In this document: positions 1 to 64,000 of the stretch, in pieces
How positions within the stretch are numbered: position 1 is the first letter of the stretch
How the letters are laid out: every line of letters starts with the position of its first letter
Assembly (NCBI RefSeq): GCF_003012815.1
Contig: NZ_PXYJ01000001.1
Span: 1 to 64,000, forward strand
Origin: Allosphingosinicella vermicomposti
GTDB lineage: Bacteria > Pseudomonadota > Alphaproteobacteria > Sphingomonadales > Sphingomonadaceae
DNA length: 64,000 bases
Direction: 5' to 3'
Notes under the pieces: model-generated
Told to the model about the DNA's origin: nothing
Seen by the model: the letters and a program-made list of their open reading frames with translations, nothing else
The model's database searches: none
Translations under genes and position numbers: made by a program

Positions 1-1704
1 GGAGACGAAATCAATCTGCTGCTGAGTGTTCGCACTCGGATCGACGAAGTTGAACGTACCTTGGGCAATCGCCGTGAGCAGGTTGGCGATATAGACATAG
101 CCGGTCTGCGTGCGACGCAGATCGTTATGCATCGCCGTCAGGTCGACGCGATAGTCCCAATCTTCCAGCAAGGTGCCGGTGACGCCGGCGGCAACACGAT
201 ACACGCGGCTGCGGGTTTCGTTGTAGGTCGGATCCTGGATCGGACGGCCGATAAACCGCGCGACCTGCCCTTGAGCTGCGAACGGGTTGTTCGGATTGAG
301 CGTCGCGCCCGGCGTCGTTGCCGTACACCCGGTGTTGAGGCCCGAAGCATCGCCAACGCCCGTCGGGCAGACATAGACCGGAAGGGTCAACGGGAACGAT
401 CCCGGGGCGAGGTTGGCAGCCGGGCCAGCCGCAGTAGAGAAGGGACGGTAAAGAATACCGGCATTGGCCGCGCCGCGAACCACGGGCGGGAAGCCGGTAT
501 AGTCAACCGTGCTCTGCTGGAAGTTCACCATCACATAACCTTCGGCAGTGTCGCCGAGACGCGCGGTGAAGCGGCCCGAGCCGCCGAAGCGTTCAATATT
601 CGGAGAAACAACGCCGAACTGCTTCGTGATGTCGACGGTGCAGACCTGCGTCGCTGCGGGCGCCGGAGCATTGGCCGCGATTTCCGACGGAGTCAGGAAA
701 TAGCCATCGCCATATTGGCAGCCCGCTGCCGGATTGAGCAATTCGTAGCGCCCAAGCGCTGTGGTGTTCGTCGCATCGTACGGGCGAACGTAAGAATCAT
801 AACCGATCAGGAAGCCTTCCAGCTCGCCGGTGATCGGATCGCGTGAGTTGACGATGTTGTTCGGTCCGCATTCGCCATCGAAGCAGATGCCGGTTTCGTC
901 ATCCGAATTGTACGGATAGGGCAATTCGCGGTTGTAGACGCCGTCCGAATTGAACCAGAAGCCGCTGATATAGGCATTCATGCCGTCTTCATCGAGATCG
1001 CCCATGCCGGCCGTCAGGCTGAGGCGCTGGTTGGCGGCGATGCCATCCTGCGAGATGCCGGCTTCGGCGCGGCCGCTGATACCCTGGAATTCGCGCTTCG
1101 TGATGATGTTGACCACGCCGGCGATGGCGTCCGCGCCGTAGGTCGACGAAGCGCCGTCGCGCAGCACTTCGATGCGGTCGACGATATCGTCAGGAATGGT
1201 GTTCAAGTCGACGAAGTTGCGCGAACCGTCGTCGGCGAGCGGATAATAAGCGGCGCGCTGGCCATCGAACAGCACGAGCGTCGAGTTGGTCGAAAGACCA
1301 CGGAGCGACACGGCCGATGCACCGGCGGCAAAGGCGCCGTTGGCGGTAAAGGAGTTGGTCAGTGCCGGGCCGTTGTTCGATGCGAGCGATTGGATCGCAT
1401 CCTGGATCGTGTTCTGGCCGCGCTGGTCAATGGCTTCGGTCGTGAGAACCGTGATCGGAGAAACGGTTGCCGACGTCGTGCCACGGAACAGCGTACCGGT
1501 AACAACGATTTCTTCTTCGGTGTTGCCGGTGTTAGTGTTGGGAACCGGAGCCGGCGTCTGCTCTTCCCCTTGCTCGGTCGTCTGGGCGCCCGGCGTGTTG
1601 GTTGCATCCTGCGCAAAAGCGGGCGCGGCAAAGCTCGCGCCGAAAAGGGCAACCGCGGTCAAAGCCGTGCTGCCACGCAGAATCCTGGTGTGGAGATTCG
1701 TCAT
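1..1704 (-). CDS. TonB-dependent receptor, C-terminus cut by the window edge
   Basis: Outer-membrane receptor for energy-dependent uptake of an unknown ligand. The reading frame runs from an ATG at 1704 to base 1 without a stop, giving 568 residues, so the end of the barrel lies outside the window. Visible parts: a signal peptide of about 31 residues ending APAFAQ, a Pro/Thr/Asn-rich linker, a TonB-box-like EEEIVVTGT, then a plug domain with VSLRGL and the VLRDGASSTYGADAIAGVVNII region typical in spacing of sphingomonad receptors. The later sequence has pairs of cysteines in extracellular-loop-like stretches. No transporter partner or regulator is visible nearby, so the substrate cannot be named. 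A short inverted repeat lies about 130 bases upstream. Confidence 0.92.
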   Translation of the reverse strand, partial: MTNLHTRILRGSTALTAVALFGASFAAPAFAQDATNTPGAQTTEQGEEQTPAPVPNTNTGNTEEEIVVTGTLFRGTTSATVSPITVLTTEAIDQRGQNTIQDAIQSLASNNGPALTNSFTANGAFAAGASAVSLRGLSTNSTLVLFDGQRAAYYPLADDGSRNFVDLNTIPDDIVDRIEVLRDGASSTYGADAIAGVVNIITKREFQGISGRAEAGISQDGIAANQRLSLTAGMGDLDEDGMNAYISGFWFNSDGVYNRELPYPYNSDDETGICFDGECGPNNIVNSRDPITGELEGFLIGYDSYVRPYDATNTTALGRYELLNPAAGCQYGDGYFLTPSEIAANAPAPAATQVCTVDITKQFGVVSPNIERFGGSGRFTARLGDTAEGYVMVNFQQSTVDYTGFPPVVRGAANAGILYRPFSTAAGPAANLAPGSFPLTLPVYVCPTGVGDASGLNTGCTATTPGATLNPNNPFAAQGQVARFIGRPIQDPTYNETRSRVYRVAAGVTGTLLEDWDYRVDLTAMHNDLRRTQTGYVYIANLLTAIAQGTFNFVDPSANTQQQIDFVS

Positions 1705-1831
1705 ATTTCACCCCTATGTGGACGCGCTCTTCTTCTTGAGCTGCGCTGTTTTGGCGCCGGTTTTCCGGCTGCGGGGCGAAAGCTGCCTCTAAAGTACGCC
1801 TGTTGTAAAGCTGTCGTCGGCGATCCATGTC

Positions 1832-1846
1832 GTGGACATTGTCCAC
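1832..1846. promoter_or_regulatory. Inverted repeat upstream of the TonB receptor
   Basis: GTGGAC-att-GTCCAC, perfect 6-bp arms, about 128 bases upstream of the receptor start. It could be an operator for a dimeric regulator. No promoter elements were confirmed. The rest of 1705-1913 shows no gene. Confidence 0.25.
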
Positions 1847-1913
1847 TGTCTCAGAAATGTCACAGTTGGGCATTCCAGCGATACTGTACCCCAGATGGGG
1901 AATCAGCGCTCCT

Positions 1914-2105
1914 TCATTGAGACTGACAGGAGAGCTCACAGGAGCTATAGGCTTCCTGCTTGCTCACGCTCCAATAACGAAGCTGGTCCAGGGGGATCTT
2001 TCGCCCGGTGACGGCGCACAATACGTGATCGCCTGACGATAAAAGGCGGAACGTGCCGTCTAGATAGTGCACCTTCGCGGGGCGGTCGGCGTTGGCCATC
2101 AGCAT
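1914..2105 (-). CDS. DUF2093 family protein
   Basis: Small soluble protein of 63 residues and unknown function. The motif run AKVHYLDGTFRLLSSGDHV, followed by CAVTGRKIPLDQLRYWSV, is characteristic of DUF2093, a family that I know mainly from alphaproteobacteria and often beside xseA. I chose the ATG at 2105 because an AAGGA sequence lies about 11 bases upstream; a TTG at 2114 sits too close to it, and an ATG at 2099 is also possible. It follows xseA on the same strand with a very short gap and is probably co-transcribed. Family function is unknown; the single CxxxG region could bind a metal or nothing. Confidence 0.8.
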   Translation of the reverse strand: MLMANADRPAKVHYLDGTFRLLSSGDHVLCAVTGRKIPLDQLRYWSVSKQEAYSSCELSCQSQ

Positions 2106-2119
2106 AGACTTCAAAATCC

Positions 2120-3577
2120 TTAGAAAAGTTTCGGTTGCTCAGGTTTGTCCTGTGAATAGCTAGCGCGGCGCGCACGCTCAACGGGTGACTTGGCAGCCCC
2201 CGCGACTTCAGCGTCCACGCGGCCGTCGGCGAAGATCAGGGTGAAGTGACGGGCCGCGCGTGCGGCGGCTGCGGCTGTGAGGACATGGCCGCTCCGGTCT
2301 TCGACGCGGACATAGCCTTTTTCGAGCGGCTTGTTGGGGTGCGCTAGCTCGGCGACGCGCCATAAGGCTTTCACGGCGCGGTCGCCCTCGGCGATCTTGC
2401 GGAGAATGATCTGGCCGTCGAGGCGGACGGACGCGAGCCGGTCGGCGGCGCGGGCGTGGCGGGCGGTGAGTAGGGCCGGGCGCAATGCTCCTGCAGCATG
2501 GCCGAGATCGGCGCGGGCGTGACCGAGGCGGGCAGACAGGGCGCGGGGCAGGCGCTCGGAAAGTTCGTCCAGCCGCTGGCGCTGCGGGGCGAGGAGATCG
2601 TCGCGGGCCGGGAAATGGCGGAGGCAGTTGGCGAGCTGTTCGGCGGCGCGTTCGTGGGTGCGGTGCGTGCAGCGGGCGGCGCGAGCACCGAGATCGGCGA
2701 CCAAGGCGGCGAGTTCGGCGCGGACGGGGACGGCCATTTCGGCGGCTGCGGTGGGCGTCGGTGCGCGGACGTCTGCGGCGAAATCGCAGAGCGAGGTGTC
2801 CGTTTCGTGGCCGACGGCCGAGATGATCGGGATCGAACAATCGGCGACGGCGCGCACGACCGCTTCCTCGTTGAAGGCCCAAAGATCCTCGATCGAGCCG
2901 CCGCCGCGCGCCACGATGACGAGATCGGGGCGAGGAACGGGGCCACCCGGCCGGGCGGCATCGAAACCGCGTACGGCAGCGGCGACCTGTTCGGCAGCGC
3001 CTTCGCCCTGCACGGCGACGGGCCAGACGACGACATGGGTGGGGCAGCGATCCTCAAGCCGGTGGAGAATGTCGCGGATGACGGCGCCGGTGGGCGAGGT
3101 GACGACGCCGATCACCTTGGGCATGAAGGGCAAGGGCTTCTTGGCGGCGGCGTCGAACAGCCCTTCGGCGGCGAGCGCCTGGCGACGCTTGTCGAGGAGG
3201 GCCATGAGCGCGCCTTGCCCGGCAAGCTCCAGCCGGTCGATCACGATCTGGTAGCGGGAGCGGCCGGGATAGGTGGTGAGGCGGCCGGTCGCGACGACCT
3301 CGATCCCGTCCTCGGGACGGAAACGGAGCGCGCCCGCGACGGCTTTCCAGATGACGCCGTCGAGGACGGCCTTGTCGTCCTTCAGGCAGAGGTAGCAATG
3401 GCCAGAGGCGGCGCGCTTCCAGCCGGAAATCTCGCCGCGGACCCGGACGTGACCGAAGGCGTCCTCCACCGTTCGCTTCAGGGCGCCGGACAATTCGGAG
3501 ACAGAGAGAGCGGGCGCGTTGTCGCCGGGCGTATCGGTTGCTAACAGCCCGAAATCATCGGAAGGGAAATCGGTCAT
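2120..3577 (-). CDS. xseA: Exodeoxyribonuclease VII large subunit
   Basis: Large subunit of exonuclease VII, which degrades single-stranded DNA together with the small subunit XseB. The 485-residue product has an N-terminal OB-fold region ([18 protein letters not shown], then [11 protein letters not shown] and [10 protein letters not shown]), the catalytic core with [18 protein letters not shown] and [18 protein letters not shown], and a long alpha-helical C-terminal half ending with the typical [10 protein letters not shown] and FADG segments. The frame stays open upstream to 4168, but that extension lies antisense to purD and has no family similarity, so the ATG at 3577 is used. Its start codon shares two bases with the divergent purD start. 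xseB is not in the window. Confidence 0.95.
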
Positions 3578-4853
3578 GAACGTCCTGTTGCTTGGCTCCG
3601 GCGGGCGCGAACATGCGCTGGCGTGGAAGATCGCGCAATCGCCGCTGCTCACCCAGCTATATGCATCACCGGGCAATCCGGGGATAGGGCAGGAGGCGCG
3701 GATCGTGGCGCTGAACCCTTCAAAACACGACGAAATCACCGCATTTTGCCGCGAAAACGCGGTGGAATTGGTGGTGATCGGACCCGAAGCCTCCTTAGTG
3801 GACGGCCTTGCCGACACGCTTCGCGCGCAAAATATCCTGGTTTTCGGGCCAAATAAGGTGCCCGCACAGCTTGAAGGGTCGAAAGGCTTCACAAAAGAGC
3901 TGTGCGCGCGGCACGATATTCCGACTGCGCGCTTCGTTTGCGCGGCGAGCAAGGCCGAAGCGGAGGCCGCGCTTCCGGACTTTGGTCTCCCCGTGGTGAT
4001 CAAGGCGGACGGGCTTGCGGCGGGCAAGGGCGTAATCATCGCGGAGACAACCGAAGAGGCGAGGGCCGCGCTCGACACGATGTTCGACGGCGCGTTCGGC
4101 GAGGCCGGTTCGTCGGTGGTGATCGAGGAGTTTCTGACCGGCGAGGAAGCGAGCTTCTTCGCGATCACTGACGGGAAGAGCGTGGTGCCGTTCGGATCGG
4201 CGCAGGATCATAAACGCGTCGGCGACGGCGACACTGGCCCCAATACGGGCGGCATGGGCGCCTATAGCCCGGCCCGCGTGCTGACGCCGGAGCTCGAACG
4301 GCAAGTGTTGGACAGGATCGTCCAGCCGACCGTCGATGCGCTTGCGGCCGAAGGCACGCCCTTTTCGGGTGTGCTCTATGCCGGACTGATGCTCACTGAG
4401 GCGGGCCCGAAGCTCATCGAATATAATGCGCGGTTCGGGGACCCCGAATGCCAGGTGCTGATGATGCGGCTGGACAGCGATCTGCTCGCACTGATGCTGG
4501 CAACCGCGAAGGGCGAGCTTGGCAAAGCGGAAGCGCCGCGTTTCTCGGACGATGCCGCGCTCACCGTGGTGATGGCGGCGAAGGGCTATCCGGGCACGCC
4601 GGACAAGGGCGGCGCGATTGCGGGACTCGAGCGCGTACATGGCGCGAAGGTCTTCCACGCCGGCACCACGTTGGCGGACGGGCGGCTCGTCGCGAGTGGC
4701 GGACGTGTTCTCAATGTGACGGCACGAGGCGCGACGATCCATGCCGCGCAGGCAGCGGCCTATAAGGCGGTTGCCGCGATCGACTTTCCGAGCGGCTTTT
4801 ACCGACGCGATATCGGCTGGCGCGAAGTGGCACGGGAGAAACAAGCGGGGTGA
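3576..4853 (+). CDS. purD: Phosphoribosylamine-glycine ligase (GARS)
   Basis: Catalyses ATP-dependent ligation of glycine to phosphoribosylamine, the second step of purine synthesis. The product has 425 residues, the normal length. It starts [17 protein letters not shown], the family N-terminus, and carries ATP-grasp elements: [14 protein letters not shown], the [12 protein letters not shown] strand, [19 protein letters not shown] (signature) and [12 protein letters not shown] for metal binding. The ribosome-binding site (GGAAGGGAAA just upstream of 3576) lies inside the coding sequence of the divergent xseA. An in-frame upstream start at 3519 would only add residues antisense to xseA and is rejected. 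Confidence 0.97.
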
Positions 4854-4914
4854 ACCGGGGCTTGCCCCAAGCGTTCAGCCAATCGATACCGTGCCGAAAC
4901 GGGAGGAGAGCATC

Positions 4915-5352
4915 ATGTCGGGATGGGTGAAATTCGCGATCGGCCTTGCCGCCGCCTTGCTGATCGGCTGGCTCCATCACGGGCCGCTTGGCGCCGGCGC
5001 GCGTTTCGTCGACGGACTGGAGCGGCAGGCGCAGGCCGCGGTGGCGCAGACCAATGTGCCGGGCGTCACCGTCCGCCTGGGTCACGATCCGCTGTCCCGG
5101 CATGCGACGCTCTCCGGCCCGGCCGACGCTTTCCAGCGCGAAGGGCAGGGCGAGCTCAAAGGAATTAACGACTGGGTGGCGGAGATCGAAGGGATTTCCG
5201 GCTATCACTGGGCCGACGATGCGGGCGGCGCACCCACCGCGATGCCGCTCCTCGCCGAATTGCTGATCCTCGTCGCCATCGCCTATCTGGCCGGATTGGG
5301 TCTTGGCTGGCTGCTGTTCGGGCGCCGCCGCGACGACGACGGCCTTTATTGA
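4915..5352 (+). CDS. Small two-TM protein with BON-like domain
   Basis: Unassigned envelope protein of 145 residues. An N-terminal membrane anchor (about residues 6-18) is followed by a roughly 80-residue soluble segment in which GVTVRLGHDPLSRHATLSGPA resembles a BON/OmpA-N-like phospholipid-binding fold; a second transmembrane helix (about 110-135) and an Arg/Asp-rich tail end the protein. The start at 4915 is supported by GGGAGGAGAG 4-13 bases upstream; longer readings run into purD. The next gene, a membrane-anchored HhH protein, follows closely on the same strand, suggesting one transcript. In related bacteria, as I recall, similar N-termini are joined to an OmpA domain, which is absent here. 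Confidence 0.7.
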   Translation: MSGWVKFAIGLAAALLIGWLHHGPLGAGARFVDGLERQAQAAVAQTNVPGVTVRLGHDPLSRHATLSGPADAFQREGQGELKGINDWVAEIEGISGYHWADDAGGAPTAMPLLAELLILVAIAYLAGLGLGWLLFGRRRDDDGLY

Positions 5353-5373
5353 TTTCAGTCCAAGGGGAAGATG

Positions 5374-5901
5374 ATGACCTTGCTTGCCGAAAACAATCTT
5401 GTTCCGATCCTGATCGTCCTGGTGCTGGGCATCGCGGTCGCGTGGTGGATCTTCCGCCGCAAGGCCGCGCCCCGCGTCGAGACGAAGGTGCCGCCGGTCG
5501 AATCCAGGCCGGAGCCCGCACCACTTGCCCGCACTGCGCCCGATACGCGCGAGGGCAATGGCCTGATCGACGAAGGCGCAGCGGCGGCGACCGATGTTGC
5601 GGGGCATTTCATGGGCGTCGAGGCTCATGCCGAACTGCCCGGCGCGGAAGGCCCGCCCGACAATCTGCAGACGATGAAGGGAGTCGGCCCGAAGTTCGCG
5701 GCTTTGCTCAACGAAAATGGGATCACGCGGTTCGAGCAAATTTCACGCCTGAGCGCGGGCGAGATCGAAGTGCTGGACGGCAAGCTCGGCGCCTTTTCCG
5801 GGCGGATCGCGCGGGACCGGCTGGTCGATCAGGCGCATTATCTGGCGCGCGGCGACCGGGATGGGTTTGAGGCGAAGTTCGGGAAGTTGGGCGGGGCGTA
5901 A
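5374..5901 (+). CDS. Membrane-anchored helix-hairpin-helix protein
   Basis: A single N-terminal transmembrane helix (about residues 8-26, ending WWIFRRK) is followed by a Pro/Ala/Glu-rich linker and a C-terminal helix-hairpin-helix domain: LQTMKGVGPKFAALLNENGI, then FEQISRLSAGEIEVLD. This is the domain often labelled flap-endonuclease-like or NADH dehydrogenase subunit E-like HhH; it probably binds DNA or protein without being a nuclease. AAGGGGAAG ends directly at 5370, so the second of two adjacent ATGs (5374) has the better spacing than 5371. Length is 175 residues. Likely co-transcribed with the BON-like protein upstream. Function unknown. Confidence 0.72.
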   Translation: MTLLAENNLVPILIVLVLGIAVAWWIFRRKAAPRVETKVPPVESRPEPAPLARTAPDTREGNGLIDEGAAAATDVAGHFMGVEAHAELPGAEGPPDNLQTMKGVGPKFAALLNENGITRFEQISRLSAGEIEVLDGKLGAFSGRIARDRLVDQAHYLARGDRDGFEAKFGKLGGA

Positions 5902-5954
5902 GGCTCCGCAAGCTCCTCTCGGCAGTCTTGTCCCCCGGACAAGACCAAAAGCCG

Positions 5955-6049
5955 CCTCGATGCTGGGAGAGGGGGAGTCGGGGACGTCTGCACGTTTCTC
6001 CCACGTCATTCCCCTCTCTCCAACTCTCTCCCCTGAAGGGGAGAGAGGG
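5955..6049. repeat. Two-armed palindromic repeat, family A
   Basis: A GAGAGGGGGAGTC arm near 5957 and a right arm at 6024-6047 with perfect 10-bp complementarity (CTCTCTCCCC-tgaa-GGGGAGAGAG) flank an internal segment. The same arms and internal segment recur at 13690-13803 and 38703-38805; this copy is in the opposite orientation. Confidence 0.75.
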
Positions 6050-6118
6050 TGTGGGCGCTAGCGAGCCTAAGATGTCTTCAGGCGCATCGAGCGCCCTCAG
6101 CCATACCCCTCTCCCTAA

Positions 6119-6142
6119 TCCCTCTCCCGCAAGGGGAGAGGG
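6119..6142. repeat. Family A half-element hairpin
   Basis: Inverted repeat CCCTCTCCC-gcaag-GGGAGAGGG lying just beyond the stop of the CorC-like gene. It could act as a transcription barrier, but no long T-run follows on the minus strand. Confidence 0.6.
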
Positions 6143-6149
6143 ACTTTTA

Positions 6150-7478
6150 TTAGGGGCGCCTTCCCCTGACGTTTTCCATTGCCAGGATCTTGTCGATCTT
6201 GCGGCCGTCCATGTCGAGGATTTCGAAGCGCCAATTGCCGTGGCTGAAGCGTTCGCCGACTTCGGGGATGTGCTTCAGCACCGACAAAGCGAAGCCCGCG
6301 ACGGTGGAAAAGTCGCGTTCTTCCGGGAGCGGCATGCCGAGGCGGTCGGTGAGCAGGTCGGCCGAGGCGGAGCCTGAGACGAGCCAGCTGCCGTCTTCGC
6401 GCTCGACAAGCGGCGGATCGGTGTCGACGTCGAGGTCCGAGAGGAAATTGCCCGCAAGGGCGGCGAGGAGGTCCGCGGGCGTGACGATGCCGTCAAGGTG
6501 GCCATATTCGTCGTGGACGAAGGCGATCGGCACTTCGGCGGACTGAAGCACGGCGAGCGTGTCCATCGCGCCCATCTGATCGGACACCACCGGCGCCTCG
6601 CGCATCAAGGTGCGCAGGTTCAGGGGCTGGCCGGCGAGAAGGCAGGTGGCGACATCGCGCGCCTCGATCACGCCGACCACCTTGTCCACCGACCCTTCTG
6701 CAACGGCGATGCGGCTGTGGGGGGTGCGGAGCAGGTGTTCGCGCACGGCGTCCGGCGCCGCGTCTATATCGATCCAGTCGACGTCGGTACGCGGCGTCAT
6801 GACTTCACGGGTCGGGCGGTCGGCAAGACGCATGACGCCTGAGATGATGGCGCGCTCGTTTTCCTCCAAAATGCCTGCGCTATGGGCTTCGGCGACCACG
6901 AGATGGAGTTCCTCCGCCGTCACCTTGTCCTCGCTATCTCGCTTGAGGCCGAACAGGGCGAAAACGAGGCCAGTCGTCTTGTCGAGGATCCAGACGAACG
7001 GCGCGGTGATGCGGGCCATCCATAGCATGGGGGTGGACACGAGCGCGGCGATGGCTTCGGGCCTGCGGAGCGCGAATTGCTTGGGCACAAGCTCGCCGAT
7101 CACCAACGAAGCGTAAGTGGTGAGCACGATGACGATGGTGAAGCCCACCGTTTCGGCGGTTTCCGGTTCGAGGCCGAAACGCATGAGGCGTTCTGCGACC
7201 GGCCCGCCAAGGCTGGCGCCGGAATAAGCGCCCGCAAGGATACCGATGAGCGTGATGCCGATCTGCACGGCGGACAGGAACCGGCCGGGATCGGCGGCGA
7301 GATCGAGCGCGATCTGCGCGCCCTTCTTGCCGGATTTGGCCATGGCCTTGAGCCGCGGCGCGCGCGACGAGACGATCGCGAGTTCCGACATGGCGAAGAG
7401 GCCATTCAGGATGACAAGGCCCAGGATGACGACGACGTCGAACCAGGGGAAGGGCGTGAGGGGGGGAGACGGTGCCAT
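6150..7478 (-). CDS. CNNM/CBS-domain hemolysin-family transporter (CorC/HlyC type)
   Basis: Integral membrane protein of 442 residues in the UPF0053/CNNM family, implicated in Mg2+ or Co2+ efflux and homeostasis. It has an N-terminal CNNM transmembrane domain of about 190 residues (opening VVVILGLVILNGLFAMSELA, later VIGELVPKQFAL), a CBS pair with REVMTPRTDVDWID and VHDEYGHLDGIVTPADLLAAL, and a C-terminal CorC/HlyC domain with STVAGFALSVLKHIPEVGE. The hemolysin name is historical; toxin activity is not implied. It is transcribed alone, convergent with the HhH gene and divergent from the OmpA lipoprotein. Confidence 0.92.
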   Translation of the reverse strand: MAPSPPLTPFPWFDVVVILGLVILNGLFAMSELAIVSSRAPRLKAMAKSGKKGAQIALDLAADPGRFLSAVQIGITLIGILAGAYSGASLGGPVAERLMRFGLEPETAETVGFTIVIVLTTYASLVIGELVPKQFALRRPEAIAALVSTPMLWMARITAPFVWILDKTTGLVFALFGLKRDSEDKVTAEELHLVVAEAHSAGILEENERAIISGVMRLADRPTREVMTPRTDVDWIDIDAAPDAVREHLLRTPHSRIAVAEGSVDKVVGVIEARDVATCLLAGQPLNLRTLMREAPVVSDQMGAMDTLAVLQSAEVPIAFVHDEYGHLDGIVTPADLLAALAGNFLSDLDVDTDPPLVEREDGSWLVSGSASADLLTDRLGMPLPEERDFSTVAGFALSVLKHIPEVGERFSHGNWRFEILDMDGRKIDKILAMENVRGRRP

Positions 7479-7614
7479 GATGGAAATCCGATCTTAGCCG
7501 CCAAATCGTTCATCGGGCAATGCGTTCGTAACGCCCCCTCAATGGAACCGGGGCGGGAGCCCGGCGGTTCCCACGCCATCGACCATCATATCCGATTGCA
7601 AAGGAAGGATTATC

Positions 7615-8292
7615 ATGATCCCAGCCAAGCGTTTCGCGGGCATCGCCATGGGCGCCGCCCTCCTCGCCTCCACCGCGGCTTGCGTTACCGATCCGGTGAC
7701 GGGCGAGCGCACCATTTCCAAGGCCGCGATCGGCGCGGGGCTGGGCGTCATCGGCGGCTATCTGGGCGGCGATCTGATCGGCGGGCGCAACGACCGCACC
7801 GAAAAGATCGTCGGCGCGGGCATCGGCGCGATCGCGGGCGCGGGAATCGGCGCCTATATGGACCGCCAGGAACAGCGCATTCGCGAGCAGACCGCGGGTT
7901 CGGGCGTGGAAGTCGACCGGGTGGGCGACGAGCTTCTGCTTCGTATGCCGGCGGGCGTTACCTTTGCGACGAACAGCTATGCGGTTCAGCCGCAATTCCA
8001 GCCGACGCTCGATGAAGTGGCACGCACATTGGCCGATTTCCCTTCTACGCTGATCGACGTCTATGGCCACACCGATTCGACCGGCAGCGACGCGATCAAC
8101 ATCCCGCTGTCGCAGAACCGGGCGCAGGCGGTTGGCAATTACCTGATCGCGCGCGGCGTTAATCCGGCGCGGATCGCGACGCAGGGCTTTGGTTCGAGCC
8201 GCCCGATTGCGGAGAATACGACGGAAGTGGGCAAGCAAGCGAACCGGCGTGTCGAGATCCGCGTGGTGCCGGTTCAGGGTTCGGGTGTTTGA
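7615..8292 (+). CDS. OmpA-family lipoprotein with glycine zipper
   Basis: Outer-membrane lipoprotein of 225 residues that probably tethers the outer membrane to peptidoglycan. A signal peptide ends in a lipobox-like STAAC (Cys about residue 23). A Gly-rich segment follows (about 40-85, AAIGAGLGVIGGYLGGDLIGG and a second GIGAIAGAGIGAYMD), a glycine-zipper membrane element. The C-terminal OmpA domain has DVYGHTDSTGSDAINIPLSQ, RAQAVGNYLIARGV and NRRVEIRV, including the residues that bind diaminopimelate. An AAGGA ribosome-binding site lies about 8 bases upstream. Monocistronic; a family F repeat follows the stop. Confidence 0.93.
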   Translation: MIPAKRFAGIAMGAALLASTAACVTDPVTGERTISKAAIGAGLGVIGGYLGGDLIGGRNDRTEKIVGAGIGAIAGAGIGAYMDRQEQRIREQTAGSGVEVDRVGDELLLRMPAGVTFATNSYAVQPQFQPTLDEVARTLADFPSTLIDVYGHTDSTGSDAINIPLSQNRAQAVGNYLIARGVNPARIATQGFGSSRPIAENTTEVGKQANRRVEIRVVPVQGSGV

Positions 8293-8297
8293 GGCTA

Positions 8298-8411
8298 TCC
8301 CCTGCCGCTTGATGGAGAGGGATGCGTTGGGGGTGATCTATGGCGTAGGGCAAAGCCTACTCCGGAAGCATCACCCCCACCCAACCCTCCCCCCATCGAG
8401 GGGGAGGGCTT
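8298..8411. repeat. Two-armed palindromic repeat, family F
   Basis: Left arm starting GATGGAGAGGGATGCG, right arm CCCTCCCCCCATCGAGGGGG, with matching GGGGGTGAT and ATCACCCCC segments inside. A second copy is at 24702-24808. The right arm plus the following CTTTT could terminate the OmpA transcript. Confidence 0.7.
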
Positions 8412-8461
8412 TTGATGCTTCACTCTCCAATCATTCCGGACGCGCAAAGGTCTTGCCTTGA

Positions 8462-8546
8462 CGTCACTTTTGTGACAGGGGCCCGCGCCAGACGGGAACA
8501 TCCCATCCTGTCTCGGAAGGGCCGGCGCCATTGGTGCCGGCCCTTT
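8462..8546 (+). ncRNA. Candidate structured RNA ending in a terminator hairpin
   Basis: The intergenic region 8293-8682 holds no gene. Within it, three nested or tandem stems are visible: GTCAC-tttt-GTGAC (8462-8475); GACAGG at 8474 pairing with CCTGTC at 8507 and enclosing GGGA-aca-TCCC; and a 14-bp hairpin at 8517-8546 (AAGGGCCGGC with GCCGGCCCTT) followed by TTCATTTCATT. This may be a small RNA or just the 3' end of the OmpA transcript. No promoter could be confirmed. Confidence 0.35.
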
Positions 8547-8550
8547 CATT

Positions 8551-8670
8551 TCATTCGGGTGAGGCCGGGCTGCAAATGGCGCTTTTCTGCGCTTCCGGTG
8601 CTCACCTACTTAAAGTAGGCTGCGCGCCGGTTCTCGAAAAGCACCTTTTTCGCCTCAGCCTGACCCGAAT
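8551..8670. repeat. Large imperfect palindrome
   Basis: CATTCGGGTGAGGC at the left edge is mirrored by CCTCAGCCTGACCCGAATG at the right edge; GCTTTTC and GAAAAGC lie further in, and CCTACTT-a-AAGTAGG forms a perfect centre. It sits just beyond the tadA stop. The shape suggests an interspersed repeat, but no second copy is present in the window. Confidence 0.55.
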
Positions 8671-8682
8671 GGTGAAGGTCGA

Positions 8683-9138
8683 TTAAGCGCGCCGTTCGTG
8701 GAAGAAGGCGCGGAGCATGGCGGCGGATTCTTCCTCGCCAATGCCGGGATAGACTTCTGGAGCGTGATGGCAGGTTGGCTGCGCAAAGAGGCGCGGGCCG
8801 TGCAGGACCGCGCCGCCCTTTGGATCGGTAGCGGCGAAATAGAGGCGGCGGATGCGGGCGAGCGCGATGGCGCCCGCGCACATGGCGCAGGGTTCCAGGC
8901 TCACCCAAAGGTCGCATTCATCGAGGCGCGAGGTGCCAAGCGCCTCGCCCGCGCGGCGGAGCGCGACGATTTCCGCGTGGGCGGTTGGGTCGAGATGGTC
9001 GCGCATGGCATTGCCCGCGACCGCGACGACTTCATCGCCGCGTGTCACGACCGCGCCGACCGGGACTTCGCCCGCTTGCGCGGCGGCGAGGGCTTCGTCG
9101 AGGGCCAGGCGCATGGGGGGCGGAAGCGGGAAGGGCAT
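8683..9138 (-). CDS. tadA: tRNA(Arg) adenosine-34 deaminase
   Basis: Zinc enzyme that converts A34 to inosine in the anticodon of tRNA-Arg(ACG). The 151-residue product has the cytidine/deoxycytidylate deaminase fold: GEVPVGAVV, then zinc ligand and catalytic pair in TAHAEIVALR, and SLEPCAMCAGAI with the two zinc cysteines. The length and the motif spacing fit TadA rather than guanine deaminase. The ATG at 9138 opens MPFPLPPPMRLALDEAL; the second Met (residue 9) is an alternative start. A family B repeat separates it from ogt. Confidence 0.93.
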   Translation of the reverse strand: MPFPLPPPMRLALDEALAAAQAGEVPVGAVVTRGDEVVAVAGNAMRDHLDPTAHAEIVALRRAGEALGTSRLDECDLWVSLEPCAMCAGAIALARIRRLYFAATDPKGGAVLHGPRLFAQPTCHHAPEVYPGIGEEESAAMLRAFFHERRA

Positions 9139-9192
9139 ATCCTCGTCTTACGGGGAGTTGTGCTCCTGCGGAAGCGGGAGCGTCGCCTGCTC

Positions 9193-9280
9193 GTCATTGC
9201 GAGGAATGTAGCGACGCGGCAATCCACACGACGGGTAGAATCGAGCCACTGAATTGCTTCGTTATGCTCGCAATGAGGGT
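9193..9280. repeat. Palindromic repeat, family B
   Basis: Left arm GTCATTGCGAGGAATG and right arm TTCGTTATGCTCGCAATGA surround a variable centre. Better-conserved copies are at 17335-17421 and 36727-36803. Confidence 0.7.
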
Positions 9281-9847
9281 TTAGGGTTTGACCTGCCACG
9301 GAAGCATGTCGAACAGGCCCGGCGCGGCGCCGGACGCGGCGCGTTCGATGTCGAGAAGGCGCATCTTGGTGAGGGCGCCGCCGGGCGCGGAGAAGCCGCC
9401 GCTGCCGCCTGATGCTGCGAGGATACGGTGGCAGGGGATGATGATCGGGAAGGGGTTGCGGCCAAGGGCGCGGCCGACCGCGCGGGCGGCGCCGGGCGAA
9501 CCGATCGCGGCGGCGAGTTCGCCATAAGTGCGGGTTTCACCGCGCGGAATGGCGAGCGCGGCATCGTAGACGCGGCGTTCGAAGGAATCGACGCCAGAGA
9601 AATCGAGAAGGGAGGGATCGGGCTCGGTCGCGCTTGGCCCAAGCAAGGCGATGATGGCTTCAGCCAGCGCCGCGATGGCGGGCGGCATGGCGGCCTCCGC
9701 CGCATCCGGAAAACGGCGTTGAAGCTTAAGGGCAAGAGCCCCGCGACTCGTATCGGGGAGCGCAGTTGCGACAACGGCACCGCCTTTCCAGACGATGCCG
9801 CATGTGCCGATCGGCGTGCCGAACAAAGCGAAGGCGGGACCGGTCAT
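9281..9847 (-). CDS. ogt: Methylated-DNA-protein-cysteine methyltransferase
   Basis: Suicide repair protein that removes methyl groups from O6-methylguanine or O4-methylthymine. The 188-residue product contains the DNA-binding helix-turn-helix (TRTYGELAAAIGSPGAARAVG) and the active-site motif NPFPIIIPCHRI with its acceptor cysteine, plus the C-terminal GGFSAPGG loop. The ATG at 9847 (MTGPAFALFGTPIG) is used because the longer open frame runs into rpoZ in another frame. It lies 13 bases downstream of rpoZ and is probably co-transcribed. The N-terminal domain is of Ogt type; no Ada regulatory domain is present. Confidence 0.93.
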   Translation of the reverse strand: MTGPAFALFGTPIGTCGIVWKGGAVVATALPDTSRGALALKLQRRFPDAAEAAMPPAIAALAEAIIALLGPSATEPDPSLLDFSGVDSFERRVYDAALAIPRGETRTYGELAAAIGSPGAARAVGRALGRNPFPIIIPCHRILAASGGSGGFSAPGGALTKMRLLDIERAASGAAPGLFDMLPWQVKP

Positions 9848-9860
9848 CGGCCCCGTCCGC

Positions 9861-10202
9861 TTATTCGTAATCGCCGGCGAGATTGGTGTTGCGCGGCGGC
9901 GCGGCGGCGGTGAGGCGCAGCGCTTCGGCCGACGCGGCGATCGAGCCGATTTCGTCCGGAGCCTCGTCTTCGTCGATCTGGACGCGCTGCAGGCCGGAGA
10001 CCAGAGCTTCTTCAAGATGCTTCGGCTTCACCGTCTGCTCGGCGATTTCGCGCAGCGCGACGACCGGATTTTTATCGCGATCGCGGTCCAGCGTCAGTTC
10101 GGCGCCGCCCGAAATCTGGCGGGCCCGCTGCGCCGACAGCAGAACGAGATCGAACCGGTTCGGGATCTTGTCGACACAATCTTCGACGGTAACGCGCGCC
10201 AT
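9861..10202 (-). CDS. rpoZ: RNA polymerase omega subunit
   Basis: Smallest RNA polymerase subunit; it assists folding of beta-prime and contributes to the ppGpp site. The product has 113 residues. The N-terminus [20 protein letters not shown] and the [14 protein letters not shown] helix are diagnostic, and the acidic C-terminal extension is usual in alphaproteobacteria. A much longer open frame upstream (to 10904) is antisense to the phospholipase-D gene and is rejected in favour of the ATG at 10202. gmk, often its neighbour in other bacteria, is about 50 kb away in this window. ogt follows immediately. Confidence 0.97.
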
Positions 10203-10325
10203 GAAAGCTGCTCCGCAAATAGCCAGAAAGCTGGTTTGGAAAGGGCGCAGTCTAGGCTGACGGCCCGCCAATGTCAAGATTTTCGAGGGGTTGCAGCAGG
10301 CGGCGCATGGCATACATCGGGGGGA

Positions 10326-11504
10326 ATGGCCGATTCCCACGCCCCCGCGTTCCGGCTCGACAATCCGCTCGATGTCGACGGCAACCGCCTCACGCTCCTG
10401 GCCGAAGGGCCGGGGCGGCTCGACGCGCTGATCGCCCTTATCGATTCGGCGGCAGAATCGCTGCGCCTGCTTTATTATATCTTCAAGGATGACGCGGCCG
10501 GGCGGCGGGTGCGCGACGCCGTGCTGCGCGCCTGCGGGCGGGGGGTGGAGGTGCATCTGCTCATCGACGGTTTCGGCAGCGACGATGTGGGGGACGATTT
10601 CTTCAAGCCGCTGATCGAGAGCGAATGCGGTTTCTGCCGGTTCCAGCCGCGATGGGGGCGGCGCTATCTGCTGCGCAACCACCAGAAATTGGCGCTCGCC
10701 GACGGGCGGCGGGTGATGATCGGCGGCTTTAACGTGTCGGACGATTATTTCGGCAACGTGGGCGATGGCGCGTGGCGCGACCTTGGCCTGATGGTGGAGG
10801 GGCCGAGCGTCACCTGCCTCACCGGTTATTTCGACGCCCTTTTCGCCTGGGCAAAACGGCGAGGCGCGCGGATCCGCGAACTGCGGCGACTGCTCAGCCA
10901 GCATAGCGAGGATCAGGGGGCTTTGCGCTGGCTGTTCGGTGGACCGACGCGGCGGCTGTCGCCCTGGGCACGGTCAGTGAAGCGCGACATGCTCCATGCG
11001 CGGCGGCTCGACATGATCGCGGCCTATTTCGCACCGAGCCAGGGGATGATGCGGCGGATCACCGGCGTGGCGCGGCGCGGGGGCGCGGCGCGGGTGGTGA
11101 CGGCGGCAAAATCCGACAATCGCGCGACGGTGGGCGCGGCGCGGCACACCTATTCACGGCTGCTGCGGCGGGGCGTGCGGGTGTTCGAATATCAGCCGAC
11201 CAAGCTTCACTCCAAGCTCGTCATCGTCGACGATGCCGTCCATATCGGATCGGCCAATTTCGATATGCGCAGCCTGTTCCTGAATCTGGAGCTGATGCTG
11301 CGAGTCGAGGATCCGGCCTTCGCCGGGCTGATGCGCAGCTACGTGGACGGAGAGATTGCCGACAGCGCCGAAATTACGCGCGAGAGCCACACGGCGCGGC
11401 GCAGCTGGTGGAACCGGCTGACCTGGGGGCTCGCCTACTTCATCGTCGCGATTGCCGACTATAATGTGTCGCGACGGCTGAACTTCGGGCTGGAGGGGCG
11501 TTAG
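10326..11504 (+). CDS. Phospholipase D-family cardiolipin synthase-like protein
   Basis: Predicted phosphatidyl transferase of 392 residues. Two HKD motifs are visible: [16 protein letters not shown] with the following FN, around residue 118, and [19 protein letters not shown] around residue 295, each with His, Lys and Asp in place. There is no N-terminal pair of transmembrane helices as in classical ClsA, so it is nearer to the ClsB/ClsC type. A C-terminal hydrophobic stretch (about 367-380) may touch the membrane. The start is the ATG at 10326, as longer readings overlap rpoZ. It converges on a phospholipid-type methyltransferase, consistent with a role in lipid head-group metabolism. Confidence 0.88.
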
Positions 11505-11589
11505 GAACCCTCGTGCTTCTGCGAGGGCAGGAGCTCAGCGCCGAGCCCTTCATCTGGGCTCCTGCTGCTTTCGCAGGAGCACTTAAGGC

Positions 11590-12204
11590 TTAATCCTTCC
11601 ACGCCCAGAAGAGGGTGGCGGGGGGCACGTTCCACCATTCGAAGCCCTTGTCGATCCGCTCGAAATGCGGGGCGATGAAGTCGCGGACCTTCGGCGAGAA
11701 TTGATAGACCAGGAAGGCGCCGCCGGGGCGCAGGGCCGCCGCTGTCTGCTCGGCGATTTGCGGGCCGACGCCGGGCGGGAGGGTGGAAAAGGGAAGGCCG
11801 GAAAGAATGTAGTCGGCGTGATCGAAACCGCGGTCGGCGATGATCTTGCATACGTCCGCGGCCGAACCCGTCACCGCTTCAAGACGTCCATCGGTGAACT
11901 TGGCGTTGAGGAAATCGGTGAAATCCGCATTCGTATCGATGGCGAGCAGGGTTGCGTCAGGTGCCATCCGTTCGAGGATATGCTGCGTGAAGGTGCCAAC
12001 ACCGGGGCCATACTCGACGAACAATTTGCAATTCGCCCAATCGACCGGAGCGAGCATCTTGTCGATAAGGGCGCGCGAAGAGGGGATGATCGACCCGACC
12101 ATCACCGGATGCTTCACAAAACCTTTCAGGAATTGAAGCTGCGGACTGCCAAAACGCGCGCGCTTGACCGCACCTTCACGGGCTTGTTCGGCAGAAAAAC
12201 TCAT
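11590..12204 (-). CDS. Class I SAM methyltransferase, PmtA-like
   Basis: Predicted S-adenosylmethionine-dependent methyltransferase of 204 residues, similar in layout to rhizobial-type phosphatidylethanolamine N-methyltransferases. Motif I reads LFVEYGPGVGTFTQHIL (about residue 60), followed by ATLLAIDTN and GFDHADYILSGLPFSTLP, matching the family. An upstream region FLKGFVKHPVMVGSIIPSS is also typical. The ATG at 12204 is preceded by AAAAGGG at good spacing; the TTG at 12222 is a weaker start. The substrate could be PE or a ribosomal or other molecule; phospholipid is the better guess because of the neighbouring cardiolipin-synthase-like gene. Confidence 0.8.
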   Translation of the reverse strand: MSFSAEQAREGAVKRARFGSPQLQFLKGFVKHPVMVGSIIPSSRALIDKMLAPVDWANCKLFVEYGPGVGTFTQHILERMAPDATLLAIDTNADFTDFLNAKFTDGRLEAVTGSAADVCKIIADRGFDHADYILSGLPFSTLPPGVGPQIAEQTAAALRPGGAFLVYQFSPKVRDFIAPHFERIDKGFEWWNVPPATLFWAWKD

Positions 12205-12326
12205 CGCGGACCCTTTTAGCAATCGAATTGGTTAGCGTTGGCAAAGGAACGTCCCGATGGCAAGGGCGGGTAGACGGGGACGGAGCGAGCGGGACGGATT
12301 GCCGCCTTTTTAGGACGCTGCGAACG

Positions 12327-13721
12327 ATGGATGCGATGCGCCAGAAGGAGGTTAAGGGGTTCGGCCTGTCGCGCGAGCGCTTTGCCCTGTTGTTCCTAGT
12401 CATGATGGTTGCGGCGGCGGGCAATACCGCGATGCAATCATTGCTTCCGGCGATCGGCCGGCAGCTTGGCATTCCCGATCTTTTGATCGCTGTCGCCTTC
12501 AGCCTTTCGGCCTTGCTGTGGGTCGTTACGGCGCCGCGCTGGGCACGGCAGGCGGACCGGCGGGGGCGGCGGGCGCTGATGCGGCTCGGGCTTACCGGAT
12601 TCATCTCCGCGATGCTGGTTTGCGGGCTTGCGCTGGCGGCAGGGATAAGCGGGCTGATCGGACCGCTGATCGTGTTCGCCATCTTCATTACCGGGCGCTC
12701 GCTTTATGGCGGCTTTGGATCGGCGGCACCGCCTGCGGTTCAGGCCTATATTGCGGCGCGGACGGACGGGCCGGAGCGAACCAACGCGCTGGCCGCCATC
12801 GCATCCTCCTTCGGTCTTGGCACGATTATCGGGCCTGCGGTTGCGCCGCTGTTTATCTTTGAACCACTTGGGCTGGTGGGGCCGCTCATCGTGTTCGCCG
12901 GGATCGGGGTTTTGGTGCTGGTGGCGATCGTTACGCGCCTACCGGACGATACGCCCCGCAACCCGGCCTTCGGACAATTGGTGGAAGAGCCGATGATGGG
13001 CGGGACGAGCGGGGATAGTTTGGCCCGCGAGGGCATCCCCACCGTTCGCTTCGAGCGCAGTCGAGAAGCGGTTGGCGAGAATGAGGATGCGCGTCTCGAC
13101 TTTGCTCGACACGAGCGGGTTGGTGGTGAGGTTGATGAAAAGGTATCTCGCCTTCGCTGGCGGGATCCGCGCGTTTTCCCCTGGCTCGCGGCGGGGATCA
13201 TTGGCGGGCATGGGCAGGCGGCGATGCTGGGGGTGATCGGGTTTCTCGTCATCGACCGGCTGGCTGTGCCGATCGATCATGCGCAGCAGTCGATCGCCGT
13301 GGTGCTGATGGCGGGCGCGGCGGCCGCTTTGCTCGCCCAATGGTGGCTGATCCCGCAGCTGCGTTTGCCGCCACGCGCGCTGATCGTGTGGGGGAGTTTG
13401 GTTGCGGCTGCGGGCGCCGTGGTGACGGGGCTTGCGGGGGAGCTTTACGGCCTGACGCTTGGCTTTGCGCTGGCTTCGGTCGGGTTCGGGCTGTTTCGTC
13501 CGGGCTTTACGAGTGGTGCTTCGCTTGGCGTCTCGGTGGACGAGCAGAATGCGGTTGCGGGTATGGTGACGTCCGTAAACGGGGTCGCTTATGTTGCCGC
13601 GCCTGCGATTGGAGTGGCGCTTTACGGGGTGGCGATGCCGCTGCCGTTTTTCGTGACGGCAGCGGTGATGATCGGGTTGGTCGGGTGGCTAACCCTCTCT
13701 CCCCTTCAGGGGAGAGAGTAG
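12327..13721 (+). CDS. MFS transporter containing repeat-derived segments
   Basis: Major facilitator superfamily efflux-type transporter of about 464 residues with 12 predicted helices. The loop between helices 2 and 3 has the MFS motif as RWARQADRRGRRALM. The central loop between helices 6 and 7 is unusually long (about 60 residues), and its codons at 13041-13120 are a palindromic repeat read in frame (TVRFERSREAVGE... to ...FARHERV). The last residues, TLSPLQGRE, and the stop are supplied by a family A repeat beginning near 13690. The start is uncertain: ATG at 12327 or 12336. The substrate is unknown. Divergent from the PmtA-like gene. Confidence 0.85.
   Translation: MDAMRQKEVKGFGLSRERFALLFLVMMVAAAGNTAMQSLLPAIGRQLGIPDLLIAVAFSLSALLWVVTAPRWARQADRRGRRALMRLGLTGFISAMLVCGLALAAGISGLIGPLIVFAIFITGRSLYGGFGSAAPPAVQAYIAARTDGPERTNALAAIASSFGLGTIIGPAVAPLFIFEPLGLVGPLIVFAGIGVLVLVAIVTRLPDDTPRNPAFGQLVEEPMMGGTSGDSLAREGIPTVRFERSREAVGENEDARLDFARHERVGGEVDEKVSRLRWRDPRVFPWLAAGIIGGHGQAAMLGVIGFLVIDRLAVPIDHAQQSIAVVLMAGAAAALLAQWWLIPQLRLPPRALIVWGSLVAAAGAVVTGLAGELYGLTLGFALASVGFGLFRPGFTSGASLGVSVDEQNAVAGMVTSVNGVAYVAAPAIGVALYGVAMPLPFFVTAAVMIGLVGWLTLSPLQGRE
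13041..13120 (+). repeat. Palindromic repeat inside the MFS coding frame
   Basis: Left arm ACCGTTCGCTTCGAGCGCAG and right arm ending TTTGCTCGACACGAGCGGGT are imperfect inverted copies (about 23 of 30 positions complementary across the arms). The element is translated in frame, without stops, as a charged 27-residue insert between transmembrane halves. Confidence 0.7.
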
Positions 13722-13803
13722 GAGAGAGGGGGATGATGTGGGAAACCGCGCGAATGTCCCCGACTCCCCCTCTCCCTAACCCTCTCCCCTGAAGGGGAGA
13801 GGG
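13690..13803. repeat. Two-armed palindromic repeat, family A
   Basis: Left arm CTCTCTCCCC-ttca-GGGGAGAGAG overlaps the 3' end of the MFS gene; the right arm CCTCTCCCC-tgaa-GGGGAGAGG ends a few bases from the Cdc48 stop. The internal segment (GTGGGAAACCGCG... CCCCGACTCCCC) matches the copies at 5955-6049 and 38703-38805. Confidence 0.8.
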
Positions 13804-13808
13804 GATAT

Positions 13809-16112
13809 TTAATCCTCGTGCTTTTCCGCGTTGCGGGGGGTGAGCATGCCGGGGGAAATGAAGCCGATGCCGGTGCTGCTCATCGCATCCTGCTTGATGC
13901 TCTGTTCGATCTTTTCATAGTCGCGCTCCATCTCCGCTGTGACCGACGCGCGGGTTTCGCCGAGCGCGGTTTCGAAATCGGCTCTTGTCACCTGGGTGGC
14001 GCCCATGGACGCGCGTAACGCATGAAGGCCGGCGCGGCGGGTGAGATCTTCAAGATCCGCGCCGGTAAACCGCTCGGTCCGCGCCGCGAGATCGTCGAGA
14101 TCGACATCGGGCGCGAGCGGCATGTTGCGGGTGTGGATGGACAATATGTGGCGGCGGCCTTCGCGCTCGGGCACCGGCACGTAAATGAGTTCGTCAAAGC
14201 GGCCGGGACGGAGCAAGGCCGGATCGATGAGGTTCGGGCGGTTGGTCGCGCCGATGACGACGACCGACTGCAATTCTTCCAGGCCGTCCATTTCGGCGAG
14301 GATCGTGTTCACCACCCGCTCCGTTACTTGCGGCTCGCCCATGCCTCCGCCGCGCGCGGGGACGAGGCTGTCGAGTTCGTCAATGAAGATGACGGTCGGT
14401 GCCACCTGCCGCGCGCGGGCGAAGAGGCGGGCAATCTGCTGCTCGCTCTCGCCATACCATTTGGAGAGGAGGTCCGATGATTTGGTGGCGATGAAATTGG
14501 CCTCCGCTTCACGGGCCGCAGCCTTGGCGAGCAGGGTCTTGCCGGTTCCGGGTGGGCCGTAAAGGAGGAAGCCCTTGGCCGGACGGATGCCGAGACGGCG
14601 AAAGGCTTCGGGATCCTTTAAGGGCAGTTCGACACCTTCGCGCAAGCGGTTCTGGACGCGGGTCAGGCCGCCGACATCGGCCCAGCGGATATTGGGCTTC
14701 TGCACCATCACCTCGCGCATCGCCGATGGCTGGACGCGCTTCAGAGCTTCGTCAAAATCGCCGCGCACGACGGACAATGTATCGAGCACGTCGGGCGGGA
14801 TCGTGCCTTCTTCCAGATTGATCTTCGGCATGATGCGGCGCACCGCCTCGATCGCCGCTTCACGAGTGAGAGCGGCAAGATCCGCGCCGACGAAGCCGTA
14901 GGTCTTGCGGGCAAGTTCGGTGAGGCTGATCTCCGGATCGAGCGGCATGCCGCGCGTATGGATACCGAGGATTTCGCGGCGGCCGCGTTCGTCGGGGACG
15001 CCGATCACGATCTCCCGGTCGAAGCGGCCGGGGCGACGGAGGGCCTCGTCAAGCGCCTCGGGCCGGTTGGTGGCGGCCATGACGATGACGTTCTGGCGCG
15101 GCTCGAGACCATCAAGGAGTGTCAAAAGCTGTGCGACGATTCGCTTTTCCGCTTCACCCGATACCTGACCGCGTTTCGGCGCGATCGAATCGATTTCGTC
15201 GATGAAGATGATGGAGGGGGAGGCTTCGCCCGCTTGCTCGAAAATCTCGCGCAGGCGCTTTTCGCTCTCGCCATAGGCCGAGCCCATGATTTCGGGTCCG
15301 GCAATATGGAAGAATTCGGCATCGCTTTCATTGGCGACGGCGCGGGCGAGGCGCGTCTTGCCCGTGCCGGGCGGGCCGTGGAGCAAAACGCCCTTGGGCG
15401 GATCGACGCCGAGCCGCTCAAAGATTTCGGGGTAGCGCAACGGGAGCTCGACCATTTCGCGAAGCTGGTCGATCGTCGTGCCGATGCCGCCCAGATCGTC
15501 ATAGGTGACGTCGGCGCGGCGGGTTTCCTTAGCCTCCGTATATTCGGGGCGAAGCTCGACTTCGGTTGAGGCGTCGATATGGACGATGCCCTTCGGCACC
15601 GTGGAAATCACAGTGAGGCGGATTTCCTGAAGCGCGTAGGCGGGCGCGTTCAGCATGGCGCGGAGTTCGGCGGGGAGGTCGCCGCGCTGAACCTGCTGTT
15701 GGCCGGTCGTTGCGACGACATCGCCCGCCGTCACGGGCCGCATGCCGAAGCTGCGCTTCAGGGCCTGGGCCGACCCCTGCAGTCGGAGATTCTTCTGAGC
15801 CGGCGCGAAGACGATGCGCTGGGCAGGCTTCGATTCGACCTTGCTGACCGTGACGAAATCGCCAGAGCCGACTTCGGCATTGGCGCGCTGAAGGCCGTCC
15901 AAACGGATGATTTCGAGGCCCTCGTCTTCGGGATAGGGGCCAACGGCGCGTGCCGGCGTCGTACGCTTGCCCACAATTTCGATAACGTCGCCGTCGCTCA
16001 AACCCAGCGCGTTCATCATCGCGCGCGGCAGGCGGGCGAGCCCCCGTCCACTGTCGTCCGGCCGCATCGTCGCGACCTGAAGCCGGTTGGGGTTCGCATC
16101 CTCGTCGGCCAT
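13809..16112 (-). CDS. Cdc48/VCP-family AAA+ ATPase
   Basis: Double-ring AAA+ unfoldase of 767 residues, a bacterial member of the Cdc48/p97 family. The N-terminal double-psi-barrel-like region spans about residues 10-190. D1 has Walker A GPPGTGKT (246-253), Walker B IIFIDEID (301-308) and an arginine-finger region RRPGRFDREI; D2 has Walker A GPPGTGKT (519-526), Walker B VIFIDELD (574-581) and RPGRFDELIYV. Both ATPase domains look intact. The ATG at 16112 is preferred over a GTG at 16127, which has no ribosome-binding site. No Ufd1/Npl4 or ubiquitin-like partner is nearby. Substrates in bacteria are unknown. Confidence 0.94.
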   Translation of the reverse strand: MADEDANPNRLQVATMRPDDSGRGLARLPRAMMNALGLSDGDVIEIVGKRTTPARAVGPYPEDEGLEIIRLDGLQRANAEVGSGDFVTVSKVESKPAQRIVFAPAQKNLRLQGSAQALKRSFGMRPVTAGDVVATTGQQQVQRGDLPAELRAMLNAPAYALQEIRLTVISTVPKGIVHIDASTEVELRPEYTEAKETRRADVTYDDLGGIGTTIDQLREMVELPLRYPEIFERLGVDPPKGVLLHGPPGTGKTRLARAVANESDAEFFHIAGPEIMGSAYGESEKRLREIFEQAGEASPSIIFIDEIDSIAPKRGQVSGEAEKRIVAQLLTLLDGLEPRQNVIVMAATNRPEALDEALRRPGRFDREIVIGVPDERGRREILGIHTRGMPLDPEISLTELARKTYGFVGADLAALTREAAIEAVRRIMPKINLEEGTIPPDVLDTLSVVRGDFDEALKRVQPSAMREVMVQKPNIRWADVGGLTRVQNRLREGVELPLKDPEAFRRLGIRPAKGFLLYGPPGTGKTLLAKAAAREAEANFIATKSSDLLSKWYGESEQQIARLFARARQVAPTVIFIDELDSLVPARGGGMGEPQVTERVVNTILAEMDGLEELQSVVVIGATNRPNLIDPALLRPGRFDELIYVPVPEREGRRHILSIHTRNMPLAPDVDLDDLAARTERFTGADLEDLTRRAGLHALRASMGATQVTRADFETALGETRASVTAEMERDYEKIEQSIKQDAMSSTGIGFISPGMLTPRNAEKHED

Positions 16113-16192
16113 GCCTGTTTTCTCCACTTGAACTTAAGGCGAGATAGGCATTGTCAACGGCGCTTCCACCGGGGAAGGTCCGCATCCGGAAT

Positions 16193-16223
16193 AAAAAAAG
16201 GGCCGGTCCGTGAGGACCAGCCC
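16193..16223 (-). terminator. Rho-independent terminator of the orphan RNA
   Basis: GGGCTGGTCC and GGACCGGCCC arms with a 4-base loop and a following run of seven T on the minus strand. The plus strand has no T-run, so it works in one direction only. Confidence 0.85.
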
Positions 16224-16290
16224 GTAAAAGTCTTTAGGAGAGGATGCCTGAAAGGCCCGACCTTTGTCGCCAAGAACGATATATTGTGCA
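16193..16290 (-). ncRNA. Candidate small RNA with intrinsic terminator
   Basis: On the minus strand a near-perfect 10-bp hairpin (16200-16223, one G-U pair) is followed by seven U at 16199-16193. No minus-strand gene lies upstream before the divergent LysR gene, so the terminator has no protein-coding client. Upstream of it are a small hairpin AAAGG-tcggg-CCTTT (16251-16265) and a CTCTCCT stretch (16235-16241) that could pair with Shine-Dalgarno sequences, a layout common in alphaproteobacterial trans-acting sRNAs. The 5' end is a guess. An alternative is a short membrane peptide (MVAIFAIVSCFFALAQYIVL) read across the same region, but its frame runs through the terminator. Confidence 0.5.
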
Positions 16291-16312
16291 AGTGCGAAGA
16301 AACATGATACGA

Positions 16313-16327
16313 TTGCAAAAATTGCAA
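16313..16327. promoter_or_regulatory. Inverted repeat in the sRNA-LysR divergent region
   Basis: TTGCAA-aaa-TTGCAA, a symmetric T-N13-A type site resembling LysR-family operators. A second one, TTGTGC-ggt-GCACAA, is at 16372-16386, near the LysR start. Both are candidates for autoregulation. Confidence 0.35.
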
Positions 16328-16407
16328 CCATTGGGATCGTTAACAATGGCTGAAAACCGTGAGGCGTGCTTTTGTGCGGTGCACAAGAGTGCAAGGAATG
16401 CAAATCC

Positions 16408-17313
16408 GTGAGGCGCTTACCGCCGCTGACGGCGATTGAAGCATTCGTTCAGGTTGCGCGGCAGGGTTCGGTAAAGGCGGCGGCCGAGACGCTGGCCTTG
16501 TCTTCGCCCGCGCTCAGCCGGCGGGTGCAGGCGCTCGAGCGCTTCGTTGGGCGTCCTTTATTCGAACGGCGGCATCAGGCGGTAATGCTGAATGCGGACG
16601 GGGAGCGGCTGCTACGCGAGATTGCGCCGTCCATCGACGCGCTGGCGATCGCCATGGAGCGTGCATCGAGCGAGGGGGAGCTGATGCGCCTGCGCCTTGG
16701 CGTGCTGCCGCTGTTCGCCTCGCAGCGGCTGATGCCGCGCTTGCCCGAATTGCGCGCGCTTCACCCGGAGCTTCATATCGACATCGACACCGCGCCGCAG
16801 CTCCTCACCCGGCTCGACGAGGGGCTGGATGCGGTGATCGCGCTGGTGACTGCGGATGTCGATCCGAACCTTTATTCGCGCCGTCTGGACGATAACCGGA
16901 TCATTGCGATCGGATCGCGCCGGATGCTGGAGGGGCCGGAGGCGCTCACTGATCCCTCGCAGCTGGCGCGCGTCACCATCTATCTGCATCGCGACCTCCC
17001 GGAAACGTTCAACTATTGGCGGGAGGCGATCGGCATGCCGGATCTGCAACCGGCGGCGATCGACCATTTCGATTCCGGTCACCTCATTCTCGACGCGACC
17101 GCGCAAGGGCTGGGCGTCGCCTTCATGCTCGAAAGCCATTTGAAAGGGACGGACGATCCGCGCCTGGTGCAATTGTTCGATGTCGCGGTGGATAGTCCCT
17201 ACAGCTATTGGTTCGCCTGCCGCCGGTCTGCCATGGCGCGGCGGCCGGTGCGGATCTTCCACGACTGGCTGTTCAGCGGCGGCGAGAATGCGCGCGGGGC
17301 GCCGATCATTTGA
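16408..17313 (+). CDS. LysR-family transcriptional regulator, GcvA-like
   Basis: DNA-binding regulator of 301 residues. The N-terminal winged helix starts RRLPPLTAIEAFVQVARQGS and has the recognition region SSPALSRRVQALERFVGRPLF, as in GcvA-type LysR proteins; the C-terminal effector domain includes LRLGVLPLFASQRLMPRLP and DHFDSGHLILDATAQGLGV. I chose the GTG at 16408 because AAGGAA lies about 10 bases upstream; an in-frame GTG at 16366 would add a Cys-rich stretch not seen in the family. It is divergent from the orphan sRNA locus, a possible target. The effector is unknown. Confidence 0.9.
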   Translation: MRRLPPLTAIEAFVQVARQGSVKAAAETLALSSPALSRRVQALERFVGRPLFERRHQAVMLNADGERLLREIAPSIDALAIAMERASSEGELMRLRLGVLPLFASQRLMPRLPELRALHPELHIDIDTAPQLLTRLDEGLDAVIALVTADVDPNLYSRRLDDNRIIAIGSRRMLEGPEALTDPSQLARVTIYLHRDLPETFNYWREAIGMPDLQPAAIDHFDSGHLILDATAQGLGVAFMLESHLKGTDDPRLVQLFDVAVDSPYSYWFACRRSAMARRPVRIFHDWLFSGGENARGAPII

Positions 17314-17334
17314 TGCCCGGTCGTCCCAAGCCTC

Positions 17335-17421
17335 GTCATTGCGAGAAGCGGAGCGACGAAGCAATCCATCTTGCGGCCAGGCTCCGGGACGCTGGATTGC
17401 TTCGCTCCGCTCGCAATGACG
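17335..17421. repeat. Palindromic repeat, family B
   Basis: GTCATTGCGAGAAGCGGAGC and its inverse ending TCCGCTCGCAATGACG form the two arms, with GAAGCAATCCA and TGGATTGCTTC inside. It lies between the convergent LysR and Mla lipoprotein genes. Confidence 0.85.
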
Positions 17422-17430
17422 AGAGAGGGA

Positions 17431-18024
17431 TCAGCCGCCGCTGAGCCAGCTCGCGACTTCGCCTGCCACCTGGTTCGCCACTTGATTGAGCGCGGGTCCG
17501 GCCTGTTCGACGTCGATCTCGGCCATCGGGGCGCGGGCTTCGAAGCGGCGGGTGCGGACGGCATTGTCGGGGCCGGCAAGTGCGGCGTCATAGACGATGA
17601 CGGCTTCGCGGCGGTCCGCATCCACGCCGAAGGCCTGAAGCTGGCCGGTGAGGATGACGCCCGGCTCGAACGTCGTCTGGCGCGCGTCGATCACCACCCG
17701 TCCGCTCGCGGCGATCCGTTCGGTAAGGAGGCGGCCGAAGAGCGTGCTTGGCGGCTCAACCCATTGCGCGTCCTTGAGATAGGCAATCTGCGTCGCGCCG
17801 GTGCGGACCGGAACGCGGGTGACGCGCAGCTCTTGCGGCACCGTCGGCGGGGAGACGATTACGGTTTCCGCCTGCGGCGCGGTGCGGGTCGTGCCCTGTT
17901 CGCGCACCTGTTCGGCAGTGAGCGTCAGCAGGGATTCGGGCGGCTTGGCGCCGAAGCTGATGCAGCCGGACAGGGCCAGAGTGAGAGCAAGCGGCGCCGC
18001 AGCGCGGAGCAAGATGGTCATCAT
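17431..18024 (-). CDS. ABC transport auxiliary lipoprotein of the Mla-like system
   Basis: Outer-membrane lipoprotein of 197 residues. The signal peptide ends LALSGC, with the acylated cysteine at about residue 21. The rest fits the ABC-type transport auxiliary (PqiC/LptE-like) fold: VTRVPVRTGATQIAYLKDAQWVEPPSTLF, then LTGQLQAFGVDADRREAVIVYDAAL. Its ATG overlaps the mlaD stop by 4 bases (ATGA), so it is the last gene of the four-gene Mla operon. It probably receives or passes phospholipid at the outer membrane; this is inferred from operon context. Confidence 0.88.
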   Translation of the reverse strand: MMTILLRAAAPLALTLALSGCISFGAKPPESLLTLTAEQVREQGTTRTAPQAETVIVSPPTVPQELRVTRVPVRTGATQIAYLKDAQWVEPPSTLFGRLLTERIAASGRVVIDARQTTFEPGVILTGQLQAFGVDADRREAVIVYDAALAGPDNAVRTRRFEARAPMAEIDVEQAGPALNQVANQVAGEVASWLSGG

Positions 18025-19004
18025 TTTTTGTAATCCGGCAATTTGGGTTCACCGATGATCGAGCCCGCGCCCTGCTGATCGATCCGGGTCGTGATCGAGC
18101 GGAGGGCGTCGGAGGTTTCGCGCAGGTCGCGGACGAGCTGGCCGACTTCCGGAAGCGTCTGTTTGGAGAAGCTCTGAACGCCCGGCCGCGCGTCGTTGAT
18201 CGTGCTTTCGAGCGCCGTGATGCTCTTTTCGGCGGCGCGGATCGTCGAGCGCAGATCGCTGATGAGCGGCTTGCCCTCTTCATTCAGAAGCTGGTTCACC
18301 GATCCTGCCGTCTGCCCCCACGCTTCGGCAGCGGCGCCCGCCTGGCGGATCGCGATGCGCGCTTCGGCCAAGGTTGCGGCGATTTCAGGCGAACGGTCGG
18401 CCAGCGATCCGCTGATCCGCTCGACATTGTTGAGGATCGCGGCAAGCGACTGCTGATTGTCATCGTCGAGCAGTTCGGTGACGCGCTCGGTCAGCGTCGA
18501 TACCCGCTCCAGAAGCTGCGGCGCGCTGTTGAGCAGGGCGCCGAGGCCGCCAGGCTTGGTCGGGATGACGGGCATACCGAATGGACATTGCGCGGCGGCA
18601 TTGCTTTCCGGGCAGGCGAGTGGCGGGGGGACGCGGCCCGAAGCGGCGGTGCTGCGCTGCGGCGGCTCAAGCTGGATTTCGGACACGCCGGTAAAGCCCA
18701 CACCGCTGATCGTCGCGGTCGTGCCCTGGATAACGGGCGTGTCTTCCTGGACCGATATGCGGACGCGGACGAATTCGGGTGTCTTGGGCATCAGGCTGAT
18801 GAGCCGAACCTGGCCGACAGGAACGCCGGAATAGCTGACGACCGACCCCTTGTTGAGGCCGGATACGCCCTGACGGAAGAAGATGTCATATTCCTTTTCC
18901 GTGTCGCTGCCTGCATTCGCGATCCAGATGAGGAAGATGACGACGGCCACCAGCAGCGCCATCACGACGCCGCCAACCATCACATAGTTCGATCTATTTT
19001 CCAT
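18021..19004 (-). CDS. mlaD: MlaD-family substrate-binding protein (MCE domain)
   Basis: Periplasmic lipid-binding component of an Mla-type transporter, anchored in the inner membrane. The 327-residue protein has one N-terminal transmembrane helix (about residues 8-29, VMVGGVVMALLVAVVIFLIW), an MCE domain (about 38-115: FFRQGVSGLNKGSVVSYSGVP... GVGFTGVSEIQLEP) and a long helical C-terminal region with repeated leucines, predicted to oligomerise. This extended tail is longer than in E. coli MlaD. The start codon overlaps the mlaF stop by one base. Confidence 0.92.
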   Translation of the reverse strand: MENRSNYVMVGGVVMALLVAVVIFLIWIANAGSDTEKEYDIFFRQGVSGLNKGSVVSYSGVPVGQVRLISLMPKTPEFVRVRISVQEDTPVIQGTTATISGVGFTGVSEIQLEPPQRSTAASGRVPPPLACPESNAAAQCPFGMPVIPTKPGGLGALLNSAPQLLERVSTLTERVTELLDDDNQQSLAAILNNVERISGSLADRSPEIAATLAEARIAIRQAGAAAEAWGQTAGSVNQLLNEEGKPLISDLRSTIRAAEKSITALESTINDARPGVQSFSKQTLPEVGQLVRDLRETSDALRSITTRIDQQGAGSIIGEPKLPDYKK

Positions 19005-19798
19005 CAGGCGCTAACCTCTGCCGTTTCGGTCGCCTGGGCGGCCCGGCCGCGCGGCCCTCTGAAATATTCCTGAATCCATTCATGGTCCAAAGCAAGTAGT
19101 TCCGGAATCGTTCCGACCGCGATCACTTTCTTGTCCGCCAGCACCGCGACGCGGTCGCAAATGGCGTAAAGAGTGTCGAGATCGTGGGTGATGAGAAAAA
19201 CCGTGAGGTCGAGGTTTTTCTGCAATTCCTTGACGAGTTGATCGAAGGCCGCGGCGCCGATCGGATCGAGGCCTGCTGTCGGTTCGTCGAGGAAGAGAAG
19301 TTCAGGATCGAGCGCCAGCGCGCGGGCGATGCCGGCACGCTTCTTCATGCCGCCCGACAATTCTGAAGGGTATTTCATCGCGGCTTCGGGCGCGAGGCCG
19401 CTCATCGCGATCTTGTAGGTCGCGATTTCATCGAGCAGCTGATTGTCGATGCGCGGGTAGAACTCGCGGATCGGCACTTGTACATTTTCCGCAACGGTGA
19501 GCGTCGAGAAAAGCGCGCCGCCCTGGAACAGCACGCCCCAGCGGCGGCGGATATTCTTTGCTTCGGTCTCATCGCGTCCGACCATCGACTGACCGAAGAC
19601 GGTGACGTCCCCGGCGAGCGGCGTTTGCAAGCCGATTATCGACCGCATCAGCACCGACTTGCCGGTGCCGGAGCCACCAACCACACCCAAAATCTCGCCC
19701 TTGCGCACGTCGAGGTCGAGGCCTTCATGCACGACCTGCTCGCCAAACGCGTTTTTCAGGCCGCGCACAGAGATGATGCTGTCGCCATTCTGGCTCAT
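19004..19798 (-). CDS. mlaF: ABC transporter ATPase, MlaF type
   Basis: ATP-binding subunit that powers retrograde or anterograde phospholipid transport across the envelope. The 264-residue product has Walker A GGSGTGKS (about residues 41-48), Q-loop FQGGALFSTLTV, signature LSGGMKKR, Walker B ELLFLDEPTAGLDP and the switch histidine in LITHDLDT. The GGALFS after the Q-loop is typical of MlaF/MceG-type ATPases. The mlaE stop overlaps its start by 4 bases. Confidence 0.94.
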   Translation of the reverse strand: MSQNGDSIISVRGLKNAFGEQVVHEGLDLDVRKGEILGVVGGSGTGKSVLMRSIIGLQTPLAGDVTVFGQSMVGRDETEAKNIRRRWGVLFQGGALFSTLTVAENVQVPIREFYPRIDNQLLDEIATYKIAMSGLAPEAAMKYPSELSGGMKKRAGIARALALDPELLFLDEPTAGLDPIGAAAFDQLVKELQKNLDLTVFLITHDLDTLYAICDRVAVLADKKVIAVGTIPELLALDHEWIQEYFRGPRGRAAQATETAEVSA

Positions 19799-20904
19799 AC
19801 CCAGCCCACTTCCGAGAAAAAGACCGCGAAAAATGCGTCGAGAACGATGACGAGGAAGATCGCCTGCACGACCGCCGCGGTGGTGCGCAGCCCCACTTCC
19901 TCATTATTCCCTTCGACCTGCATCCCCTGGAAGCAGCCCGAAATACCGATAATGAGGCCGAAGACCGGCGCCTTGATGAGAGATATCCAGACGTCGGTGA
20001 TCGGCGTCACTTCACGGATACGCTGAATGAAGGTGGCGGGCGGAATGTCGAGCGACACCCAGCATAGGAGCCCGCCGCCGATAATCGCAACGATGGCGGA
20101 GTAGAAGCCGAGCAGCGGCATCATCAGCACCGTCGCCATGACGCGGGGGAGGACGAGCGCTTCCATCGGCGACACGCCGATCGTGCGCATGGCGTCCACT
20201 TCCTCGGCAAGCTTCATCGACCCGAGTTGCGCGGCAAAGGCGCTGCCCGAACGGCCCGCGACCATGATGGCGGTCATGAGCACGCCAAGCTCGCGGAAAG
20301 TGAGGCGGCCGATCAGGTTGATGGTGAACACTTCCGCGCCGAACTGACGAAGCTGCACCGCGCCCTGCTGCGCGATGACGATGCCGATGAGGAAGCTCAT
20401 CAGGCCGATGATGCCGAGCGCATGGATGCCGACAATTTCGAAACGTTGAACCGTCGCGTTGAAGCGGAACCGGCGCGGGCGCTTGATCACTGTCCAGGTG
20501 GTGACGAGAAGCGCGCCAAAGAAACCGAGCAGACCGAGCATGGTCTTGCCCGCTAGCGCCGTCGCGGTTCCCATCTGGTCCATGATCTGCACGAAGGCGG
20601 GGCGGCGGTCGGGCCGGATCTTGGCAGGCTTGTCGGCGGCAGCGACATTCTGGAGGAGGAAAGAGGTGCTCTCATCGGCGCCGCGCACTTCCGCGTCATT
20701 GTCGTGCACCAGCCGGTGGATCAGCCATGCTCCGACCGTATCCATCCGGTCGACGCCGCCGACATCGACCAGCATCCCGCGTCCGCTCACCTCCTTCAGG
20801 CGATCGGGCAGGCGGCCGAGCCGGGCCAAGGTGAGAGGGCCGGAGAAGCGCAGCACCTGGCGGCCGTCTTCCGTCACTTCCTCAAACTGGGCGATATCAC
20901 TCAT
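19795..20904 (-). CDS. mlaE: MlaE-family permease with N-terminal STAS-like domain
   Basis: Inner-membrane permease of 369 residues. The first about 110 residues form a STAS-like/MlaB-like domain (LRFSGPLTLARLGRLPD, then MLVDVGGVDRMDTVGAWL), here fused to the permease instead of being a separate MlaB. The permease part has about five or six helices with the MlaE signatures FRELGVLMTAIMVAGRSGSAFAAQ, split into consecutive segments, and EVDAMRTIGVSPMEALVLPR. The ATG at 20904 starts MSDIAQFEEV; an earlier in-frame start overlaps the divergent HAD gene. First gene of the Mla operon. Confidence 0.93.
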   Translation of the reverse strand: MSDIAQFEEVTEDGRQVLRFSGPLTLARLGRLPDRLKEVSGRGMLVDVGGVDRMDTVGAWLIHRLVHDNDAEVRGADESTSFLLQNVAAADKPAKIRPDRRPAFVQIMDQMGTATALAGKTMLGLLGFFGALLVTTWTVIKRPRRFRFNATVQRFEIVGIHALGIIGLMSFLIGIVIAQQGAVQLRQFGAEVFTINLIGRLTFRELGVLMTAIMVAGRSGSAFAAQLGSMKLAEEVDAMRTIGVSPMEALVLPRVMATVLMMPLLGFYSAIVAIIGGGLLCWVSLDIPPATFIQRIREVTPITDVWISLIKAPVFGLIIGISGCFQGMQVEGNNEEVGLRTTAAVVQAIFLVIVLDAFFAVFFSEVGWV

Positions 20905-20991
20905 CGGGCGGGACACTGCGCCAATAACAGTGAACGGGCAAGGTCGTTCCGGGGGTGGACATATCGCGCGTTCCTGTGCTTCGGCGGCCAC

Positions 20992-21702
20992 ATGAAATCA
21001 GCGCTCGCCATTTATGACATGGACCGGACGATCACCCGGAACGCAACCTATACGCCGTTCCTGATCCACGCGGCGCGGCAGCTGGCGCCGTGGCGGTTGG
21101 TCCTGATGCCCTTCGTCATCCTGTCGATGCTTGCCTATGTCGCGAAGCTGATCGACCGGGGGCGGCTGAAGGAGATCAATTACACCCTGCTCATCGGCCG
21201 CAGCATCGCGCCCGAACGGCTGGAACCAGTGATCCAGAGCTTTGCCGACAAGCAGGTCGCGACGAACATTCTCCCCGGCGCGCGGGCGAGCATCGCGGCG
21301 GACCGCGCGGCGGGGCGGCGGGTGGTGATGGCGACCGCATCCTATCGCCTTTACGCCGCGGCTATCGCCGAGCGGCTTGGCATCACGGACGTGATCGCGA
21401 CCGAGACGGGGCTGGATGCGGCCGGGCGGATCGTGGCGAAGATCGAGGGGCGAAACTGCTATGGCGACGAAAAGCTCGCCATGATCCAGGCCTGGCTGGA
21501 GCGTGAGGGACTGACCCGTGAGGCCGTCCACATCCGCTTCTATTCCGACCACGTTTCGGACGCGCCCGTCCACCATTGGTCGGACGAGCCGGTGGCGGCG
21601 AATGCGCACGACCGGCTGGTAAGGCTGGCTGAGGTTGAAGGGTGGGAAGTGCTGGATTGGCGGAAGAGGCAGGAAGCTACTCAGGCCGTTCGCCCTGAGT
21701 AG
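20992..21702 (+). CDS. HAD-IB family phosphatase
   Basis: Predicted phosphomonoesterase of 236 residues of the SerB/HAD-IB type. Motif I is YDMDRTIT with the two catalytic aspartates; motif II lies in RRVVMATAS; motif III and IV are seen in GDEKLAMIQ and FYSDHVSD. An internal hydrophobic stretch (about residues 27-45) replaces the usual cap start, so it may sit at the membrane. It is divergent from the Mla operon. The last residues, VRPE, and the stop are read from a family C repeat. Substrates could include phosphoserine or lipid phosphates; a lipid role is only suggested by the neighbour operon. Confidence 0.85.
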   Translation: MKSALAIYDMDRTITRNATYTPFLIHAARQLAPWRLVLMPFVILSMLAYVAKLIDRGRLKEINYTLLIGRSIAPERLEPVIQSFADKQVATNILPGARASIAADRAAGRRVVMATASYRLYAAAIAERLGITDVIATETGLDAAGRIVAKIEGRNCYGDEKLAMIQAWLEREGLTREAVHIRFYSDHVSDAPVHHWSDEPVAANAHDRLVRLAEVEGWEVLDWRKRQEATQAVRPE

Positions 21703-21801
21703 CTGCTGAGCTTGCCGAAGCGGCGTATCGAAGAGCTCCCATGGGGGAGGTACTTCGACACGGGTCTTCGACTTCGCTCAGCCCCTACTCAGTACGAACG
21801 G
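21687..21801. repeat. Two-armed palindromic repeat, family C
   Basis: Left side GCCGTTCGCCCTGAGTAGCT and CTGAGCTTGCCGAAG; right side CTTCGACTTCGCTCAG and AGTACGAACGGGCG. The left edge lies within the HAD phosphatase gene. Related arms are at 27161, 59583 and 62945. Confidence 0.7.
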
Positions 21802-21808
21802 GCGAATG

Positions 21809-23113
21809 TTAAATCGCCGCCAAAGCCTGGTCGAAGTCCGCGATCAGGTCTTCGGCATCCTCGACACCGATCGAGATGCGGACGAGGTTGTCGGTGATCG
21901 CCATCGCCTTCTTGCGTTCGTCGGGGACCGAGAGGTGGGTCATCGCGGCGGGAGCGCTGGCGAGGGTTTCGGTGCCGCCCAAGGACACGGCGAGCTTGGC
22001 GATCTTCAGCGCGTCGAGGAAGGCGAAGGCTTCGCGCTCTCCACCCTTCAGATAGAGCGAGAAGGTCGAGCCCGCGCCGGTGCAGTGGCGGCGATAGATA
22101 TCCGCCTGACGGCCTTCGGTGAGGAAACCGAGATAGCCGACGCTTTCGACCTTCGGATGATCCTTCAGGAAGGCGCAGACCTTGGCGGCATTTTCGCCCG
22201 CGCGGCTCATGCGCAGTTCCAGCGTTTCGAGGCTGCGGAGCAGCATCCAGGCGGTGTTGGGATCGGTGATCGTGCCGATCGTGTTGCGCATCATGCGGAT
22301 GGGCGTGATGAGCGCCTTCGAACCCACGACGCCGCCCGCGACGAGATCGCTATGGCCGCCCGCATATTTGGTGAGCGAATAGACGCTGAGATCGGCGCCA
22401 TGATCGAGTGGACGCGACCAAAGCGGCCCGAGGAAGGTATTGTCGATCGCGATGGGCGGTTTTTCATCGGCGGTGAAGAGCGCGTCGCGCACGTCCCGAA
22501 CGGCCTGCACGTCGACAAGCTGGTTGGTTGGATTGGCCGGGCTTTCGAGATAGATGAGCGCGACATTGCCCATTTCCTTGGCCTTGGCGACCACTGCCTC
22601 GATCTCTTCCTTCGTCGCGCCCGCCGGGAAATCGAGCCACTGCACGCCGAACTTGCCGAAGATGCGGCCGATCAGGGTTTCGGTCGCCGCATAAAGCGGG
22701 CCGGAATGAACGACGACGTCGCCTGGCTTCACGAAGGTCATCAGCAAGGTGGCGATGGCCGACATACCCGAGGAGAACGTGAGCGCGTCTTCGGCATCCT
22801 CCCAGACGCCGAGGCGGTCTTCCAATATTTCCTGGTTCGGGCCGTTGAAGCGCGAATAGACGAGGCCGTCGGCGCCGCCCGGACGTTTGCCCGTCACGCC
22901 TTCGAAGTGGCGCTTACCAGCAGCCGCATTTTCGAAAACGAAGGTGGAGGTGAGGAAGATCGGTGGCTTCAATGCGCCTTCCGAGAGGGCCGGATCGAAG
23001 CCGTGGCCCATCATCAAGGTGGCGGGCTTTAACTTGCGGCCGCCAATTTCGATGACGTCGGGCTTTGGGCGGCGGCGCGGCGTTGCGCCGGTGATGTCGG
23101 ATTCGTCTGCCAT
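21809..23113 (-). CDS. Cystathionine gamma-synthase-family PLP enzyme
   Basis: PLP-dependent enzyme of methionine or cysteine metabolism, 434 residues. The family signature is clear: FSSGMSAIATLL, the YLESPANPTNQLVDV loop, AIDNTFLGPL, and the PLP lysine in YSLTKYAGGHSDLVAG. The length is slightly above MetB (about 390) and matches the longer cystathionine gamma-synthase family proteins, which may act as gamma-lyase or O-acetylhomoserine-type enzymes. Which reaction it runs cannot be read from the sequence. It is transcribed alone from a leader with two strong hairpins (23118-23175), the second of which covers the ribosome-binding site. Confidence 0.9.
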   Translation of the reverse strand: MADESDITGATPRRRPKPDVIEIGGRKLKPATLMMGHGFDPALSEGALKPPIFLTSTFVFENAAAGKRHFEGVTGKRPGGADGLVYSRFNGPNQEILEDRLGVWEDAEDALTFSSGMSAIATLLMTFVKPGDVVVHSGPLYAATETLIGRIFGKFGVQWLDFPAGATKEEIEAVVAKAKEMGNVALIYLESPANPTNQLVDVQAVRDVRDALFTADEKPPIAIDNTFLGPLWSRPLDHGADLSVYSLTKYAGGHSDLVAGGVVGSKALITPIRMMRNTIGTITDPNTAWMLLRSLETLELRMSRAGENAAKVCAFLKDHPKVESVGYLGFLTEGRQADIYRRHCTGAGSTFSLYLKGGEREAFAFLDALKIAKLAVSLGGTETLASAPAAMTHLSVPDERKKAMAITDNLVRISIGVEDAEDLIADFDQALAAI

Positions 23114-23117
23114 GTCT

Positions 23118-23175
23118 GTCTCCTTGTGCAGTTTTGCGTGGAGACCGAGCCTCTCCTTGAAAAGGAGGCAGGCTC
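23118..23175 (-). promoter_or_regulatory. Two-hairpin leader of the PLP enzyme gene
   Basis: Read on the minus strand, a 12-bp stem (GAGCCT-gc-CTCCTT-ttc-AAGGAG-AGGCTC, 23175-23147) is followed at once by GGTCTCC, which can pair with GGAGAC, the ribosome-binding site 4 bases before the ATG (23145-23118). This would mask translation initiation. I do not recognise a known SAM or SAH riboswitch class here. Confidence 0.5.
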
Positions 23176-23238
23176 ACCGGCCGCTCAAGTTAGAGCGTCC
23201 CCGGGGGGTGAGGTCTGTTGCCCGTGGCTCTCCTAGCC

Positions 23239-24648
23239 TCAGAGGGCGAAAGCGGCAATGGCCCAGACGGTGCCGACCATGATCGGGACGCCCGCAATGT
23301 CGAGCAGCAGGCCGGTCTTCAGCATGCGCGGCAAGGCGATGTGGCCCGTCGCCCAAGCGATGGCATTGGGGCCGGTCCCGGACGGCAGCATGAAGCCCCA
23401 GCTCGCGGCGAAGGCGGCGGGGAGAGCGAGGAGGATCGGATCGACGCCCGTTGCCGCGATCACGCCCGCCACTACCGGCATGATGCCGCTCGCCGCCGCG
23501 ACGTTGGACGCGAATTCGGTGACGAGGATGACGAAGCCGGTGAGCGCGATCGCGATAAGCAGGGAGTGGACGGCGGCGAGCGGCTTCATCGCCTCACCCA
23601 TCCATTCGGCGAGCCCCGATTGCTCGATTCCGGTGGCGAGCGCCAGACCGCCGCCGAACATCATGATGACGCCCCAGGGCGCGCGGTTCGCCTCGTCCCA
23701 GACAAGGATCGGACGTCCCGTTCCGTCTGGAATGACGAAGAGGAGAAGGGCGCCTGCCACGGCGATGGCGCCGTCGGTCAACGTCCCTGCGGGCACATAG
23801 GGCGTCAGGAAGGGGAGAGCGAACCAGCCGAGAAGGACGGTGGCAACGAGCGGAACCAGCCTCTTCTCCGCCACCGACCAGGGACCGACATTGCCGATCC
23901 CTTCGCGCGCCGCCGTCGTGTCGAAGCCATGATCGCCGACCTTTTGCACCCGCATCAGGATCAGCCAGCAAAGCGGCACCGAGATGAGGACGACCGGCAG
24001 GCCGTAAAGCGACCAAGTCAGAAAATCGATGGTGAGGCCGGTGCTGCGTTCGATGATCCCCGCCGCAATGGCGTTGGTGGGCGAGCCGACGAGAGTGCCG
24101 AAGCCGCCGAGCGTCGCGGCAAAGGCGATGCCCATGACGAGCGCGCCGGGAAAGCCGTCCGTCTCCCCGTCTTTAACGTTGGCGGCTTGCAGCACCGCCA
24201 TGCCGATCGGGATCATGATCAAAGTCGTCGCGGTGTTCGAGACGATGAGGCTGATGATCGCCGTCGCGATCATGAAGGCGAGGAGGAGGCCTCCCGGTGT
24301 CTTGCCACCGCGCGCCACGATGGCGAGTGCAAGGCGGCAATGGAGCCGCGTCCGTTCAATCGCCAGCGCGATCATCGCGCCGCCGAGGACGAGGAACAGG
24401 ATGGGCGAATAATAAGCGCCCGCAATCTCGTTGGCGCTCATCACGCCGAACAAGGGGAAAACGAGAAACGGGAGGAGGGCGGTGGCGGTGAGTGGCAGGG
24501 CCTGCGTCATCCACCATGTCGCCATCAGGATGACGAGTGCAACGGTACGCCAGGCCGTGACCGGCATTCCGCCGGGCGCGGGCAGCAGCAACAGAAGCGC
24601 GAAGACGGCCAGGCCCCCGAACAGACCGAAACGTGCGGTCATTGGCAT
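23239..24648 (-). CDS. SLC13/DASS-family anion symporter
   Basis: Sodium-coupled transporter of 469 residues, probably for dicarboxylates or a related anion (phosphate and sulfate are possible). The DASS duplication is visible: the first SNTATTLIMIPIG motif (about residue 136) and a second ...FASNVAAASGIMPVVAGV (about 383), both forming the Na+ sites; the second reads SNV where SNT is usual. About 11-12 hydrophobic segments are present, with TLVGSPTNAIA as the first substrate loop. The ATG at 24648 has an alternative two codons later. No neighbouring catabolic genes define the substrate. Confidence 0.88.
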   Translation of the reverse strand: MPMTARFGLFGGLAVFALLLLLPAPGGMPVTAWRTVALVILMATWWMTQALPLTATALLPFLVFPLFGVMSANEIAGAYYSPILFLVLGGAMIALAIERTRLHCRLALAIVARGGKTPGGLLLAFMIATAIISLIVSNTATTLIMIPIGMAVLQAANVKDGETDGFPGALVMGIAFAATLGGFGTLVGSPTNAIAAGIIERSTGLTIDFLTWSLYGLPVVLISVPLCWLILMRVQKVGDHGFDTTAAREGIGNVGPWSVAEKRLVPLVATVLLGWFALPFLTPYVPAGTLTDGAIAVAGALLLFVIPDGTGRPILVWDEANRAPWGVIMMFGGGLALATGIEQSGLAEWMGEAMKPLAAVHSLLIAIALTGFVILVTEFASNVAAASGIMPVVAGVIAATGVDPILLALPAAFAASWGFMLPSGTGPNAIAWATGHIALPRMLKTGLLLDIAGVPIMVGTVWAIAAFAL

Positions 24649-24701
24649 CCCCTAATTTTTGGGAAGGTGTGCCAGAGGTATCGATCGAGCGCTAGCCTAT
24701 T

Positions 24702-24808
24702 GCCCTCCCCTCGATGGGGAGGGTTGGGGAGGGGTGATGTTCGAGGTAGGACGGTGCATTTCCCCAGCATCACCCCCACCCAACCCTCCCCCATCGAGGG
24801 GGAGGGCT
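24702..24808. repeat. Two-armed palindromic repeat, family F
   Basis: CCCTCCCCTCGATGGGGAGG and AACCCTCCCCCATCGAGGGG arms with GGGGTGATG and CATCACCCCCACCC segments inside. Second copy of the element at 8298-8411. It fills the gap between the SLC13 and pgeF genes. Confidence 0.8.
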
Positions 24809-24828
24809 AAGAGCTGAAGGGTGGGGCT

Positions 24829-25590
24829 TTAAGGCAAAGCAATCACCGACATTTGCCGCCCATAAGCCGGCTCGCCGCGATGAGTGGCACGGCGGTAGCT
24901 GTAGAAGCGATCGGTGGCGGAATAGGTGTCGAGGCCGAGTGCCTCGACCTTCGTCACGCCGGCGGCGGCGAGACGGGAGAGGACGAAGCCTTCGAGGTCG
25001 AACTGATAATGGTCCTGGCGCCCGTGCGAGAAGAAATGCTCGAAGGCCGGATCCGCCTCGACGAAGCGGCGCAGGAAGGCTTCGTCAACCTCATAGGATT
25101 TGCGGGCGATGGTGGGACCGACGGCGGCGGCGATAGCATCGCGCCGGGCACCGAGTTTCTCCATCTCGGCAACAGTCGCTTCGACGATGCCGCCCACGGC
25201 GCCCTTCCATCCGGCATGGGCCGCGCCGATCACCCCTGCTTGCTTGTCGGCGAACAGGATGGGGGTGCAGTCCGCCGTGACGATGCCGAGTGCAAGGCCG
25301 GGGCGGTTGGTGACGAGGGCATCGGCTTCAGGGCGTGCTTCATCGCCCCAAGGGTCATTCACTGGGACGGCGATGGCGGAATGGATTTGATAGACGGACA
25401 CGAGTTGCCGTCCCGGTGCCACTACTTCGACCGCCCGCCGCCGATTTTCCGCGACCGCGATTGGATCGTCGCCACTGCCGAGGCCGACATTGAGGCCCGC
25501 GGCAACACCTTCCGATACGCCGCCCCGCCGTCCGAGGAAGCCGTGGGGCAGGCCGTCGAGAAGGCTTGAGCGGATGACCTCCACGGTCAT
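24829..25590 (-). CDS. pgeF: Purine nucleoside phosphorylase / laccase-domain protein
   Basis: YfiH/DUF152 family protein of 253 residues. Members were called polyphenol oxidases, but have been shown to act on purine nucleosides (adenosine deaminase and phosphorylase activity) or in peptidoglycan editing (PgeF). Metal-site motifs are complete: VYQIHSA (His), VTADCTPIL (Cys) and GAAHAGWKG (His), plus VGPTIARKSYEVD. The ATG overlaps the GNAT stop by 4 bases, and it is the last gene of the midA-GNAT-pgeF operon. Confidence 0.92.
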   Translation of the reverse strand: MTVEVIRSSLLDGLPHGFLGRRGGVSEGVAAGLNVGLGSGDDPIAVAENRRRAVEVVAPGRQLVSVYQIHSAIAVPVNDPWGDEARPEADALVTNRPGLALGIVTADCTPILFADKQAGVIGAAHAGWKGAVGGIVEATVAEMEKLGARRDAIAAAVGPTIARKSYEVDEAFLRRFVEADPAFEHFFSHGRQDHYQFDLEGFVLSRLAAAGVTKVEALGLDTYSATDRFYSYRRATHRGEPAYGRQMSVIALP

Positions 25591-26111
25591 GCCGCTTTCT
25601 CCAGTGCGAGATGCATCACGATATCCTCGTCCACATGATTGCCGACTTTGAACGCATATGGGCCGACTTCGGTGAAGCCGTAGCGCGCGTAGAAGCGGCG
25701 CGCGCGGTGATTGTCGATGAAGACCGACAAATAGAGATGCTCGGCCTCGCGCCGTTGCGCTTCATCCAGAACCCACCGCATCAGCGCCTGCGCGATGCCC
25801 GCGCCGTGCCAGGGCTTCAATACATAGAATTGGCGCAGCTCCGTTGACCGGCCGATGGGCGGGAAGGGCAGGGAGGGCGGCCCCACCTTGGCGAAGGCGA
25901 CCGCCTCATTCCCGGCGATAGCGAGGCGCACCGCGAAATCGGGGTTCGCCAGTTCTTCGGTCCAGCCTTCGGTCGTGTGCCCTTCCAGAAAGGCGGCGAG
26001 ATCCTCGGGCTTGTAAAGGTGCCCGAATGTCTCGGTGAAAGTGCGCCGTGCAAGCGATGCGAGCGCGGCGGCATCTGCCGTGTTCGCCATGCGATAGGTA
26101 ATGTCGGTCAT
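25587..26111 (-). CDS. GNAT-family N-acetyltransferase
   Basis: Predicted acetyl-CoA-dependent acetyltransferase of 174 residues. The acetyl-CoA site is seen in LRQFYVLKPWHGAGIAQALM (the R/Q-x-x-G-x-G/A loop, here WHGAGIA), and the C-terminal VFIDNHRARRFYARYGFTEVG is the usual motif B region. The ATG at 26111 overlaps the midA stop by one base. Its acceptor substrate is unknown; it resembles the diamine/ribosomal-type acetyltransferases only in general layout. Confidence 0.9.
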   Translation of the reverse strand: MTDITYRMANTADAAALASLARRTFTETFGHLYKPEDLAAFLEGHTTEGWTEELANPDFAVRLAIAGNEAVAFAKVGPPSLPFPPIGRSTELRQFYVLKPWHGAGIAQALMRWVLDEAQRREAEHLYLSVFIDNHRARRFYARYGFTEVGPYAFKVGNHVDEDIVMHLALEKAA

Positions 26112-27157
26112 CAAAAGCCCAAAGGTTCGGGCCAAGCCGGCGCGGTCAAGGCCATGGCCTTGAACAGGGTGCCCATCTGTTCGGGGGCGACGAGGCGGCT
26201 ACGTGCCGTTTCGATCTCCCCGGCCCGCGCCGGAGCGGCGCGAGACAGGGCGGCCGCGCGCAGATCGATGCTCATGGCGGTGAGGAAGGCGCCTTGCGCC
26301 GCAACCGGCGACACGCGCGCACCGCCCGCACGCGCGGCATCGCCCAAGGCTTCGAAATCGACATGGACGGTGAGGTCGTGCTCGCCTGGATTTGCGAAGG
26401 GATCGGCATAAGCGTGACCGCGCACCGCCTGGAGCGTGTCGCCGATGCTGGTCCGCTCATGCCCATAATCGATGATCAGGGCCGCGCCGCCTTGCCCTGC
26501 GATCCGCTCGGACAGCGCGCGCATGATCGCGACCGAGGCGGGCGAGGTTTCAAGGACCGATCCGACCGGCGCGTGACGCAGGTGCGGCGGAATTAAGTTG
26601 TCGGGAACGAGCGGCCCGGCGCCGGGCATGAAGGCGCCGTCGTCGATACCCACCATCCGTTCGCACCAGCCGCCCGGCATGCGGGCGAGCTGGCGCACGG
26701 GAAGCGCGTCGAAAAATTCATTAGCGACGATCAGCAGCGGCCGATCCTCGGGAAGGGTGTCCACATCGTCATGCCAGCGGGCGTCGGGCACTCGTTCCTT
26801 CTGCGCCGCGCGAAGTACGGGGCTCGTCTCGACCAAGTGAACCGGCGGCGTCAGTCCCGCCGCCTTCATCGCCCGCAGCGCGTCGGCGGCAAGCGTGCCG
26901 CGGCCCGGCCCAAGCTCGACATAGCAAGCGCCATCCGGTCGACCCGCGCGGATCCACAGATCGGCGAGCCATAGGCCAACGAGTTCACCGAACATTTGGC
27001 TGATCTCCGGCGCCGTGGTGAAATCCCCCGCCGCGCCGAGCGGATCGCGCGTCGCGTAATAATGCGCGTTCGCCTGCCCCATATAATGCGCGACGGATAT
27101 CGGGCCAGTGGCGGCGATCTGTCGCTTCAGTTTTTCGGAAAAATCTATTCTACCCAT
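26111..27157 (-). CDS. MidA/NDUFAF7-family SAM methyltransferase
   Basis: Protein of 348 residues in the DUF185/MidA family. The mitochondrial homologue NDUFAF7 methylates an arginine of the complex I 49-kDa subunit; the bacterial role may be the same. N-terminal ISVAHYMGQANAHYY and GAAGDFTTAPEISQMFGELV are diagnostic; the SAM motif is CYVELGPGRGTLAADAL (about residue 80), and VANEFFDALPVRQL follows. First gene of a three-gene operon with the GNAT and pgeF genes. No nuo genes are in the window. Confidence 0.92.
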   Translation of the reverse strand: MGRIDFSEKLKRQIAATGPISVAHYMGQANAHYYATRDPLGAAGDFTTAPEISQMFGELVGLWLADLWIRAGRPDGACYVELGPGRGTLAADALRAMKAAGLTPPVHLVETSPVLRAAQKERVPDARWHDDVDTLPEDRPLLIVANEFFDALPVRQLARMPGGWCERMVGIDDGAFMPGAGPLVPDNLIPPHLRHAPVGSVLETSPASVAIMRALSERIAGQGGAALIIDYGHERTSIGDTLQAVRGHAYADPFANPGEHDLTVHVDFEALGDAARAGGARVSPVAAQGAFLTAMSIDLRAAALSRAAPARAGEIETARSRLVAPEQMGTLFKAMALTAPAWPEPLGF

Positions 27158-27160
27158 ATC

Positions 27161-27230
27161 CCGCTAGGGCTGAGCTTGTCGAAGCCCGCTCCAGCTGGAA
27201 CCGTCCTTCGACAAGCTCAGGACTAGCGGA
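27161..27230. repeat. Palindromic repeat, family C variant
   Basis: CCGCTAGGGCTGAGCTTGTC and CCTTCGACAAGCTCAGGACT arms enclose GCTGGAACCG. Nearly the same element is at 62945-63046. Confidence 0.8.
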
Positions 27231-27251
27231 TTAGTAAAGGGCGCATACATG

Positions 27252-28064
27252 TCAGGCGACGCTTTCGCCGCCCGCAATGGGCTCCACGCGCGCGCGGCGG
27301 CCCTTGGCGGTCGCGATGAGATAGAGACCGCCAAGGATCATCGGCACGGTGAGGGTCTGGCCCATGGAGAGGCCCCACCAGAGATGTTCGAGGCCGACGT
27401 CGGGCTGGCGCACCATTTCGACGAGGAAGCGGCTGATGCCGTAGCCCAAGAGGAAGGTGCCGACGAGCTTGCCCGGCTGGTAACGCGCCTCCGTCTTCCA
27501 GAACAGGAACCAGAGGATGAAACCGAGCGCGAGGCCTTCGAGACCCGCTTCGTAAAGCTGGCTCGGATGGCGTGCCACCTCGCCGCCGGTCGGGAAGACG
27601 ACAGCCCAAGGAAGATCGGTCGGGCGGCCCCACAATTCGCCGTTCACGAAATTGGCGATGCGGCCGAAGAACAGGCCGAAGGGAATGCAGCAGGCGACAT
27701 AATCGTGGATGCGCAGCCAGTTTAGGCCATTCTTGCGCGCCAGATAGAGAAGGCCGAGCGACACGCCGATGACACCGCCGTGGAAGGACATGCCGCCGTC
27801 CCACAGCTGCGGAATTTCGAGCGGATTGGCGAGATAATATTCGGGCCGGTAGAAGAGGACGTAGCCCAGGCGCCCGCCAAAGATCACGCCGATCGCCACG
27901 AAGAAGACGAGATCGTCGACATGCCGCCGCGCCATCGGGGCGCCGGGCCGGTCGATCAGCTTCAGCATGTACCACCAGCCCGCGACGATGCCCGCGAGAT
28001 AGGCCAGAGAATACCAGCGGAGCTGAAAAAAGCCGAGGTCAAGGGCGATGGGGTCGAGGCCCAT
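27252..28064 (-). CDS. lgt: Prolipoprotein diacylglyceryl transferase
   Basis: Integral membrane enzyme that transfers diacylglycerol to the lipobox cysteine of prolipoproteins, the first step of lipoprotein maturation. The signature [18 protein letters not shown] is complete, including the catalytic Arg and the conserved Asn-Gly-Glu. Other conserved parts are [11 protein letters not shown] and RHPSQLYEA. About seven transmembrane helices. I start at the ATG at 28064 ([20 protein letters not shown]), which matches the family N-terminus and has GGGACC upstream; a TTG at 28127 would add 21 residues. Length is 270 residues. Confidence 0.95.
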
Positions 28065-28188
28065 CCGGTCCCAACGTAAGGCCGCCGTAGCGTCAACTGC
28101 GGCGGCTGTAAGTGCTGTCAGTATCAAGGCTTTCCCCTTGTGATTTCACCCCTCATAGTAAGAGTGAATCAAAACGAAAAGAGCGAGG

Positions 28189-29880
28189 ATGGTGAGGATG
28201 CCGAGCGCACTCGATCTGAAGTTCGAAGCCGTGCTGAACGCGGTGACCGGGCCTAGCGGCCCGGTCCAGATCGGCAAGGACGCGCGCGGCCTCCCTATCG
28301 TCGAGAATTTTCCGCAGACATTGCCCGGCCTCTTCGACGCGTTTTGCGCGCTCAACGCCGATACCATCGGCGTCATCGCAGGTGATGAGCGGCTGACCTT
28401 TGCGGACCTTAATGTGAGGGCGAACGAGGCAGCGAAGGCGCTGGCTAGCGGCTTTAGCATAAGCAAGGGCGACCGGGTCGCCATCGCCATGCGCAACTGT
28501 CCGTCCTGGATCGTCTCCTACATGGCAGTGCTGAAAGCCGGGGCGATCGCTGTGCTCGTCAACGGCTGGTGGCAGCCGGACGAGTTGGCCCATGGCATCG
28601 CGCTCACCGATCCCAAACTGATCCTTGCCGATGCGCTACGCGCCAAGCGGATCGTAGCAACGGGGGCGAAGGCGGATGTCGTGACGCTCGACATCGACCG
28701 GCCAATCGCGGATGCCCTTGCGCCGATCCTGGCGAGAAGGGGTGCGGACATTGCGCTTCCCGCCGTAGCGCCCGAAGATGATGCCACCATCCTCTTCACA
28801 TCCGGTTCGACTGGCCTCTCAAAGGGCGCGGTGTCGACCCATCAGGCGGTCGCTAATGCGACCTACGCTTATTCGATCGGCCTCATCTGCCTGAAAGGCA
28901 TATTGGAAAGCGAAGGGCGTCCGCCGGTCAACCCGCCGCGCACGCTGGTTTGCGTGCCTCTCTTCCATGTGACGGGCGAAGTGCCCGTCATGTTGAACAG
29001 CTTCGTGATCGGGCGCGGCATGGTGCTGATGCCGAAATGGGATCCGGGCGAGGCGTTGCGCCTGATCGAACGGGAAACAATCACCTATTTCGTCGGCGTG
29101 CCTACGATGAGCCTGGAGCTGATGCAGCATCCGGATCGCGGCAAATATGATCTTTCCTCGCTGACGGACATTGCGGCAGGCGGCGCGGCGCGGCCCATCG
29201 CCCATGTGAAGCGGCTCCAGGAAAGCTTCGCCGCCGCCAACCCGGCGCTCGGCTATGGCCTGACCGAAACCAATGCGACGGGCTGCAGCAATTTCTGGTC
29301 CAATTATGCCGACCGGCCCGCATCGACCGGCAGGGCGCAGCCGCCGCTTGTCGAGCTTGCGATCCTTGGAACCGGCGACACGCATTTACCAACCGGAGAG
29401 CGCGGCGAGATCGGAATTCGCACCGCCGCCAATATTCGGGCCTATTGGAACGATGCCGAAGCAACCGAAGGGTTGTTCACGGCGGACGGCTATGTGCGCA
29501 CCGGCGACATCGGCTATCTCGACGAAGACGGCTATCTCTTCATTGTCGACCGCAAGAAAGACATCATCATTCGCGGTGGCGAGAATATCAGCTGCCAGGA
29601 AGTGGAGGCGGCCATTTACTCACATCCGGCCGTTTCCGAAGCCGCTGTCTTCGGCATTGCGGACGACCGTCTGGGCGAGGTGCCCGCCGCGATCATCTAT
29701 TGCGAGGAGCAGGGCGGGTTGGATGAGAGCAGTCTTGCCGCTTTCCTGGAGGAACGGCTTGCGCATTACAAAATTCCGGCGCGTTTCTGGTTTCTGGATG
29801 AGCCGCTTCCCAAGCTTGGCACCGGGAAGATCGACAAGGTAACGCTGCGGGATCGTTATGGCGACAGGGTTTCGGCCTGA
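28189..29880 (+). CDS. AMP-binding acyl-CoA synthetase
   Basis: Acyl-adenylate-forming ligase of 563 residues, probably a fatty or aromatic acid-CoA ligase. The P-loop is ATILFTSGSTGLSKGAVSTH; A5 is ALGYGLTETNATG; A7/A8 read RTGDIGYLDEDGYLFIVDRK and KDIIIRGGENI; the catalytic lysine lies in LGTGKIDK near the end. The start is ATG at 28189 or 28198 (three codons later). It heads a same-strand run with the molybdopterin enzyme, hemH and phaB, but an 88-base gap makes co-transcription uncertain. The substrate cannot be told. Confidence 0.9.
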   Translation: MVRMPSALDLKFEAVLNAVTGPSGPVQIGKDARGLPIVENFPQTLPGLFDAFCALNADTIGVIAGDERLTFADLNVRANEAAKALASGFSISKGDRVAIAMRNCPSWIVSYMAVLKAGAIAVLVNGWWQPDELAHGIALTDPKLILADALRAKRIVATGAKADVVTLDIDRPIADALAPILARRGADIALPAVAPEDDATILFTSGSTGLSKGAVSTHQAVANATYAYSIGLICLKGILESEGRPPVNPPRTLVCVPLFHVTGEVPVMLNSFVIGRGMVLMPKWDPGEALRLIERETITYFVGVPTMSLELMQHPDRGKYDLSSLTDIAAGGAARPIAHVKRLQESFAAANPALGYGLTETNATGCSNFWSNYADRPASTGRAQPPLVELAILGTGDTHLPTGERGEIGIRTAANIRAYWNDAEATEGLFTADGYVRTGDIGYLDEDGYLFIVDRKKDIIIRGGENISCQEVEAAIYSHPAVSEAAVFGIADDRLGEVPAAIIYCEEQGGLDESSLAAFLEERLAHYKIPARFWFLDEPLPKLGTGKIDKVTLRDRYGDRVSA

Positions 29881-29968
29881 ACCGCCTTTCTCCCCGAAGA
29901 CGTTGTCAGAAGCCGGAAAGCCGTGAACGGAGATTGTCGCCGTTCGCGCTTCTCCCTATCAGGCTGCG

Positions 29969-32194
29969 ATGGCGAAGGCACCGGCAACAGCTTTAAGCAG
30001 GCGCACGCTGCTGATCGGCGGCGGCGTTGGTGCGGGCCTCGTCATTGCCTGGACGATGTGGCCGCGCGGAACTGAGACCAGCTTGCGGGCCGGGCCGGGC
30101 GAAACGGTGTTCAACGCCTATTTGAAAATCGGTAGTGACGGGCGCGTGGTCGTCGCTGTCCCGCAGGCCGAATTGGGTCAGGGCGTTTATACCAGTTTGC
30201 CGCAAATCCTTGCTGATGAGCTTGGAGCGGATTGGCGGACGGTCGCTGTTGAACCTGCGCCGCTCAGCCCGGTCTATGCCAATATGCTGCTTGCCGAGGA
30301 GGGGGTGGGTGAAGGCGTGCCCGACGCCTTGCAGGGCATCACCCGCTGGGCCGCGCGCGGATCGGCGGAGCGCTCTGCTTTAATGCTGACCGGTGGCTCC
30401 TCCTCCATCCGCGCGTTCGAGCGGCCTTTGCGGGAGGCAGGCGCGGCAGCGCGGGTGTTGTTGTCTAAAGCGGCGGCGGATCGCTGGAATGTCGACTGGG
30501 AAGAGGTCGAAACCGCGAACGGCTTCGTAATCCATGGCGGCAACCGGCTGAGCTTTGCGGAGTTGGCGGAGGCTGCCGCTGAACAGGATGTGCCGGATGG
30601 CCTGCCGATGCGCGCAGGCGACCGGAACCGCTTGGTCGGCGAGCCGCTGCCGCGCATCGACGTCCCGGCCAAGATCGATGGGTCCGCGCGCTTTGCCGCC
30701 GATGTGCGCTTGCCGCGCATGGTCTATGCGTCCGTGCGGGCCGGGCCGATCGGTGACAATCGGCTCGAGCGCATCGACCGCGAGGCGGCAAGCCGCGTGC
30801 CTGGCCTTCTTGGCCTGTTCGAACGTGAAACCTGGGTTGGCGCCGCGGCGAGCAATTGGTGGGCGGCCAATCGCGCGGTTGAAGCGATGAAGCCGGTCTT
30901 CGAAACGCGTGGGGCTCTCCTCAACACCGCCGATGCCGAGGCGGTGCTGGCCGAAGCCAGGGAAAGCGGCGAGGCGACGCGCCTCTTCGAATCCGGCGAT
31001 GTCGGCAATGCGTTTATCGGCGGCATAGGCTTTAGCGCGCATTATAGCGCCGCACCCGCCGCCAGCGCAGCTTTGGAACCGCTAAGCGCAACCGTGCGGA
31101 TCGAAGACGGGCAGGTTGAAATCTGGGCAGCGGTGCAGGCTCCGGCTGTCGCGCGTGCTGCTGCCGCAGAAGTGGCGGGTGTCGATGCGGGTCAGGTGAT
31201 TATCTATCCGATGCCGGGCGGCGGGGGTTATGGGCGCAGGCTTGAGACCGAGGCGATCACGCAGGCGGTATCGATCGCACGTGAATTGCAACGGCCGGTC
31301 CAGCTCGCCTGGTCGCGGCTCGAGGAGATGACGCAGGATCGATATCGGCCGCCTGCCATTGTCCGGTTGTCGGCGCGTCTGGGCGATGACGGGCGGATCG
31401 CCGCCTTGGCTGCGCGCATCGCTGCGCCGGGCGGGGAAAGCGGCTGGCTCAGCGCCGGAACTGCGGGGGCGCCGGACGAAGCGGACCGGAGCGCGGTTGC
31501 GGGCGCGGTGCCGCCTTACGGCATCCCGATCCTTACCATCGAACACGTTCCGGCCAATCCAGGAATTCCACGTGGCGCGTGGCGTTCGGGGATGCGGAGC
31601 GTCAACACCTTCTTCCTCGAATCCTTCATCGACGAAGTCGCGCGGCGGATCGGGGCTGAACCTATGTCGTTCCGCATCGGCATGCTCGGCGGCAACCCTC
31701 GCCTTGCCCGCGTCCTTTCGACAGCCGCGAATTTGGGCGGGTGGGATGGCGGCGCCACGGGAGGAGCGCTGGGCCTCGCCTGCCACGCGGCTTATGGTTC
31801 CTATGCGGCGTTGTTGGTGGAAATATCGGTTGCAGGCGGCCAGCGCATCAAGGTCGAGCGCGCGGTGTGCGCCGTCGATTGCGGCCGCGTCATCAACCCC
31901 GAAATCGTGCGGCAGCAGATTGAGGGCGGCCTCATCTACGGCATCGCCGCCGCCTGTGGGGCGCCGATCGGCTTCGAGGGCGGGCTTCCGACCGTACGCA
32001 CATTGTCCGGGCTTCGCTTTCCGCGCCTTGCGGACGCGCCGGATGTCACGGTCGAGATCATGCCGAGCGAGGATGATCCCGGCGGGGTCACCGAACTCAC
32101 CGTACCTCTCGCCGCGCCCGCAATTGCCAATGCGCTGTTCGCCGCGTCCGGCCAGCGCCTCCGCTCTTTACCTCTTATTCCCGGAACAGGTTGA
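29969..32194 (+). CDS. Molybdopterin-binding oxidoreductase, IorB-like, standing alone
   Basis: Large subunit of the xanthine oxidase family, of the isoquinoline 1-oxidoreductase beta type, 741 residues. An N-terminal Arg-Arg segment LSRRTLLIGGGVGAGLVIAW suggests Tat export and membrane anchoring. Molybdopterin-domain motifs include VVAVPQAELGQGVYTSLPQI, GNAFIGG, and PMPGGGGYGRR; the C-terminal PGGVTELTVPLAAPAIANAL keeps a glutamate where the catalytic Glu is expected. No 2Fe-2S small subunit (IorA) or cytochrome partner is beside it, nor is there a maturation factor. Its stop overlaps the hemH start by one base, so the two are translationally coupled. Confidence 0.85.
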   Translation: MAKAPATALSRRTLLIGGGVGAGLVIAWTMWPRGTETSLRAGPGETVFNAYLKIGSDGRVVVAVPQAELGQGVYTSLPQILADELGADWRTVAVEPAPLSPVYANMLLAEEGVGEGVPDALQGITRWAARGSAERSALMLTGGSSSIRAFERPLREAGAAARVLLSKAAADRWNVDWEEVETANGFVIHGGNRLSFAELAEAAAEQDVPDGLPMRAGDRNRLVGEPLPRIDVPAKIDGSARFAADVRLPRMVYASVRAGPIGDNRLERIDREAASRVPGLLGLFERETWVGAAASNWWAANRAVEAMKPVFETRGALLNTADAEAVLAEARESGEATRLFESGDVGNAFIGGIGFSAHYSAAPAASAALEPLSATVRIEDGQVEIWAAVQAPAVARAAAAEVAGVDAGQVIIYPMPGGGGYGRRLETEAITQAVSIARELQRPVQLAWSRLEEMTQDRYRPPAIVRLSARLGDDGRIAALAARIAAPGGESGWLSAGTAGAPDEADRSAVAGAVPPYGIPILTIEHVPANPGIPRGAWRSGMRSVNTFFLESFIDEVARRIGAEPMSFRIGMLGGNPRLARVLSTAANLGGWDGGATGGALGLACHAAYGSYAALLVEISVAGGQRIKVERAVCAVDCGRVINPEIVRQQIEGGLIYGIAAACGAPIGFEGGLPTVRTLSGLRFPRLADAPDVTVEIMPSEDDPGGVTELTVPLAAPAIANALFAASGQRLRSLPLIPGTG

Positions 32195-33201
32195 TGCAGA
32201 AACCCGCTGATCATCCGGCCATCCCGATCGCAAGGGTTGGCGTGCTCCTCATCAACCTCGGCACGCCCGATGCGGCGGAGGCGGGGGCGGTACGCCGATA
32301 TCTCAAGCAATTTCTGTCGGACCGCCGCGTCGTGGAAATCCCGCCCCTGATCTGGCAGCCGATCTTGCGCGGGATCATTCTCAACACGCGACCGAAAAAG
32401 TCCGTTCACGCTTATGCACAGGTTTGGAGCGAGGAAGGGTCGCCGCTGGCCGCCATTACCCGTCGGCAAGCGGCGGCGCTGCAAGGCGCATTCGGCGCGG
32501 ATGTGATCGTCGATTATGCCATGCGTTACGGCCAGCCGGCGATCGCGGACCGGATCGGCGCACTCAAGGCGCAGGGGTGTGAGCGGATCCTGATCGCGCC
32601 GCTTTACCCGCAATATTGCGCGGCGACGACGGCGACGGCGAACGATGCCGCTTTTGCCGCCCTCGCGGCGATGCGCTGGCAGCCTGCCATCCGGACCTTG
32701 CCGCCTTATCATGACGACCCTGCCTATATTGGCGCCCTAAGGAAGGCGCTGGAAACGGGGCTTGCCGCGCTCGATTTTACACCGGACACGATCCTGGCCA
32801 GCTTTCACGGCATGCCGGAACGCACGTTACATCTTGGTGATCCTTATCATTGTCATTGCCGAAAGACAGCGCGGCTCCTGTCGGAGGCGACGGGTCGGAC
32901 GATCAAGGTCGCCTTTCAGTCCCGCTTCGGGCGGGCCAAGTGGCTCGAGCCCGCGACCGATACGACGCTGGCGGCTATGCCCGGGCGGGGCATGAAGAAG
33001 GTGGCGCTTATCGCGCCGGGATTTTCCGCCGATTGCCTCGAAACGCTAGAGGAACTGGCTATTCGCGGGAAAGAGGTTTTTCTTTCCGCGGGGGGAACGG
33101 ATTTCGCCTATCTGCCTTGTCTCAACGACAGCGAGCCGGGGATCGAAATGCTGCGCAGCATTTTAACGCGTGAGCTTGCCGGATGGATGGCCGCGCCATA
33201 G
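32194..33201 (+). CDS. hemH: Ferrochelatase
   Basis: Inserts Fe2+ into protoporphyrin IX (or coproporphyrin) in the last step of haem synthesis. The 335-residue product starts VGVLLINLGTPDAAEAGAV, and has the LIAPLYPQYCAATTA segment, the active-site histidine in ILASFHGMPERTL, the cysteine-rich YHCHCRKTARLL, the FQSRFGRAKWLEP strand and VALIAPGFSADCLETLEEL. The ATG at 32194 overlaps the stop of the molybdopterin gene by one base. Confidence 0.95.
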   Translation: MQKPADHPAIPIARVGVLLINLGTPDAAEAGAVRRYLKQFLSDRRVVEIPPLIWQPILRGIILNTRPKKSVHAYAQVWSEEGSPLAAITRRQAAALQGAFGADVIVDYAMRYGQPAIADRIGALKAQGCERILIAPLYPQYCAATTATANDAAFAALAAMRWQPAIRTLPPYHDDPAYIGALRKALETGLAALDFTPDTILASFHGMPERTLHLGDPYHCHCRKTARLLSEATGRTIKVAFQSRFGRAKWLEPATDTTLAAMPGRGMKKVALIAPGFSADCLETLEELAIRGKEVFLSAGGTDFAYLPCLNDSEPGIEMLRSILTRELAGWMAAP

Positions 33202-33231
33202 GATCGCAGCTATAAAATAAGGGAGAGGTTG

Positions 33232-33954
33232 ATGACGCAAGTTGCGATCGTAACCGGTGGAACACGCGGCATCGGGGAGGCGATCAGCCTGGCTTTGCGG
33301 GACATGGGCCTTATGGTCGCGGCCAATTATGCGGGCAATGACGACAAGGCGCGCGACTTCACCAGCCGTACGGGCATTGCAGCCTATAAATGGAATGTCG
33401 GCGATTATGATGCCTGCGTCGAGGGTGTGATGCGGATCGAGGCGGCGCTGGGGCCGGTCGCGGTCCTCGTCAACAATGCCGGCATCACCCGCGACGGCAC
33501 GATGAAGAAAATGAGCCGCGACATGTGGGACGACGTGATCGACGTAAACCTCGGCGGCTGCTTCAACATGGCGAAAGCCGTGTGGGACGGCATGAATGCG
33601 CGGAAATATGGCCGCATCGTCAACATCGGTTCGATCAACGGCCAAGCCGGGCAATATGGCCAAGTCAATTATGCTGCCGCGAAGTCCGGCATCCATGGCT
33701 TCACCAAAGCGCTGGCACAGGAAGGTGCGCGGTCCGGCATCACCGTCAACGCCATAGCGCCGGGCTATATCGATACAGACATGGTCGCAGCCGTGCCGGA
33801 GGATGTGCTGGGAAAGATCGTCGCCCGTATCCCAGTGGGCCGCCTGGGCCGCGCCGAAGAAATTGCGCGCGGCGTTGCCTTTCTTTGTGCGCAGGATGCG
33901 GGCTTCGTCACCGGATCGACTCTGTCAATCAATGGTGGCCAGCATATGTATTGA
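33232..33954 (+). CDS. phaB: Acetoacetyl-CoA reductase
   Basis: NADPH-dependent short-chain dehydrogenase of 240 residues that makes (R)-3-hydroxybutyryl-CoA for polyhydroxyalkanoate. The Rossmann motif is VTGGTRGIGEAIS; NNAGITRD, the catalytic SINGQAGQYGQVNYAAAKSG (Ser, Tyr, Lys) and the IAPGYIDTDMVAAVP loop match PhaB closely and set it apart from FabG. The start is ATG 33232 after GGGAGAGG. It lies 30 bases after hemH. phaA and phaC are not in the window. Confidence 0.93.
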   Translation: MTQVAIVTGGTRGIGEAISLALRDMGLMVAANYAGNDDKARDFTSRTGIAAYKWNVGDYDACVEGVMRIEAALGPVAVLVNNAGITRDGTMKKMSRDMWDDVIDVNLGGCFNMAKAVWDGMNARKYGRIVNIGSINGQAGQYGQVNYAAAKSGIHGFTKALAQEGARSGITVNAIAPGYIDTDMVAAVPEDVLGKIVARIPVGRLGRAEEIARGVAFLCAQDAGFVTGSTLSINGGQHMY

Positions 33955-33979
33955 AGTTGCGGGCTTTCATTTCCCTTGC

Positions 33980-34063
33980 CGTCATTCCGGCGAAAGCCGC
34001 AATCTGGTGACAGGGATGGCGCGTTCTCGTCCTGAGACCCCGGCTTTTGCCGGGGTGACGGCG
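33980..34063. repeat. Palindromic repeat, family D
   Basis: CGTCATTCCGGCGAAAGCCG and CCGGCTTTTGCCGGGGTGAC arms. Related copies are at 61880-61960 and, as a half-element, 52338-52373. Confidence 0.8.
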
Positions 34064-34096
34064 AGAGTGGGGCTGTGTAATTGCTAAGGATGATCC

Positions 34097-34336
34097 GTGG
34101 ACTATAGCGGCCCTGTTAAACGGTCGATGACCATTGCCGGACACCAGACATCAATCAGTCTCGAGCCCCTATTCTGGGACGCCCTTTGCCGGGCGGCTGA
34201 GGAGGAGGGGGTGCCGCTTAACGCCCTCGTCGCGCGGATTGATGTTGAGCGCATTCAGGCCAGTGATCCGCCCAATCTCGGGAGCGCGATCCGCCTGTGG
34301 TTATTTGATCGGACGGCATCTCCGCGACAAAAATGA
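34097..34336 (+). CDS. Ribbon-helix-helix domain protein
   Basis: Small DNA-binding protein of 79 residues, RHH_4 type. The run KRSMTIAGHQTSISLEPLFW, then DALCRAAEEEGVPLNALVARID, is characteristic of the family in alphaproteobacteria. It starts at a GTG (34097) with AAGGA 6 bases upstream. Its stop codon lies inside an inverted repeat of Fur-box type, just before the siderophore receptor gene, so it may be a local regulator or merely the neighbour. Its target is unknown. Confidence 0.82.
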   Translation: MDYSGPVKRSMTIAGHQTSISLEPLFWDALCRAAEEEGVPLNALVARIDVERIQASDPPNLGSAIRLWLFDRTASPRQK

Positions 34337-34348
34337 GAGTCATTCTCA
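34334..34348. promoter_or_regulatory. Fur-box-like inverted repeat
   Basis: TGAGA-gtcat-TCTCA within an ATGAGAGTCATTCTCAATAG context upstream of the siderophore receptor. Resembles Fur-type sites; it overlaps the stop of the RHH gene. Confidence 0.5.
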
Positions 34349-34361
34349 ATAGGCATTGACG

Positions 34362-34381
34362 TTGCGAACGACTCGCAATAG
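34362..34381. promoter_or_regulatory. Operator-like site upstream of the siderophore receptor
   Basis: TTGCGA-acgac-TCGCAA followed by TAG. The same motif (17 of 20 positions) recurs at 37513-37532 before the PepSY gene. Probably an iron-responsive operator. Confidence 0.55.
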
Positions 34382-34410
34382 AGGGCACCTCACAACAAGG
34401 GGAGCTTCCA

Positions 34411-36717
34411 GTGTCCGATTCCTTCCGCACCGCCATGCCCGCATTTCTGGCGCTGAGCTGCGTCACTTTTGCCGCGCCGGCTTTCGCCGCTGACGGTGAA
34501 AGCACTATCGCTCGCGATACTGATGACCAATCGATTATCGTCACCGGCGAGCGCGAGGCCAAGGAATTAGAATCGCCCAAGGCGCTGCAGCCGCTCGTCG
34601 ATACGCCGCAGACGGTAACGGTGATCAGCGATCAGACGCTGCGCAAGCAGAACCTCCTCACCCTGCGCGACGCGCTTTCCACCATCCCGGGCATCACCTT
34701 CGGCGCGGGCGAAGGCGGCGGCGGTTATGGCGACAGTATTAACCTGCGCGGCTATTCGGCGAACAACGACGTAACCCAAGACGGTGTCCGCGACAGCGCG
34801 CAATATAGCCGCACCGATCCATTCAACCTGCAGCAGATCGAAGTCTATAACGGAGCGAACAGCGTGTTTAACGGCGCGGGCTCTGTCGGTGGCACGATCA
34901 ACCTTGTTTCGAAAGTGCCGCAGGCTGAAAACCTGACCATCCTTCAGGCCAGCGTGGGGACCGACAATTACCTGCGCGGCACGATCGACACCAACCACCG
35001 ATTGAGCGAATTCATCGCGGTGCGTCTCAACGCGATGGGGCATAAGGCCGATGCGCCGGGGCGGGATGTTGAAAAGTATCAGCGCTACGGTTTCGCGCCC
35101 GCTATCACCCTCGGTATCGATGGCCCCACCAGCCTGACGCTCGCCTACCTCCATCAGCGGGACGACAACACACCAGTTTATGGCGTACCTTATTATGCGG
35201 TCGCGGGCGGACCGCTCGACGGCGTCGACGACAGCGACTATTTCGGCATTGAAAATCTCGACAGCCAGAAAACCGAAGTCGACCGGCTGACCGCAACTTT
35301 CACCCACGATTTCAGCGATAGCCTGACAGTCCGCAACCTCACTCGCTGGCAGCGCGTCTTCCAGCCGACGGTGACGAGCGCACCGCAGGCGAGCGGGGCA
35401 GGCGCGTGGTGCTTGTCCAATGGAACGAACCAACTGGGCGCGCCTTGTGCCACGGGTCAGCAGCCTGGTTTCTATTATCCGAGTGGGCCGCGCGGTCTCG
35501 TCCGCGATCAAACGAACGATCTCCTCTACAACCAGACCGACCTGCGCTTTACCGCTGCCAACAACACGCTGGTCGTCGGCGCTTCATTCGCTCAGGAAGA
35601 TTATACGCTCGTCACCGCGCAATTGCTGCGTGACGCCAATGGCGCTGTGTTGCCGCAGCCCCCGATTGAGATTGCCGATCCCGACACGAATTGGCGGGGT
35701 CCGGTGAACCGCATTGTGACAGGGAAATCTTATGGCGACAGCCGCAACGCCGCTGTCTACGCTTTCGATACGCTCGAGCTCGGCCGCTTCGAATTGAATG
35801 CTGGCCTGCGCTATGAAAGCGTCCGCAACCTGTTCCGCGCCGATACTTACGCGACGCCCGGCGCCTATGGACGCGGAGCGGATCAGGTCAGCAAGGAAAG
35901 TCTCTTCTCCTATCGGGCCGGCCTCGTCTTCAAGCCGACCGATTGGAGCAGCCTCTACATCTCCTACGCCAACGCCAAGACGCCGTCCTCGGCCAGCGTT
36001 CGCGGCGGGTGCACCAGCGGCTCGGGCGCTACCTTCTCGGATTTCTGCGATGCGGCGCCCGAAACCGCGCGGAACTTCGAGATTGGCGGCAAGGCGGACC
36101 TGATGCGGGGGCGCCTGCAGCTAACGGCTGCCCTGTTCCGCAACGAGCGCAGCAACTTCCGCGTGCCTTCGCAGGATCCCGCCGCGCCGACCCTTCAGGT
36201 TCTCGACGGCCGCTCGCGCGTCGACGGGATCGCCCTCGGCGTCACCGGCAACATCACGCCAGCCTGGTCGGTGTTCGCCAATTACACCTATCTCGACAGC
36301 GAAGTGCTGCAGAGCGTTTCCGACTTCTGTCTCGATAACCCGGGCACCGCTTGCGGCAACAGCGCAAGCGTGATCGATCCGCAGCGCGGGAACGACCTGC
36401 AGCAGACGCCGAAGCATTCGGGCAGCCTGTTCATGACCTACACCTTCCCGTTCGGCCTGCAGCTTGGCTACGGCTTCACCTATCAGGGCAGCTTCGCGCT
36501 CAACCAGAGCACGCTCGCCGCGCCGCAGGAGTTCCGGTCCGACGATTGGATGACGCACCGCGCGTTCGCATCCTATCCGTTCGGCAACGGCCTGACCGCG
36601 CAGCTCAACGTCCAGAACATCACGAACGAGCGTTATTTCACCGGCATCCGTAACAATGGCTGGGCGACGCCGGGTGAGGATCGTTCGGCGGTGCTGAGCC
36701 TGTTCTACAGCTTTTGA
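34411..36717 (+). CDS. TonB-dependent siderophore receptor, catecholate type
   Basis: Outer-membrane receptor of 768 residues, similar in type to Fiu. It has a signal peptide of about 27 residues (ending AAPAFAA), TonB box-like DDQSIIVTGER, a plug domain with LQPLVDTPQTVTVISDQTL and INLRGYSANND, the GGTINLVSK plug end, and a beta-barrel closing AVLSLFYSF with terminal Phe. The start is a GTG at 34411 with AAGGGGAGC upstream. Fur-box-like sites precede it, and an Fe-dependent dioxygenase and a PepSY protein follow, as in PiuA/Fiu loci. Ligand most likely a catecholate or monomer siderophore. Confidence 0.94.
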   Translation: MSDSFRTAMPAFLALSCVTFAAPAFAADGESTIARDTDDQSIIVTGEREAKELESPKALQPLVDTPQTVTVISDQTLRKQNLLTLRDALSTIPGITFGAGEGGGGYGDSINLRGYSANNDVTQDGVRDSAQYSRTDPFNLQQIEVYNGANSVFNGAGSVGGTINLVSKVPQAENLTILQASVGTDNYLRGTIDTNHRLSEFIAVRLNAMGHKADAPGRDVEKYQRYGFAPAITLGIDGPTSLTLAYLHQRDDNTPVYGVPYYAVAGGPLDGVDDSDYFGIENLDSQKTEVDRLTATFTHDFSDSLTVRNLTRWQRVFQPTVTSAPQASGAGAWCLSNGTNQLGAPCATGQQPGFYYPSGPRGLVRDQTNDLLYNQTDLRFTAANNTLVVGASFAQEDYTLVTAQLLRDANGAVLPQPPIEIADPDTNWRGPVNRIVTGKSYGDSRNAAVYAFDTLELGRFELNAGLRYESVRNLFRADTYATPGAYGRGADQVSKESLFSYRAGLVFKPTDWSSLYISYANAKTPSSASVRGGCTSGSGATFSDFCDAAPETARNFEIGGKADLMRGRLQLTAALFRNERSNFRVPSQDPAAPTLQVLDGRSRVDGIALGVTGNITPAWSVFANYTYLDSEVLQSVSDFCLDNPGTACGNSASVIDPQRGNDLQQTPKHSGSLFMTYTFPFGLQLGYGFTYQGSFALNQSTLAAPQEFRSDDWMTHRAFASYPFGNGLTAQLNVQNITNERYFTGIRNNGWATPGEDRSAVLSLFYSF

Positions 36718-36726
36718 TCCACTCTC

Positions 36727-36803
36727 GTCATTGCGAGGCGCGAAGCAACGAAGCAATCCATCTCGCCGCGAGCCTGGATTGCTTCGCTTTGCTCGCAATG
36801 ACG
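36727..36803. repeat. Palindromic repeat, family B
   Basis: GTCATTGCGAGGCGCGAAGC and its inverse TTCGCTTTGCTCGCAATGAC with GAAGCAATCCA and TGGATTGCTTC inside. It lies between the receptor and the dioxygenase gene. Confidence 0.85.
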
Positions 36804-36828
36804 ATGCAGTTGATCTAAGAGAACGGCC

Positions 36829-37512
36829 ATGATGCTTGCGATCCCAGATGTGCTCGATCCCGGACGCCTGGCCGAGGTGCGGCGCCTCATCGATGCGGGG
36901 CAGTGGGTGGACGGTAACGAAACCTCGGGTCGTCAGTCGGCACTTGCCAAGCGCAATATGCAGCTGTCCGAAAATTCGGATGCGGCGCGGCAGGCGGGCG
37001 CGATCATCCTCGATGCGCTCGGCCAATCGCCGCTGTTCATCGCGGGCGCTTTGCCCTCGAAGGTCTTCCCGCCGCTGTTCAACCGCTATGAAGGCGGCGA
37101 ACGGTTCGGCACCCATGTCGACAATGCGGTGCGCCTGAAAAAGGGCACGGATCTCAAGGTCCGCAGCGATCTTTCCGCGACGCTCTTCCTCGCCGATCCG
37201 GACAGTTATGACGGCGGCGAGCTGGTTGTCGAGGATACGTACGGCACGCACGCCGTGAAGCTGCCTGCCGGGCACATGATCCTCTATCCCGCGTCCAGCC
37301 TGCATCGCGTGGAGCCGGTGACATCCGGCGCGCGGGTCGCGTCCTTTTTCTGGGTACAGTCGATGGTCCGCGACGATGGCGCCCGCACTTTGCTGTTCGA
37401 CCTCGACCGATCGATCCAGACCATTGCCGCCGATCGGGGACAGGATGATCCGGCGATCATCCAGCTCACCGGTGTTTATCACAATCTGCTGAGGCGCTGG
37501 GCCGACTGTTAG
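36829..37512 (+). CDS. piuC: Fe(II)/2-oxoglutarate dioxygenase, PiuC/YbiX family
   Basis: PKHD-type hydroxylase of 227 residues, the usual length. Iron ligands are seen in FGTHVDNAV (HxD) and [12 protein letters not shown] (distal His); the 2-oxoglutarate Arg follows in GARVASFFW. The N-terminus [18 protein letters not shown] and KRNMQLSE fit YbiX/PiuC. Family members sit next to TonB siderophore receptors and are iron-repressed, exactly the position here. Their chemical role is not settled; siderophore or receptor modification has been suggested. Confidence 0.92.
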
Positions 37513-37532
37513 TTGCGATTGACTTGCAATAG
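37513..37532. promoter_or_regulatory. Operator-like site upstream of the PepSY gene
   Basis: TTGCGATTGACTTGCAATAG, matching 17 of 20 positions of the site at 34362-34381. It begins one base after the piuC stop, which suggests that the PepSY gene has its own iron-controlled promoter. Confidence 0.5.
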
Positions 37533-37578
37533 CCGCCGTGGCACGCCGTCCGCGTGACTCAAGCCGAAGGGGATGGCA

Positions 37579-38703
37579 ATGGCGGCATCGACGAAAATGA
37601 AGCTGCGTAATGCGTGGTTTCAAGTCCACAAATGGATCGGCATCCTGCTCGCCATCCTGATCATTCCCATCTCGCTCACTGGATCCGCGCTCGTCTGGCA
37701 CGACTGGCTCGACGAGGCGCTTAATCCGGGCCGCTATGCCGTTACCTCGTCCGACGTGCGGCTGACACCCTCGCAATATGCGCAGGCCGCTGCCCCCGCA
37801 CTCCAGCCCGGCGAGAGGGTCGGCACAATCCGCTATCCCGAAGGCGAAGGCCCTGTGCTCGTCACCGCGATGGCCCCGCCCAAAGAAGGAGCGCCCGGGC
37901 GTCCAGTTCGCAATCAGGCATGGCTCGATCCCGCGAGCGGCAAGTTGCTCGACAGCGCGCCGAGCGACGTTGGCGCGGTTCGCTTCCTCCACGTCCTGCA
38001 CGGCAGCCTGATGGTGCCGGGCATGGGCCGTCAGATTGTCGGCTGGGTCGGCGTGTTCATGCTGATCTCATCGCTGACCGGGATTTGGCTGTGGTGGCCG
38101 GTGTCGGGCAGCGTGAAGAAGGGCTTCAAGTGGAAGCGCCAACCCAGGTTCAGCAGCAATCTGCATCATCAGGCGGGTTTCTGGATCGCCATTCCGCTCG
38201 CCATGCTGTCCTTTACCGGTGTGTGGATTTCCTTCCCCTCCTTCTTCGGGCCGCTATCGGGGGCTCCCGCGCAAAAGGGCGGCCGCCCTGCGCCGGCCGC
38301 TCCGCTGGCGACAACCGCAATGACGCCGGAAGCAGCGCTTCAGGCTGCCTCCGCTCACGCGACGGGGCCGCTGGTCGCGATCACCTGGCCTACGGAAAAG
38401 GCGCCGGACTGGAAAATTGCCTACGAGCGCGACGGCGGCCCAGCCGAAGTGGAAATTGCGGATGCCGGCGGCGAGATCACGCCGCCCAAGCCGCCGCAGC
38501 CCGAAACCATCGCGCGGACCATGCGCCGCTGGCATGACGGCGCCGGCATGGGCGCGGTGTGGCAGGTGGTGATTTTCCTGGGCGGCATCATCCCGGCGAT
38601 CCTCAGCGTCACCGGCATCATGATGTGGCTCAACACGCGCAAATGGCGCGGCGACATGGCCCGTCGCAAGAAGGCGAAGCTGGCCTCTGCGCCGTCGGAA
38701 TAG
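37579..38703 (+). CDS. PepSY-domain membrane protein
   Basis: Inner-membrane protein of 374 residues from the PepSY-associated TM family, often found with siderophore receptors and thought to take part in reductive iron release. Transmembrane helices are at about residues 15-35, 150-175, 200-220 and 320-345; the conserved VHKWIGILLAI, FLHVLHGSLM, LHHQAGFWIAIPL and WHDGAGMG segments carry histidines suited to haem binding. ATG at 37579 has AAGGGGA at 5-base spacing; ATG at 37573 is too close to it. An iron-type operator is directly upstream. Confidence 0.88.
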   Translation: MAASTKMKLRNAWFQVHKWIGILLAILIIPISLTGSALVWHDWLDEALNPGRYAVTSSDVRLTPSQYAQAAAPALQPGERVGTIRYPEGEGPVLVTAMAPPKEGAPGRPVRNQAWLDPASGKLLDSAPSDVGAVRFLHVLHGSLMVPGMGRQIVGWVGVFMLISSLTGIWLWWPVSGSVKKGFKWKRQPRFSSNLHHQAGFWIAIPLAMLSFTGVWISFPSFFGPLSGAPAQKGGRPAPAAPLATTAMTPEAALQAASAHATGPLVAITWPTEKAPDWKIAYERDGGPAEVEIADAGGEITPPKPPQPETIARTMRRWHDGAGMGAVWQVVIFLGGIIPAILSVTGIMMWLNTRKWRGDMARRKKAKLASAPSE

Positions 38704-38805
38704 CTCTCTTTCCCCGCCAGGGGAGAGAGGGGAATGGCGTGGGCACCTGCACGGAATTCCCAGACTCCCCCTCTCCCAAGCTCTCTCCCCTGAAGGGGCG
38801 AGGGA
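38703..38805. repeat. Two-armed palindromic repeat, family A
   Basis: Left arm CTCTCTTTCCCC-gcca-GGGGAGAGAGG, internal GGCGTGGGCACCTGCACGG and ATTCCCAGACTCCCC, right arm CTCTCTCCCC-tgaa-GGGGCGAGG. Fills the gap between two convergent genes. Confidence 0.8.
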
Positions 38806-38807
38806 AC

Positions 38808-41800
38808 TTATCGCGCCAACAATACCCGCGCCTGCGTCGCGATCTGTGCGAGCATTGCCGATGTCGTGACCGATGCCGTGCGGGCGCGGTCGACGAGGTG
38901 GCGGAACTGCTCGATACGAGCCGCGTGAGCGGTAACCCATTGGTCCACCGCCGCGTGCGGATCGTTGCCGCCGCGCTCCAGGAAATCGAGCCGCAATTGC
39001 TCGAAATCGCGGGCGAGACCTGCGGTGAGCAGGCGCTCCCACTGATCGGTAGCATGGAAGCGGTTGGCCGCGCTCTGCGCCCAGTCAAGGCCGAGCGCTT
39101 CGCCGAGCTTTGTATAAGCTTCGGTGAGGGCCACCTCGTTCACGCCGCGCCGCTGGCCAAGGGCGGCGATGCCGACACCGCCATTCATTTCGAACAAGCG
39201 GACGATGCGGTCGACGATGTCGGCCGGAACGCCGGGGGCCGCAATCCGCTCATGCAAAGCACCCGCCTGTCCGCGCGCTTCGTCGCGGAGCAGATCGTTA
39301 ACCGACGCGTCGAGTTTCTTGAGCCCTGGCTCAAGCATCGCGACAATCTCGCCGGGCAGCGCATCGGGCGCGGTACAGCGGATGATGTCGGACACGTGGA
39401 AACGCAACGCCGTCGATGCCTCGTCAAAAAGGGCAAGCCGCACCGCTTCGGGTATCGCCAGCGCATCGATATCCGCCCACAAGCGGCGCATGTCGAACAG
39501 CCGCTCGGCCGCAACGAAAGCCGCTGCCGCCTGCGCAAAGGACGCGCCTTCCTCTTCAGTCAGCGCAAAGGGCGCGAGGACGCCCATGCGGTTGACGAAC
39601 CGGTTGGCAACCTTGGTCGCAATGATCTCACCGCGCAGACGGTGTTCGCGGATGGCCTGGCCGTGCTTTTTTTGCATGAGCGGTGGGAAAGCGGCCATCA
39701 GGTCGCCCTCCATGGTTGGATCTTCGGCCAGATTGCCATGCTCGATCGCGGACTGAAGGGCCATTTTGGTTGTGGACAGCAGGACGGCGAGTTCGGGCCG
39801 GGTAAGGCCGCGACTGTCCTGCGCGCGACGGAGCAGGTTTTCGTTCGTGTCGAGCCCTTCCACCTTGCGGTTGAGGCGTCCGCTTTCCTCCAAAATCTCG
39901 ATCGCGCGAACAAGGGCGGGAAGCGCCTCGGCGCCGCCGCGCTCCGCGACGGAAAGGGCGAGGGTCTGGAGGCGATTGTCCTCAAGAACGAGATGCGCCA
40001 CGGCATCGGTCATCGCGACGAGCAACTCATTGCGATCGGCTTCGGCGAGACGCCCTTCGGCCATTTCGCGATTGAGCGGAATCTTGATGTTCACTTCATT
40101 GTCGGAACAGTCGACGCCTGCCGAATTGTCGATGAAGTCTGTGTTGATCCGGCCGCCGTGCGCCGCAAACTCGATGCGTGCGGCCTGAGTAACGCCAAGG
40201 TTCGCACCTTCGCCGATCGCCTTCACCCGCAATTCGTTGGCGTTGACGCGCAAGCCGTCATTGCCGGGATCGCCGACTTCGGCATTGTTCTGCGTCGACG
40301 CCTTCAAATAGGTGCCGATGCCGCCGAACCAGATAAGGTCGGTCGGGCTCTTCAGGATCGCGCTGATGAGTTCGGCGGGTGTCAGCTCGTCTGCCTCGAT
40401 GCCGAGCACCGTCTTCACTTCCGGCGTGAGCGGGATCGACTTTAGCGTGCGGGCGAAAACACCGCCGCCCTTCGAAATGAGCACCTTGTCATAATCTTCC
40501 CAGCTCGATCGCGGCAGCTGGAACATGCGGTTGCGCTCGTCCCAGCTCTTCGCCGGATCGGGATCGGGGTCGAGGAAGATGTGGCGGTGATCGAAGGCGG
40601 CGACCAATTTGATCGCCTTCGACAAGAGCATGCCGTTGCCGAACACGTCGCCCGACATATCGCCGCAGCCGACAACCTGGATCGACTGCGTCTGCACGTC
40701 GATGCCCATCTCGGCGAAGTGGCGCTGGACCGATACCCAGGCGCCCTTGGCAGTGATGCCCATCGCTTTGTGGTCATAACCCTGGCTGCCGCCCGAAGCG
40801 AACGCATCGCCGAGCCAGAAATTCCGGTCCGCGGAGATTGCATTCGCGACGTCGGAAAAAGTTGCGGTGCCCTTGTCGGCAGCAACGACGAAATAGGGGT
40901 CGTCATCGTCGCGGATGGTAACATCTTCGGGGTGCACCACCTGGCCCTCGACAATATTGTCGGTCACCGAGAGGAGCGAGCGAATGAAGATACGGTAGGA
41001 TTCCGTGCCCTCCGCAAACCAGGCATCGCGGTCACTGATCGGCGGCAGCTTCTTGGGATAAAAGCCGCCCTTGGCGCCCGTAGGCACGATCACGGCATTC
41101 TTCACCATCTGCGCCTTCACAAGGCCAAGGATTTCGGTACGGAAATCGTCGCGCCGGTCGGACCAGCGCAGGCCACCGCGCGCAACCGGCCCGCCGCGCA
41201 AATGGATGCCCTCGACACGTGGTGAATAGACCCAGATCTCGCGCCACGGCACCGGCGCGGGAAGGCCCGGGATCAGGCTGGAATCAAGCTTGAAGGCCAG
41301 GGCTTCCTGCGCGGCGGGCGCAAAGGCATTCGTCCGAAGCGTCGCGCTGATGACGCTGCGGAAGAGCCGCAAAATGCGGTCCTCGTCAATCGCGGCGACG
41401 GTAGACAGTCCATCCGTCACGGCTTGCTCGGCAGCACCGGCGGTTGCGATCCGGTCGCCGGAGAGCGCCGGGTCGTGGAGCGCGTCGAACAAGGCGATGA
41501 GGCCCTTCGTCACCGCTGGTGCCTTGCGCAGCGCATCGACAACGGTCTGCATCGAATAAGCAAGGCCGGTTTGGCGAAGATAGCGGAACCAGGCGCGGAA
41601 CAGCACGACGTCGCGCGGGCACAGGGCCGCAGCCACGAGCAGCTGATTGAACACGTCATTTTCGGCTTCATTGCCCAGCACGGCCGCAATCGCCTTTTCG
41701 ATCGAATCCGCGCGCTCCAATATGTCGGCCGCGCTGGCGCCCGTCTGCATTTCGAGCAGGAAATCGTGGATATGGCCGGTTCGGCCGCCGTCGAGCGCGG

Positions 41801-43469
41801 TGGGCTGCTCCTCCAGAACACGGAAGCCGAAATTCTCGAACACCGGGACCGCGTCGGACAACGGGATCACATGGCCGAGCCGATAGGTCTTGAGCCGTAA
41901 CTGATGGGGCGCGTCATCCGGCAACGCATAAAGGCGCGCGTCCCGGGCCGTCTCGTCGCCAAGAGCGGACAGGCGAACAACGTCTTCGGCTGCTTCTTCG
42001 GCAGATGTATGGGCGCGATAGGTTTCCGGGAAGCTGCCGAGGTGGCTGATCGACAGGCGGGTAGCGCGGCCGCTGCCGACACGGGCGCCAAGCGCCTCTT
42101 CGACCGCCGGTTCCCAGCCGCTCACCATCGTGGTGAGGCGCGCATTCAATGCCGCGACGTCGGGCAGGGCGCTGCCCATTTCGACGTCAAGCGTGTAGCG
42201 GATCAGGGCGAGATCGCCGTCGCCCAACTCGACCGACCAGCTGGATAGGGTGCCCTTGGCGGCCTTTTCGATCATCCGGCCGATGGCGTGGCGCCGTTCG
42301 GTCGACAATTCCTCGCGCGGCAGCCAGACAAAAGCGAAAAGATGGCCCTTAAGGATGCTCTGAAGAAGAATGATCGCCGGACGCGGCCGGTCGGCAAGCG
42401 ACATGGCTGTCGAGATGAGCACCTTTACCGCCGCGACGTGGAGACCGACGAGAAGGTCACGCGGGAGTGATGCGACGGCGTGGCGCAGCGCCTTGCCGGC
42501 GTGGCCCTTCGGATCGAAGCCGAACGCCTCTTCTAATTGCACGAGGCGGCGGCGAAGCACCGGCACCTGCTCGGAGGGCGCGCGCAAAGCCTGGCTGGTC
42601 CACAAACCACCGTGAATGGTGATGGCGTTGATTTCTCCGCCCTCGCGAACCGGGAGCACGAGCAGATCGAGCGGTACGCGGCGGTGAACGGTCGAGATTC
42701 GATCTGCCTTGGCGATGAGCGGGGCCTGGCCGCCATTGCGGAAATAGTCGATTGCCGCCGCGCAGCTTTCATCATCCCAAAGCTTCGCATCACCCGCGCG
42801 TGAAAGGCCCAGCCGCTCGCTCGCGCCGCCGCCGCACTTTTCGCTTTGGTGGGCAAGAAGCGTGAAGGCGCCATCGGCGAACCAGTGGAGGAGCGCGGCG
42901 GCTTCCTCATCGGCGAGCGCATCGGCATCGGCACGCATACGGGCTTGAAGCTGCGGCCAATCGGCAACGGCGGCGCGCACGTCATCGAGCACGCGCTCGA
43001 TGTCCGCAACGAGCTCGCGACGTCCGCGCGCATCGATGCGGTCCATCTCCAGGTACATGATCGATTCCCGGCGGCCCTTGTCTTCGCAGAACGGCTCGAC
43101 GGACGTGAGGCCGCCGTCGGCACCCCGCTCGACGCAAACGACGGGGTGCAGCAGGCGGTGAACGATAAGGCCGCGCGCCGCGATCGCCGCCGCGACGGAA
43201 TCGACAAGGAAGGGCATGTCGTCATTGACGATAGCGAGACGCATCCTGCGCCGTCCGACTTCGCCGCCAAGCGACTCAAGAGTTACGGCGGCGACGCCAG
43301 TCTCGCGATAGAGCGCCGAGGCTGCCACGAACCGCGCCGCCTCTTCCGCCGCTTCGGCGTCGAAACCCGTCACTTCGCCGGGCAGGGCGCCGTCCACCAA
43401 GGCTGCTTTAAGGGCGCTCAGGATCGACGGGTCGGCGGCTTTTTCCGCACCCTTTGCATTCGACGTCAT
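38808..43469 (-). CDS. gdhZ: NAD-specific glutamate dehydrogenase, large 180-kDa type
   Basis: Catabolic enzyme converting glutamate to 2-oxoglutarate and ammonia with NAD. The 1553-residue size is that of the GDH-180 class. The N-terminal about 700 residues contain ACT-like regulatory regions (MRLAIVNDDMPFLVDSVAA near the start). The catalytic core reads GGLRWSDRRDDFRTEILGLV, KAQMVKNAVIVPTGAKGGFY, then RDDDDPYFVVAADKGTATFSD and, for NAD binding, GGIGTYLKAS and IGEGANLGVTQAARIEFA. ATG at 43469. A PAS-like protein gene lies 114 bases upstream on the same strand. Regulation by amino acids is usual for the family. Confidence 0.95.
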   Translation of the reverse strand: MTSNAKGAEKAADPSILSALKAALVDGALPGEVTGFDAEAAEEAARFVAASALYRETGVAAVTLESLGGEVGRRRMRLAIVNDDMPFLVDSVAAAIAARGLIVHRLLHPVVCVERGADGGLTSVEPFCEDKGRRESIMYLEMDRIDARGRRELVADIERVLDDVRAAVADWPQLQARMRADADALADEEAAALLHWFADGAFTLLAHQSEKCGGGASERLGLSRAGDAKLWDDESCAAAIDYFRNGGQAPLIAKADRISTVHRRVPLDLLVLPVREGGEINAITIHGGLWTSQALRAPSEQVPVLRRRLVQLEEAFGFDPKGHAGKALRHAVASLPRDLLVGLHVAAVKVLISTAMSLADRPRPAIILLQSILKGHLFAFVWLPREELSTERRHAIGRMIEKAAKGTLSSWSVELGDGDLALIRYTLDVEMGSALPDVAALNARLTTMVSGWEPAVEEALGARVGSGRATRLSISHLGSFPETYRAHTSAEEAAEDVVRLSALGDETARDARLYALPDDAPHQLRLKTYRLGHVIPLSDAVPVFENFGFRVLEEQPTALDGGRTGHIHDFLLEMQTGASAADILERADSIEKAIAAVLGNEAENDVFNQLLVAAALCPRDVVLFRAWFRYLRQTGLAYSMQTVVDALRKAPAVTKGLIALFDALHDPALSGDRIATAGAAEQAVTDGLSTVAAIDEDRILRLFRSVISATLRTNAFAPAAQEALAFKLDSSLIPGLPAPVPWREIWVYSPRVEGIHLRGGPVARGGLRWSDRRDDFRTEILGLVKAQMVKNAVIVPTGAKGGFYPKKLPPISDRDAWFAEGTESYRIFIRSLLSVTDNIVEGQVVHPEDVTIRDDDDPYFVVAADKGTATFSDVANAISADRNFWLGDAFASGGSQGYDHKAMGITAKGAWVSVQRHFAEMGIDVQTQSIQVVGCGDMSGDVFGNGMLLSKAIKLVAAFDHRHIFLDPDPDPAKSWDERNRMFQLPRSSWEDYDKVLISKGGGVFARTLKSIPLTPEVKTVLGIEADELTPAELISAILKSPTDLIWFGGIGTYLKASTQNNAEVGDPGNDGLRVNANELRVKAIGEGANLGVTQAARIEFAAHGGRINTDFIDNSAGVDCSDNEVNIKIPLNREMAEGRLAEADRNELLVAMTDAVAHLVLEDNRLQTLALSVAERGGAEALPALVRAIEILEESGRLNRKVEGLDTNENLLRRAQDSRGLTRPELAVLLSTTKMALQSAIEHGNLAEDPTMEGDLMAAFPPLMQKKHGQAIREHRLRGEIIATKVANRFVNRMGVLAPFALTEEEGASFAQAAAAFVAAERLFDMRRLWADIDALAIPEAVRLALFDEASTALRFHVSDIIRCTAPDALPGEIVAMLEPGLKKLDASVNDLLRDEARGQAGALHERIAAPGVPADIVDRIVRLFEMNGGVGIAALGQRRGVNEVALTEAYTKLGEALGLDWAQSAANRFHATDQWERLLTAGLARDFEQLRLDFLERGGNDPHAAVDQWVTAHAARIEQFRHLVDRARTASVTTSAMLAQIATQARVLLAR

Positions 43470-43583
43470 ACAGGTCCGCTCCAGGCGCGCGCGGCATAGG
43501 GCGCCGAGCGCTTTGTCGCCCCGGCCTATAGCCTTGGGGAACGGAAGGGGGCAAGGCGAGCGGGCCTCGCTTCCTTGAAATTT

Positions 43584-44222
43584 TCAGGCAAGCGAAAGGG
43601 CGTGGCGCATGCGGGCGGGATCATCGGTGGCAGATCCGCTATTCCACAATTGCTCGGCCGAAAACCGACTGCCTTCGTGAAGCGCGCGATCGACCTCGAA
43701 GGCGAGACTGAGCGTTGCTTGGCTGTCGGCAAGTTCGCGCGAGGTGATCACGCCATAAAGGGCGGGCCCTCCGTCAGCTCGACCTGCGACAGGCATCAAT
43801 ATTCCGCGATAGAGGGTCGATCCGCCGCGTCCGTTGGATAGCTCGGCTTCGAACCCGACGGGAGCGCCGCTCTCCGCGATCATCGGATAATATGCGGTCA
43901 GGCGAGCCAGTAGCGGGCCGCCCGCCGGCGAGCCCAAGGTGGCGCGCAACCGGTGGCCGACGTGGCGGACCATGGGCACATCATCGGAGGCATTGAAATC
44001 GAGGAGCAGGTCGAAGGCGGTAAATTCGCCCGTGCCCGCCTGAACAAGATCGTCCATCGTCGGGTAGCTGCAGCCCTGATGCGCCGTCATCCAGCGGCGG
44101 TGAGCGCGCAAGTGCAGGCGCCGTTCGTCCATGCCGGCGCCGAGCAGCGATTCGATTCCCGATCCGCCCTCCGTTTCATCCACCGGAAGCCATTCTTCCT
44201 CGAAGGTCAGCATCGCGTCCAT
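43584..44222 (-). CDS. Unassigned protein with PAS-like fold features
   Basis: Soluble protein of 212 residues. I do not recognise a named family with certainty. The stretch from about residue 40 (HRRWMTAHQGCSYPTMDDLV) through DVPMVRHVGHRLRATLGSP and GGSTLYRGILMPVAGRADGG has the alternating pattern of sphingomonad PAS-domain proteins, with no kinase, cyclase or DNA-binding output domain. It might be a stand-alone sensor. Start is ATG 44222, with GGTGGG upstream. It is 114 bases before the glutamate dehydrogenase on the same strand; a link to nitrogen metabolism is only positional. Confidence 0.6.
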   Translation of the reverse strand: MDAMLTFEEEWLPVDETEGGSGIESLLGAGMDERRLHLRAHRRWMTAHQGCSYPTMDDLVQAGTGEFTAFDLLLDFNASDDVPMVRHVGHRLRATLGSPAGGPLLARLTAYYPMIAESGAPVGFEAELSNGRGGSTLYRGILMPVAGRADGGPALYGVITSRELADSQATLSLAFEVDRALHEGSRFSAEQLWNSGSATDDPARMRHALSLA

Positions 44223-44356
44223 TCACCCACCCATTCTTTCTTTCCGAACCAATGCCTTCCGGGTGGTTTAGAAAGCGTAACCATACGCAAATCTTCAGGC
44301 ACCGCTTGTCATCCCTCACGCCCGCTGATAGAGCGCCGCTTCCGCAAGCCGGAAAT

Positions 44357-44432
44357 GCCGCTTTAGCTCAGCTGGTAGAGCACATCATTCGTAATGATGG
44401 GGTCAGGTGTTCGAGTCACCTAAGCGGCACCA
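44357..44432 (+). tRNA. tRNA-Thr (anticodon CGT)
   Basis: A full 76-base cloverleaf with encoded CCA: acceptor GCCGCTT pairs with AAGCGGC, D-arm TAGCTCAGCTGGTAGAG, anticodon stem CATCA/TGATG with loop TTCGTAA (anticodon CGT), and T-arm AGGTG-TTCGAGT-CACCT. It reads ACG threonine codons. It stands alone, with no other tRNA or rRNA beside it. Confidence 0.97.
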
Positions 44433-44517
44433 TTCTTGCCATTCGCACGCTTGAAATCGATCCGGCTCACGCGCTTTCTTTAATCACTGAAATCCGGGAC
44501 GGGGTGAGCCGCTGCGG

Positions 44518-44832
44518 TCAGGCCTGATGATTTTCAGGTTCCAAGTTGAGCGCGCTGAAGAAAATGGACAGGCCGAAGAAATATAGACCGACGGCGAGTG
44601 GAAGGTCGGTTGCGATATCGAGGGCGAACTGAACGACGTTGAAATAAGCCAGTGGCTCTTCTATTCCCACGAACAGCATCCCGTCCTCGACCGACCAGCC
44701 CGGCCACTGGCCCGTCGCGAACCATTCGACAATCTCGATAATCAAAATGAGATGCGCGATGGCCGCAAGCGAAATGCCCGCCCAGACGAGAATATTGGTG
44801 ACCCGATCGATGAAAGGGGTGGGCGGCGGCAT
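44518..44832 (-). CDS. Small membrane protein of unknown function
   Basis: A 104-residue protein with two predicted transmembrane helices (about residues 12-35 and 75-95) separated by a segment rich in Trp, Gly and acidic residues (FATGQWPGWSVEDG). I see no known domain. ATG at 44832 follows a G-rich stretch in the reverse direction. Its neighbours are tRNA-Thr and the divergent glycosyltransferase, so context gives no role. Confidence 0.6.
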   Translation of the reverse strand: MPPPTPFIDRVTNILVWAGISLAAIAHLILIIEIVEWFATGQWPGWSVEDGMLFVGIEEPLAYFNVVQFALDIATDLPLAVGLYFFGLSIFFSALNLEPENHQA

Positions 44833-45019
44833 GTCACGCCTCTAGCGGTCAATCGCCTCGCAGGGCAAGGATGGGTCGTTCCCCGGGACCGGCGGAGCTC
44901 AACTTTCAGACGCGCGTTTCATTCGGATCAACGCGGCTTTCGTCCCGTCACGGAACTCCCAAAACCTAACTCACGTTATGTTGTGGTTCGCGAAAGCGGG
45001 CTTCACATCGGAGATTATA

Positions 45020-46105
45020 TTGCGCATTGCTCAGATCGCGCCGCTCGCCGAAGCGGTGCCTCCGCGGCTCTATGGCGGAACGGAACGTGTCGTCTGGTGG
45101 CTGACCGAAGCTCTGGTCGACTTGGGCCATGACGTTACCTTATTCGCCAGTGGAGATTCCGCGACATCGGCCAAGCTGATCCCGGGCAGCGAAACCGGGC
45201 TGAGGCTTGCGGGGATCAATGATCATACCGCGCACACGCTTGTCATGCTCGATCAGGTCCGCCGCATGGCCGATCAGTTCGATGTCATTCATTTTCACGT
45301 CGATCTTCTGCCCCATGCCATGTTCCAGGATTATGCGGGCAAATGCCTGACGACGCTCCATGGGCGGCAGGACATGCCCGATTTCTGGCCCGTGCTCGAC
45401 GCTTTTCCCAACATGTCGCTGGTATCGATTTCCGATTACCAGCGGCGGCCGATGCCGCCCGCAAACTTCATTGGGACCGTTTATCACGGCCTTCCGGATG
45501 AACTCATTCCTTTCTCGACCAGGGGCGAGGGCTATCTCGCCTTCATCGGGCGCATGTCGCCTGAAAAGCGGCCCGATCGGGCGATCGCAATTGCCACGGC
45601 CGCAGGAATCCCGATCAAGATGGCCGCCAAGGTCGACAAGGCGGACGAGGCCTATTTCCAGAGCGAAATTGCGCCTTTGCTCGACAACCCGCTCGTCGAT
45701 TATATCGGCGAGATCGGGGATGCCGATAAGGCGAAGTTCCTCGGGGACGCCATGGCATTGTTGTTTCCCATCGATTGGCCCGAACCGTTCGGCTTGGTGA
45801 TGATCGAGGCGATGGCCGCCGGAACGCCGGTAATTGCGTGGGGCAACGGCTCGGTACCGGAAGTGATCGATGAGGGCGAAAGCGGCTTCATCGTCCACAG
45901 TCTTGATGAGGCGGTGATGGCGGTCAATCGGGCGCGCATCCTGCCGCGCGAACGGGTTCGCGCCCGGTTCGACGCACGCTTCACCGCGCGTCGCATGGCA
46001 TCCGATTATGTTGCGCTCTACGAACAGCTCGCCAGCACTGTCCCGCGCGTTGTGATGCCGGCGGTGGCCGAAATGAACAGGCTGGAGTTGCTGCCTTATG
46101 GCTGA
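45020..46105 (+). CDS. Glycosyltransferase family 4 protein
   Basis: GT-B retaining glycosyltransferase of about 361 residues. The N-terminal domain has RIAQIAPLAEAVPPRLYGGT and FDVIHFHVDLL; the C-terminal donor-binding domain has FIGRMSPEKRPDRAI, then LLFPIDWPEPFGLVMIEAMA, the E-x7-E motif with both glutamates. The likely start is a TTG at 45020, giving a family-like N-terminus and CGGAG at 7-base spacing; an ATG at 44978 is the alternative. The last 8 bases overlap a glucosidase gene, so the two are coupled. The product may be an alpha-glucoside or a storage sugar. Confidence 0.88.
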   Translation: MRIAQIAPLAEAVPPRLYGGTERVVWWLTEALVDLGHDVTLFASGDSATSAKLIPGSETGLRLAGINDHTAHTLVMLDQVRRMADQFDVIHFHVDLLPHAMFQDYAGKCLTTLHGRQDMPDFWPVLDAFPNMSLVSISDYQRRPMPPANFIGTVYHGLPDELIPFSTRGEGYLAFIGRMSPEKRPDRAIAIATAAGIPIKMAAKVDKADEAYFQSEIAPLLDNPLVDYIGEIGDADKAKFLGDAMALLFPIDWPEPFGLVMIEAMAAGTPVIAWGNGSVPEVIDEGESGFIVHSLDEAVMAVNRARILPRERVRARFDARFTARRMASDYVALYEQLASTVPRVVMPAVAEMNRLELLPYG

Positions 46106-48299
46106 TGAAGGGCGCGCCCGCGCTTATCCCGCGCAGGCTGTCGAGGTGCAGCCCGAGGAATATTATATCGAGGCCGAGCAGTCGCTCGTCGAGCGGCCGC
46201 TCCGCACGTTGAAGCGCGACAATCTGTTCGGCGTCTTTGATATTGATGGCGATTTCGGTGCGGGAAAGGGTCCGGAGGGCCTTTATTTCCGCGATACGCG
46301 CTTTCTGTCGCGCTTCGACCTCACGTTGAATGGCGACCGGCCCCTGCTCCTCGATTCCGTGGTCCTGGAGGATAATGCGGCCCTGCTCGTCGATCTCACC
46401 AACAACGATATTCACGATGCCGATGGCCGGGTGCGCGTAACGCGCGGCACGATATTCGCCAATCGCTGGAAGTTCCTGATCGGACAGCATTGCTACGAGC
46501 GAATCGGCCTTCGCAATTTCGGAACTGTAAGCGAGACGGCGCGGATCGATCTGGCCTTCGGGGCCGATTTCGTCGACCTGTTCGAAGTTCGCGGCGAAAA
46601 GCGGAAGTTGCGCGGAGTCGGCAGGGCTGAAATTATCTCGCCGTCGGAGTTATTGTTCACCTATCGCGGCCTGGACGACATCGTCCGCTATACTACAATT
46701 GCCTTCGATCCTCCGCCACACCGTCTCAGCGAAAACGGCGCGGGTTGGGACTTGGAGCTGGAGCCGGACGGGCGGGTGGGCATCACGATCACAATCACCT
46801 GCGCAATCGAAGGTGAGGCGGTGGCGCCGCCGCTTCCTTTCCTCAACGCTTATCGCGACCTGCGCCGGCTGATTCCAAGCGAGCGCAAGCTGCTTGGCGG
46901 CATGTCGAGTTCCAATCCGCTCTTCGATGAAGTGCTTCGTCGTGCGGCTTACGATCTCGACATGCTGATCACCGCGACGCCGCACGGCCCTTATCCTTAT
47001 GCGGGCGTGCCTTGGTACAGCACTGTCTTCGGCCGCGACGGCATTTTGTCTGCTCTCTTCATCGTGTCTCAGGCGCCGGAAGTGGCACAGGGTGTTCTGC
47101 GCACCCTCGCCGCCAGTCAGGCGACACAAGTGGATGAACGAGCCGACGCGCAACCCGGCAAGATCCTCCACGAATCCCGCGCGGGCGAAATGGCGGAATT
47201 GGGAGAGGTGCCGTTCCGCCGCTATTACGGAACCGTCGATGCGACGCCGCTCTTCATCATGCTTGCCGATGCCTATTTCGCGCGCACTGGCGACACCGCG
47301 ACGATCCGCGAAATCTGGCCCAATATCGAAGCGGCGATGCATTGGATCGACGTCTACGGCGACGCGGACGGAGACGGGTTCGTCGAATATTGCCGGATGA
47401 CCGATCAGGGCCTGTCCAACCAAGGTTGGAAGGACAGCCACGACGCCATCTTCCATGCCGACGGCACGCTTGCCGAAGGGCCGATCGCCTTATGCGAAGT
47501 ACAGGCCTATGTTTTCGCTGCCAAGCGCGGCGCGGCGAACCTGGCGCGCGCGCTCGGCAGTGAAGAGCAGGCGTTGCGCTGGGAAGAGGAGGCGGATCGC
47601 ATCCGTCTGCTTTTCGAAGAGAAATTCTGGCTCGAGGATTTACAGATTTACGCGCTGGCACTGGATGGCAAGAAGCAGCCGTGCCGCGTGAGGACATCCA
47701 ATGCGGGCCATGCCCTTTTTACCGGCATCGCGTCGCCCGAACGGGCGGCGGCGATGGCCGAACAGTTCGTGGACCGCACTTTCTTCAGCGGCTGGGGCGT
47801 GCGCACGGTCGCGACCGGCGAAGCGCGTTACAATCCGATGTCTTACCATAATGGATCGGTGTGGCCGCACGACAATGCCGTGATTGCTCTTGGGCTTGCC
47901 CGTTACGGTTACCGGAAGGAGGCGGCGAAGATTTTTGAAGGCCTGTTCGCAGCGGCAACCTTCGATGAACTTCGACGGCTTCCCGAATTATTTTGCGGAT
48001 TTCGCAGGCGCCCCCGGCGCGGGCCTACCGCTTATCCGGTCGCTTGTGCGCCACAGGCTTGGGCGGCGGCCGCGCCATTTGCCCTGCTGGTCGCCTGCCT
48101 CGGGCTGGAGATCGACGAAGCGGAAGAATGCGTGCGCTTAAACGCTCCCATTTTGCCGCGATTCATCGATACGCTCCATGTGCCTGAACTGCGCGTCGGC
48201 AAGAGCAGACTTGCCCTCCGCTTCAACCGGCACGACACCGACGTTACTGTTGCCGTCCCCGATCGCAGTGGCCCGGCAACCGTAATGATCGTGAAGTAG
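46098..48299 (+). CDS. Amylo-alpha-1,6-glucosidase-type glycoside hydrolase
   Basis: Protein of 733 residues with a glycogen-debranching-enzyme N-terminal domain (about residues 35-260: LKRDNLFGVFDIDGDF, YFRDTRFLSRFDL) and a C-terminal alpha/alpha toroid catalytic domain: AGVPWYSTVFGRDGILSAL, SNQGWKDSHDAIFHADG with the acidic residues, and YHNGSVWPHDNAVIALG. These motifs match bacterial amylo-alpha-1,6-glucosidase family proteins, some of which cleave glucosylglycerate or glycogen branches. It starts inside the end of the glycosyltransferase gene. No glycogen synthase or branching enzyme is in the window, so the substrate is open. Confidence 0.88.
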   Translation: MADEGRARAYPAQAVEVQPEEYYIEAEQSLVERPLRTLKRDNLFGVFDIDGDFGAGKGPEGLYFRDTRFLSRFDLTLNGDRPLLLDSVVLEDNAALLVDLTNNDIHDADGRVRVTRGTIFANRWKFLIGQHCYERIGLRNFGTVSETARIDLAFGADFVDLFEVRGEKRKLRGVGRAEIISPSELLFTYRGLDDIVRYTTIAFDPPPHRLSENGAGWDLELEPDGRVGITITITCAIEGEAVAPPLPFLNAYRDLRRLIPSERKLLGGMSSSNPLFDEVLRRAAYDLDMLITATPHGPYPYAGVPWYSTVFGRDGILSALFIVSQAPEVAQGVLRTLAASQATQVDERADAQPGKILHESRAGEMAELGEVPFRRYYGTVDATPLFIMLADAYFARTGDTATIREIWPNIEAAMHWIDVYGDADGDGFVEYCRMTDQGLSNQGWKDSHDAIFHADGTLAEGPIALCEVQAYVFAAKRGAANLARALGSEEQALRWEEEADRIRLLFEEKFWLEDLQIYALALDGKKQPCRVRTSNAGHALFTGIASPERAAAMAEQFVDRTFFSGWGVRTVATGEARYNPMSYHNGSVWPHDNAVIALGLARYGYRKEAAKIFEGLFAAATFDELRRLPELFCGFRRRPRRGPTAYPVACAPQAWAAAAPFALLVACLGLEIDEAEECVRLNAPILPRFIDTLHVPELRVGKSRLALRFNRHDTDVTVAVPDRSGPATVMIVK

Positions 48300-48306
48300 G
48301 CGGCTC

Positions 48307-48570
48307 TCAGGCCGCCGAATCTTCGCTATTCTGCACGTCGCTGAAATAGGGTTCGACCGTGCCCTTCAGCTTGATCGTCACGGGATGGCCATGGCGGTCG
48401 ACGGCCTTGCCGGCGGCAACCTTGATCCAGCCCTCGCTCACCGAATATTCTTCGACATTCGTCTTTTCGACGCCGTTGAAGCGGATGCCGACGCCGCGCT
48501 GGAGAAGCTCCAGGTTGAAGTGCGGGCTGCGCGGATTGAGCGACAGATGATCGGGTGGCGTATCGGACAT
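48307..48570 (-). CDS. DUF3297 family protein
   Basis: Small protein of 87 residues. The run SLNPRSPHFNLELLQRGVGI and RFNGVEKTNVEEYSVSEGWI, then KAVDRHGHPVTIKLKGTVEPYF, defines DUF3297; I know it as a glutathione-peroxidase-like mislabelled or unknown family in proteobacteria, with no proven role. The ATG at 48570 has AGAGG upstream. A perfect 33-bp palindrome lies 72-104 bases upstream and is the most likely control site. Confidence 0.88.
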   Translation of the reverse strand: MSDTPPDHLSLNPRSPHFNLELLQRGVGIRFNGVEKTNVEEYSVSEGWIKVAAGKAVDRHGHPVTIKLKGTVEPYFSDVQNSEDSAA

Positions 48571-48641
48571 GAAAACCTCTTGATGCTGATCGGGCGGGCG
48601 CCCGGATCAAGCGGCCCTACATTCCTTTGGCGCCATGCTCA

Positions 48642-48674
48642 ATTGATCAGACGATAGACTATCGTCTGATCAAT
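48642..48674. promoter_or_regulatory. Perfect 33-bp palindrome
   Basis: Two perfectly complementary 16-base arms (ATTGATCAGACGATAG and its inverse) around a single central A. It is AT-balanced and not followed by a T-run, so it is an operator candidate rather than a terminator. It lies between the DUF885 stop and the DUF3297 start; symmetry suggests a TetR-like dimer or pair of dimers. Confidence 0.6.
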
Positions 48675-48738
48675 AGGAGCCGGTCCGAATTACCACATTT
48701 ATGACCTCACGGCCCTTCGCCCCCGTCAACCGGTCCTA

Positions 48739-50565
48739 TCACGCCTTGTTGGCGGCGATATAAGCGTCGACCAGCTCCGTCAGGATGTCGAGCGGCAGGG
48801 CGCCGTTACCGATCACCACATCGTGGAAAGCGCGGATGTCGAACTTGGGGCCAAGCTCCTTCTTTGCCTTCTCGCGCAGTTCGAGGATTTTGAGATGGCC
48901 GACCTTATAGCTGGTCGCCTGGCCCGGCCAGACGAGGAAGCGTTCGACCTCCTTCACCACATCCCGGTCGGAAAGGAGCGAATTGGCCTTGAAATAGTCG
49001 ATCGCCTGTTCGCGCGTCCATTGCTTGCTATGCATGCCGCTGTCGGTGACGAGGCGGATGGCGCGCCAGAGTTCGGTCGAGAGACGGCCGAAATCGGAAT
49101 AGGGATCCTGATAAAAGCCCATGTCCTTGCCGAGACCCTCGGCATATAGCCCCCAGCCTTCATTATAGGCGCCGTAGCCGCCAAAGAGACGGAATTTGGG
49201 CACGCCTGGAAGCTCCTGCGCCAGCGCGATCTGGAAATGGTGGCCGGGCGCGCCTTCGTGGTAACTGATCGCTTCGATCTGGGGCTTCAGTACCTGCGTC
49301 ATGTCGCTCAGGTTGACGTAATAGATGCCCGGGCGCGATCCATCCGGAGTGGGTGGATTATAAAAGGCGATCGGCGCGGTCGCTTGACGCCATTCCTCGA
49401 CCGCGCGGACTTCGAGCGGTGCCTTGGGAAGGCGGTTGAACCATTTGGGGGCGGCCGCCATCACCTGATCGACGAAGGCGCCGGCATCTTTCAGATAGTG
49501 TTCGCGGCCAGCGGCATCGTTCGAATATTGATATTTCGGATTGGTCTTAAGCTCCCGGAAAAACTGCTGCAGTGTTCCGGTGAAGCCCACCTGCTTCATG
49601 ATGGCCCGCATCTCGCCATGGATGCGGTCAACTTCGGCAAGGCCGATGCGATGCACTTCATCGCCCGTAATCGCCGTTGTATTCATCTGTTCGAGTGACG
49701 CGCTATAGAAGTCCTGGCCGTTCGGAAGCGCCCAGGCCCCGTTGTTCGTCGTTGCCTTGGGCTCTACTTCATCGAGTGCGGCCAGGATCGTGTCATAACC
49801 GCGCTTGAACGGGCCGGTGAGCGCAGCTGATGCGTCCGCGACGAGCTTCTTCTTTACATCCGCAGGCGCGTCCAGAGCCTCCACCTTCTTCCGGAAATCG
49901 GCAAGGATCGTGCTGTCCTTGCCGTCAGCAAAGGGCGCGCCGGAGATGACGTTCCGGGCGTCGGCCTTCACCGGTTCGAATACGAATTTGGGCGGTATGA
50001 TCCCGGCTACGACCTGGGCCTTCAAACGGGCGGTCACTTCGTTCATCACACGCTCGGTTTCGCGAATGCGGGCGATATAGGCCTCCGCATCGGCCACGGT
50101 GGCGATGCGGTGATTGTTGGCAAGGAAAGCGGGAATCGAGCCGACAATACTGAAATTGTTCGTCACGACATAGCGATGGCCGCGCCATTGCTGCGCTTTG
50201 CGGCCCTGGTCGACATTATATTCAAAGAGGCGATAGTTGAGCTTTCCGGCCGGGCTGAGCTTTGCCGGATCGAAGTCCGCCTTCATTTTTGCAAGGCGAG
50301 CTTCGGCAAGCGCTTGGGCCTCGACGCTAGCCGCATCGGTATAGCGGTCGAGTTTGTCGTAATTCGTCTTGCGGCCGAGCGCGGTTTGAAATTCGGGGCT
50401 CAGTGCCAATTGTTCTTCAAAGGCCTCGTCCAGAAAAGTGACGAGGCGCTGGTCTTCGGTCTGGGCGGCGGGGGTGGAAGCGTGTGGCGCAGCCTGATGT
50501 GCGAGCGCCGCAACCGGCAAGGCGCAGCTGGCCATCAAAAGCGCGATCGAAACACGAATTTTCAT
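48739..50565 (-). CDS. DUF885-family metallopeptidase, secreted
   Basis: Periplasmic protein of 608 residues with a signal peptide of about 22 residues (ending PVAALAHQ). DUF885 members are M3-like zinc peptidases; the zinc motif is seen as YHEGAPGHHFQIALAQE (HExxxHH type) about 450 residues in, and GWGLYAEGLGKDMGFYQDP supplies the downstream acid. LDILTELVDAYIAANK at the C-terminus is also typical. It lies 60 bases after the LysR gene on the same strand. Substrate unknown. Confidence 0.9.
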   Translation of the reverse strand: MKIRVSIALLMASCALPVAALAHQAAPHASTPAAQTEDQRLVTFLDEAFEEQLALSPEFQTALGRKTNYDKLDRYTDAASVEAQALAEARLAKMKADFDPAKLSPAGKLNYRLFEYNVDQGRKAQQWRGHRYVVTNNFSIVGSIPAFLANNHRIATVADAEAYIARIRETERVMNEVTARLKAQVVAGIIPPKFVFEPVKADARNVISGAPFADGKDSTILADFRKKVEALDAPADVKKKLVADASAALTGPFKRGYDTILAALDEVEPKATTNNGAWALPNGQDFYSASLEQMNTTAITGDEVHRIGLAEVDRIHGEMRAIMKQVGFTGTLQQFFRELKTNPKYQYSNDAAGREHYLKDAGAFVDQVMAAAPKWFNRLPKAPLEVRAVEEWRQATAPIAFYNPPTPDGSRPGIYYVNLSDMTQVLKPQIEAISYHEGAPGHHFQIALAQELPGVPKFRLFGGYGAYNEGWGLYAEGLGKDMGFYQDPYSDFGRLSTELWRAIRLVTDSGMHSKQWTREQAIDYFKANSLLSDRDVVKEVERFLVWPGQATSYKVGHLKILELREKAKKELGPKFDIRAFHDVVIGNGALPLDILTELVDAYIAANKA

Positions 50566-50625
50566 ATGGGCCCCTCCATTTTCTTCCCTGAAGGGTCCAC
50601 GTTGTAGCGCGTCTTCGCGGCTCGT

Positions 50626-51564
50626 CTAGCGCTTGGAATAAGCGGCGTTGCATGGATCCCATGAAGGTTCCGGGCCGAAGCGGGCGGCGAGAAATTCGAT
50701 CAGGGCCCGCACCCGCGCGGTTGTGGCGCGCCCCGGCGGCATAACGACATGGAGACCGATATCCGGCTGCGGGTAATCGGCGAGCAAAGGTTCAAGCTTG
50801 CCCTCGCGAATCGCGGAAGAGGCGATGAAGGTCGGCAGGATGCAAATGCCAAGCCCGGCACAGGCGGCCTCGCGGAGGATATCGCCATTGTCGGCGCGTA
50901 GACGCGGATTACCGCGTATCTGCTCCCACTCGCCATCCACCTTGAAGCGCCACTGTTCGCTGCTGCCGATATTGGCGTAGACGAGGAGGTCGTGGCCGTT
51001 GAGGTCGCGGGGATGCTCCGGCCTTCCCCGCGTTTCGAGATAATCCGGGCTGGCGAGAAGGACCGAACGGACGGTCGTCAGGCGCCGGGCAATCAGCGCG
51101 GAATCAGCCAGATTGCCGATGCGGATGGCAAGGTCGAAGCCACCGCTCGCAAGATCGACCTTCTTGTCCTCCAGCGACACGTCGAGATCGATGCGCGGAT
51201 GGGCTGCGGCGAAATCGGCGAGCGCGGAGCCCAGATAGTCGATGCCGAAGGAAATTGGCGCGCTGATCCGGATCGGTCCGGCGATTTGAGTAACCGCGTC
51301 TGCAACCACTTCTTCAGCCGCTTCCAGCTCGGCAAGGATATTGGATGCGCGGGCGAAATAGGCCTCGCCGATATCGGTGGCAAACGCACCTTGCGCGGTG
51401 CGGGTGAGGAGGCGCGCGCCGAGCTGTTCTTCCAACCGCTGAACGCGACGGCTGAGGATCGATTTCGACATCCCCATCCGCTCTGCGGCACGGGCAAACG
51501 CGCCCGTTTCAACGACGCGGACGAAGGCGAGGACATCCATCAGATCGACATTCGGGCGTTTCAT
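50626..51564 (-). CDS. LysR-family regulator divergent from azoR
   Basis: Regulator of 312 residues. The winged-helix domain is DLMDVLAFVRVVETGAFARA, then MSKSILSRRVQRLEEQLGAR; the effector domain has GPIRISAPISFGIDYL and GLGICILPTFIA. It is transcribed away from the azoreductase-pirin genes across a 93-base gap, the standard layout for a LysR protein that controls its neighbour. By analogy with YhaJ-YhaK of E. coli, it may sense quinones or aromatic electrophiles; this is inference. Confidence 0.92.
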   Translation of the reverse strand: MKRPNVDLMDVLAFVRVVETGAFARAAERMGMSKSILSRRVQRLEEQLGARLLTRTAQGAFATDIGEAYFARASNILAELEAAEEVVADAVTQIAGPIRISAPISFGIDYLGSALADFAAAHPRIDLDVSLEDKKVDLASGGFDLAIRIGNLADSALIARRLTTVRSVLLASPDYLETRGRPEHPRDLNGHDLLVYANIGSSEQWRFKVDGEWEQIRGNPRLRADNGDILREAACAGLGICILPTFIASSAIREGKLEPLLADYPQPDIGLHVVMPPGRATTARVRALIEFLAARFGPEPSWDPCNAAYSKR

Positions 51565-51657
51565 GTTTCACAACACCATGATGCGGGTTCGCTGTCTACT
51601 CGCAACACTGCTACGCTCCTATCTCCCCTCCGACAAGTTTTGTGAGGGAGTAATCCG

Positions 51658-52287
51658 ATGTCCAACATATTAATCATCAACAGCAGCGCGCATGGGTCGG
51701 AATCCGTGTCATCACGCCTGACCGGAGAATTTGCCGCGCGGGTCCAGGCTGCCAACCCTGGCACGACAATTACGATCCGCGATGTGGGCCGCGATCCGCT
51801 GCCGCACCTTGTTGCCGAAACGGTGGCCGGTATCCGCAACGAGGTGGCGGAAACGGAGGCGGAGCGGCAAACGCGTGCGATATCCGATGCGCTGATCGAA
51901 GAAATGCGGACCGCGGATCTGATCGTCATCGGCGCGCCGATGTACAATTTCGGCATCTCGTCGACCTTAAAGGCGTGGTTCGATTATGTGGTGCGCGCCC
52001 GGGTGACGTTCCGCTATACCGAAAATGGCCCGGAAGGTCTGATGACCGGCAAGCGCGTTATCGTTATCGAAAGCCGGGCGGGCGTCTATAGCGACGAGGC
52101 TTCGTCCGCCATGGACTTCCAAGAACCGCACCTGAAAGGGATGCTTGGGTTCATGGGTATGACGGATGTCGATTTCGTCCGGGCCGAGGGCCTTGCTTTT
52201 GGGGAGGACGTAGCGGAGGCAGCGATCCGTAGCGCGAACGAGACATTGGCTCGGCTTGCGGCGCGGGAGCTGGCATTGGCGGCTTGA
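51658..52287 (+). CDS. azoR: FMN-dependent NADH-azoreductase
   Basis: Flavodoxin-like quinone or azo-compound reductase of 209 residues. The FMN phosphate loop is INSSAHGSESVSSRL, followed by IVIGAPMYNFGISSTLKAWF with the second flavin motif and VIESRAGVYSD near the isoalloxazine. The start follows GGGAGTAAT. It is divergent from a LysR gene and followed about 100 bases later by a pirin gene, consistent with a quinone-stress unit. Confidence 0.93.
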   Translation: MSNILIINSSAHGSESVSSRLTGEFAARVQAANPGTTITIRDVGRDPLPHLVAETVAGIRNEVAETEAERQTRAISDALIEEMRTADLIVIGAPMYNFGISSTLKAWFDYVVRARVTFRYTENGPEGLMTGKRVIVIESRAGVYSDEASSAMDFQEPHLKGMLGFMGMTDVDFVRAEGLAFGEDVAEAAIRSANETLARLAARELALAA

Positions 52288-52337
52288 ATCCTGCTGATTC
52301 GGCGAAACCGGAGACTTTGGAACGAAGAAGCGCCTTT

Positions 52338-52373
52338 CCGTCACGACATTCCGGCTTTCGCCGTGACGACGGC
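52338..52373. repeat. Family D half-element
   Basis: CCGTCACGACATTCCGGCTTTCG with CGTGACGACGG: one arm of the repeat seen complete at 33980-34063. Lies between azoR and the pirin gene. Confidence 0.5.
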
Positions 52374-52390
52374 GGGCGAGGAGATATGAC

Positions 52391-53089
52391 ATGATCGACA
52401 TCCGTCCTTTCAACACGCTCGGCCACGCCAATCATGGCTGGCTCAATGCTCGCCATCATTTCTCCTTCTCAAATTATCACGATCCCGCCCGTATGGGCTG
52501 GGGCGCGATCCGGGTGTGGAATGATGACGAAATCGCGGCGCGCTCGGGCTTTCCGCCCCATCCGCATAGGGACATGGAGATCATCACCTATGTCCGCACC
52601 GGCGCCATCACCCACCAGGATTCGATGGGCAACAAGGGGCGGACCGGCGCGGGCGATGTGCAGGTGATGTCGGCAGGCACCGGCGTCCAGCATGCCGAAT
52701 ATAATCTGGAGGACGAGACGACGACGCTCTTCCAGATCTGGGTGCTGACCGACAGGCCGGGCGCCGAGCCGAGCTGGGGCGCAAAGCAATTCCCGAAAGG
52801 TGATCGCGCAGGCGCCTTCACCACGCTCGCCAGCGGTTTTGCCGAGGACGAAGAGGCGCTCAAGATCAACGCCGCCGCCCGCGTCATGGGCGCGACGCTG
52901 AACGCGGGCGAAAGCGCGACGCTTGGCCTCGATCCCGCGCGGCACACTTATCTTGTCGCGGTAAACGGCGCGATCGAAGTGAATGACGTCCGCGCCGAAG
53001 CGCGCGACGGTGTCGCGATCACCGGCGAAACCGGAATCGAAATCCGCGCGCTCGACGACACCGAGGTCGTGGTGGTCGACGCGCGTTAA
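52391..53089 (+). CDS. Pirin-family protein
   Basis: Bicupin of 232 residues of the YhaK/pirin type. The metal-binding histidines are seen in FPPHPHRDMEIITYV and in MSAGTGVQHAEYN; the N-terminus contains GWLNARHHFSFSNYHDP, characteristic of the family. Related proteins are quercetin dioxygenases or redox sensors. The start follows GGAGATATGAC. It is downstream of azoR and ends directly against the convergent three-repeat protein gene (adjacent stop codons, no gap). Confidence 0.92.
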   Translation: MIDIRPFNTLGHANHGWLNARHHFSFSNYHDPARMGWGAIRVWNDDEIAARSGFPPHPHRDMEIITYVRTGAITHQDSMGNKGRTGAGDVQVMSAGTGVQHAEYNLEDETTTLFQIWVLTDRPGAEPSWGAKQFPKGDRAGAFTTLASGFAEDEEALKINAAARVMGATLNAGESATLGLDPARHTYLVAVNGAIEVNDVRAEARDGVAITGETGIEIRALDDTEVVVVDAR

Positions 53090-54667
53090 TCAGAAGGATG
53101 AAGGTGGGCGCTTATCCCAGGCGCCGACCTTCATCCTTACCGCATTGGCAAGCGGCGCCACCTGTGGAAGCGCAAGGCAATTGGTGCTGCCATGCGCCAT
53201 CGCCGCCATACCTTGCCGATTTTTGACTATATATTCCGCGGAAAAGAGCGTGGTGCTATAATCGCGCGCATAGGTGCCGAAAGACGATTTCGCTTCATTC
53301 TTCGCGGTTTGATCGATCTGCCCCGCGTCGTAAAGGGCGTAAACCAGTGCCTTGATGGCGGCACGATCTCCACCGTCGCCTTGCGGAACCGAGAACCCGG
53401 CATCGGGAGGCGACCATTCGCGGTCCCGGTTGGACGGCGGTGCGAACCAGCGGCTTTTGGATTCGCCCAAATTGTAGGCGCTGTATATCAACGCGGAACA
53501 GAAGATGTTTCTGAACGCAACCGGGTGAGCGAGATAGCCGTCAGCCCGGTCGGGCCAGCCATTCACGTCCTCCGGCGCTTCCAACGGTCCTGCGGCCGAA
53601 GCGCCGGCGCTCTTTTCTATAAAGGGCGCCATGGTGGGGAGCGACGCACATTGAAGCATCGGTTCAGCCATCAAGTCTTCGGTCAGCCCCTCTTCAATCA
53701 AGGGGCGCACGGCATTTTCGGCAGCCCGGAAACTTGCGCGATAGCTTTCTATATCCGCTGCGCTCTTGAGCCCCAATTGCTTCAGCCCGGCGTCGAAAGT
53801 GCCCGCGACAGCCTTGCGGTAAGCTTCTCGAACAGATGCTTCACCGGGTTCCAGTTTTGCCTGGTAGCGATGCAGAGTGTCCGCAGCGCCTGCCACGGGC
53901 GCAACGCCGGGGTCGGGCATCAATCCAAACCGCTCCGTGCCCGTGGTATAGGCTATCGCTGCGCAGGTGAGATGGCGATAAGCGTTTGGTTGATAAAGAT
54001 AGCCCAAAAGGGGGGCGGGTAGCCGGCCGCGCTTGATGCTCGCTGATGTCGGGATTTCCATTCCCGGCACCGTTTTTTTAAGCCGCGCCTCTAGGCGCGT
54101 TTTTAGGGGCGCAATCTCGGAAAGGTCGAAACAGCGCGACCTGTCGATCTTCATCGCTTGAAGGCCCACTCCGCCTCTGACTTGCTTGAGAGCGAGAAGG
54201 GACATCTTTTCCTGAGCGAATTCGAATTCCTTCTGGTCGAAAGACTTTGGTCCCTTGGCCGTTTTCGAGAGAGCGTGATGCATCCCGTAATCCGGCAGCG
54301 ATCGGGCAGGGCCATCCGCCTGCTTGAGGAGATCTTTGCTGACGCGAGCATAAGTATCGCGCTCTTCAGCGTCGGCAGGCGATATGCGGGGTTTCAACGG
54401 ACCCAGGGGAATGAGCGTGCCGCCGTTGATTTCATGGGCAAAATAAAGGCGGACTGTCGCATCAAGATAAGCCGCGCAGCGGAGCAATTGCCCGACCTTC
54501 GGATCGTTCAGATAATAATCACGGCTGTAATGCGCGTTGGGGTTCGTTTCGATTTCCCCATGGTAACGACGTCCGTTATCCCGGCTGCTTGCTACAGTCT
54601 GTTGCACCGGCGCCGACAGGCATGCCGCGAGCATTAAGGCATATACCGCGCGTGTCGAAATCTTCAT
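53090..54667 (-). CDS. Unrecognised secreted protein of three cysteine-framed repeats
   Basis: A 525-residue protein that I cannot assign to a family. It has a signal peptide (about residues 1-26, MKISTRAVYALMLAACLSAP). The mature part is built of three repeats at about 52-190, 223-350 and 378-508. Each begins with YL, P three residues later, and a Cys exactly 12 after the Tyr (C64, C235, C390), in the pattern C-[AS]-A; each ends in C-x2-L-x2-[IMV]-A-P-[LF] (C179, C340, C497). The interior is helical and divergent. These are the only mature cysteines, so three disulfides, one per repeat, are likely. ATG at 54667 is used; the open frame to 54706 is longer. No partner genes are visible. Confidence 0.85.
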   Translation of the reverse strand: MKISTRAVYALMLAACLSAPVQQTVASSRDNGRRYHGEIETNPNAHYSRDYYLNDPKVGQLLRCAAYLDATVRLYFAHEINGGTLIPLGPLKPRISPADAEERDTYARVSKDLLKQADGPARSLPDYGMHHALSKTAKGPKSFDQKEFEFAQEKMSLLALKQVRGGVGLQAMKIDRSRCFDLSEIAPLKTRLEARLKKTVPGMEIPTSASIKRGRLPAPLLGYLYQPNAYRHLTCAAIAYTTGTERFGLMPDPGVAPVAGAADTLHRYQAKLEPGEASVREAYRKAVAGTFDAGLKQLGLKSAADIESYRASFRAAENAVRPLIEEGLTEDLMAEPMLQCASLPTMAPFIEKSAGASAAGPLEAPEDVNGWPDRADGYLAHPVAFRNIFCSALIYSAYNLGESKSRWFAPPSNRDREWSPPDAGFSVPQGDGGDRAAIKALVYALYDAGQIDQTAKNEAKSSFGTYARDYSTTLFSAEYIVKNRQGMAAMAHGSTNCLALPQVAPLANAVRMKVGAWDKRPPSSF

Positions 54668-54902
54668 CTTAGCCCCCCGGCTCATGGTTGCTGACTGGTA
54701 ACGCATGACTATGGTGAAGCCAACAGACGATGTGAACCGGACCCGGCCGGTTCAGAGCAGTGGAACGGTTCATCGATTAGCCATAACGTTCTGCCGCAGC
54801 TCTTGTCTCGCGAGGCTAAGTCGTTGTGAAGGGTTAATGAAACTCAGCCGATCATGGGCGCGTTGGTTTTCCAGCATGTCCACAAGTTTAAAGGGATCGG
54901 TT

Positions 54903-55205
54903 ATGCGTAAGCTTTCACTCGCAATCGCCGCAGCGTCGATGACGTTGCCGATGGCTCTCCCCGTCGCGCCGGCTATGGCTCATGACGGTTATTATAAGGG
55001 CAAGACCTGGAAAGACAGCCGCGGCCGCTGGCGCTGCAAGCGTTCGAACGGCACGACCGGCATGTTGATCGGCGGTGCCGCAGGGGCTCTTGCCGGCCGC
55101 GCGATCGATACGCGTGGCGAACGCGCCACGGGTACCATTCTCGGCGCCGCCGCCGGTGCGCTTCTCGGTCGCGAAGTCGAGCGTGGCCGTTCGCGCTGCC
55201 GCTAA
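54903..55205 (+). CDS. Glycine-zipper surface-antigen-like protein
   Basis: A 100-residue protein with a signal peptide of about 26 residues (ending APAMAHD), a basic Cys-containing segment SRGRWRCKRSNGTTG, and a glycine-zipper 2TM region, MLIGGAAGALAGRAID followed by GTILGAAAGALLGREVE. It resembles Rickettsia 17-kDa-antigen-type zippers but has no clear lipobox. The upstream ORF readings give no signal peptide, so the ATG at 54903 is preferred. The region 54668-54902 between it and the divergent repeat protein holds only promoters. Confidence 0.82.
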   Translation: MRKLSLAIAAASMTLPMALPVAPAMAHDGYYKGKTWKDSRGRWRCKRSNGTTGMLIGGAAGALAGRAIDTRGERATGTILGAAAGALLGREVERGRSRCR

Positions 55206-55222
55206 CATCCTTATATGCAAAC

Positions 55223-55262
55223 ATAAGGGCCGGATTGCCAAGCAGGGCAGTCCGGCCCTTAT
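55223..55262 (+). terminator. Terminator-like hairpin after the glycine-zipper gene
   Basis: ATAAGGGCCGGA and TCCGGCCCTTAT arms with TGCC/GGGCA continuing the stem, about 16 bp and a 5-base loop. The trailing T-run is weak (CTTGTC). Confidence 0.65.
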
Positions 55263-55307
55263 CTTGTCTGGCGTAATCTGGCGCCTGACGCTACAGCGCA
55301 AGGCCTG

Positions 55308-55685
55308 ATGTTTCATTATCTTCTCGTTATGACGGGCGGCGCGATCGGGGCGGGCTTCCGCTATCATCTCGGCCGTGTTGCGTTCCATCACATGGGCCCC
55401 GATTTCCCATGGGGGACGTGGATCGCGAACCTGCTCGGCGGCCTGCTTATGGGCGTGCTTGCGGGCGTGCTGCTGAAGGAAGGCACGACCGGCGAACCGC
55501 TTCGCCTGTTCCTCGGCACCGGGGTGCTCGGTGGCTTCACGACCTTCTCGGCCTTCAGTCTTGAAAGCACCAACATGCTTCAGCGCGGCGACTACGGCCT
55601 TGCGGGCGCCTATATGATTTCATCGGTGGCGGGATCTATCCTGATGCTGCTGGCCGGATTGTGGCTGGTGAGGGTGAGCGCATGA
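55308..55685 (+). CDS. crcB: Fluoride channel
   Basis: Fluc-family fluoride exporter of 125 residues with four transmembrane helices. Signature regions are GGAIGAGFRYHLGR, GTWIANLLGGLLMG (pore Asn) and GVLGGFTTFSAFSLE (the Phe-box and Na+ site). It works as a dual-topology dimer. First gene of a six-gene run; its stop overlaps the pseudouridine synthase start (ATGA). No fluoride riboswitch was recognised in the short upstream region. Confidence 0.94.
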   Translation: MFHYLLVMTGGAIGAGFRYHLGRVAFHHMGPDFPWGTWIANLLGGLLMGVLAGVLLKEGTTGEPLRLFLGTGVLGGFTTFSAFSLESTNMLQRGDYGLAGAYMISSVAGSILMLLAGLWLVRVSA

Positions 55686-56776
55686 GCGAGAGCGATCAGG
55701 TTCGCCAGTTCACGGTTTCGGCCGACGATGACGGAATTCGCCTCGACCGCTGGTTCAAGCGGAATTTGGCGGACGCGAGCTTCAACCTCGTATCGCGTTG
55801 GGCGCGGACGGGACAGCTTCGGGTCGACGGCAAGCGCGCCGCGCCGGGCGACCGGATCGAGGCGGGGCAGATCATCCGCGTGCCCCCGGCAGAGGCTCCC
55901 GCGCCCGATAGCCGCCCGAAACGGCCGCAGCAGAAGAAGCTCAGCGAAGACGAAATCGCTTATGTGAAGGAGATGGCGATCCATCGCGATCCCCAGGCGA
56001 TCGTCATCAACAAGCCGCCCGGCCTCGCGACGCAGGGCGGCACGAAGACCAACGTCCATCTCGATGGCCTGCTGCATGGTCTTGTCGAAGAGGATGAGGC
56101 GCGGCCGAAGCTCGTCCACCGGCTCGACAAGGATACGTCGGGTGTGCTGCTCGTCGCGCGCACACCGCGTGCCGCCGCTTTCTTTTCCAAGGCCTTTTCC
56201 GGCCGGACGGCGCGCAAAATCTATTGGGCGCTGGTCGTCGGCGTCCCGGAAATCCGCGACGGCTATATCGACCTTCCCATCGCCAAGCAGCCTGGCACCG
56301 GTGGCGAGAAGATGCATGTCGACGAGGAAGAGGGCCTGCCGTCCCGCACCCGGTATCGCGTGATCGAACGGGCGGGCAATCGCGCGGCCTGGGTGGAGCT
56401 TCAGCCGCACACCGGCCGGACGCACCAGCTTCGCGTGCATATGGCGGCGATCGGCCATCCGATCGTCGGCGACGGCAAATATGGCGGACAGGACGCCTTC
56501 CTCACGGGCGCGATCAGTCGCAAGCTCCACCTCCACGCGCGGCGTCTGCGCATCGATCATCCCGACGGCGGGCGGATCGACGTGACGGCGGAACTGCCGG
56601 ACCATTTCGACGAGAGCTTGCAGGCTTTGGGTTTCGACATTGCGGACGGCGATCTTCCCATCGACGAAATACCCTATGGCCAGACGCCGGAAGGCCGCGA
56701 GAAGAAGGCGCGCGCCGAAGCCAAGGCGCGCCGCAAATCGCGCAAGGGAGAGAGGCGCGGCCGGGGGCGGAGCTGA
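55682..56776 (+). CDS. rluC: RluA-family pseudouridine synthase, RluC-like
   Basis: 23S rRNA pseudouridine synthase of 364 residues. An N-terminal S4 domain (IRLDRWFKRNLADASFNLV, GQLRVDGKRAAPGDRI) is followed by the catalytic domain with PPGLATQGG, HRLDKDTSGVLLVART (catalytic Asp) and QPHTGRTHQLRVHMA. S4 plus catalytic domain fits RluC or RluD; RluC is my guess. It has a basic lysine/arginine-rich tail. ATG at 55682 overlaps the crcB stop by 4 bases. Confidence 0.9.
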   Translation: MSESDQVRQFTVSADDDGIRLDRWFKRNLADASFNLVSRWARTGQLRVDGKRAAPGDRIEAGQIIRVPPAEAPAPDSRPKRPQQKKLSEDEIAYVKEMAIHRDPQAIVINKPPGLATQGGTKTNVHLDGLLHGLVEEDEARPKLVHRLDKDTSGVLLVARTPRAAAFFSKAFSGRTARKIYWALVVGVPEIRDGYIDLPIAKQPGTGGEKMHVDEEEGLPSRTRYRVIERAGNRAAWVELQPHTGRTHQLRVHMAAIGHPIVGDGKYGGQDAFLTGAISRKLHLHARRLRIDHPDGGRIDVTAELPDHFDESLQALGFDIADGDLPIDEIPYGQTPEGREKKARAEAKARRKSRKGERRGRGRS

Positions 56777-57378
56777 TGCACAGCAATCGTCATTTTCGAT
56801 GGGAGGATAAGGCCGAGATAATGGCCTTCGTCCAAGGCGTGTCGTTCGCCCATTTATTCGTGCAGGGAGACGATGGGCCTCTCGTCGCCCATGTACCGGT
56901 GGTCGTAACCGGCGAAGGGCATCTGCGCTTTCACCTCGCCCTCTCTAACCCAGTCGCAAAGCAGATTGAGGGGCGCGTTGCGCTGGCGAGCATCGCGGGG
57001 GCTGAGGCTTATATCAGCCCGGATTGGTATGGTGCGGACGATCAGGTGCCGACATGGAATTATGTGACGGCTGAGATTACGGGGCCTGTCACTCGCCTGT
57101 CCGATACGGATCTTGCCGCGCAGATCGATGATTTGTCCGCGGAACATGAAAATCGCCTGCTGCCGAAGAAGCCGTGGACCAGCGGCAAGATGTCGCCGGG
57201 TCTGTTCGATGGCCTCCTGAAGTCCATCCTTGGCTTCGAGTTGAAGGCGGAGAGCGTGGTCGGAACGCGCAAGCTTGGGCAGAATAAACCGGCGGAACAG
57301 ATTGCCGGCGCGGTCGCGGGATTGCGTGCTGCCGGAAACCCGGCCGTTGCAGACTTGATGGCGGGCAGGGTTGAATAA
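56776..57378 (+). CDS. PaiB-family FMN-binding protein
   Basis: Protein of 200 residues in the FMN-binding negative transcriptional regulator (PaiB) family, a split-barrel flavin fold. Signatures are SFAHLFVQGDDGPLVAHVPV, HLALSNPVAKQI and YISPDWYGADDQVPTWNYV, with WNYV characteristic. The C-terminal GFELKAESVVGTRKLGQNKP is the second conserved region. The Bacillus PaiB represses sporulation genes, but a heme- or flavin-related role is likely in proteobacteria. Its ATG overlaps the preceding stop by one base. Confidence 0.9.
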   Translation: MHSNRHFRWEDKAEIMAFVQGVSFAHLFVQGDDGPLVAHVPVVVTGEGHLRFHLALSNPVAKQIEGRVALASIAGAEAYISPDWYGADDQVPTWNYVTAEITGPVTRLSDTDLAAQIDDLSAEHENRLLPKKPWTSGKMSPGLFDGLLKSILGFELKAESVVGTRKLGQNKPAEQIAGAVAGLRAAGNPAVADLMAGRVE

Positions 57379-58027
57379 ACTCGCCATTTTCGACTGCGAC
57401 GGCACTTTGGTGGACAGCCAGCTCAACATCTGCCTGGCGATGGAGGAATGTTTCGCCGCAGCGAAGCTTGAGCCGCCTTGCCGCGAGAAGACGCGCCGGA
57501 TCGTGGGATTGAGCCTCATTGAGGCGATGCAGGTCATGCTTCCGGAGGCGGAGAGCGATTTCCACATCGCGCTTGCGGAAGACTATAAGCGCGCCTTCCA
57601 GAAGATGCGCGCGCAGGGGCGTGTCGTCGAGCCGCTCTATGACGGGATTGCCGAACTGATCGCCGAGCTGGACGAGGCTGGCTGGCTGCTTGGCGTCGCG
57701 ACCGGCAAGTCGGATCGTGGCCTTCGCCTTTGTCTTGAGCATCACGGCATCCATGCGCGTTTCGTCACGCTGCAGACGGCCGACCGCCATCCGTCCAAGC
57801 CGCACCCTTCCATGATCGAGACGGCGCTGGCCGAGGCCGGTGCGGCATCGGAAACCGCGATGATGATCGGCGACACGAGCTATGACATGGCAATGGCGCG
57901 GGCCGCGTCCGTGACCGGCGTCGGCGTGGCCTGGGGTTATCATGACCGCGAAACGTTGAAAGAGGCGGGCGCGGACCACATTGTCGGGAACCCGGCGGCC
58001 ATCGCCGCCATCGCCAGGAGCTTTTGA
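57371..58027 (+). CDS. HAD-IA hydrolase, phosphoglycolate-phosphatase-like
   Basis: Predicted phosphatase of 218 residues. Motif I is AIFDCDGTLVDSQ, motif II is in GVATGKSDRG, the conserved lysine is in SKPHP, and motif IV is MIGDTSYDMAMARAA. It starts at a TTG at 57371, inside the end of the PaiB-like gene, which is the only plausible start near the family N-terminus. This layout fits Gph-like phosphatases. Confidence 0.9.
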   Translation: MNKLAIFDCDGTLVDSQLNICLAMEECFAAAKLEPPCREKTRRIVGLSLIEAMQVMLPEAESDFHIALAEDYKRAFQKMRAQGRVVEPLYDGIAELIAELDEAGWLLGVATGKSDRGLRLCLEHHGIHARFVTLQTADRHPSKPHPSMIETALAEAGAASETAMMIGDTSYDMAMARAASVTGVGVAWGYHDRETLKEAGADHIVGNPAAIAAIARSF

Positions 58028-58260
58028 TGACCGAACCTGTACCGACCAGCCAAGCGACCTGGCGCAACCGTTTCATCGCGCTTAATCTGACGCGGATCGG
58101 CGGGACGGCGCTCACCATCTTCGGCATCATCGTCTGGCAGGGCAATGTTTTGCGTGAGGGTGGCTGGACGGAAGTCGGCTTCCCAATGGCGCTCATCGGC
58201 CTCGCGATCAGCTTCCTCGCCCCGCGCTGGCTGGCGCGGCGGTGGCGGACGGGCGGCTGA
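58027..58260 (+). CDS. Small two-TM membrane protein
   Basis: A 77-residue protein with two hydrophobic helices (about residues 25-40 and 50-66) and a basic tail (RWLARRWRTGG). I know of no function. ATG at 58027 overlaps the HAD stop by one base, and its own stop overlaps the ATP12 start by one base. Such a conserved position next to ATP12 suggests an F1-ATPase or membrane-assembly link, but that is inference. Confidence 0.8.
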   Translation: MTEPVPTSQATWRNRFIALNLTRIGGTALTIFGIIVWQGNVLREGGWTEVGFPMALIGLAISFLAPRWLARRWRTGG

Positions 58261-58949
58261 TGAAGCGTTTCTATAAGGATGTCGCCGTTCGTGCGGGCGC
58301 GGAGGGGCATGAGATAGTGCTCGACGGCCGCCCGGTACGGACGCCCGCGCGCGAGCCTTTGCTGTTGCCGACGCTCGCTTTGGCGGAGGCCGTGGCGGCG
58401 GAATGGGAGGGGCAGGGCGATCAGGTCGACCCGCGCACCATGCCGCTTACCGGCTTGGCCAATGCCGCGATCGACCGGGTGGCGAAGGACCGGGCGGCCT
58501 TCGCGGCGGGCCTCGCCCGCTACGGCGAGGGTGATCTTCTCTGCTATCGCGCGGAAGGGCCGGACAGCCTGATCGCGCGGCAGGACGCGGCCTGGACGCC
58601 GCTCCTCGATTGGGCGCGGCGCCGCTTCGACGTCGATTTCACCCTAATCTGCGGGATCATGCACAATGCGCAGCCGGATGGCACGGTCGAGCGGCTGAGC
58701 GCGGCCGTGGACAGTCGTAACCCCTTCGAACTTGCGGGGCTTTCACCGCTCGTCACGATCAGCGGATCGCTGGTCATCGCATTGGCCTTGGCCGAAGGGG
58801 CAGCCGATCTCGACACTGCATGGGCGGCGGCCAGCCTCGACGAAGCCTGGCAGGCCGAGCAATGGGGCGAGGATGCCGAAGCCAGGGCCGCCCTCGACGC
58901 GCGCCGCCACGATTTCGAAGCGGCGCACCGATTTCTGACTTTGCTTTAA
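58260..58949 (+). CDS. ATP12-family chaperone
   Basis: Protein of 229 residues homologous to the mitochondrial Atp12, which binds the F1 alpha subunit during assembly of ATP synthase. Seen: MKRFYKDVAVR, then GHEIVLDGRPVRTPAREPL, EWEGQGDQVDPRTMPLTGLANAAIDR, in consecutive parts, and YGEGDLLCYRAEGP with LLDWARRRFDV. The N- and C-terminal halves are both present. ATG 58260 overlaps the small membrane gene stop. Its own stop shares bases with that of the convergent gene at 58946. Confidence 0.93.
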   Translation: MKRFYKDVAVRAGAEGHEIVLDGRPVRTPAREPLLLPTLALAEAVAAEWEGQGDQVDPRTMPLTGLANAAIDRVAKDRAAFAAGLARYGEGDLLCYRAEGPDSLIARQDAAWTPLLDWARRRFDVDFTLICGIMHNAQPDGTVERLSAAVDSRNPFELAGLSPLVTISGSLVIALALAEGAADLDTAWAAASLDEAWQAEQWGEDAEARAALDARRHDFEAAHRFLTLL

Positions 58950-59515
58950 AGCGAACTGCTGGTCGCTGCCCTCTTCGGCAAGAACCAGCGGGCGAGGATC
59001 AGGCCCGCAACCGCCAGCATGAGTGCGTCGGCGATGAACAAATAGATGGCGTTGGTCCAATCCGAGTGGAAGTAAAGCGGCGGGCCGAGATGGAGCAGGG
59101 CCGACGCTGCAACCGCGAAAATCGCTGCCAATCGGACGCGGGAGCCGAAGTCCGTCACCCGGTCCGCAATCCCAAGTAGGGCCGCGCCGATCAGCAGCGC
59201 CGTGACGAAGTTGAGGACGAACCCGCCGACGAGCGCGCCCGCGTCCACCGCCGCAAAGCCGCCGCGATTATAGTGGATCGTGGCGATTGGCCCCTGCCCA
59301 TACATCACCGTCTGTTCGGACGAAGCTTCGGGCTCCGGCACATAATAAGTGCCGGTCTTGGGGAGGTTGGCGGCCAGGCTCTGCTGGACGGACGCCGCCT
59401 CCATGTTGCCGAGCGTCGCATAGCTCAGCTTGTTGAGCGGCGTCGCGAAGAAGATGAAGCCGATGATGAACATCGCGATCGCGGCGACGACCGAACCCAG
59501 GATGACACGTCCCAT
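58946..59515 (-). CDS. Membrane protein with four predicted helices
   Basis: Protein of 189 residues with an N-terminal helix (about 4-23), a periplasmic-like segment with TYYVPEPEASSEQTVMYGQG, and three further helices (about 90-115, 128-145 and 152-172). No family is recognised with confidence, though the layout is like that of small DUF1761-unrelated membrane proteins of sphingomonads. ATG at 59515 is used; earlier open frame carries no signal. It converges on ATP12 with overlapping stop codons (TTAA). Confidence 0.7.
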   Translation of the reverse strand: MGRVILGSVVAAIAMFIIGFIFFATPLNKLSYATLGNMEAASVQQSLAANLPKTGTYYVPEPEASSEQTVMYGQGPIATIHYNRGGFAAVDAGALVGGFVLNFVTALLIGAALLGIADRVTDFGSRVRLAAIFAVAASALLHLGPPLYFHSDWTNAIYLFIADALMLAVAGLILARWFLPKRAATSSSL

Positions 59516-59582
59516 TTCGTTTCCCCTTGTTTCGCACGGGGAACGCACGGAATTGGAAATCGCCGCAATCGCTAGATCAGTT

Positions 59583-59671
59583 CCGTTCGCCCTGAGCTTG
59601 TCGAAGGGCTGTCCTTCGCCTCCACCGATGCAGAAGGAAAGGCAGGGCTTCGACAGGCTCAGCCCGAACGG
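59583..59671. repeat. Two-armed palindromic repeat, family C
   Basis: CCGTTCGCCCTGAGCTTGTC and CTTCGACAGGCTCAGCCCGA arms, highly complementary, around a variable centre. Between the membrane protein gene and gmk. Confidence 0.85.
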
Positions 59672-59691
59672 TTCTTCCTCCTCGGCGGGAG

Positions 59692-60324
59692 TCAGCCGAT
59701 CAGGCCGCGCACGAAATCGGTGAGGCCGGTGCGCCGGGTTGCCTTGAGGCGCTCTGCCTTCAAAATGTTGTCGACGAGCTCGCGGCATTTTTCGACATCG
59801 TTGTTGATCAGCACATAATCATATTCGGCCCAGTGGCTGATCTCGGCAGCGGCCCGGGCCATGCGGCCCTGGATCACGTCGTCGCTGTCGGTGCCGCGTG
59901 AGCGCAGGCGGCGTTCCAATTCCTCCATCGATGGCGGGAGAATGAAGACGCGGACGATGTCGGGATCGACCTGCTTCAATTGCTGCGTACCCTGCCAGTC
60001 GATGTCGAGGAGGACGTCGCGGCCTGCGGCCAACGTCTTGCGAACTTCCGCGTTTAACGTGCCGTAGCGGCGCCCGAAGACGTGGGCCCATTCGAGAAAT
60101 TCGCCCGCTTCGACCATGCGGTCGAATTCTTCATCGCTGACGAAGAAATAATCCTTGCCGTGAACTTCGCCGGGGCGCGGAGGCCGCGTGGTGGCCGAGA
60201 CCGAAATGTCGATCTTGTCGTCCTGTGTAAGGAGCATCCGCGCGATCGTGGATTTCCCCGCGCCGCTGGGGCTCGACAGAACGAACAGCAATCCCCGGCG
60301 CTTGAGCGGAAACGGTAGAGGCAT
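59692..60324 (-). CDS. gmk: Guanylate kinase
   Basis: Phosphorylates GMP to GDP in purine salvage and synthesis. The 210-residue enzyme has the P-loop SSPSGAGKST, the GMP-binding segment SVSATTRPPRPGEVHGKDYF and the later DIDWQGTQQLK and FILPPSMEELERRL parts. rpoZ is not next to it as in many bacteria. ATG at 60324. Confidence 0.96.
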   Translation of the reverse strand: MPLPFPLKRRGLLFVLSSPSGAGKSTIARMLLTQDDKIDISVSATTRPPRPGEVHGKDYFFVSDEEFDRMVEAGEFLEWAHVFGRRYGTLNAEVRKTLAAGRDVLLDIDWQGTQQLKQVDPDIVRVFILPPSMEELERRLRSRGTDSDDVIQGRMARAAAEISHWAEYDYVLINNDVEKCRELVDNILKAERLKATRRTGLTDFVRGLIG

Positions 60325-60382
60325 AGCCGCTAGTGGCGCGGTGGGCGATGGTCGTCAAGGTGCGGATTGGATGCCCTCTCGC

Positions 60383-60465
60383 GTCATGCTGAACTTGTTT
60401 CAGCATCCATCTGTCCGCATCCCGATTGTCATCGACATGGATCCTGAAACAAGTTCAGGATGACG
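60383..60465. repeat. Palindromic repeat, family E
   Basis: TCATGCTGAACTTGTTTCAG and CTGAAACAAGTTCAGGATGA are inverted arms around a short spacer. It lies between fumC and gmk. Confidence 0.85.
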
Positions 60466-60475
60466 ATGAACGGGC

Positions 60476-61870
<1,395 letters not shown>

Positions 61871-61879
61871 TCAACCTCC

Positions 61880-61960
61880 GTCGTCCCGGCGAAAGCCGGG
61901 ATCTCAGCCCGAAAAATTCGCCTTTATCGTCACGAGATTCCGGCTTTCGCAGGAATGGCG
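61880..61960. repeat. Palindromic repeat, family D
   Basis: GTCGTCCCGGCGAAAGCCGG and CGAGATTCCGGCTTTCGCAG arms around a variable centre between fumC and sspB. Confidence 0.75.
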
Positions 61961-61986
61961 CATGAGGTGACGGCCTGTTGGGGCCG

Positions 61987-62469
61987 TCACTTCTTCCGGC
62001 TGAAATCCACGGACACGACGTTCGATCCATCCTCGATCGGTTCGGCGATCGGATGGTCGTTTTCGGCCTCGTCATGCGGGGAGGGGCCTTCTTCCTCGAC
62101 TTCGGCATGAAATTGCAGCGCGAAATCGACCGCCGGATCGACGAAGGAGGTGATGGCGGAGAATGGAATATGCAGCTTCGCGGGCACCTGATTGAAGCTG
62201 AGGCCAATCTCGAAATAATCCTTCGCGACCTTCAGATCCCAGAAGCGGTTCTGGATGACGATGGTCATCTCGTCCGGAAAACGCTCGATCAGGTGCTGCG
62301 GGATGTCGACCCCGGCGCCGCGCGTCTTGAAGGTGATGTAGAAATGGTGGCCGCCCGGCAGGTTGCCGGTCTTCTGTATCTCGCCCAGCACCCGGCCGAC
62401 GACGGCGCGCAGCGCGTCCTGCACGATCTCGTCATAGGGAATCAGGCTGTCGGGCGTTTCGTCACTCAT
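61987..62469 (-). CDS. sspB: SspB-family ClpXP adaptor
   Basis: Alphaproteobacterial SspB, which delivers ssrA-tagged proteins to ClpXP. The 160-residue product has the substrate-binding domain (IPYDEIVQDALRAVVGRVL, HHFYITFKTRGAGVDIP, RFPDEMTIVIQNRFWDL, HIPFSAITSFVDPAV) and an acidic linker ending in VVSVDFSRKK, the tail that docks on ClpX. ATG at 62469 has MSDETPDSLIPYDE; an upstream start would overlap the HIT gene region. Divergent from the HIT gene. Confidence 0.93.
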   Translation of the reverse strand: MSDETPDSLIPYDEIVQDALRAVVGRVLGEIQKTGNLPGGHHFYITFKTRGAGVDIPQHLIERFPDEMTIVIQNRFWDLKVAKDYFEIGLSFNQVPAKLHIPFSAITSFVDPAVDFALQFHAEVEEEGPSPHDEAENDHPIAEPIEDGSNVVSVDFSRKK

Positions 62470-62551
62470 GCTTTGACTCGTAGCGCGGCCCGCTTCACGG
62501 TCAAGCGCGATGCGGCCCTTCCTTGCCACCGGCCGCCGAACGGAGACGATG

Positions 62552-62929
62552 ATGCCGATCGATGCGACTTTGCCTTATGACGACACCAACATCTTCGCCC
62601 GCATCCTGCGCGGTGAGCTGCCGTGCAATAAGGTTTATGAGGACGATCACGTTCTTGCCTTCCACGATATCAATCCGGCTGCGCCGACACATATTCTGGT
62701 GATCCCCAAGGGGGCTTACGTCTCCTGGGACGATTTTTCCGCCAATGGATCCGAAGCCGAAATTGCTGCCTTCGTGCGGGCCGTTGGGAAGATCGCGCGT
62801 GACGAGGGGTTGGTCGATCACGGCTATCGCGTGCTCGCCAACACAGGCGGGAACGCCGGGCAGGAAGTGCCGCATCTCCATGTCCACATCTTCGGCGGAC
62901 AGCCTCTCGGGCCGATGCTTAGTCGTTAA
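62552..62929 (+). CDS. HIT-family nucleotide hydrolase
   Basis: Histidine-triad protein of 125 residues, HinT-like, hydrolysing purine nucleotide phosphoramidates. The triad is in VPHLHVHIFGGQPLG near the C-terminus; N-terminal DDTNIFARILRGELPCNKVY, then AFHDINPAAPTHILVIPK are typical. CGGAGA 5 bases before the second ATG favours 62552 over 62549. It is divergent from sspB with about 80 bases between them. Confidence 0.94.
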   Translation: MPIDATLPYDDTNIFARILRGELPCNKVYEDDHVLAFHDINPAAPTHILVIPKGAYVSWDDFSANGSEAEIAAFVRAVGKIARDEGLVDHGYRVLANTGGNAGQEVPHLHVHIFGGQPLGPMLSR

Positions 62930-62944
62930 ACAGCCCCTATTCTC

Positions 62945-63046
62945 CCACCCCCGCTAGGGCTGAGCTTGTTGAGCCGAAGGCGGCCGAAGGCCAACCCCGT
63001 GTAAGCTGGAACCGTCCTTCGACAAGCTCAGGACTAGCGGGGGTGG
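62945..63046. repeat. Palindromic repeat, family C variant
   Basis: CCACCCCCGCTAGGGCTGAG and CTCAGGACTAGCGGGGGTGG arms; shares the CTGGAACCGTCCTTCGACAA segment with the copy at 27161. The rest of 62930-63175 shows only a likely promoter for the permease. Confidence 0.85.
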
Positions 63047-63175
63047 AATCAGGGCAGGGGGCGAGAATGACGCCAATTCGTCATAAACTGTTGCGTAGCG
63101 GCGATTAGCGGCTAGGCTCCGGCGCGCAATAACAACCAGGCGGTCGCAGGGGGCCGTGATATTAGGGGATCCCGC

Positions 63176-64000
63176 ATGATATTCGGGCGTGTTAAACCTC
63201 TCGACGCTATTCTCGCTACGGCTGAGAAGAAGTCGCTGCACCGGTCCTTGGGTGCACTCCAGCTTACTCTCTTTGGTATCGGGTGCGTCATCGGCACCGG
63301 CATCTTCGTTCTGACCGCCGCGGGCGCGCAGAAAGCAGGGCCGGGCCTGATGCTGGCTTTCGCCATTGCCGGTCTCATCTGCATCGTCGCGGCGCTTTGC
63401 TATGCCGAGATCGCCGCGATGATCCCGGTCGCGGGCTCTGCTTACACCTACACCTATTCGGTCATGGGTGAGCTGCTCGCCTGGACAGTCGGGTGGGCCC
63501 TCGTCCTCGAATATGCGGTTGCCGCCAGCGCTGTGTCGGTTGGGTGGTCCGGCTATTTCACCGGGACGATATTGAATGAATTCATGGGCGTTCAGCTGCC
63601 GGCGGCGCTGAGCGCGGGGCCGCTCGCTTTGGGTGGCGCCCCCGGCGGCGTCATCAACCTGCCGGCGGTCGTGATCGCCCTTCTCGTCACCTGGCTGCTG
63701 ATGATCGGCACCACCGAATCCGCGCGCGTGAACGCCGTTCTCGTCGCAATCAAGGTGACGGCTCTTACGGTGTTCATCTTCCTCACGCTTCCGAAAGCGG
63801 AAATGGACAATTTCAATCCATTCCTCCCTGCCGGCGTGTTCGGCGGCTTCGGTTCGGGTATCGGCGCGGTGGGCGCGGCAGCGACGATATTCTTCGCTTA
63901 TGTGGGCTTCGACGCGGTTTCGACCGCGGCGGAGGAAACCCGTGATCCGCAAAAGAACGTGCCGATTGGCCTCATCGGAAGCCTCCTTTTCTGCACTGTC
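63176..64000 (+). CDS. APC-superfamily cationic amino-acid permease, cut by the window edge
   Basis: Amino-acid transporter of the CAT type. The frame from ATG 63176 is open to 64000, giving 275 residues, so the C-terminal half is missing. The N-terminal LQLTLFGIGCVIGTGIFVL is the APC signature, then AALCYAEIAAMIPVAGSAYT and the YAYVGFDA-like segment FAYVGFDAVSTAAEETRDPQ near the end. At least six to seven helices are seen. AGGGGA lies 6 bases upstream. It stands after a family C repeat and is not visibly linked to another gene. Confidence 0.92.
   Translation, partial: MIFGRVKPLDAILATAEKKSLHRSLGALQLTLFGIGCVIGTGIFVLTAAGAQKAGPGLMLAFAIAGLICIVAALCYAEIAAMIPVAGSAYTYTYSVMGELLAWTVGWALVLEYAVAASAVSVGWSGYFTGTILNEFMGVQLPAALSAGPLALGGAPGGVINLPAVVIALLVTWLLMIGTTESARVNAVLVAIKVTALTVFIFLTLPKAEMDNFNPFLPAGVFGGFGSGIGAVGAAATIFFAYVGFDAVSTAAEETRDPQKNVPIGLIGSLLFCTV

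Follow-up and report, generated by a model that had tools for sequence, protein, structure and literature searches.

A putative exported protein of three homologous repeats, each with an invariant cysteine pair, and its few relatives in apparent sphingomonads

Sel1-like/Hcp cysteine-rich repeat proteins are secreted tandem helical repeats with one disulfide per repeat, in which repeats of ~36–40 residues carry closely spaced cysteines. The protein described here is encoded in a 64,000-nucleotide stretch of the genome of Allosphingosinicella vermicomposti, which we call the window. It differs from these proteins in scale: the 14 repeats collected from it and its relatives, as cut, span 133–162 residues with cysteines 94–116 residues apart, and Pfam gives no Sel1 match. 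Another point of comparison is Saro_1314 of Novosphingobium aromaticivorans, an exported, uncharacterised protein with a demonstrated Cys99–Cys132 disulfide (PMC3608174). Compared by description, its cysteines are 33 residues apart, unlike the 94–116 found here. For the window protein, we favour an exported, all-helical three-domain architecture with one structural disulfide per domain and a binding or scaffold role, to which as a whole we assign a probability of roughly 0.55.

The gene and its three repeats

A 525-residue product with seven cysteines, one of them in the leader, had been predicted from the letters of the window. The minus-strand ORF at 53090–54667 indeed translates to 525 aa, with Cys at positions 16, 64, 179, 235, 340, 390 and 497. 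Searches turned up four relatives: one in G002, another genome of the same genus as the window genome (G000), two in G599 and one in G694, both of which belong to another genus of the same family. The proteins are 525 aa long in G000, 523 in G002, 523 and 315 in G599 and 512 in G694. The main features of the window gene are the following.

53090..54667, minus: gene of the 525-aa three-repeat protein, product probably exported (ORF translation and codon-level comparison with G002)
54587..54667, minus: signal-like leader, residues 1–27 (hydropathy; cleavage site placed by eye)
54077..54559, minus: repeat d1, residues 37–197, cysteines 64 and 179 (alignment, profiles; domain model with pLDDT 70.8)
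53612..54034, minus: repeat d2, residues 212–352, cysteines 235 and 340 (alignment, profiles)
53129..53566, minus: repeat d3, residues 368–513, cysteines 390 and 497 (alignment, profiles)
54476..54478, minus: C64 codon, first cysteine of d1 (column invariant in 14/14 repeats)
54131..54133, minus: C179 codon, second cysteine of d1 (column invariant in 14/14 repeats)
53963..53965, minus: C235 codon, first cysteine of d2 (column invariant in 14/14 repeats)
53648..53650, minus: C340 codon, second cysteine of d2 (column invariant in 14/14 repeats)
53498..53500, minus: C390 codon, first cysteine of d3 (column invariant in 14/14 repeats)
53177..53179, minus: C497 codon, second cysteine of d3 (column invariant in 14/14 repeats)

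The stretch 53090–54667 is a real gene under codon-level constraint. Over 506 aligned codons, identity to the G002 relative is 0.64, 0.71 and 0.38 at codon positions 1, 2 and 3, respectively, and a simple method gives dN 0.42 and dS 3.8, of which only the direction is meaningful as dS is saturated. An in-frame ATG lies at 54706, 13 codons upstream of that at 54667; we favour the latter as the start because a GGGGGG, identified by eye, precedes it by five bases. The GC3 of the window gene is 0.63, compared with 0.71–0.80 for eight of nine measured neighbours, the ninth, a glycine-zipper gene, being at 0.64. The family genes of G002, G599 and G694 have GC3 values of 0.75–0.83.

According to the original prediction, the protein is made of three degenerate repeats, each framed by two cysteines within recognisable motifs, and all of these motifs are present. 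The first cysteines, C64, C235 and C390, follow Y52, Y223 and Y378, each with Leu next to it, by 12 residues, and they precede AA, AA and SA, respectively. The second cysteines open the three predicted C-x2-L-x2-[IMV]-A-P-[LF] segments, namely CFDLSEIAPL (C179), CASLPTMAPF (C340) and CLALPQVAPL (C497). Across the family, the Tyr 12 residues ahead of the first cysteine is found in 14/14 repeats; besides the cysteines, a Tyr and a Phe column are invariant (14/14) and Arg occupies two columns in 13/14. Among the relatives, the second-cysteine motif is less strictly kept, e.g. in d1 of G599 and d2 of G694.

Shuffle and profile tests indicate that the three repeats, which frame one cysteine pair apiece (C64/C179, C235/C340 and C390/C497), are homologous. 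Within the window protein, the d2–d3 Smith–Waterman score is 74 (shuffled mean 28.6), which none of 500 shuffles reaches, and the d1–d3 score of 47 is equalled by 2 of 500. The d1–d2 score of 41, with 21 of 500 shuffles as good, is weak alone, and it is what would speak for a chance three-fold pattern in a single non-repeating fold. We nevertheless consider chance to have a negligible probability. When the relatives are included, profile–profile comparisons of d1, d2 and d3 give probabilities of 97.3–98.4% and E values of 1.6e-11 to 7.4e-15; a relative with two repeats exists; and 28/28 cysteines are in register.

Of 28 comparisons in which a profile built from a single position was run on repeats of the other positions, 27 beat every shuffle. 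With the d1 profile, nine d2 and d3 repeats reached 17.6–51.0 bits (best of 1800 shuffles, 9.4); with the d3 profile, ten other-position repeats reached 13.0–39.5 bits (best of 2000 shuffles, 11.0); and with the d2 profile, eight repeats out of nine reached 14.1–45.2 bits (best of 1800 shuffles, 8.3). The one exception is d1 of G694, which obtained 6.8 bits with the d2 profile, under the best shuffles. This test is independent in scoring and not in sampling, as the relatives were found and cut using mixed-repeat profiles. Both cysteines are present in all 14 repeats of the five proteins; homologues lacking such paired conservation would have spoken against the original prediction, which this result supports. 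There are no cysteines beyond the paired ones in the five mature proteins (6, 6, 6, 6 and 4).

Distribution and history of the family

The G694 protein and the 523-aa G599 protein have three repeats each, and the 315-aa G599 protein has two, which correspond to d1 and d2 by their grouping in the repeat tree. No third repeat was found within the 18 kb fetched around its gene, whose position is as follows.

L116:9042-9986: gene of the two-repeat G599 member, adjoining a gene of the Beta-lactamase family (Pfam) and a gene read as coding for a small exported glycine-rich protein

The search for single-domain relatives that had been proposed yielded a two-repeat relative and no single-domain one. 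The existence of the two-repeat protein indicates, at the sequence level, that the repeat unit is modular.

The window genome has one copy of the gene. The single protein was run against all 26 genomes of the genus in full, and part of these genomes also entered the profile searches. The single-protein search returned rows in three genomes, of which those in G000 and G002 are real. The third, in G011 (E 0.001), was dropped as spurious, as it aligns 62 query residues inside a 735-aa frame read as an S9-type peptidase. A two-sequence profile run against 397 genomes of the family retrieved only G000 and G002. With a six-repeat profile, the 397 family genomes gave G000, G002 and weak rows in 37 genomes, which we did not accept, and 396 genomes of the order gave G000, G002, a weak row in G063 and the two real genes of G599. 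An eleven-repeat profile, run on 295 genomes from the genus that includes G599, detected G599, G694 and one weak row. Lastly, a fourteen-repeat profile found the window genome only among 172 genomes of the class; among 249 of the family, it found G000, G002 and weak rows in two further genomes. These genome counts are lower bounds, as a limited number of candidates was scored per genome, and the searches overlap in genomes. No relatives were detected in collections of genome contigs, viral contigs and plasmids, the latter queried with the window and G599 proteins; the contig scans rest on a few short peptides, such that distant relatives can be missed, and records of the window genome itself or of ones close to it may be missing from them.

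Several other candidates were set aside. The weak rows of the six-repeat family search make up 39 of its 45 rows (37 genomes, best E 0.0032), and the 28 of these 39 that were re-scored with that profile reached 17.4 bits at best. Among the approximately ten weak-row alignments listed, one cysteine is aligned in L007, L010, L011 and L033, and both in none. G063, which recurred in the search of the order, was dropped as weak, and a G708 row (E 0.0026) was dropped as a single stretch of a 640-aa frame. Rows in G169 and G210 are short stretches, one of which (L131) has a segment like that of the first cysteine, and none has the second cysteine. There may be a very divergent relative among these dropped rows. 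As far as these sequence searches go, the repeat family appears to be small and rare, in what look like sphingomonads.

The G002 relative is 50–51% identical to the window protein and is found at the same locus, tail to tail with a pirin gene. In 19 genus genomes besides G002, neither the full-length nor the six-repeat profile found a relative at the site behind pirin, the best non-family E values there being 1.1 and 0.21, respectively. The sequence that follows pirin varies among genomes (frames viewed in 11 of the 20 stretches, G002 being one of the 20).

This distribution bears on the main functional rival, which is that the protein is an immunity or inhibitor protein neutralising a hostile effector or hydrolase that reaches the periplasm. 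Such a role would explain both scarcity and fast divergence. The family is patchy, being present in 2 of 26 genomes of the genus after removal of the spurious row and in 2 of 295 of the other genus after removal of the weak row, and identity between the window genome and G002 is 51% for this protein, as opposed to 88% for the adjacent pirin. Small exported disulfide proteins are also found among immunity proteins. Nevertheless, immunity proteins are usually single domains; here, the protein is large and the triplication old. Moreover, Pfam identified no effector or secretion part among ten neighbour proteins (seven in the window and one near each of three relatives), and PADLOC 2.0 gave no match for the two proteins tested. 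We thus regard immunity as improbable. Taken by itself, the rarity of the family is as compatible with a dispensable or arms-race role as it is with a scaffold.

The age of the triplication emerges from a maximum-likelihood tree of the repeats, which groups them by position, with supports of 99/97 for d1, 98/95 for d2 and 87/88 for d3. This grouping needs two changes, compared with a shuffled mean of 6.9, and none of 200 shuffles is as low. Since the repeats group by position across species, the triplication predates the parting of the G000, G002, G599 and G694 lineages. By this tree, d1, d2 and d3 have been kept distinct since before the host lineages parted.

Export, fold and proposed role

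The leader of the window protein has a hydrophobic stretch near residues 8–19 and, judged by eye, a possible cleavage site after A26 or S27. Hydropathy analyses showed a basic-then-hydrophobic leader in 5/5 family proteins, and beyond residue 35 no 19-residue stretch averages more than 1.18 on the Kyte–Doolittle scale in any of the five. The five leaders look like signal peptides, and the family proteins are probably exported.

The leader of the window copy also contains a cysteine (C16, codon 54620–54622, minus strand), and the L13-A14-A15-C16 sequence is lipobox-like in this copy only. The protein of the window species could accordingly be a lipoprotein, with C16 lipidated and the three domains hanging from the membrane into the periplasm or outside. 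In keeping with this idea, the leader is short and basic, and LAAC16 matches the lipobox pattern. However, the leader cysteine is absent from 4/4 relatives, and a signal peptidase I-like site is seen by eye in 5/5 leaders. We consider a lipoprotein rather unlikely; lipidation of C16, if it occurs, would change the location of the window copy.

For the fold, a full-length model from the two-sequence alignment reached a pLDDT of 37, and the fold searches were made with a single domain instead. A model of d1 from the six-repeat alignment (pLDDT 70.8, pTM 0.69) is mainly helical, with helices at 20–41, 61–86, 109–128, 132–137 and 150–160 in model numbering, in which C64 and C179 are residues 28 and 143. 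Along the chain, a long helix bearing C64 leads into a small strand hairpin; two more helices come next, the first of them long, then a short one that stops ahead of C179, and the last helix lies beyond this cysteine. Foldseek searches with this model gave 32 rows in the PDB and 46 in viral models at E values up to 10, none of them at E ≤0.001. The top rows are ferritin-like four-helix bundles (mini-bacterioferritin 9qq4, Dps), with E values of 1.1 or worse, a best probability of 0.18 and TM scores of about 0.23–0.33 for a model of moderate quality; as to metal ligands, the strongly conserved columns of the family have no His or Glu. At a pLDDT of 71, the absent Foldseek match is weak evidence for a new fold.

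The original prediction had recognised no domain family, and the libraries bear this out. The window protein has no match in Pfam-A or NCBIfam 20.0 at E values up to 10. For the five members in the same libraries and range, DUF4070 alone was hit, by one member at E 0.24, which is not credible. PHROGs v4 gave no credible match for two proteins (a hit at E 0.5 to a PHROG of unknown function), nor did PADLOC, and the PDB sequences yielded no credible relative, with best E values of 0.075 for the single protein and 1.6 for the fourteen-repeat profile. In a literature search judged on titles and the starts of abstracts, no description of this repeat family was recognised. By the literature search and the family libraries, the triple-domain family is apparently undescribed.

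One disulfide per domain, as had been proposed together with the triple-domain architecture, is very probable, based on the paired cysteines of 14/14 repeats and the homology of the repeats. DsbB scores over its curated cut-off in 4/4 host genomes, as well as in 6 of 14 control genomes, which speaks to capability only. Because a signal-like leader and invariant paired cysteines occur together with an encoded DsbB, structural disulfides are the natural reading. As to precedent, a sphingomonad periplasm makes bonds of this kind: among 17 two-cysteine proteins identified in the Novosphingobium aromaticivorans periplasmic fraction, all but two formed a disulfide (PMC3608174).

The mechanism that we propose would start with a Sec-type signal peptide carrying the protein out of the cytoplasm, after which the periplasmic Dsb machinery would close one disulfide inside each domain. 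One end of the bond would lie in the first long helix, where the first cysteine comes 12 residues beyond the invariant Tyr; the other would lie in the segment ahead of the last helix, where the second cysteine typically stands in a C-x2-L-P-x2-A-P context. The bond would thereby staple together the two ends of a helical bundle with middle loops of varying length, in a structural and not a catalytic capacity. Each domain probably offers a surface of its own, since the three have had distinct identities from before the lineages parted. The protein would most likely serve in binding or as a scaffold, in a periplasmic or outer-membrane-facing position, its partner being pure inference.

An enzyme with an active site in or between the domains would be the opposite case. 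The invariant Tyr and the two columns with Arg at 13/14 could indeed be functional. Nevertheless, there are no Asp, Glu, His or Ser residues in columns common to at least 9 of the 14 repeats, a cross-repeat count that would miss a site used by one domain only, and the five members have no enzyme-family match, or any other in Pfam and NCBIfam beyond the DUF4070 hit. We therefore view an enzyme as very unlikely, and favour binding or scaffolding over catalysis because the widely shared columns hold no catalytic-looking set. On its own, a non-enzymatic binding or scaffold role is an evenly balanced call.

A bolder proposal is held tentatively, with the odds leaning against it: the domain would represent a new helical fold stapled end to end by its disulfide, and the protein would be a triple-domain exported recognition protein of sphingomonads, the roles of whose domains split before the genera did and which most lineages have lost or never received. 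More soberly, this is a defined and testable family absent from the searched libraries. Its domains are clearly delimited, its cysteine pairs are invariant and a natural version with two domains is at hand for dissection; its scarcity in the searched genomes offers a handle on the cell-envelope needs of a few species. As long as no function is assigned, its broader importance is modest, since such bacteria commonly have exported proteins that are uncharacterised. The family deserves a name and a solved structure, but does not so far amount to evidence for a new mechanism.

Genomic setting

The gene and the pirin gene of the window meet tail to tail, their stop codons separated by zero bases, and an inverted repeat is found at this junction.

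53094..53138, no strand assigned: 18-nt inverted repeat, 94% complementary (RNA fold -33.3 kcal/mol, z -4.27)

The hairpin sits in the last codons of the gene, across the C-terminal tail, and the G002 relative is devoid of the last residues of this tail. Perhaps it ends transcription between the convergent pirin and repeat-protein genes; no T run follows it. No striking flanking repeats were found in a check of 52000–56000 for a mobile-element origin.

In G599 and G694, the gene follows rplS (L19 by Pfam in G599, a near-identical sequence in G694). The pirin sites of G000 and G002 and the rplS sites of G599 and G694 have no neighbour in common, and the setting thus gives no functional lead. 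A DUF2383 gene adjoins the three-repeat gene in G694 (L126:9386-10000).

On the other side of the window gene, the neighbours are a divergent gene for a glycine-zipper protein, then crcB and a pseudouridine synthase gene. The closest named plasmid match to this pseudouridine synthase is from Sphingomonas parapaucimobilis (74%), where the gene is also beside crcB, in keeping with a sphingomonad host. Just past the glycine-zipper gene, a 20-nt inverted repeat with 90% complementarity (55220–55265) is perhaps a terminator.
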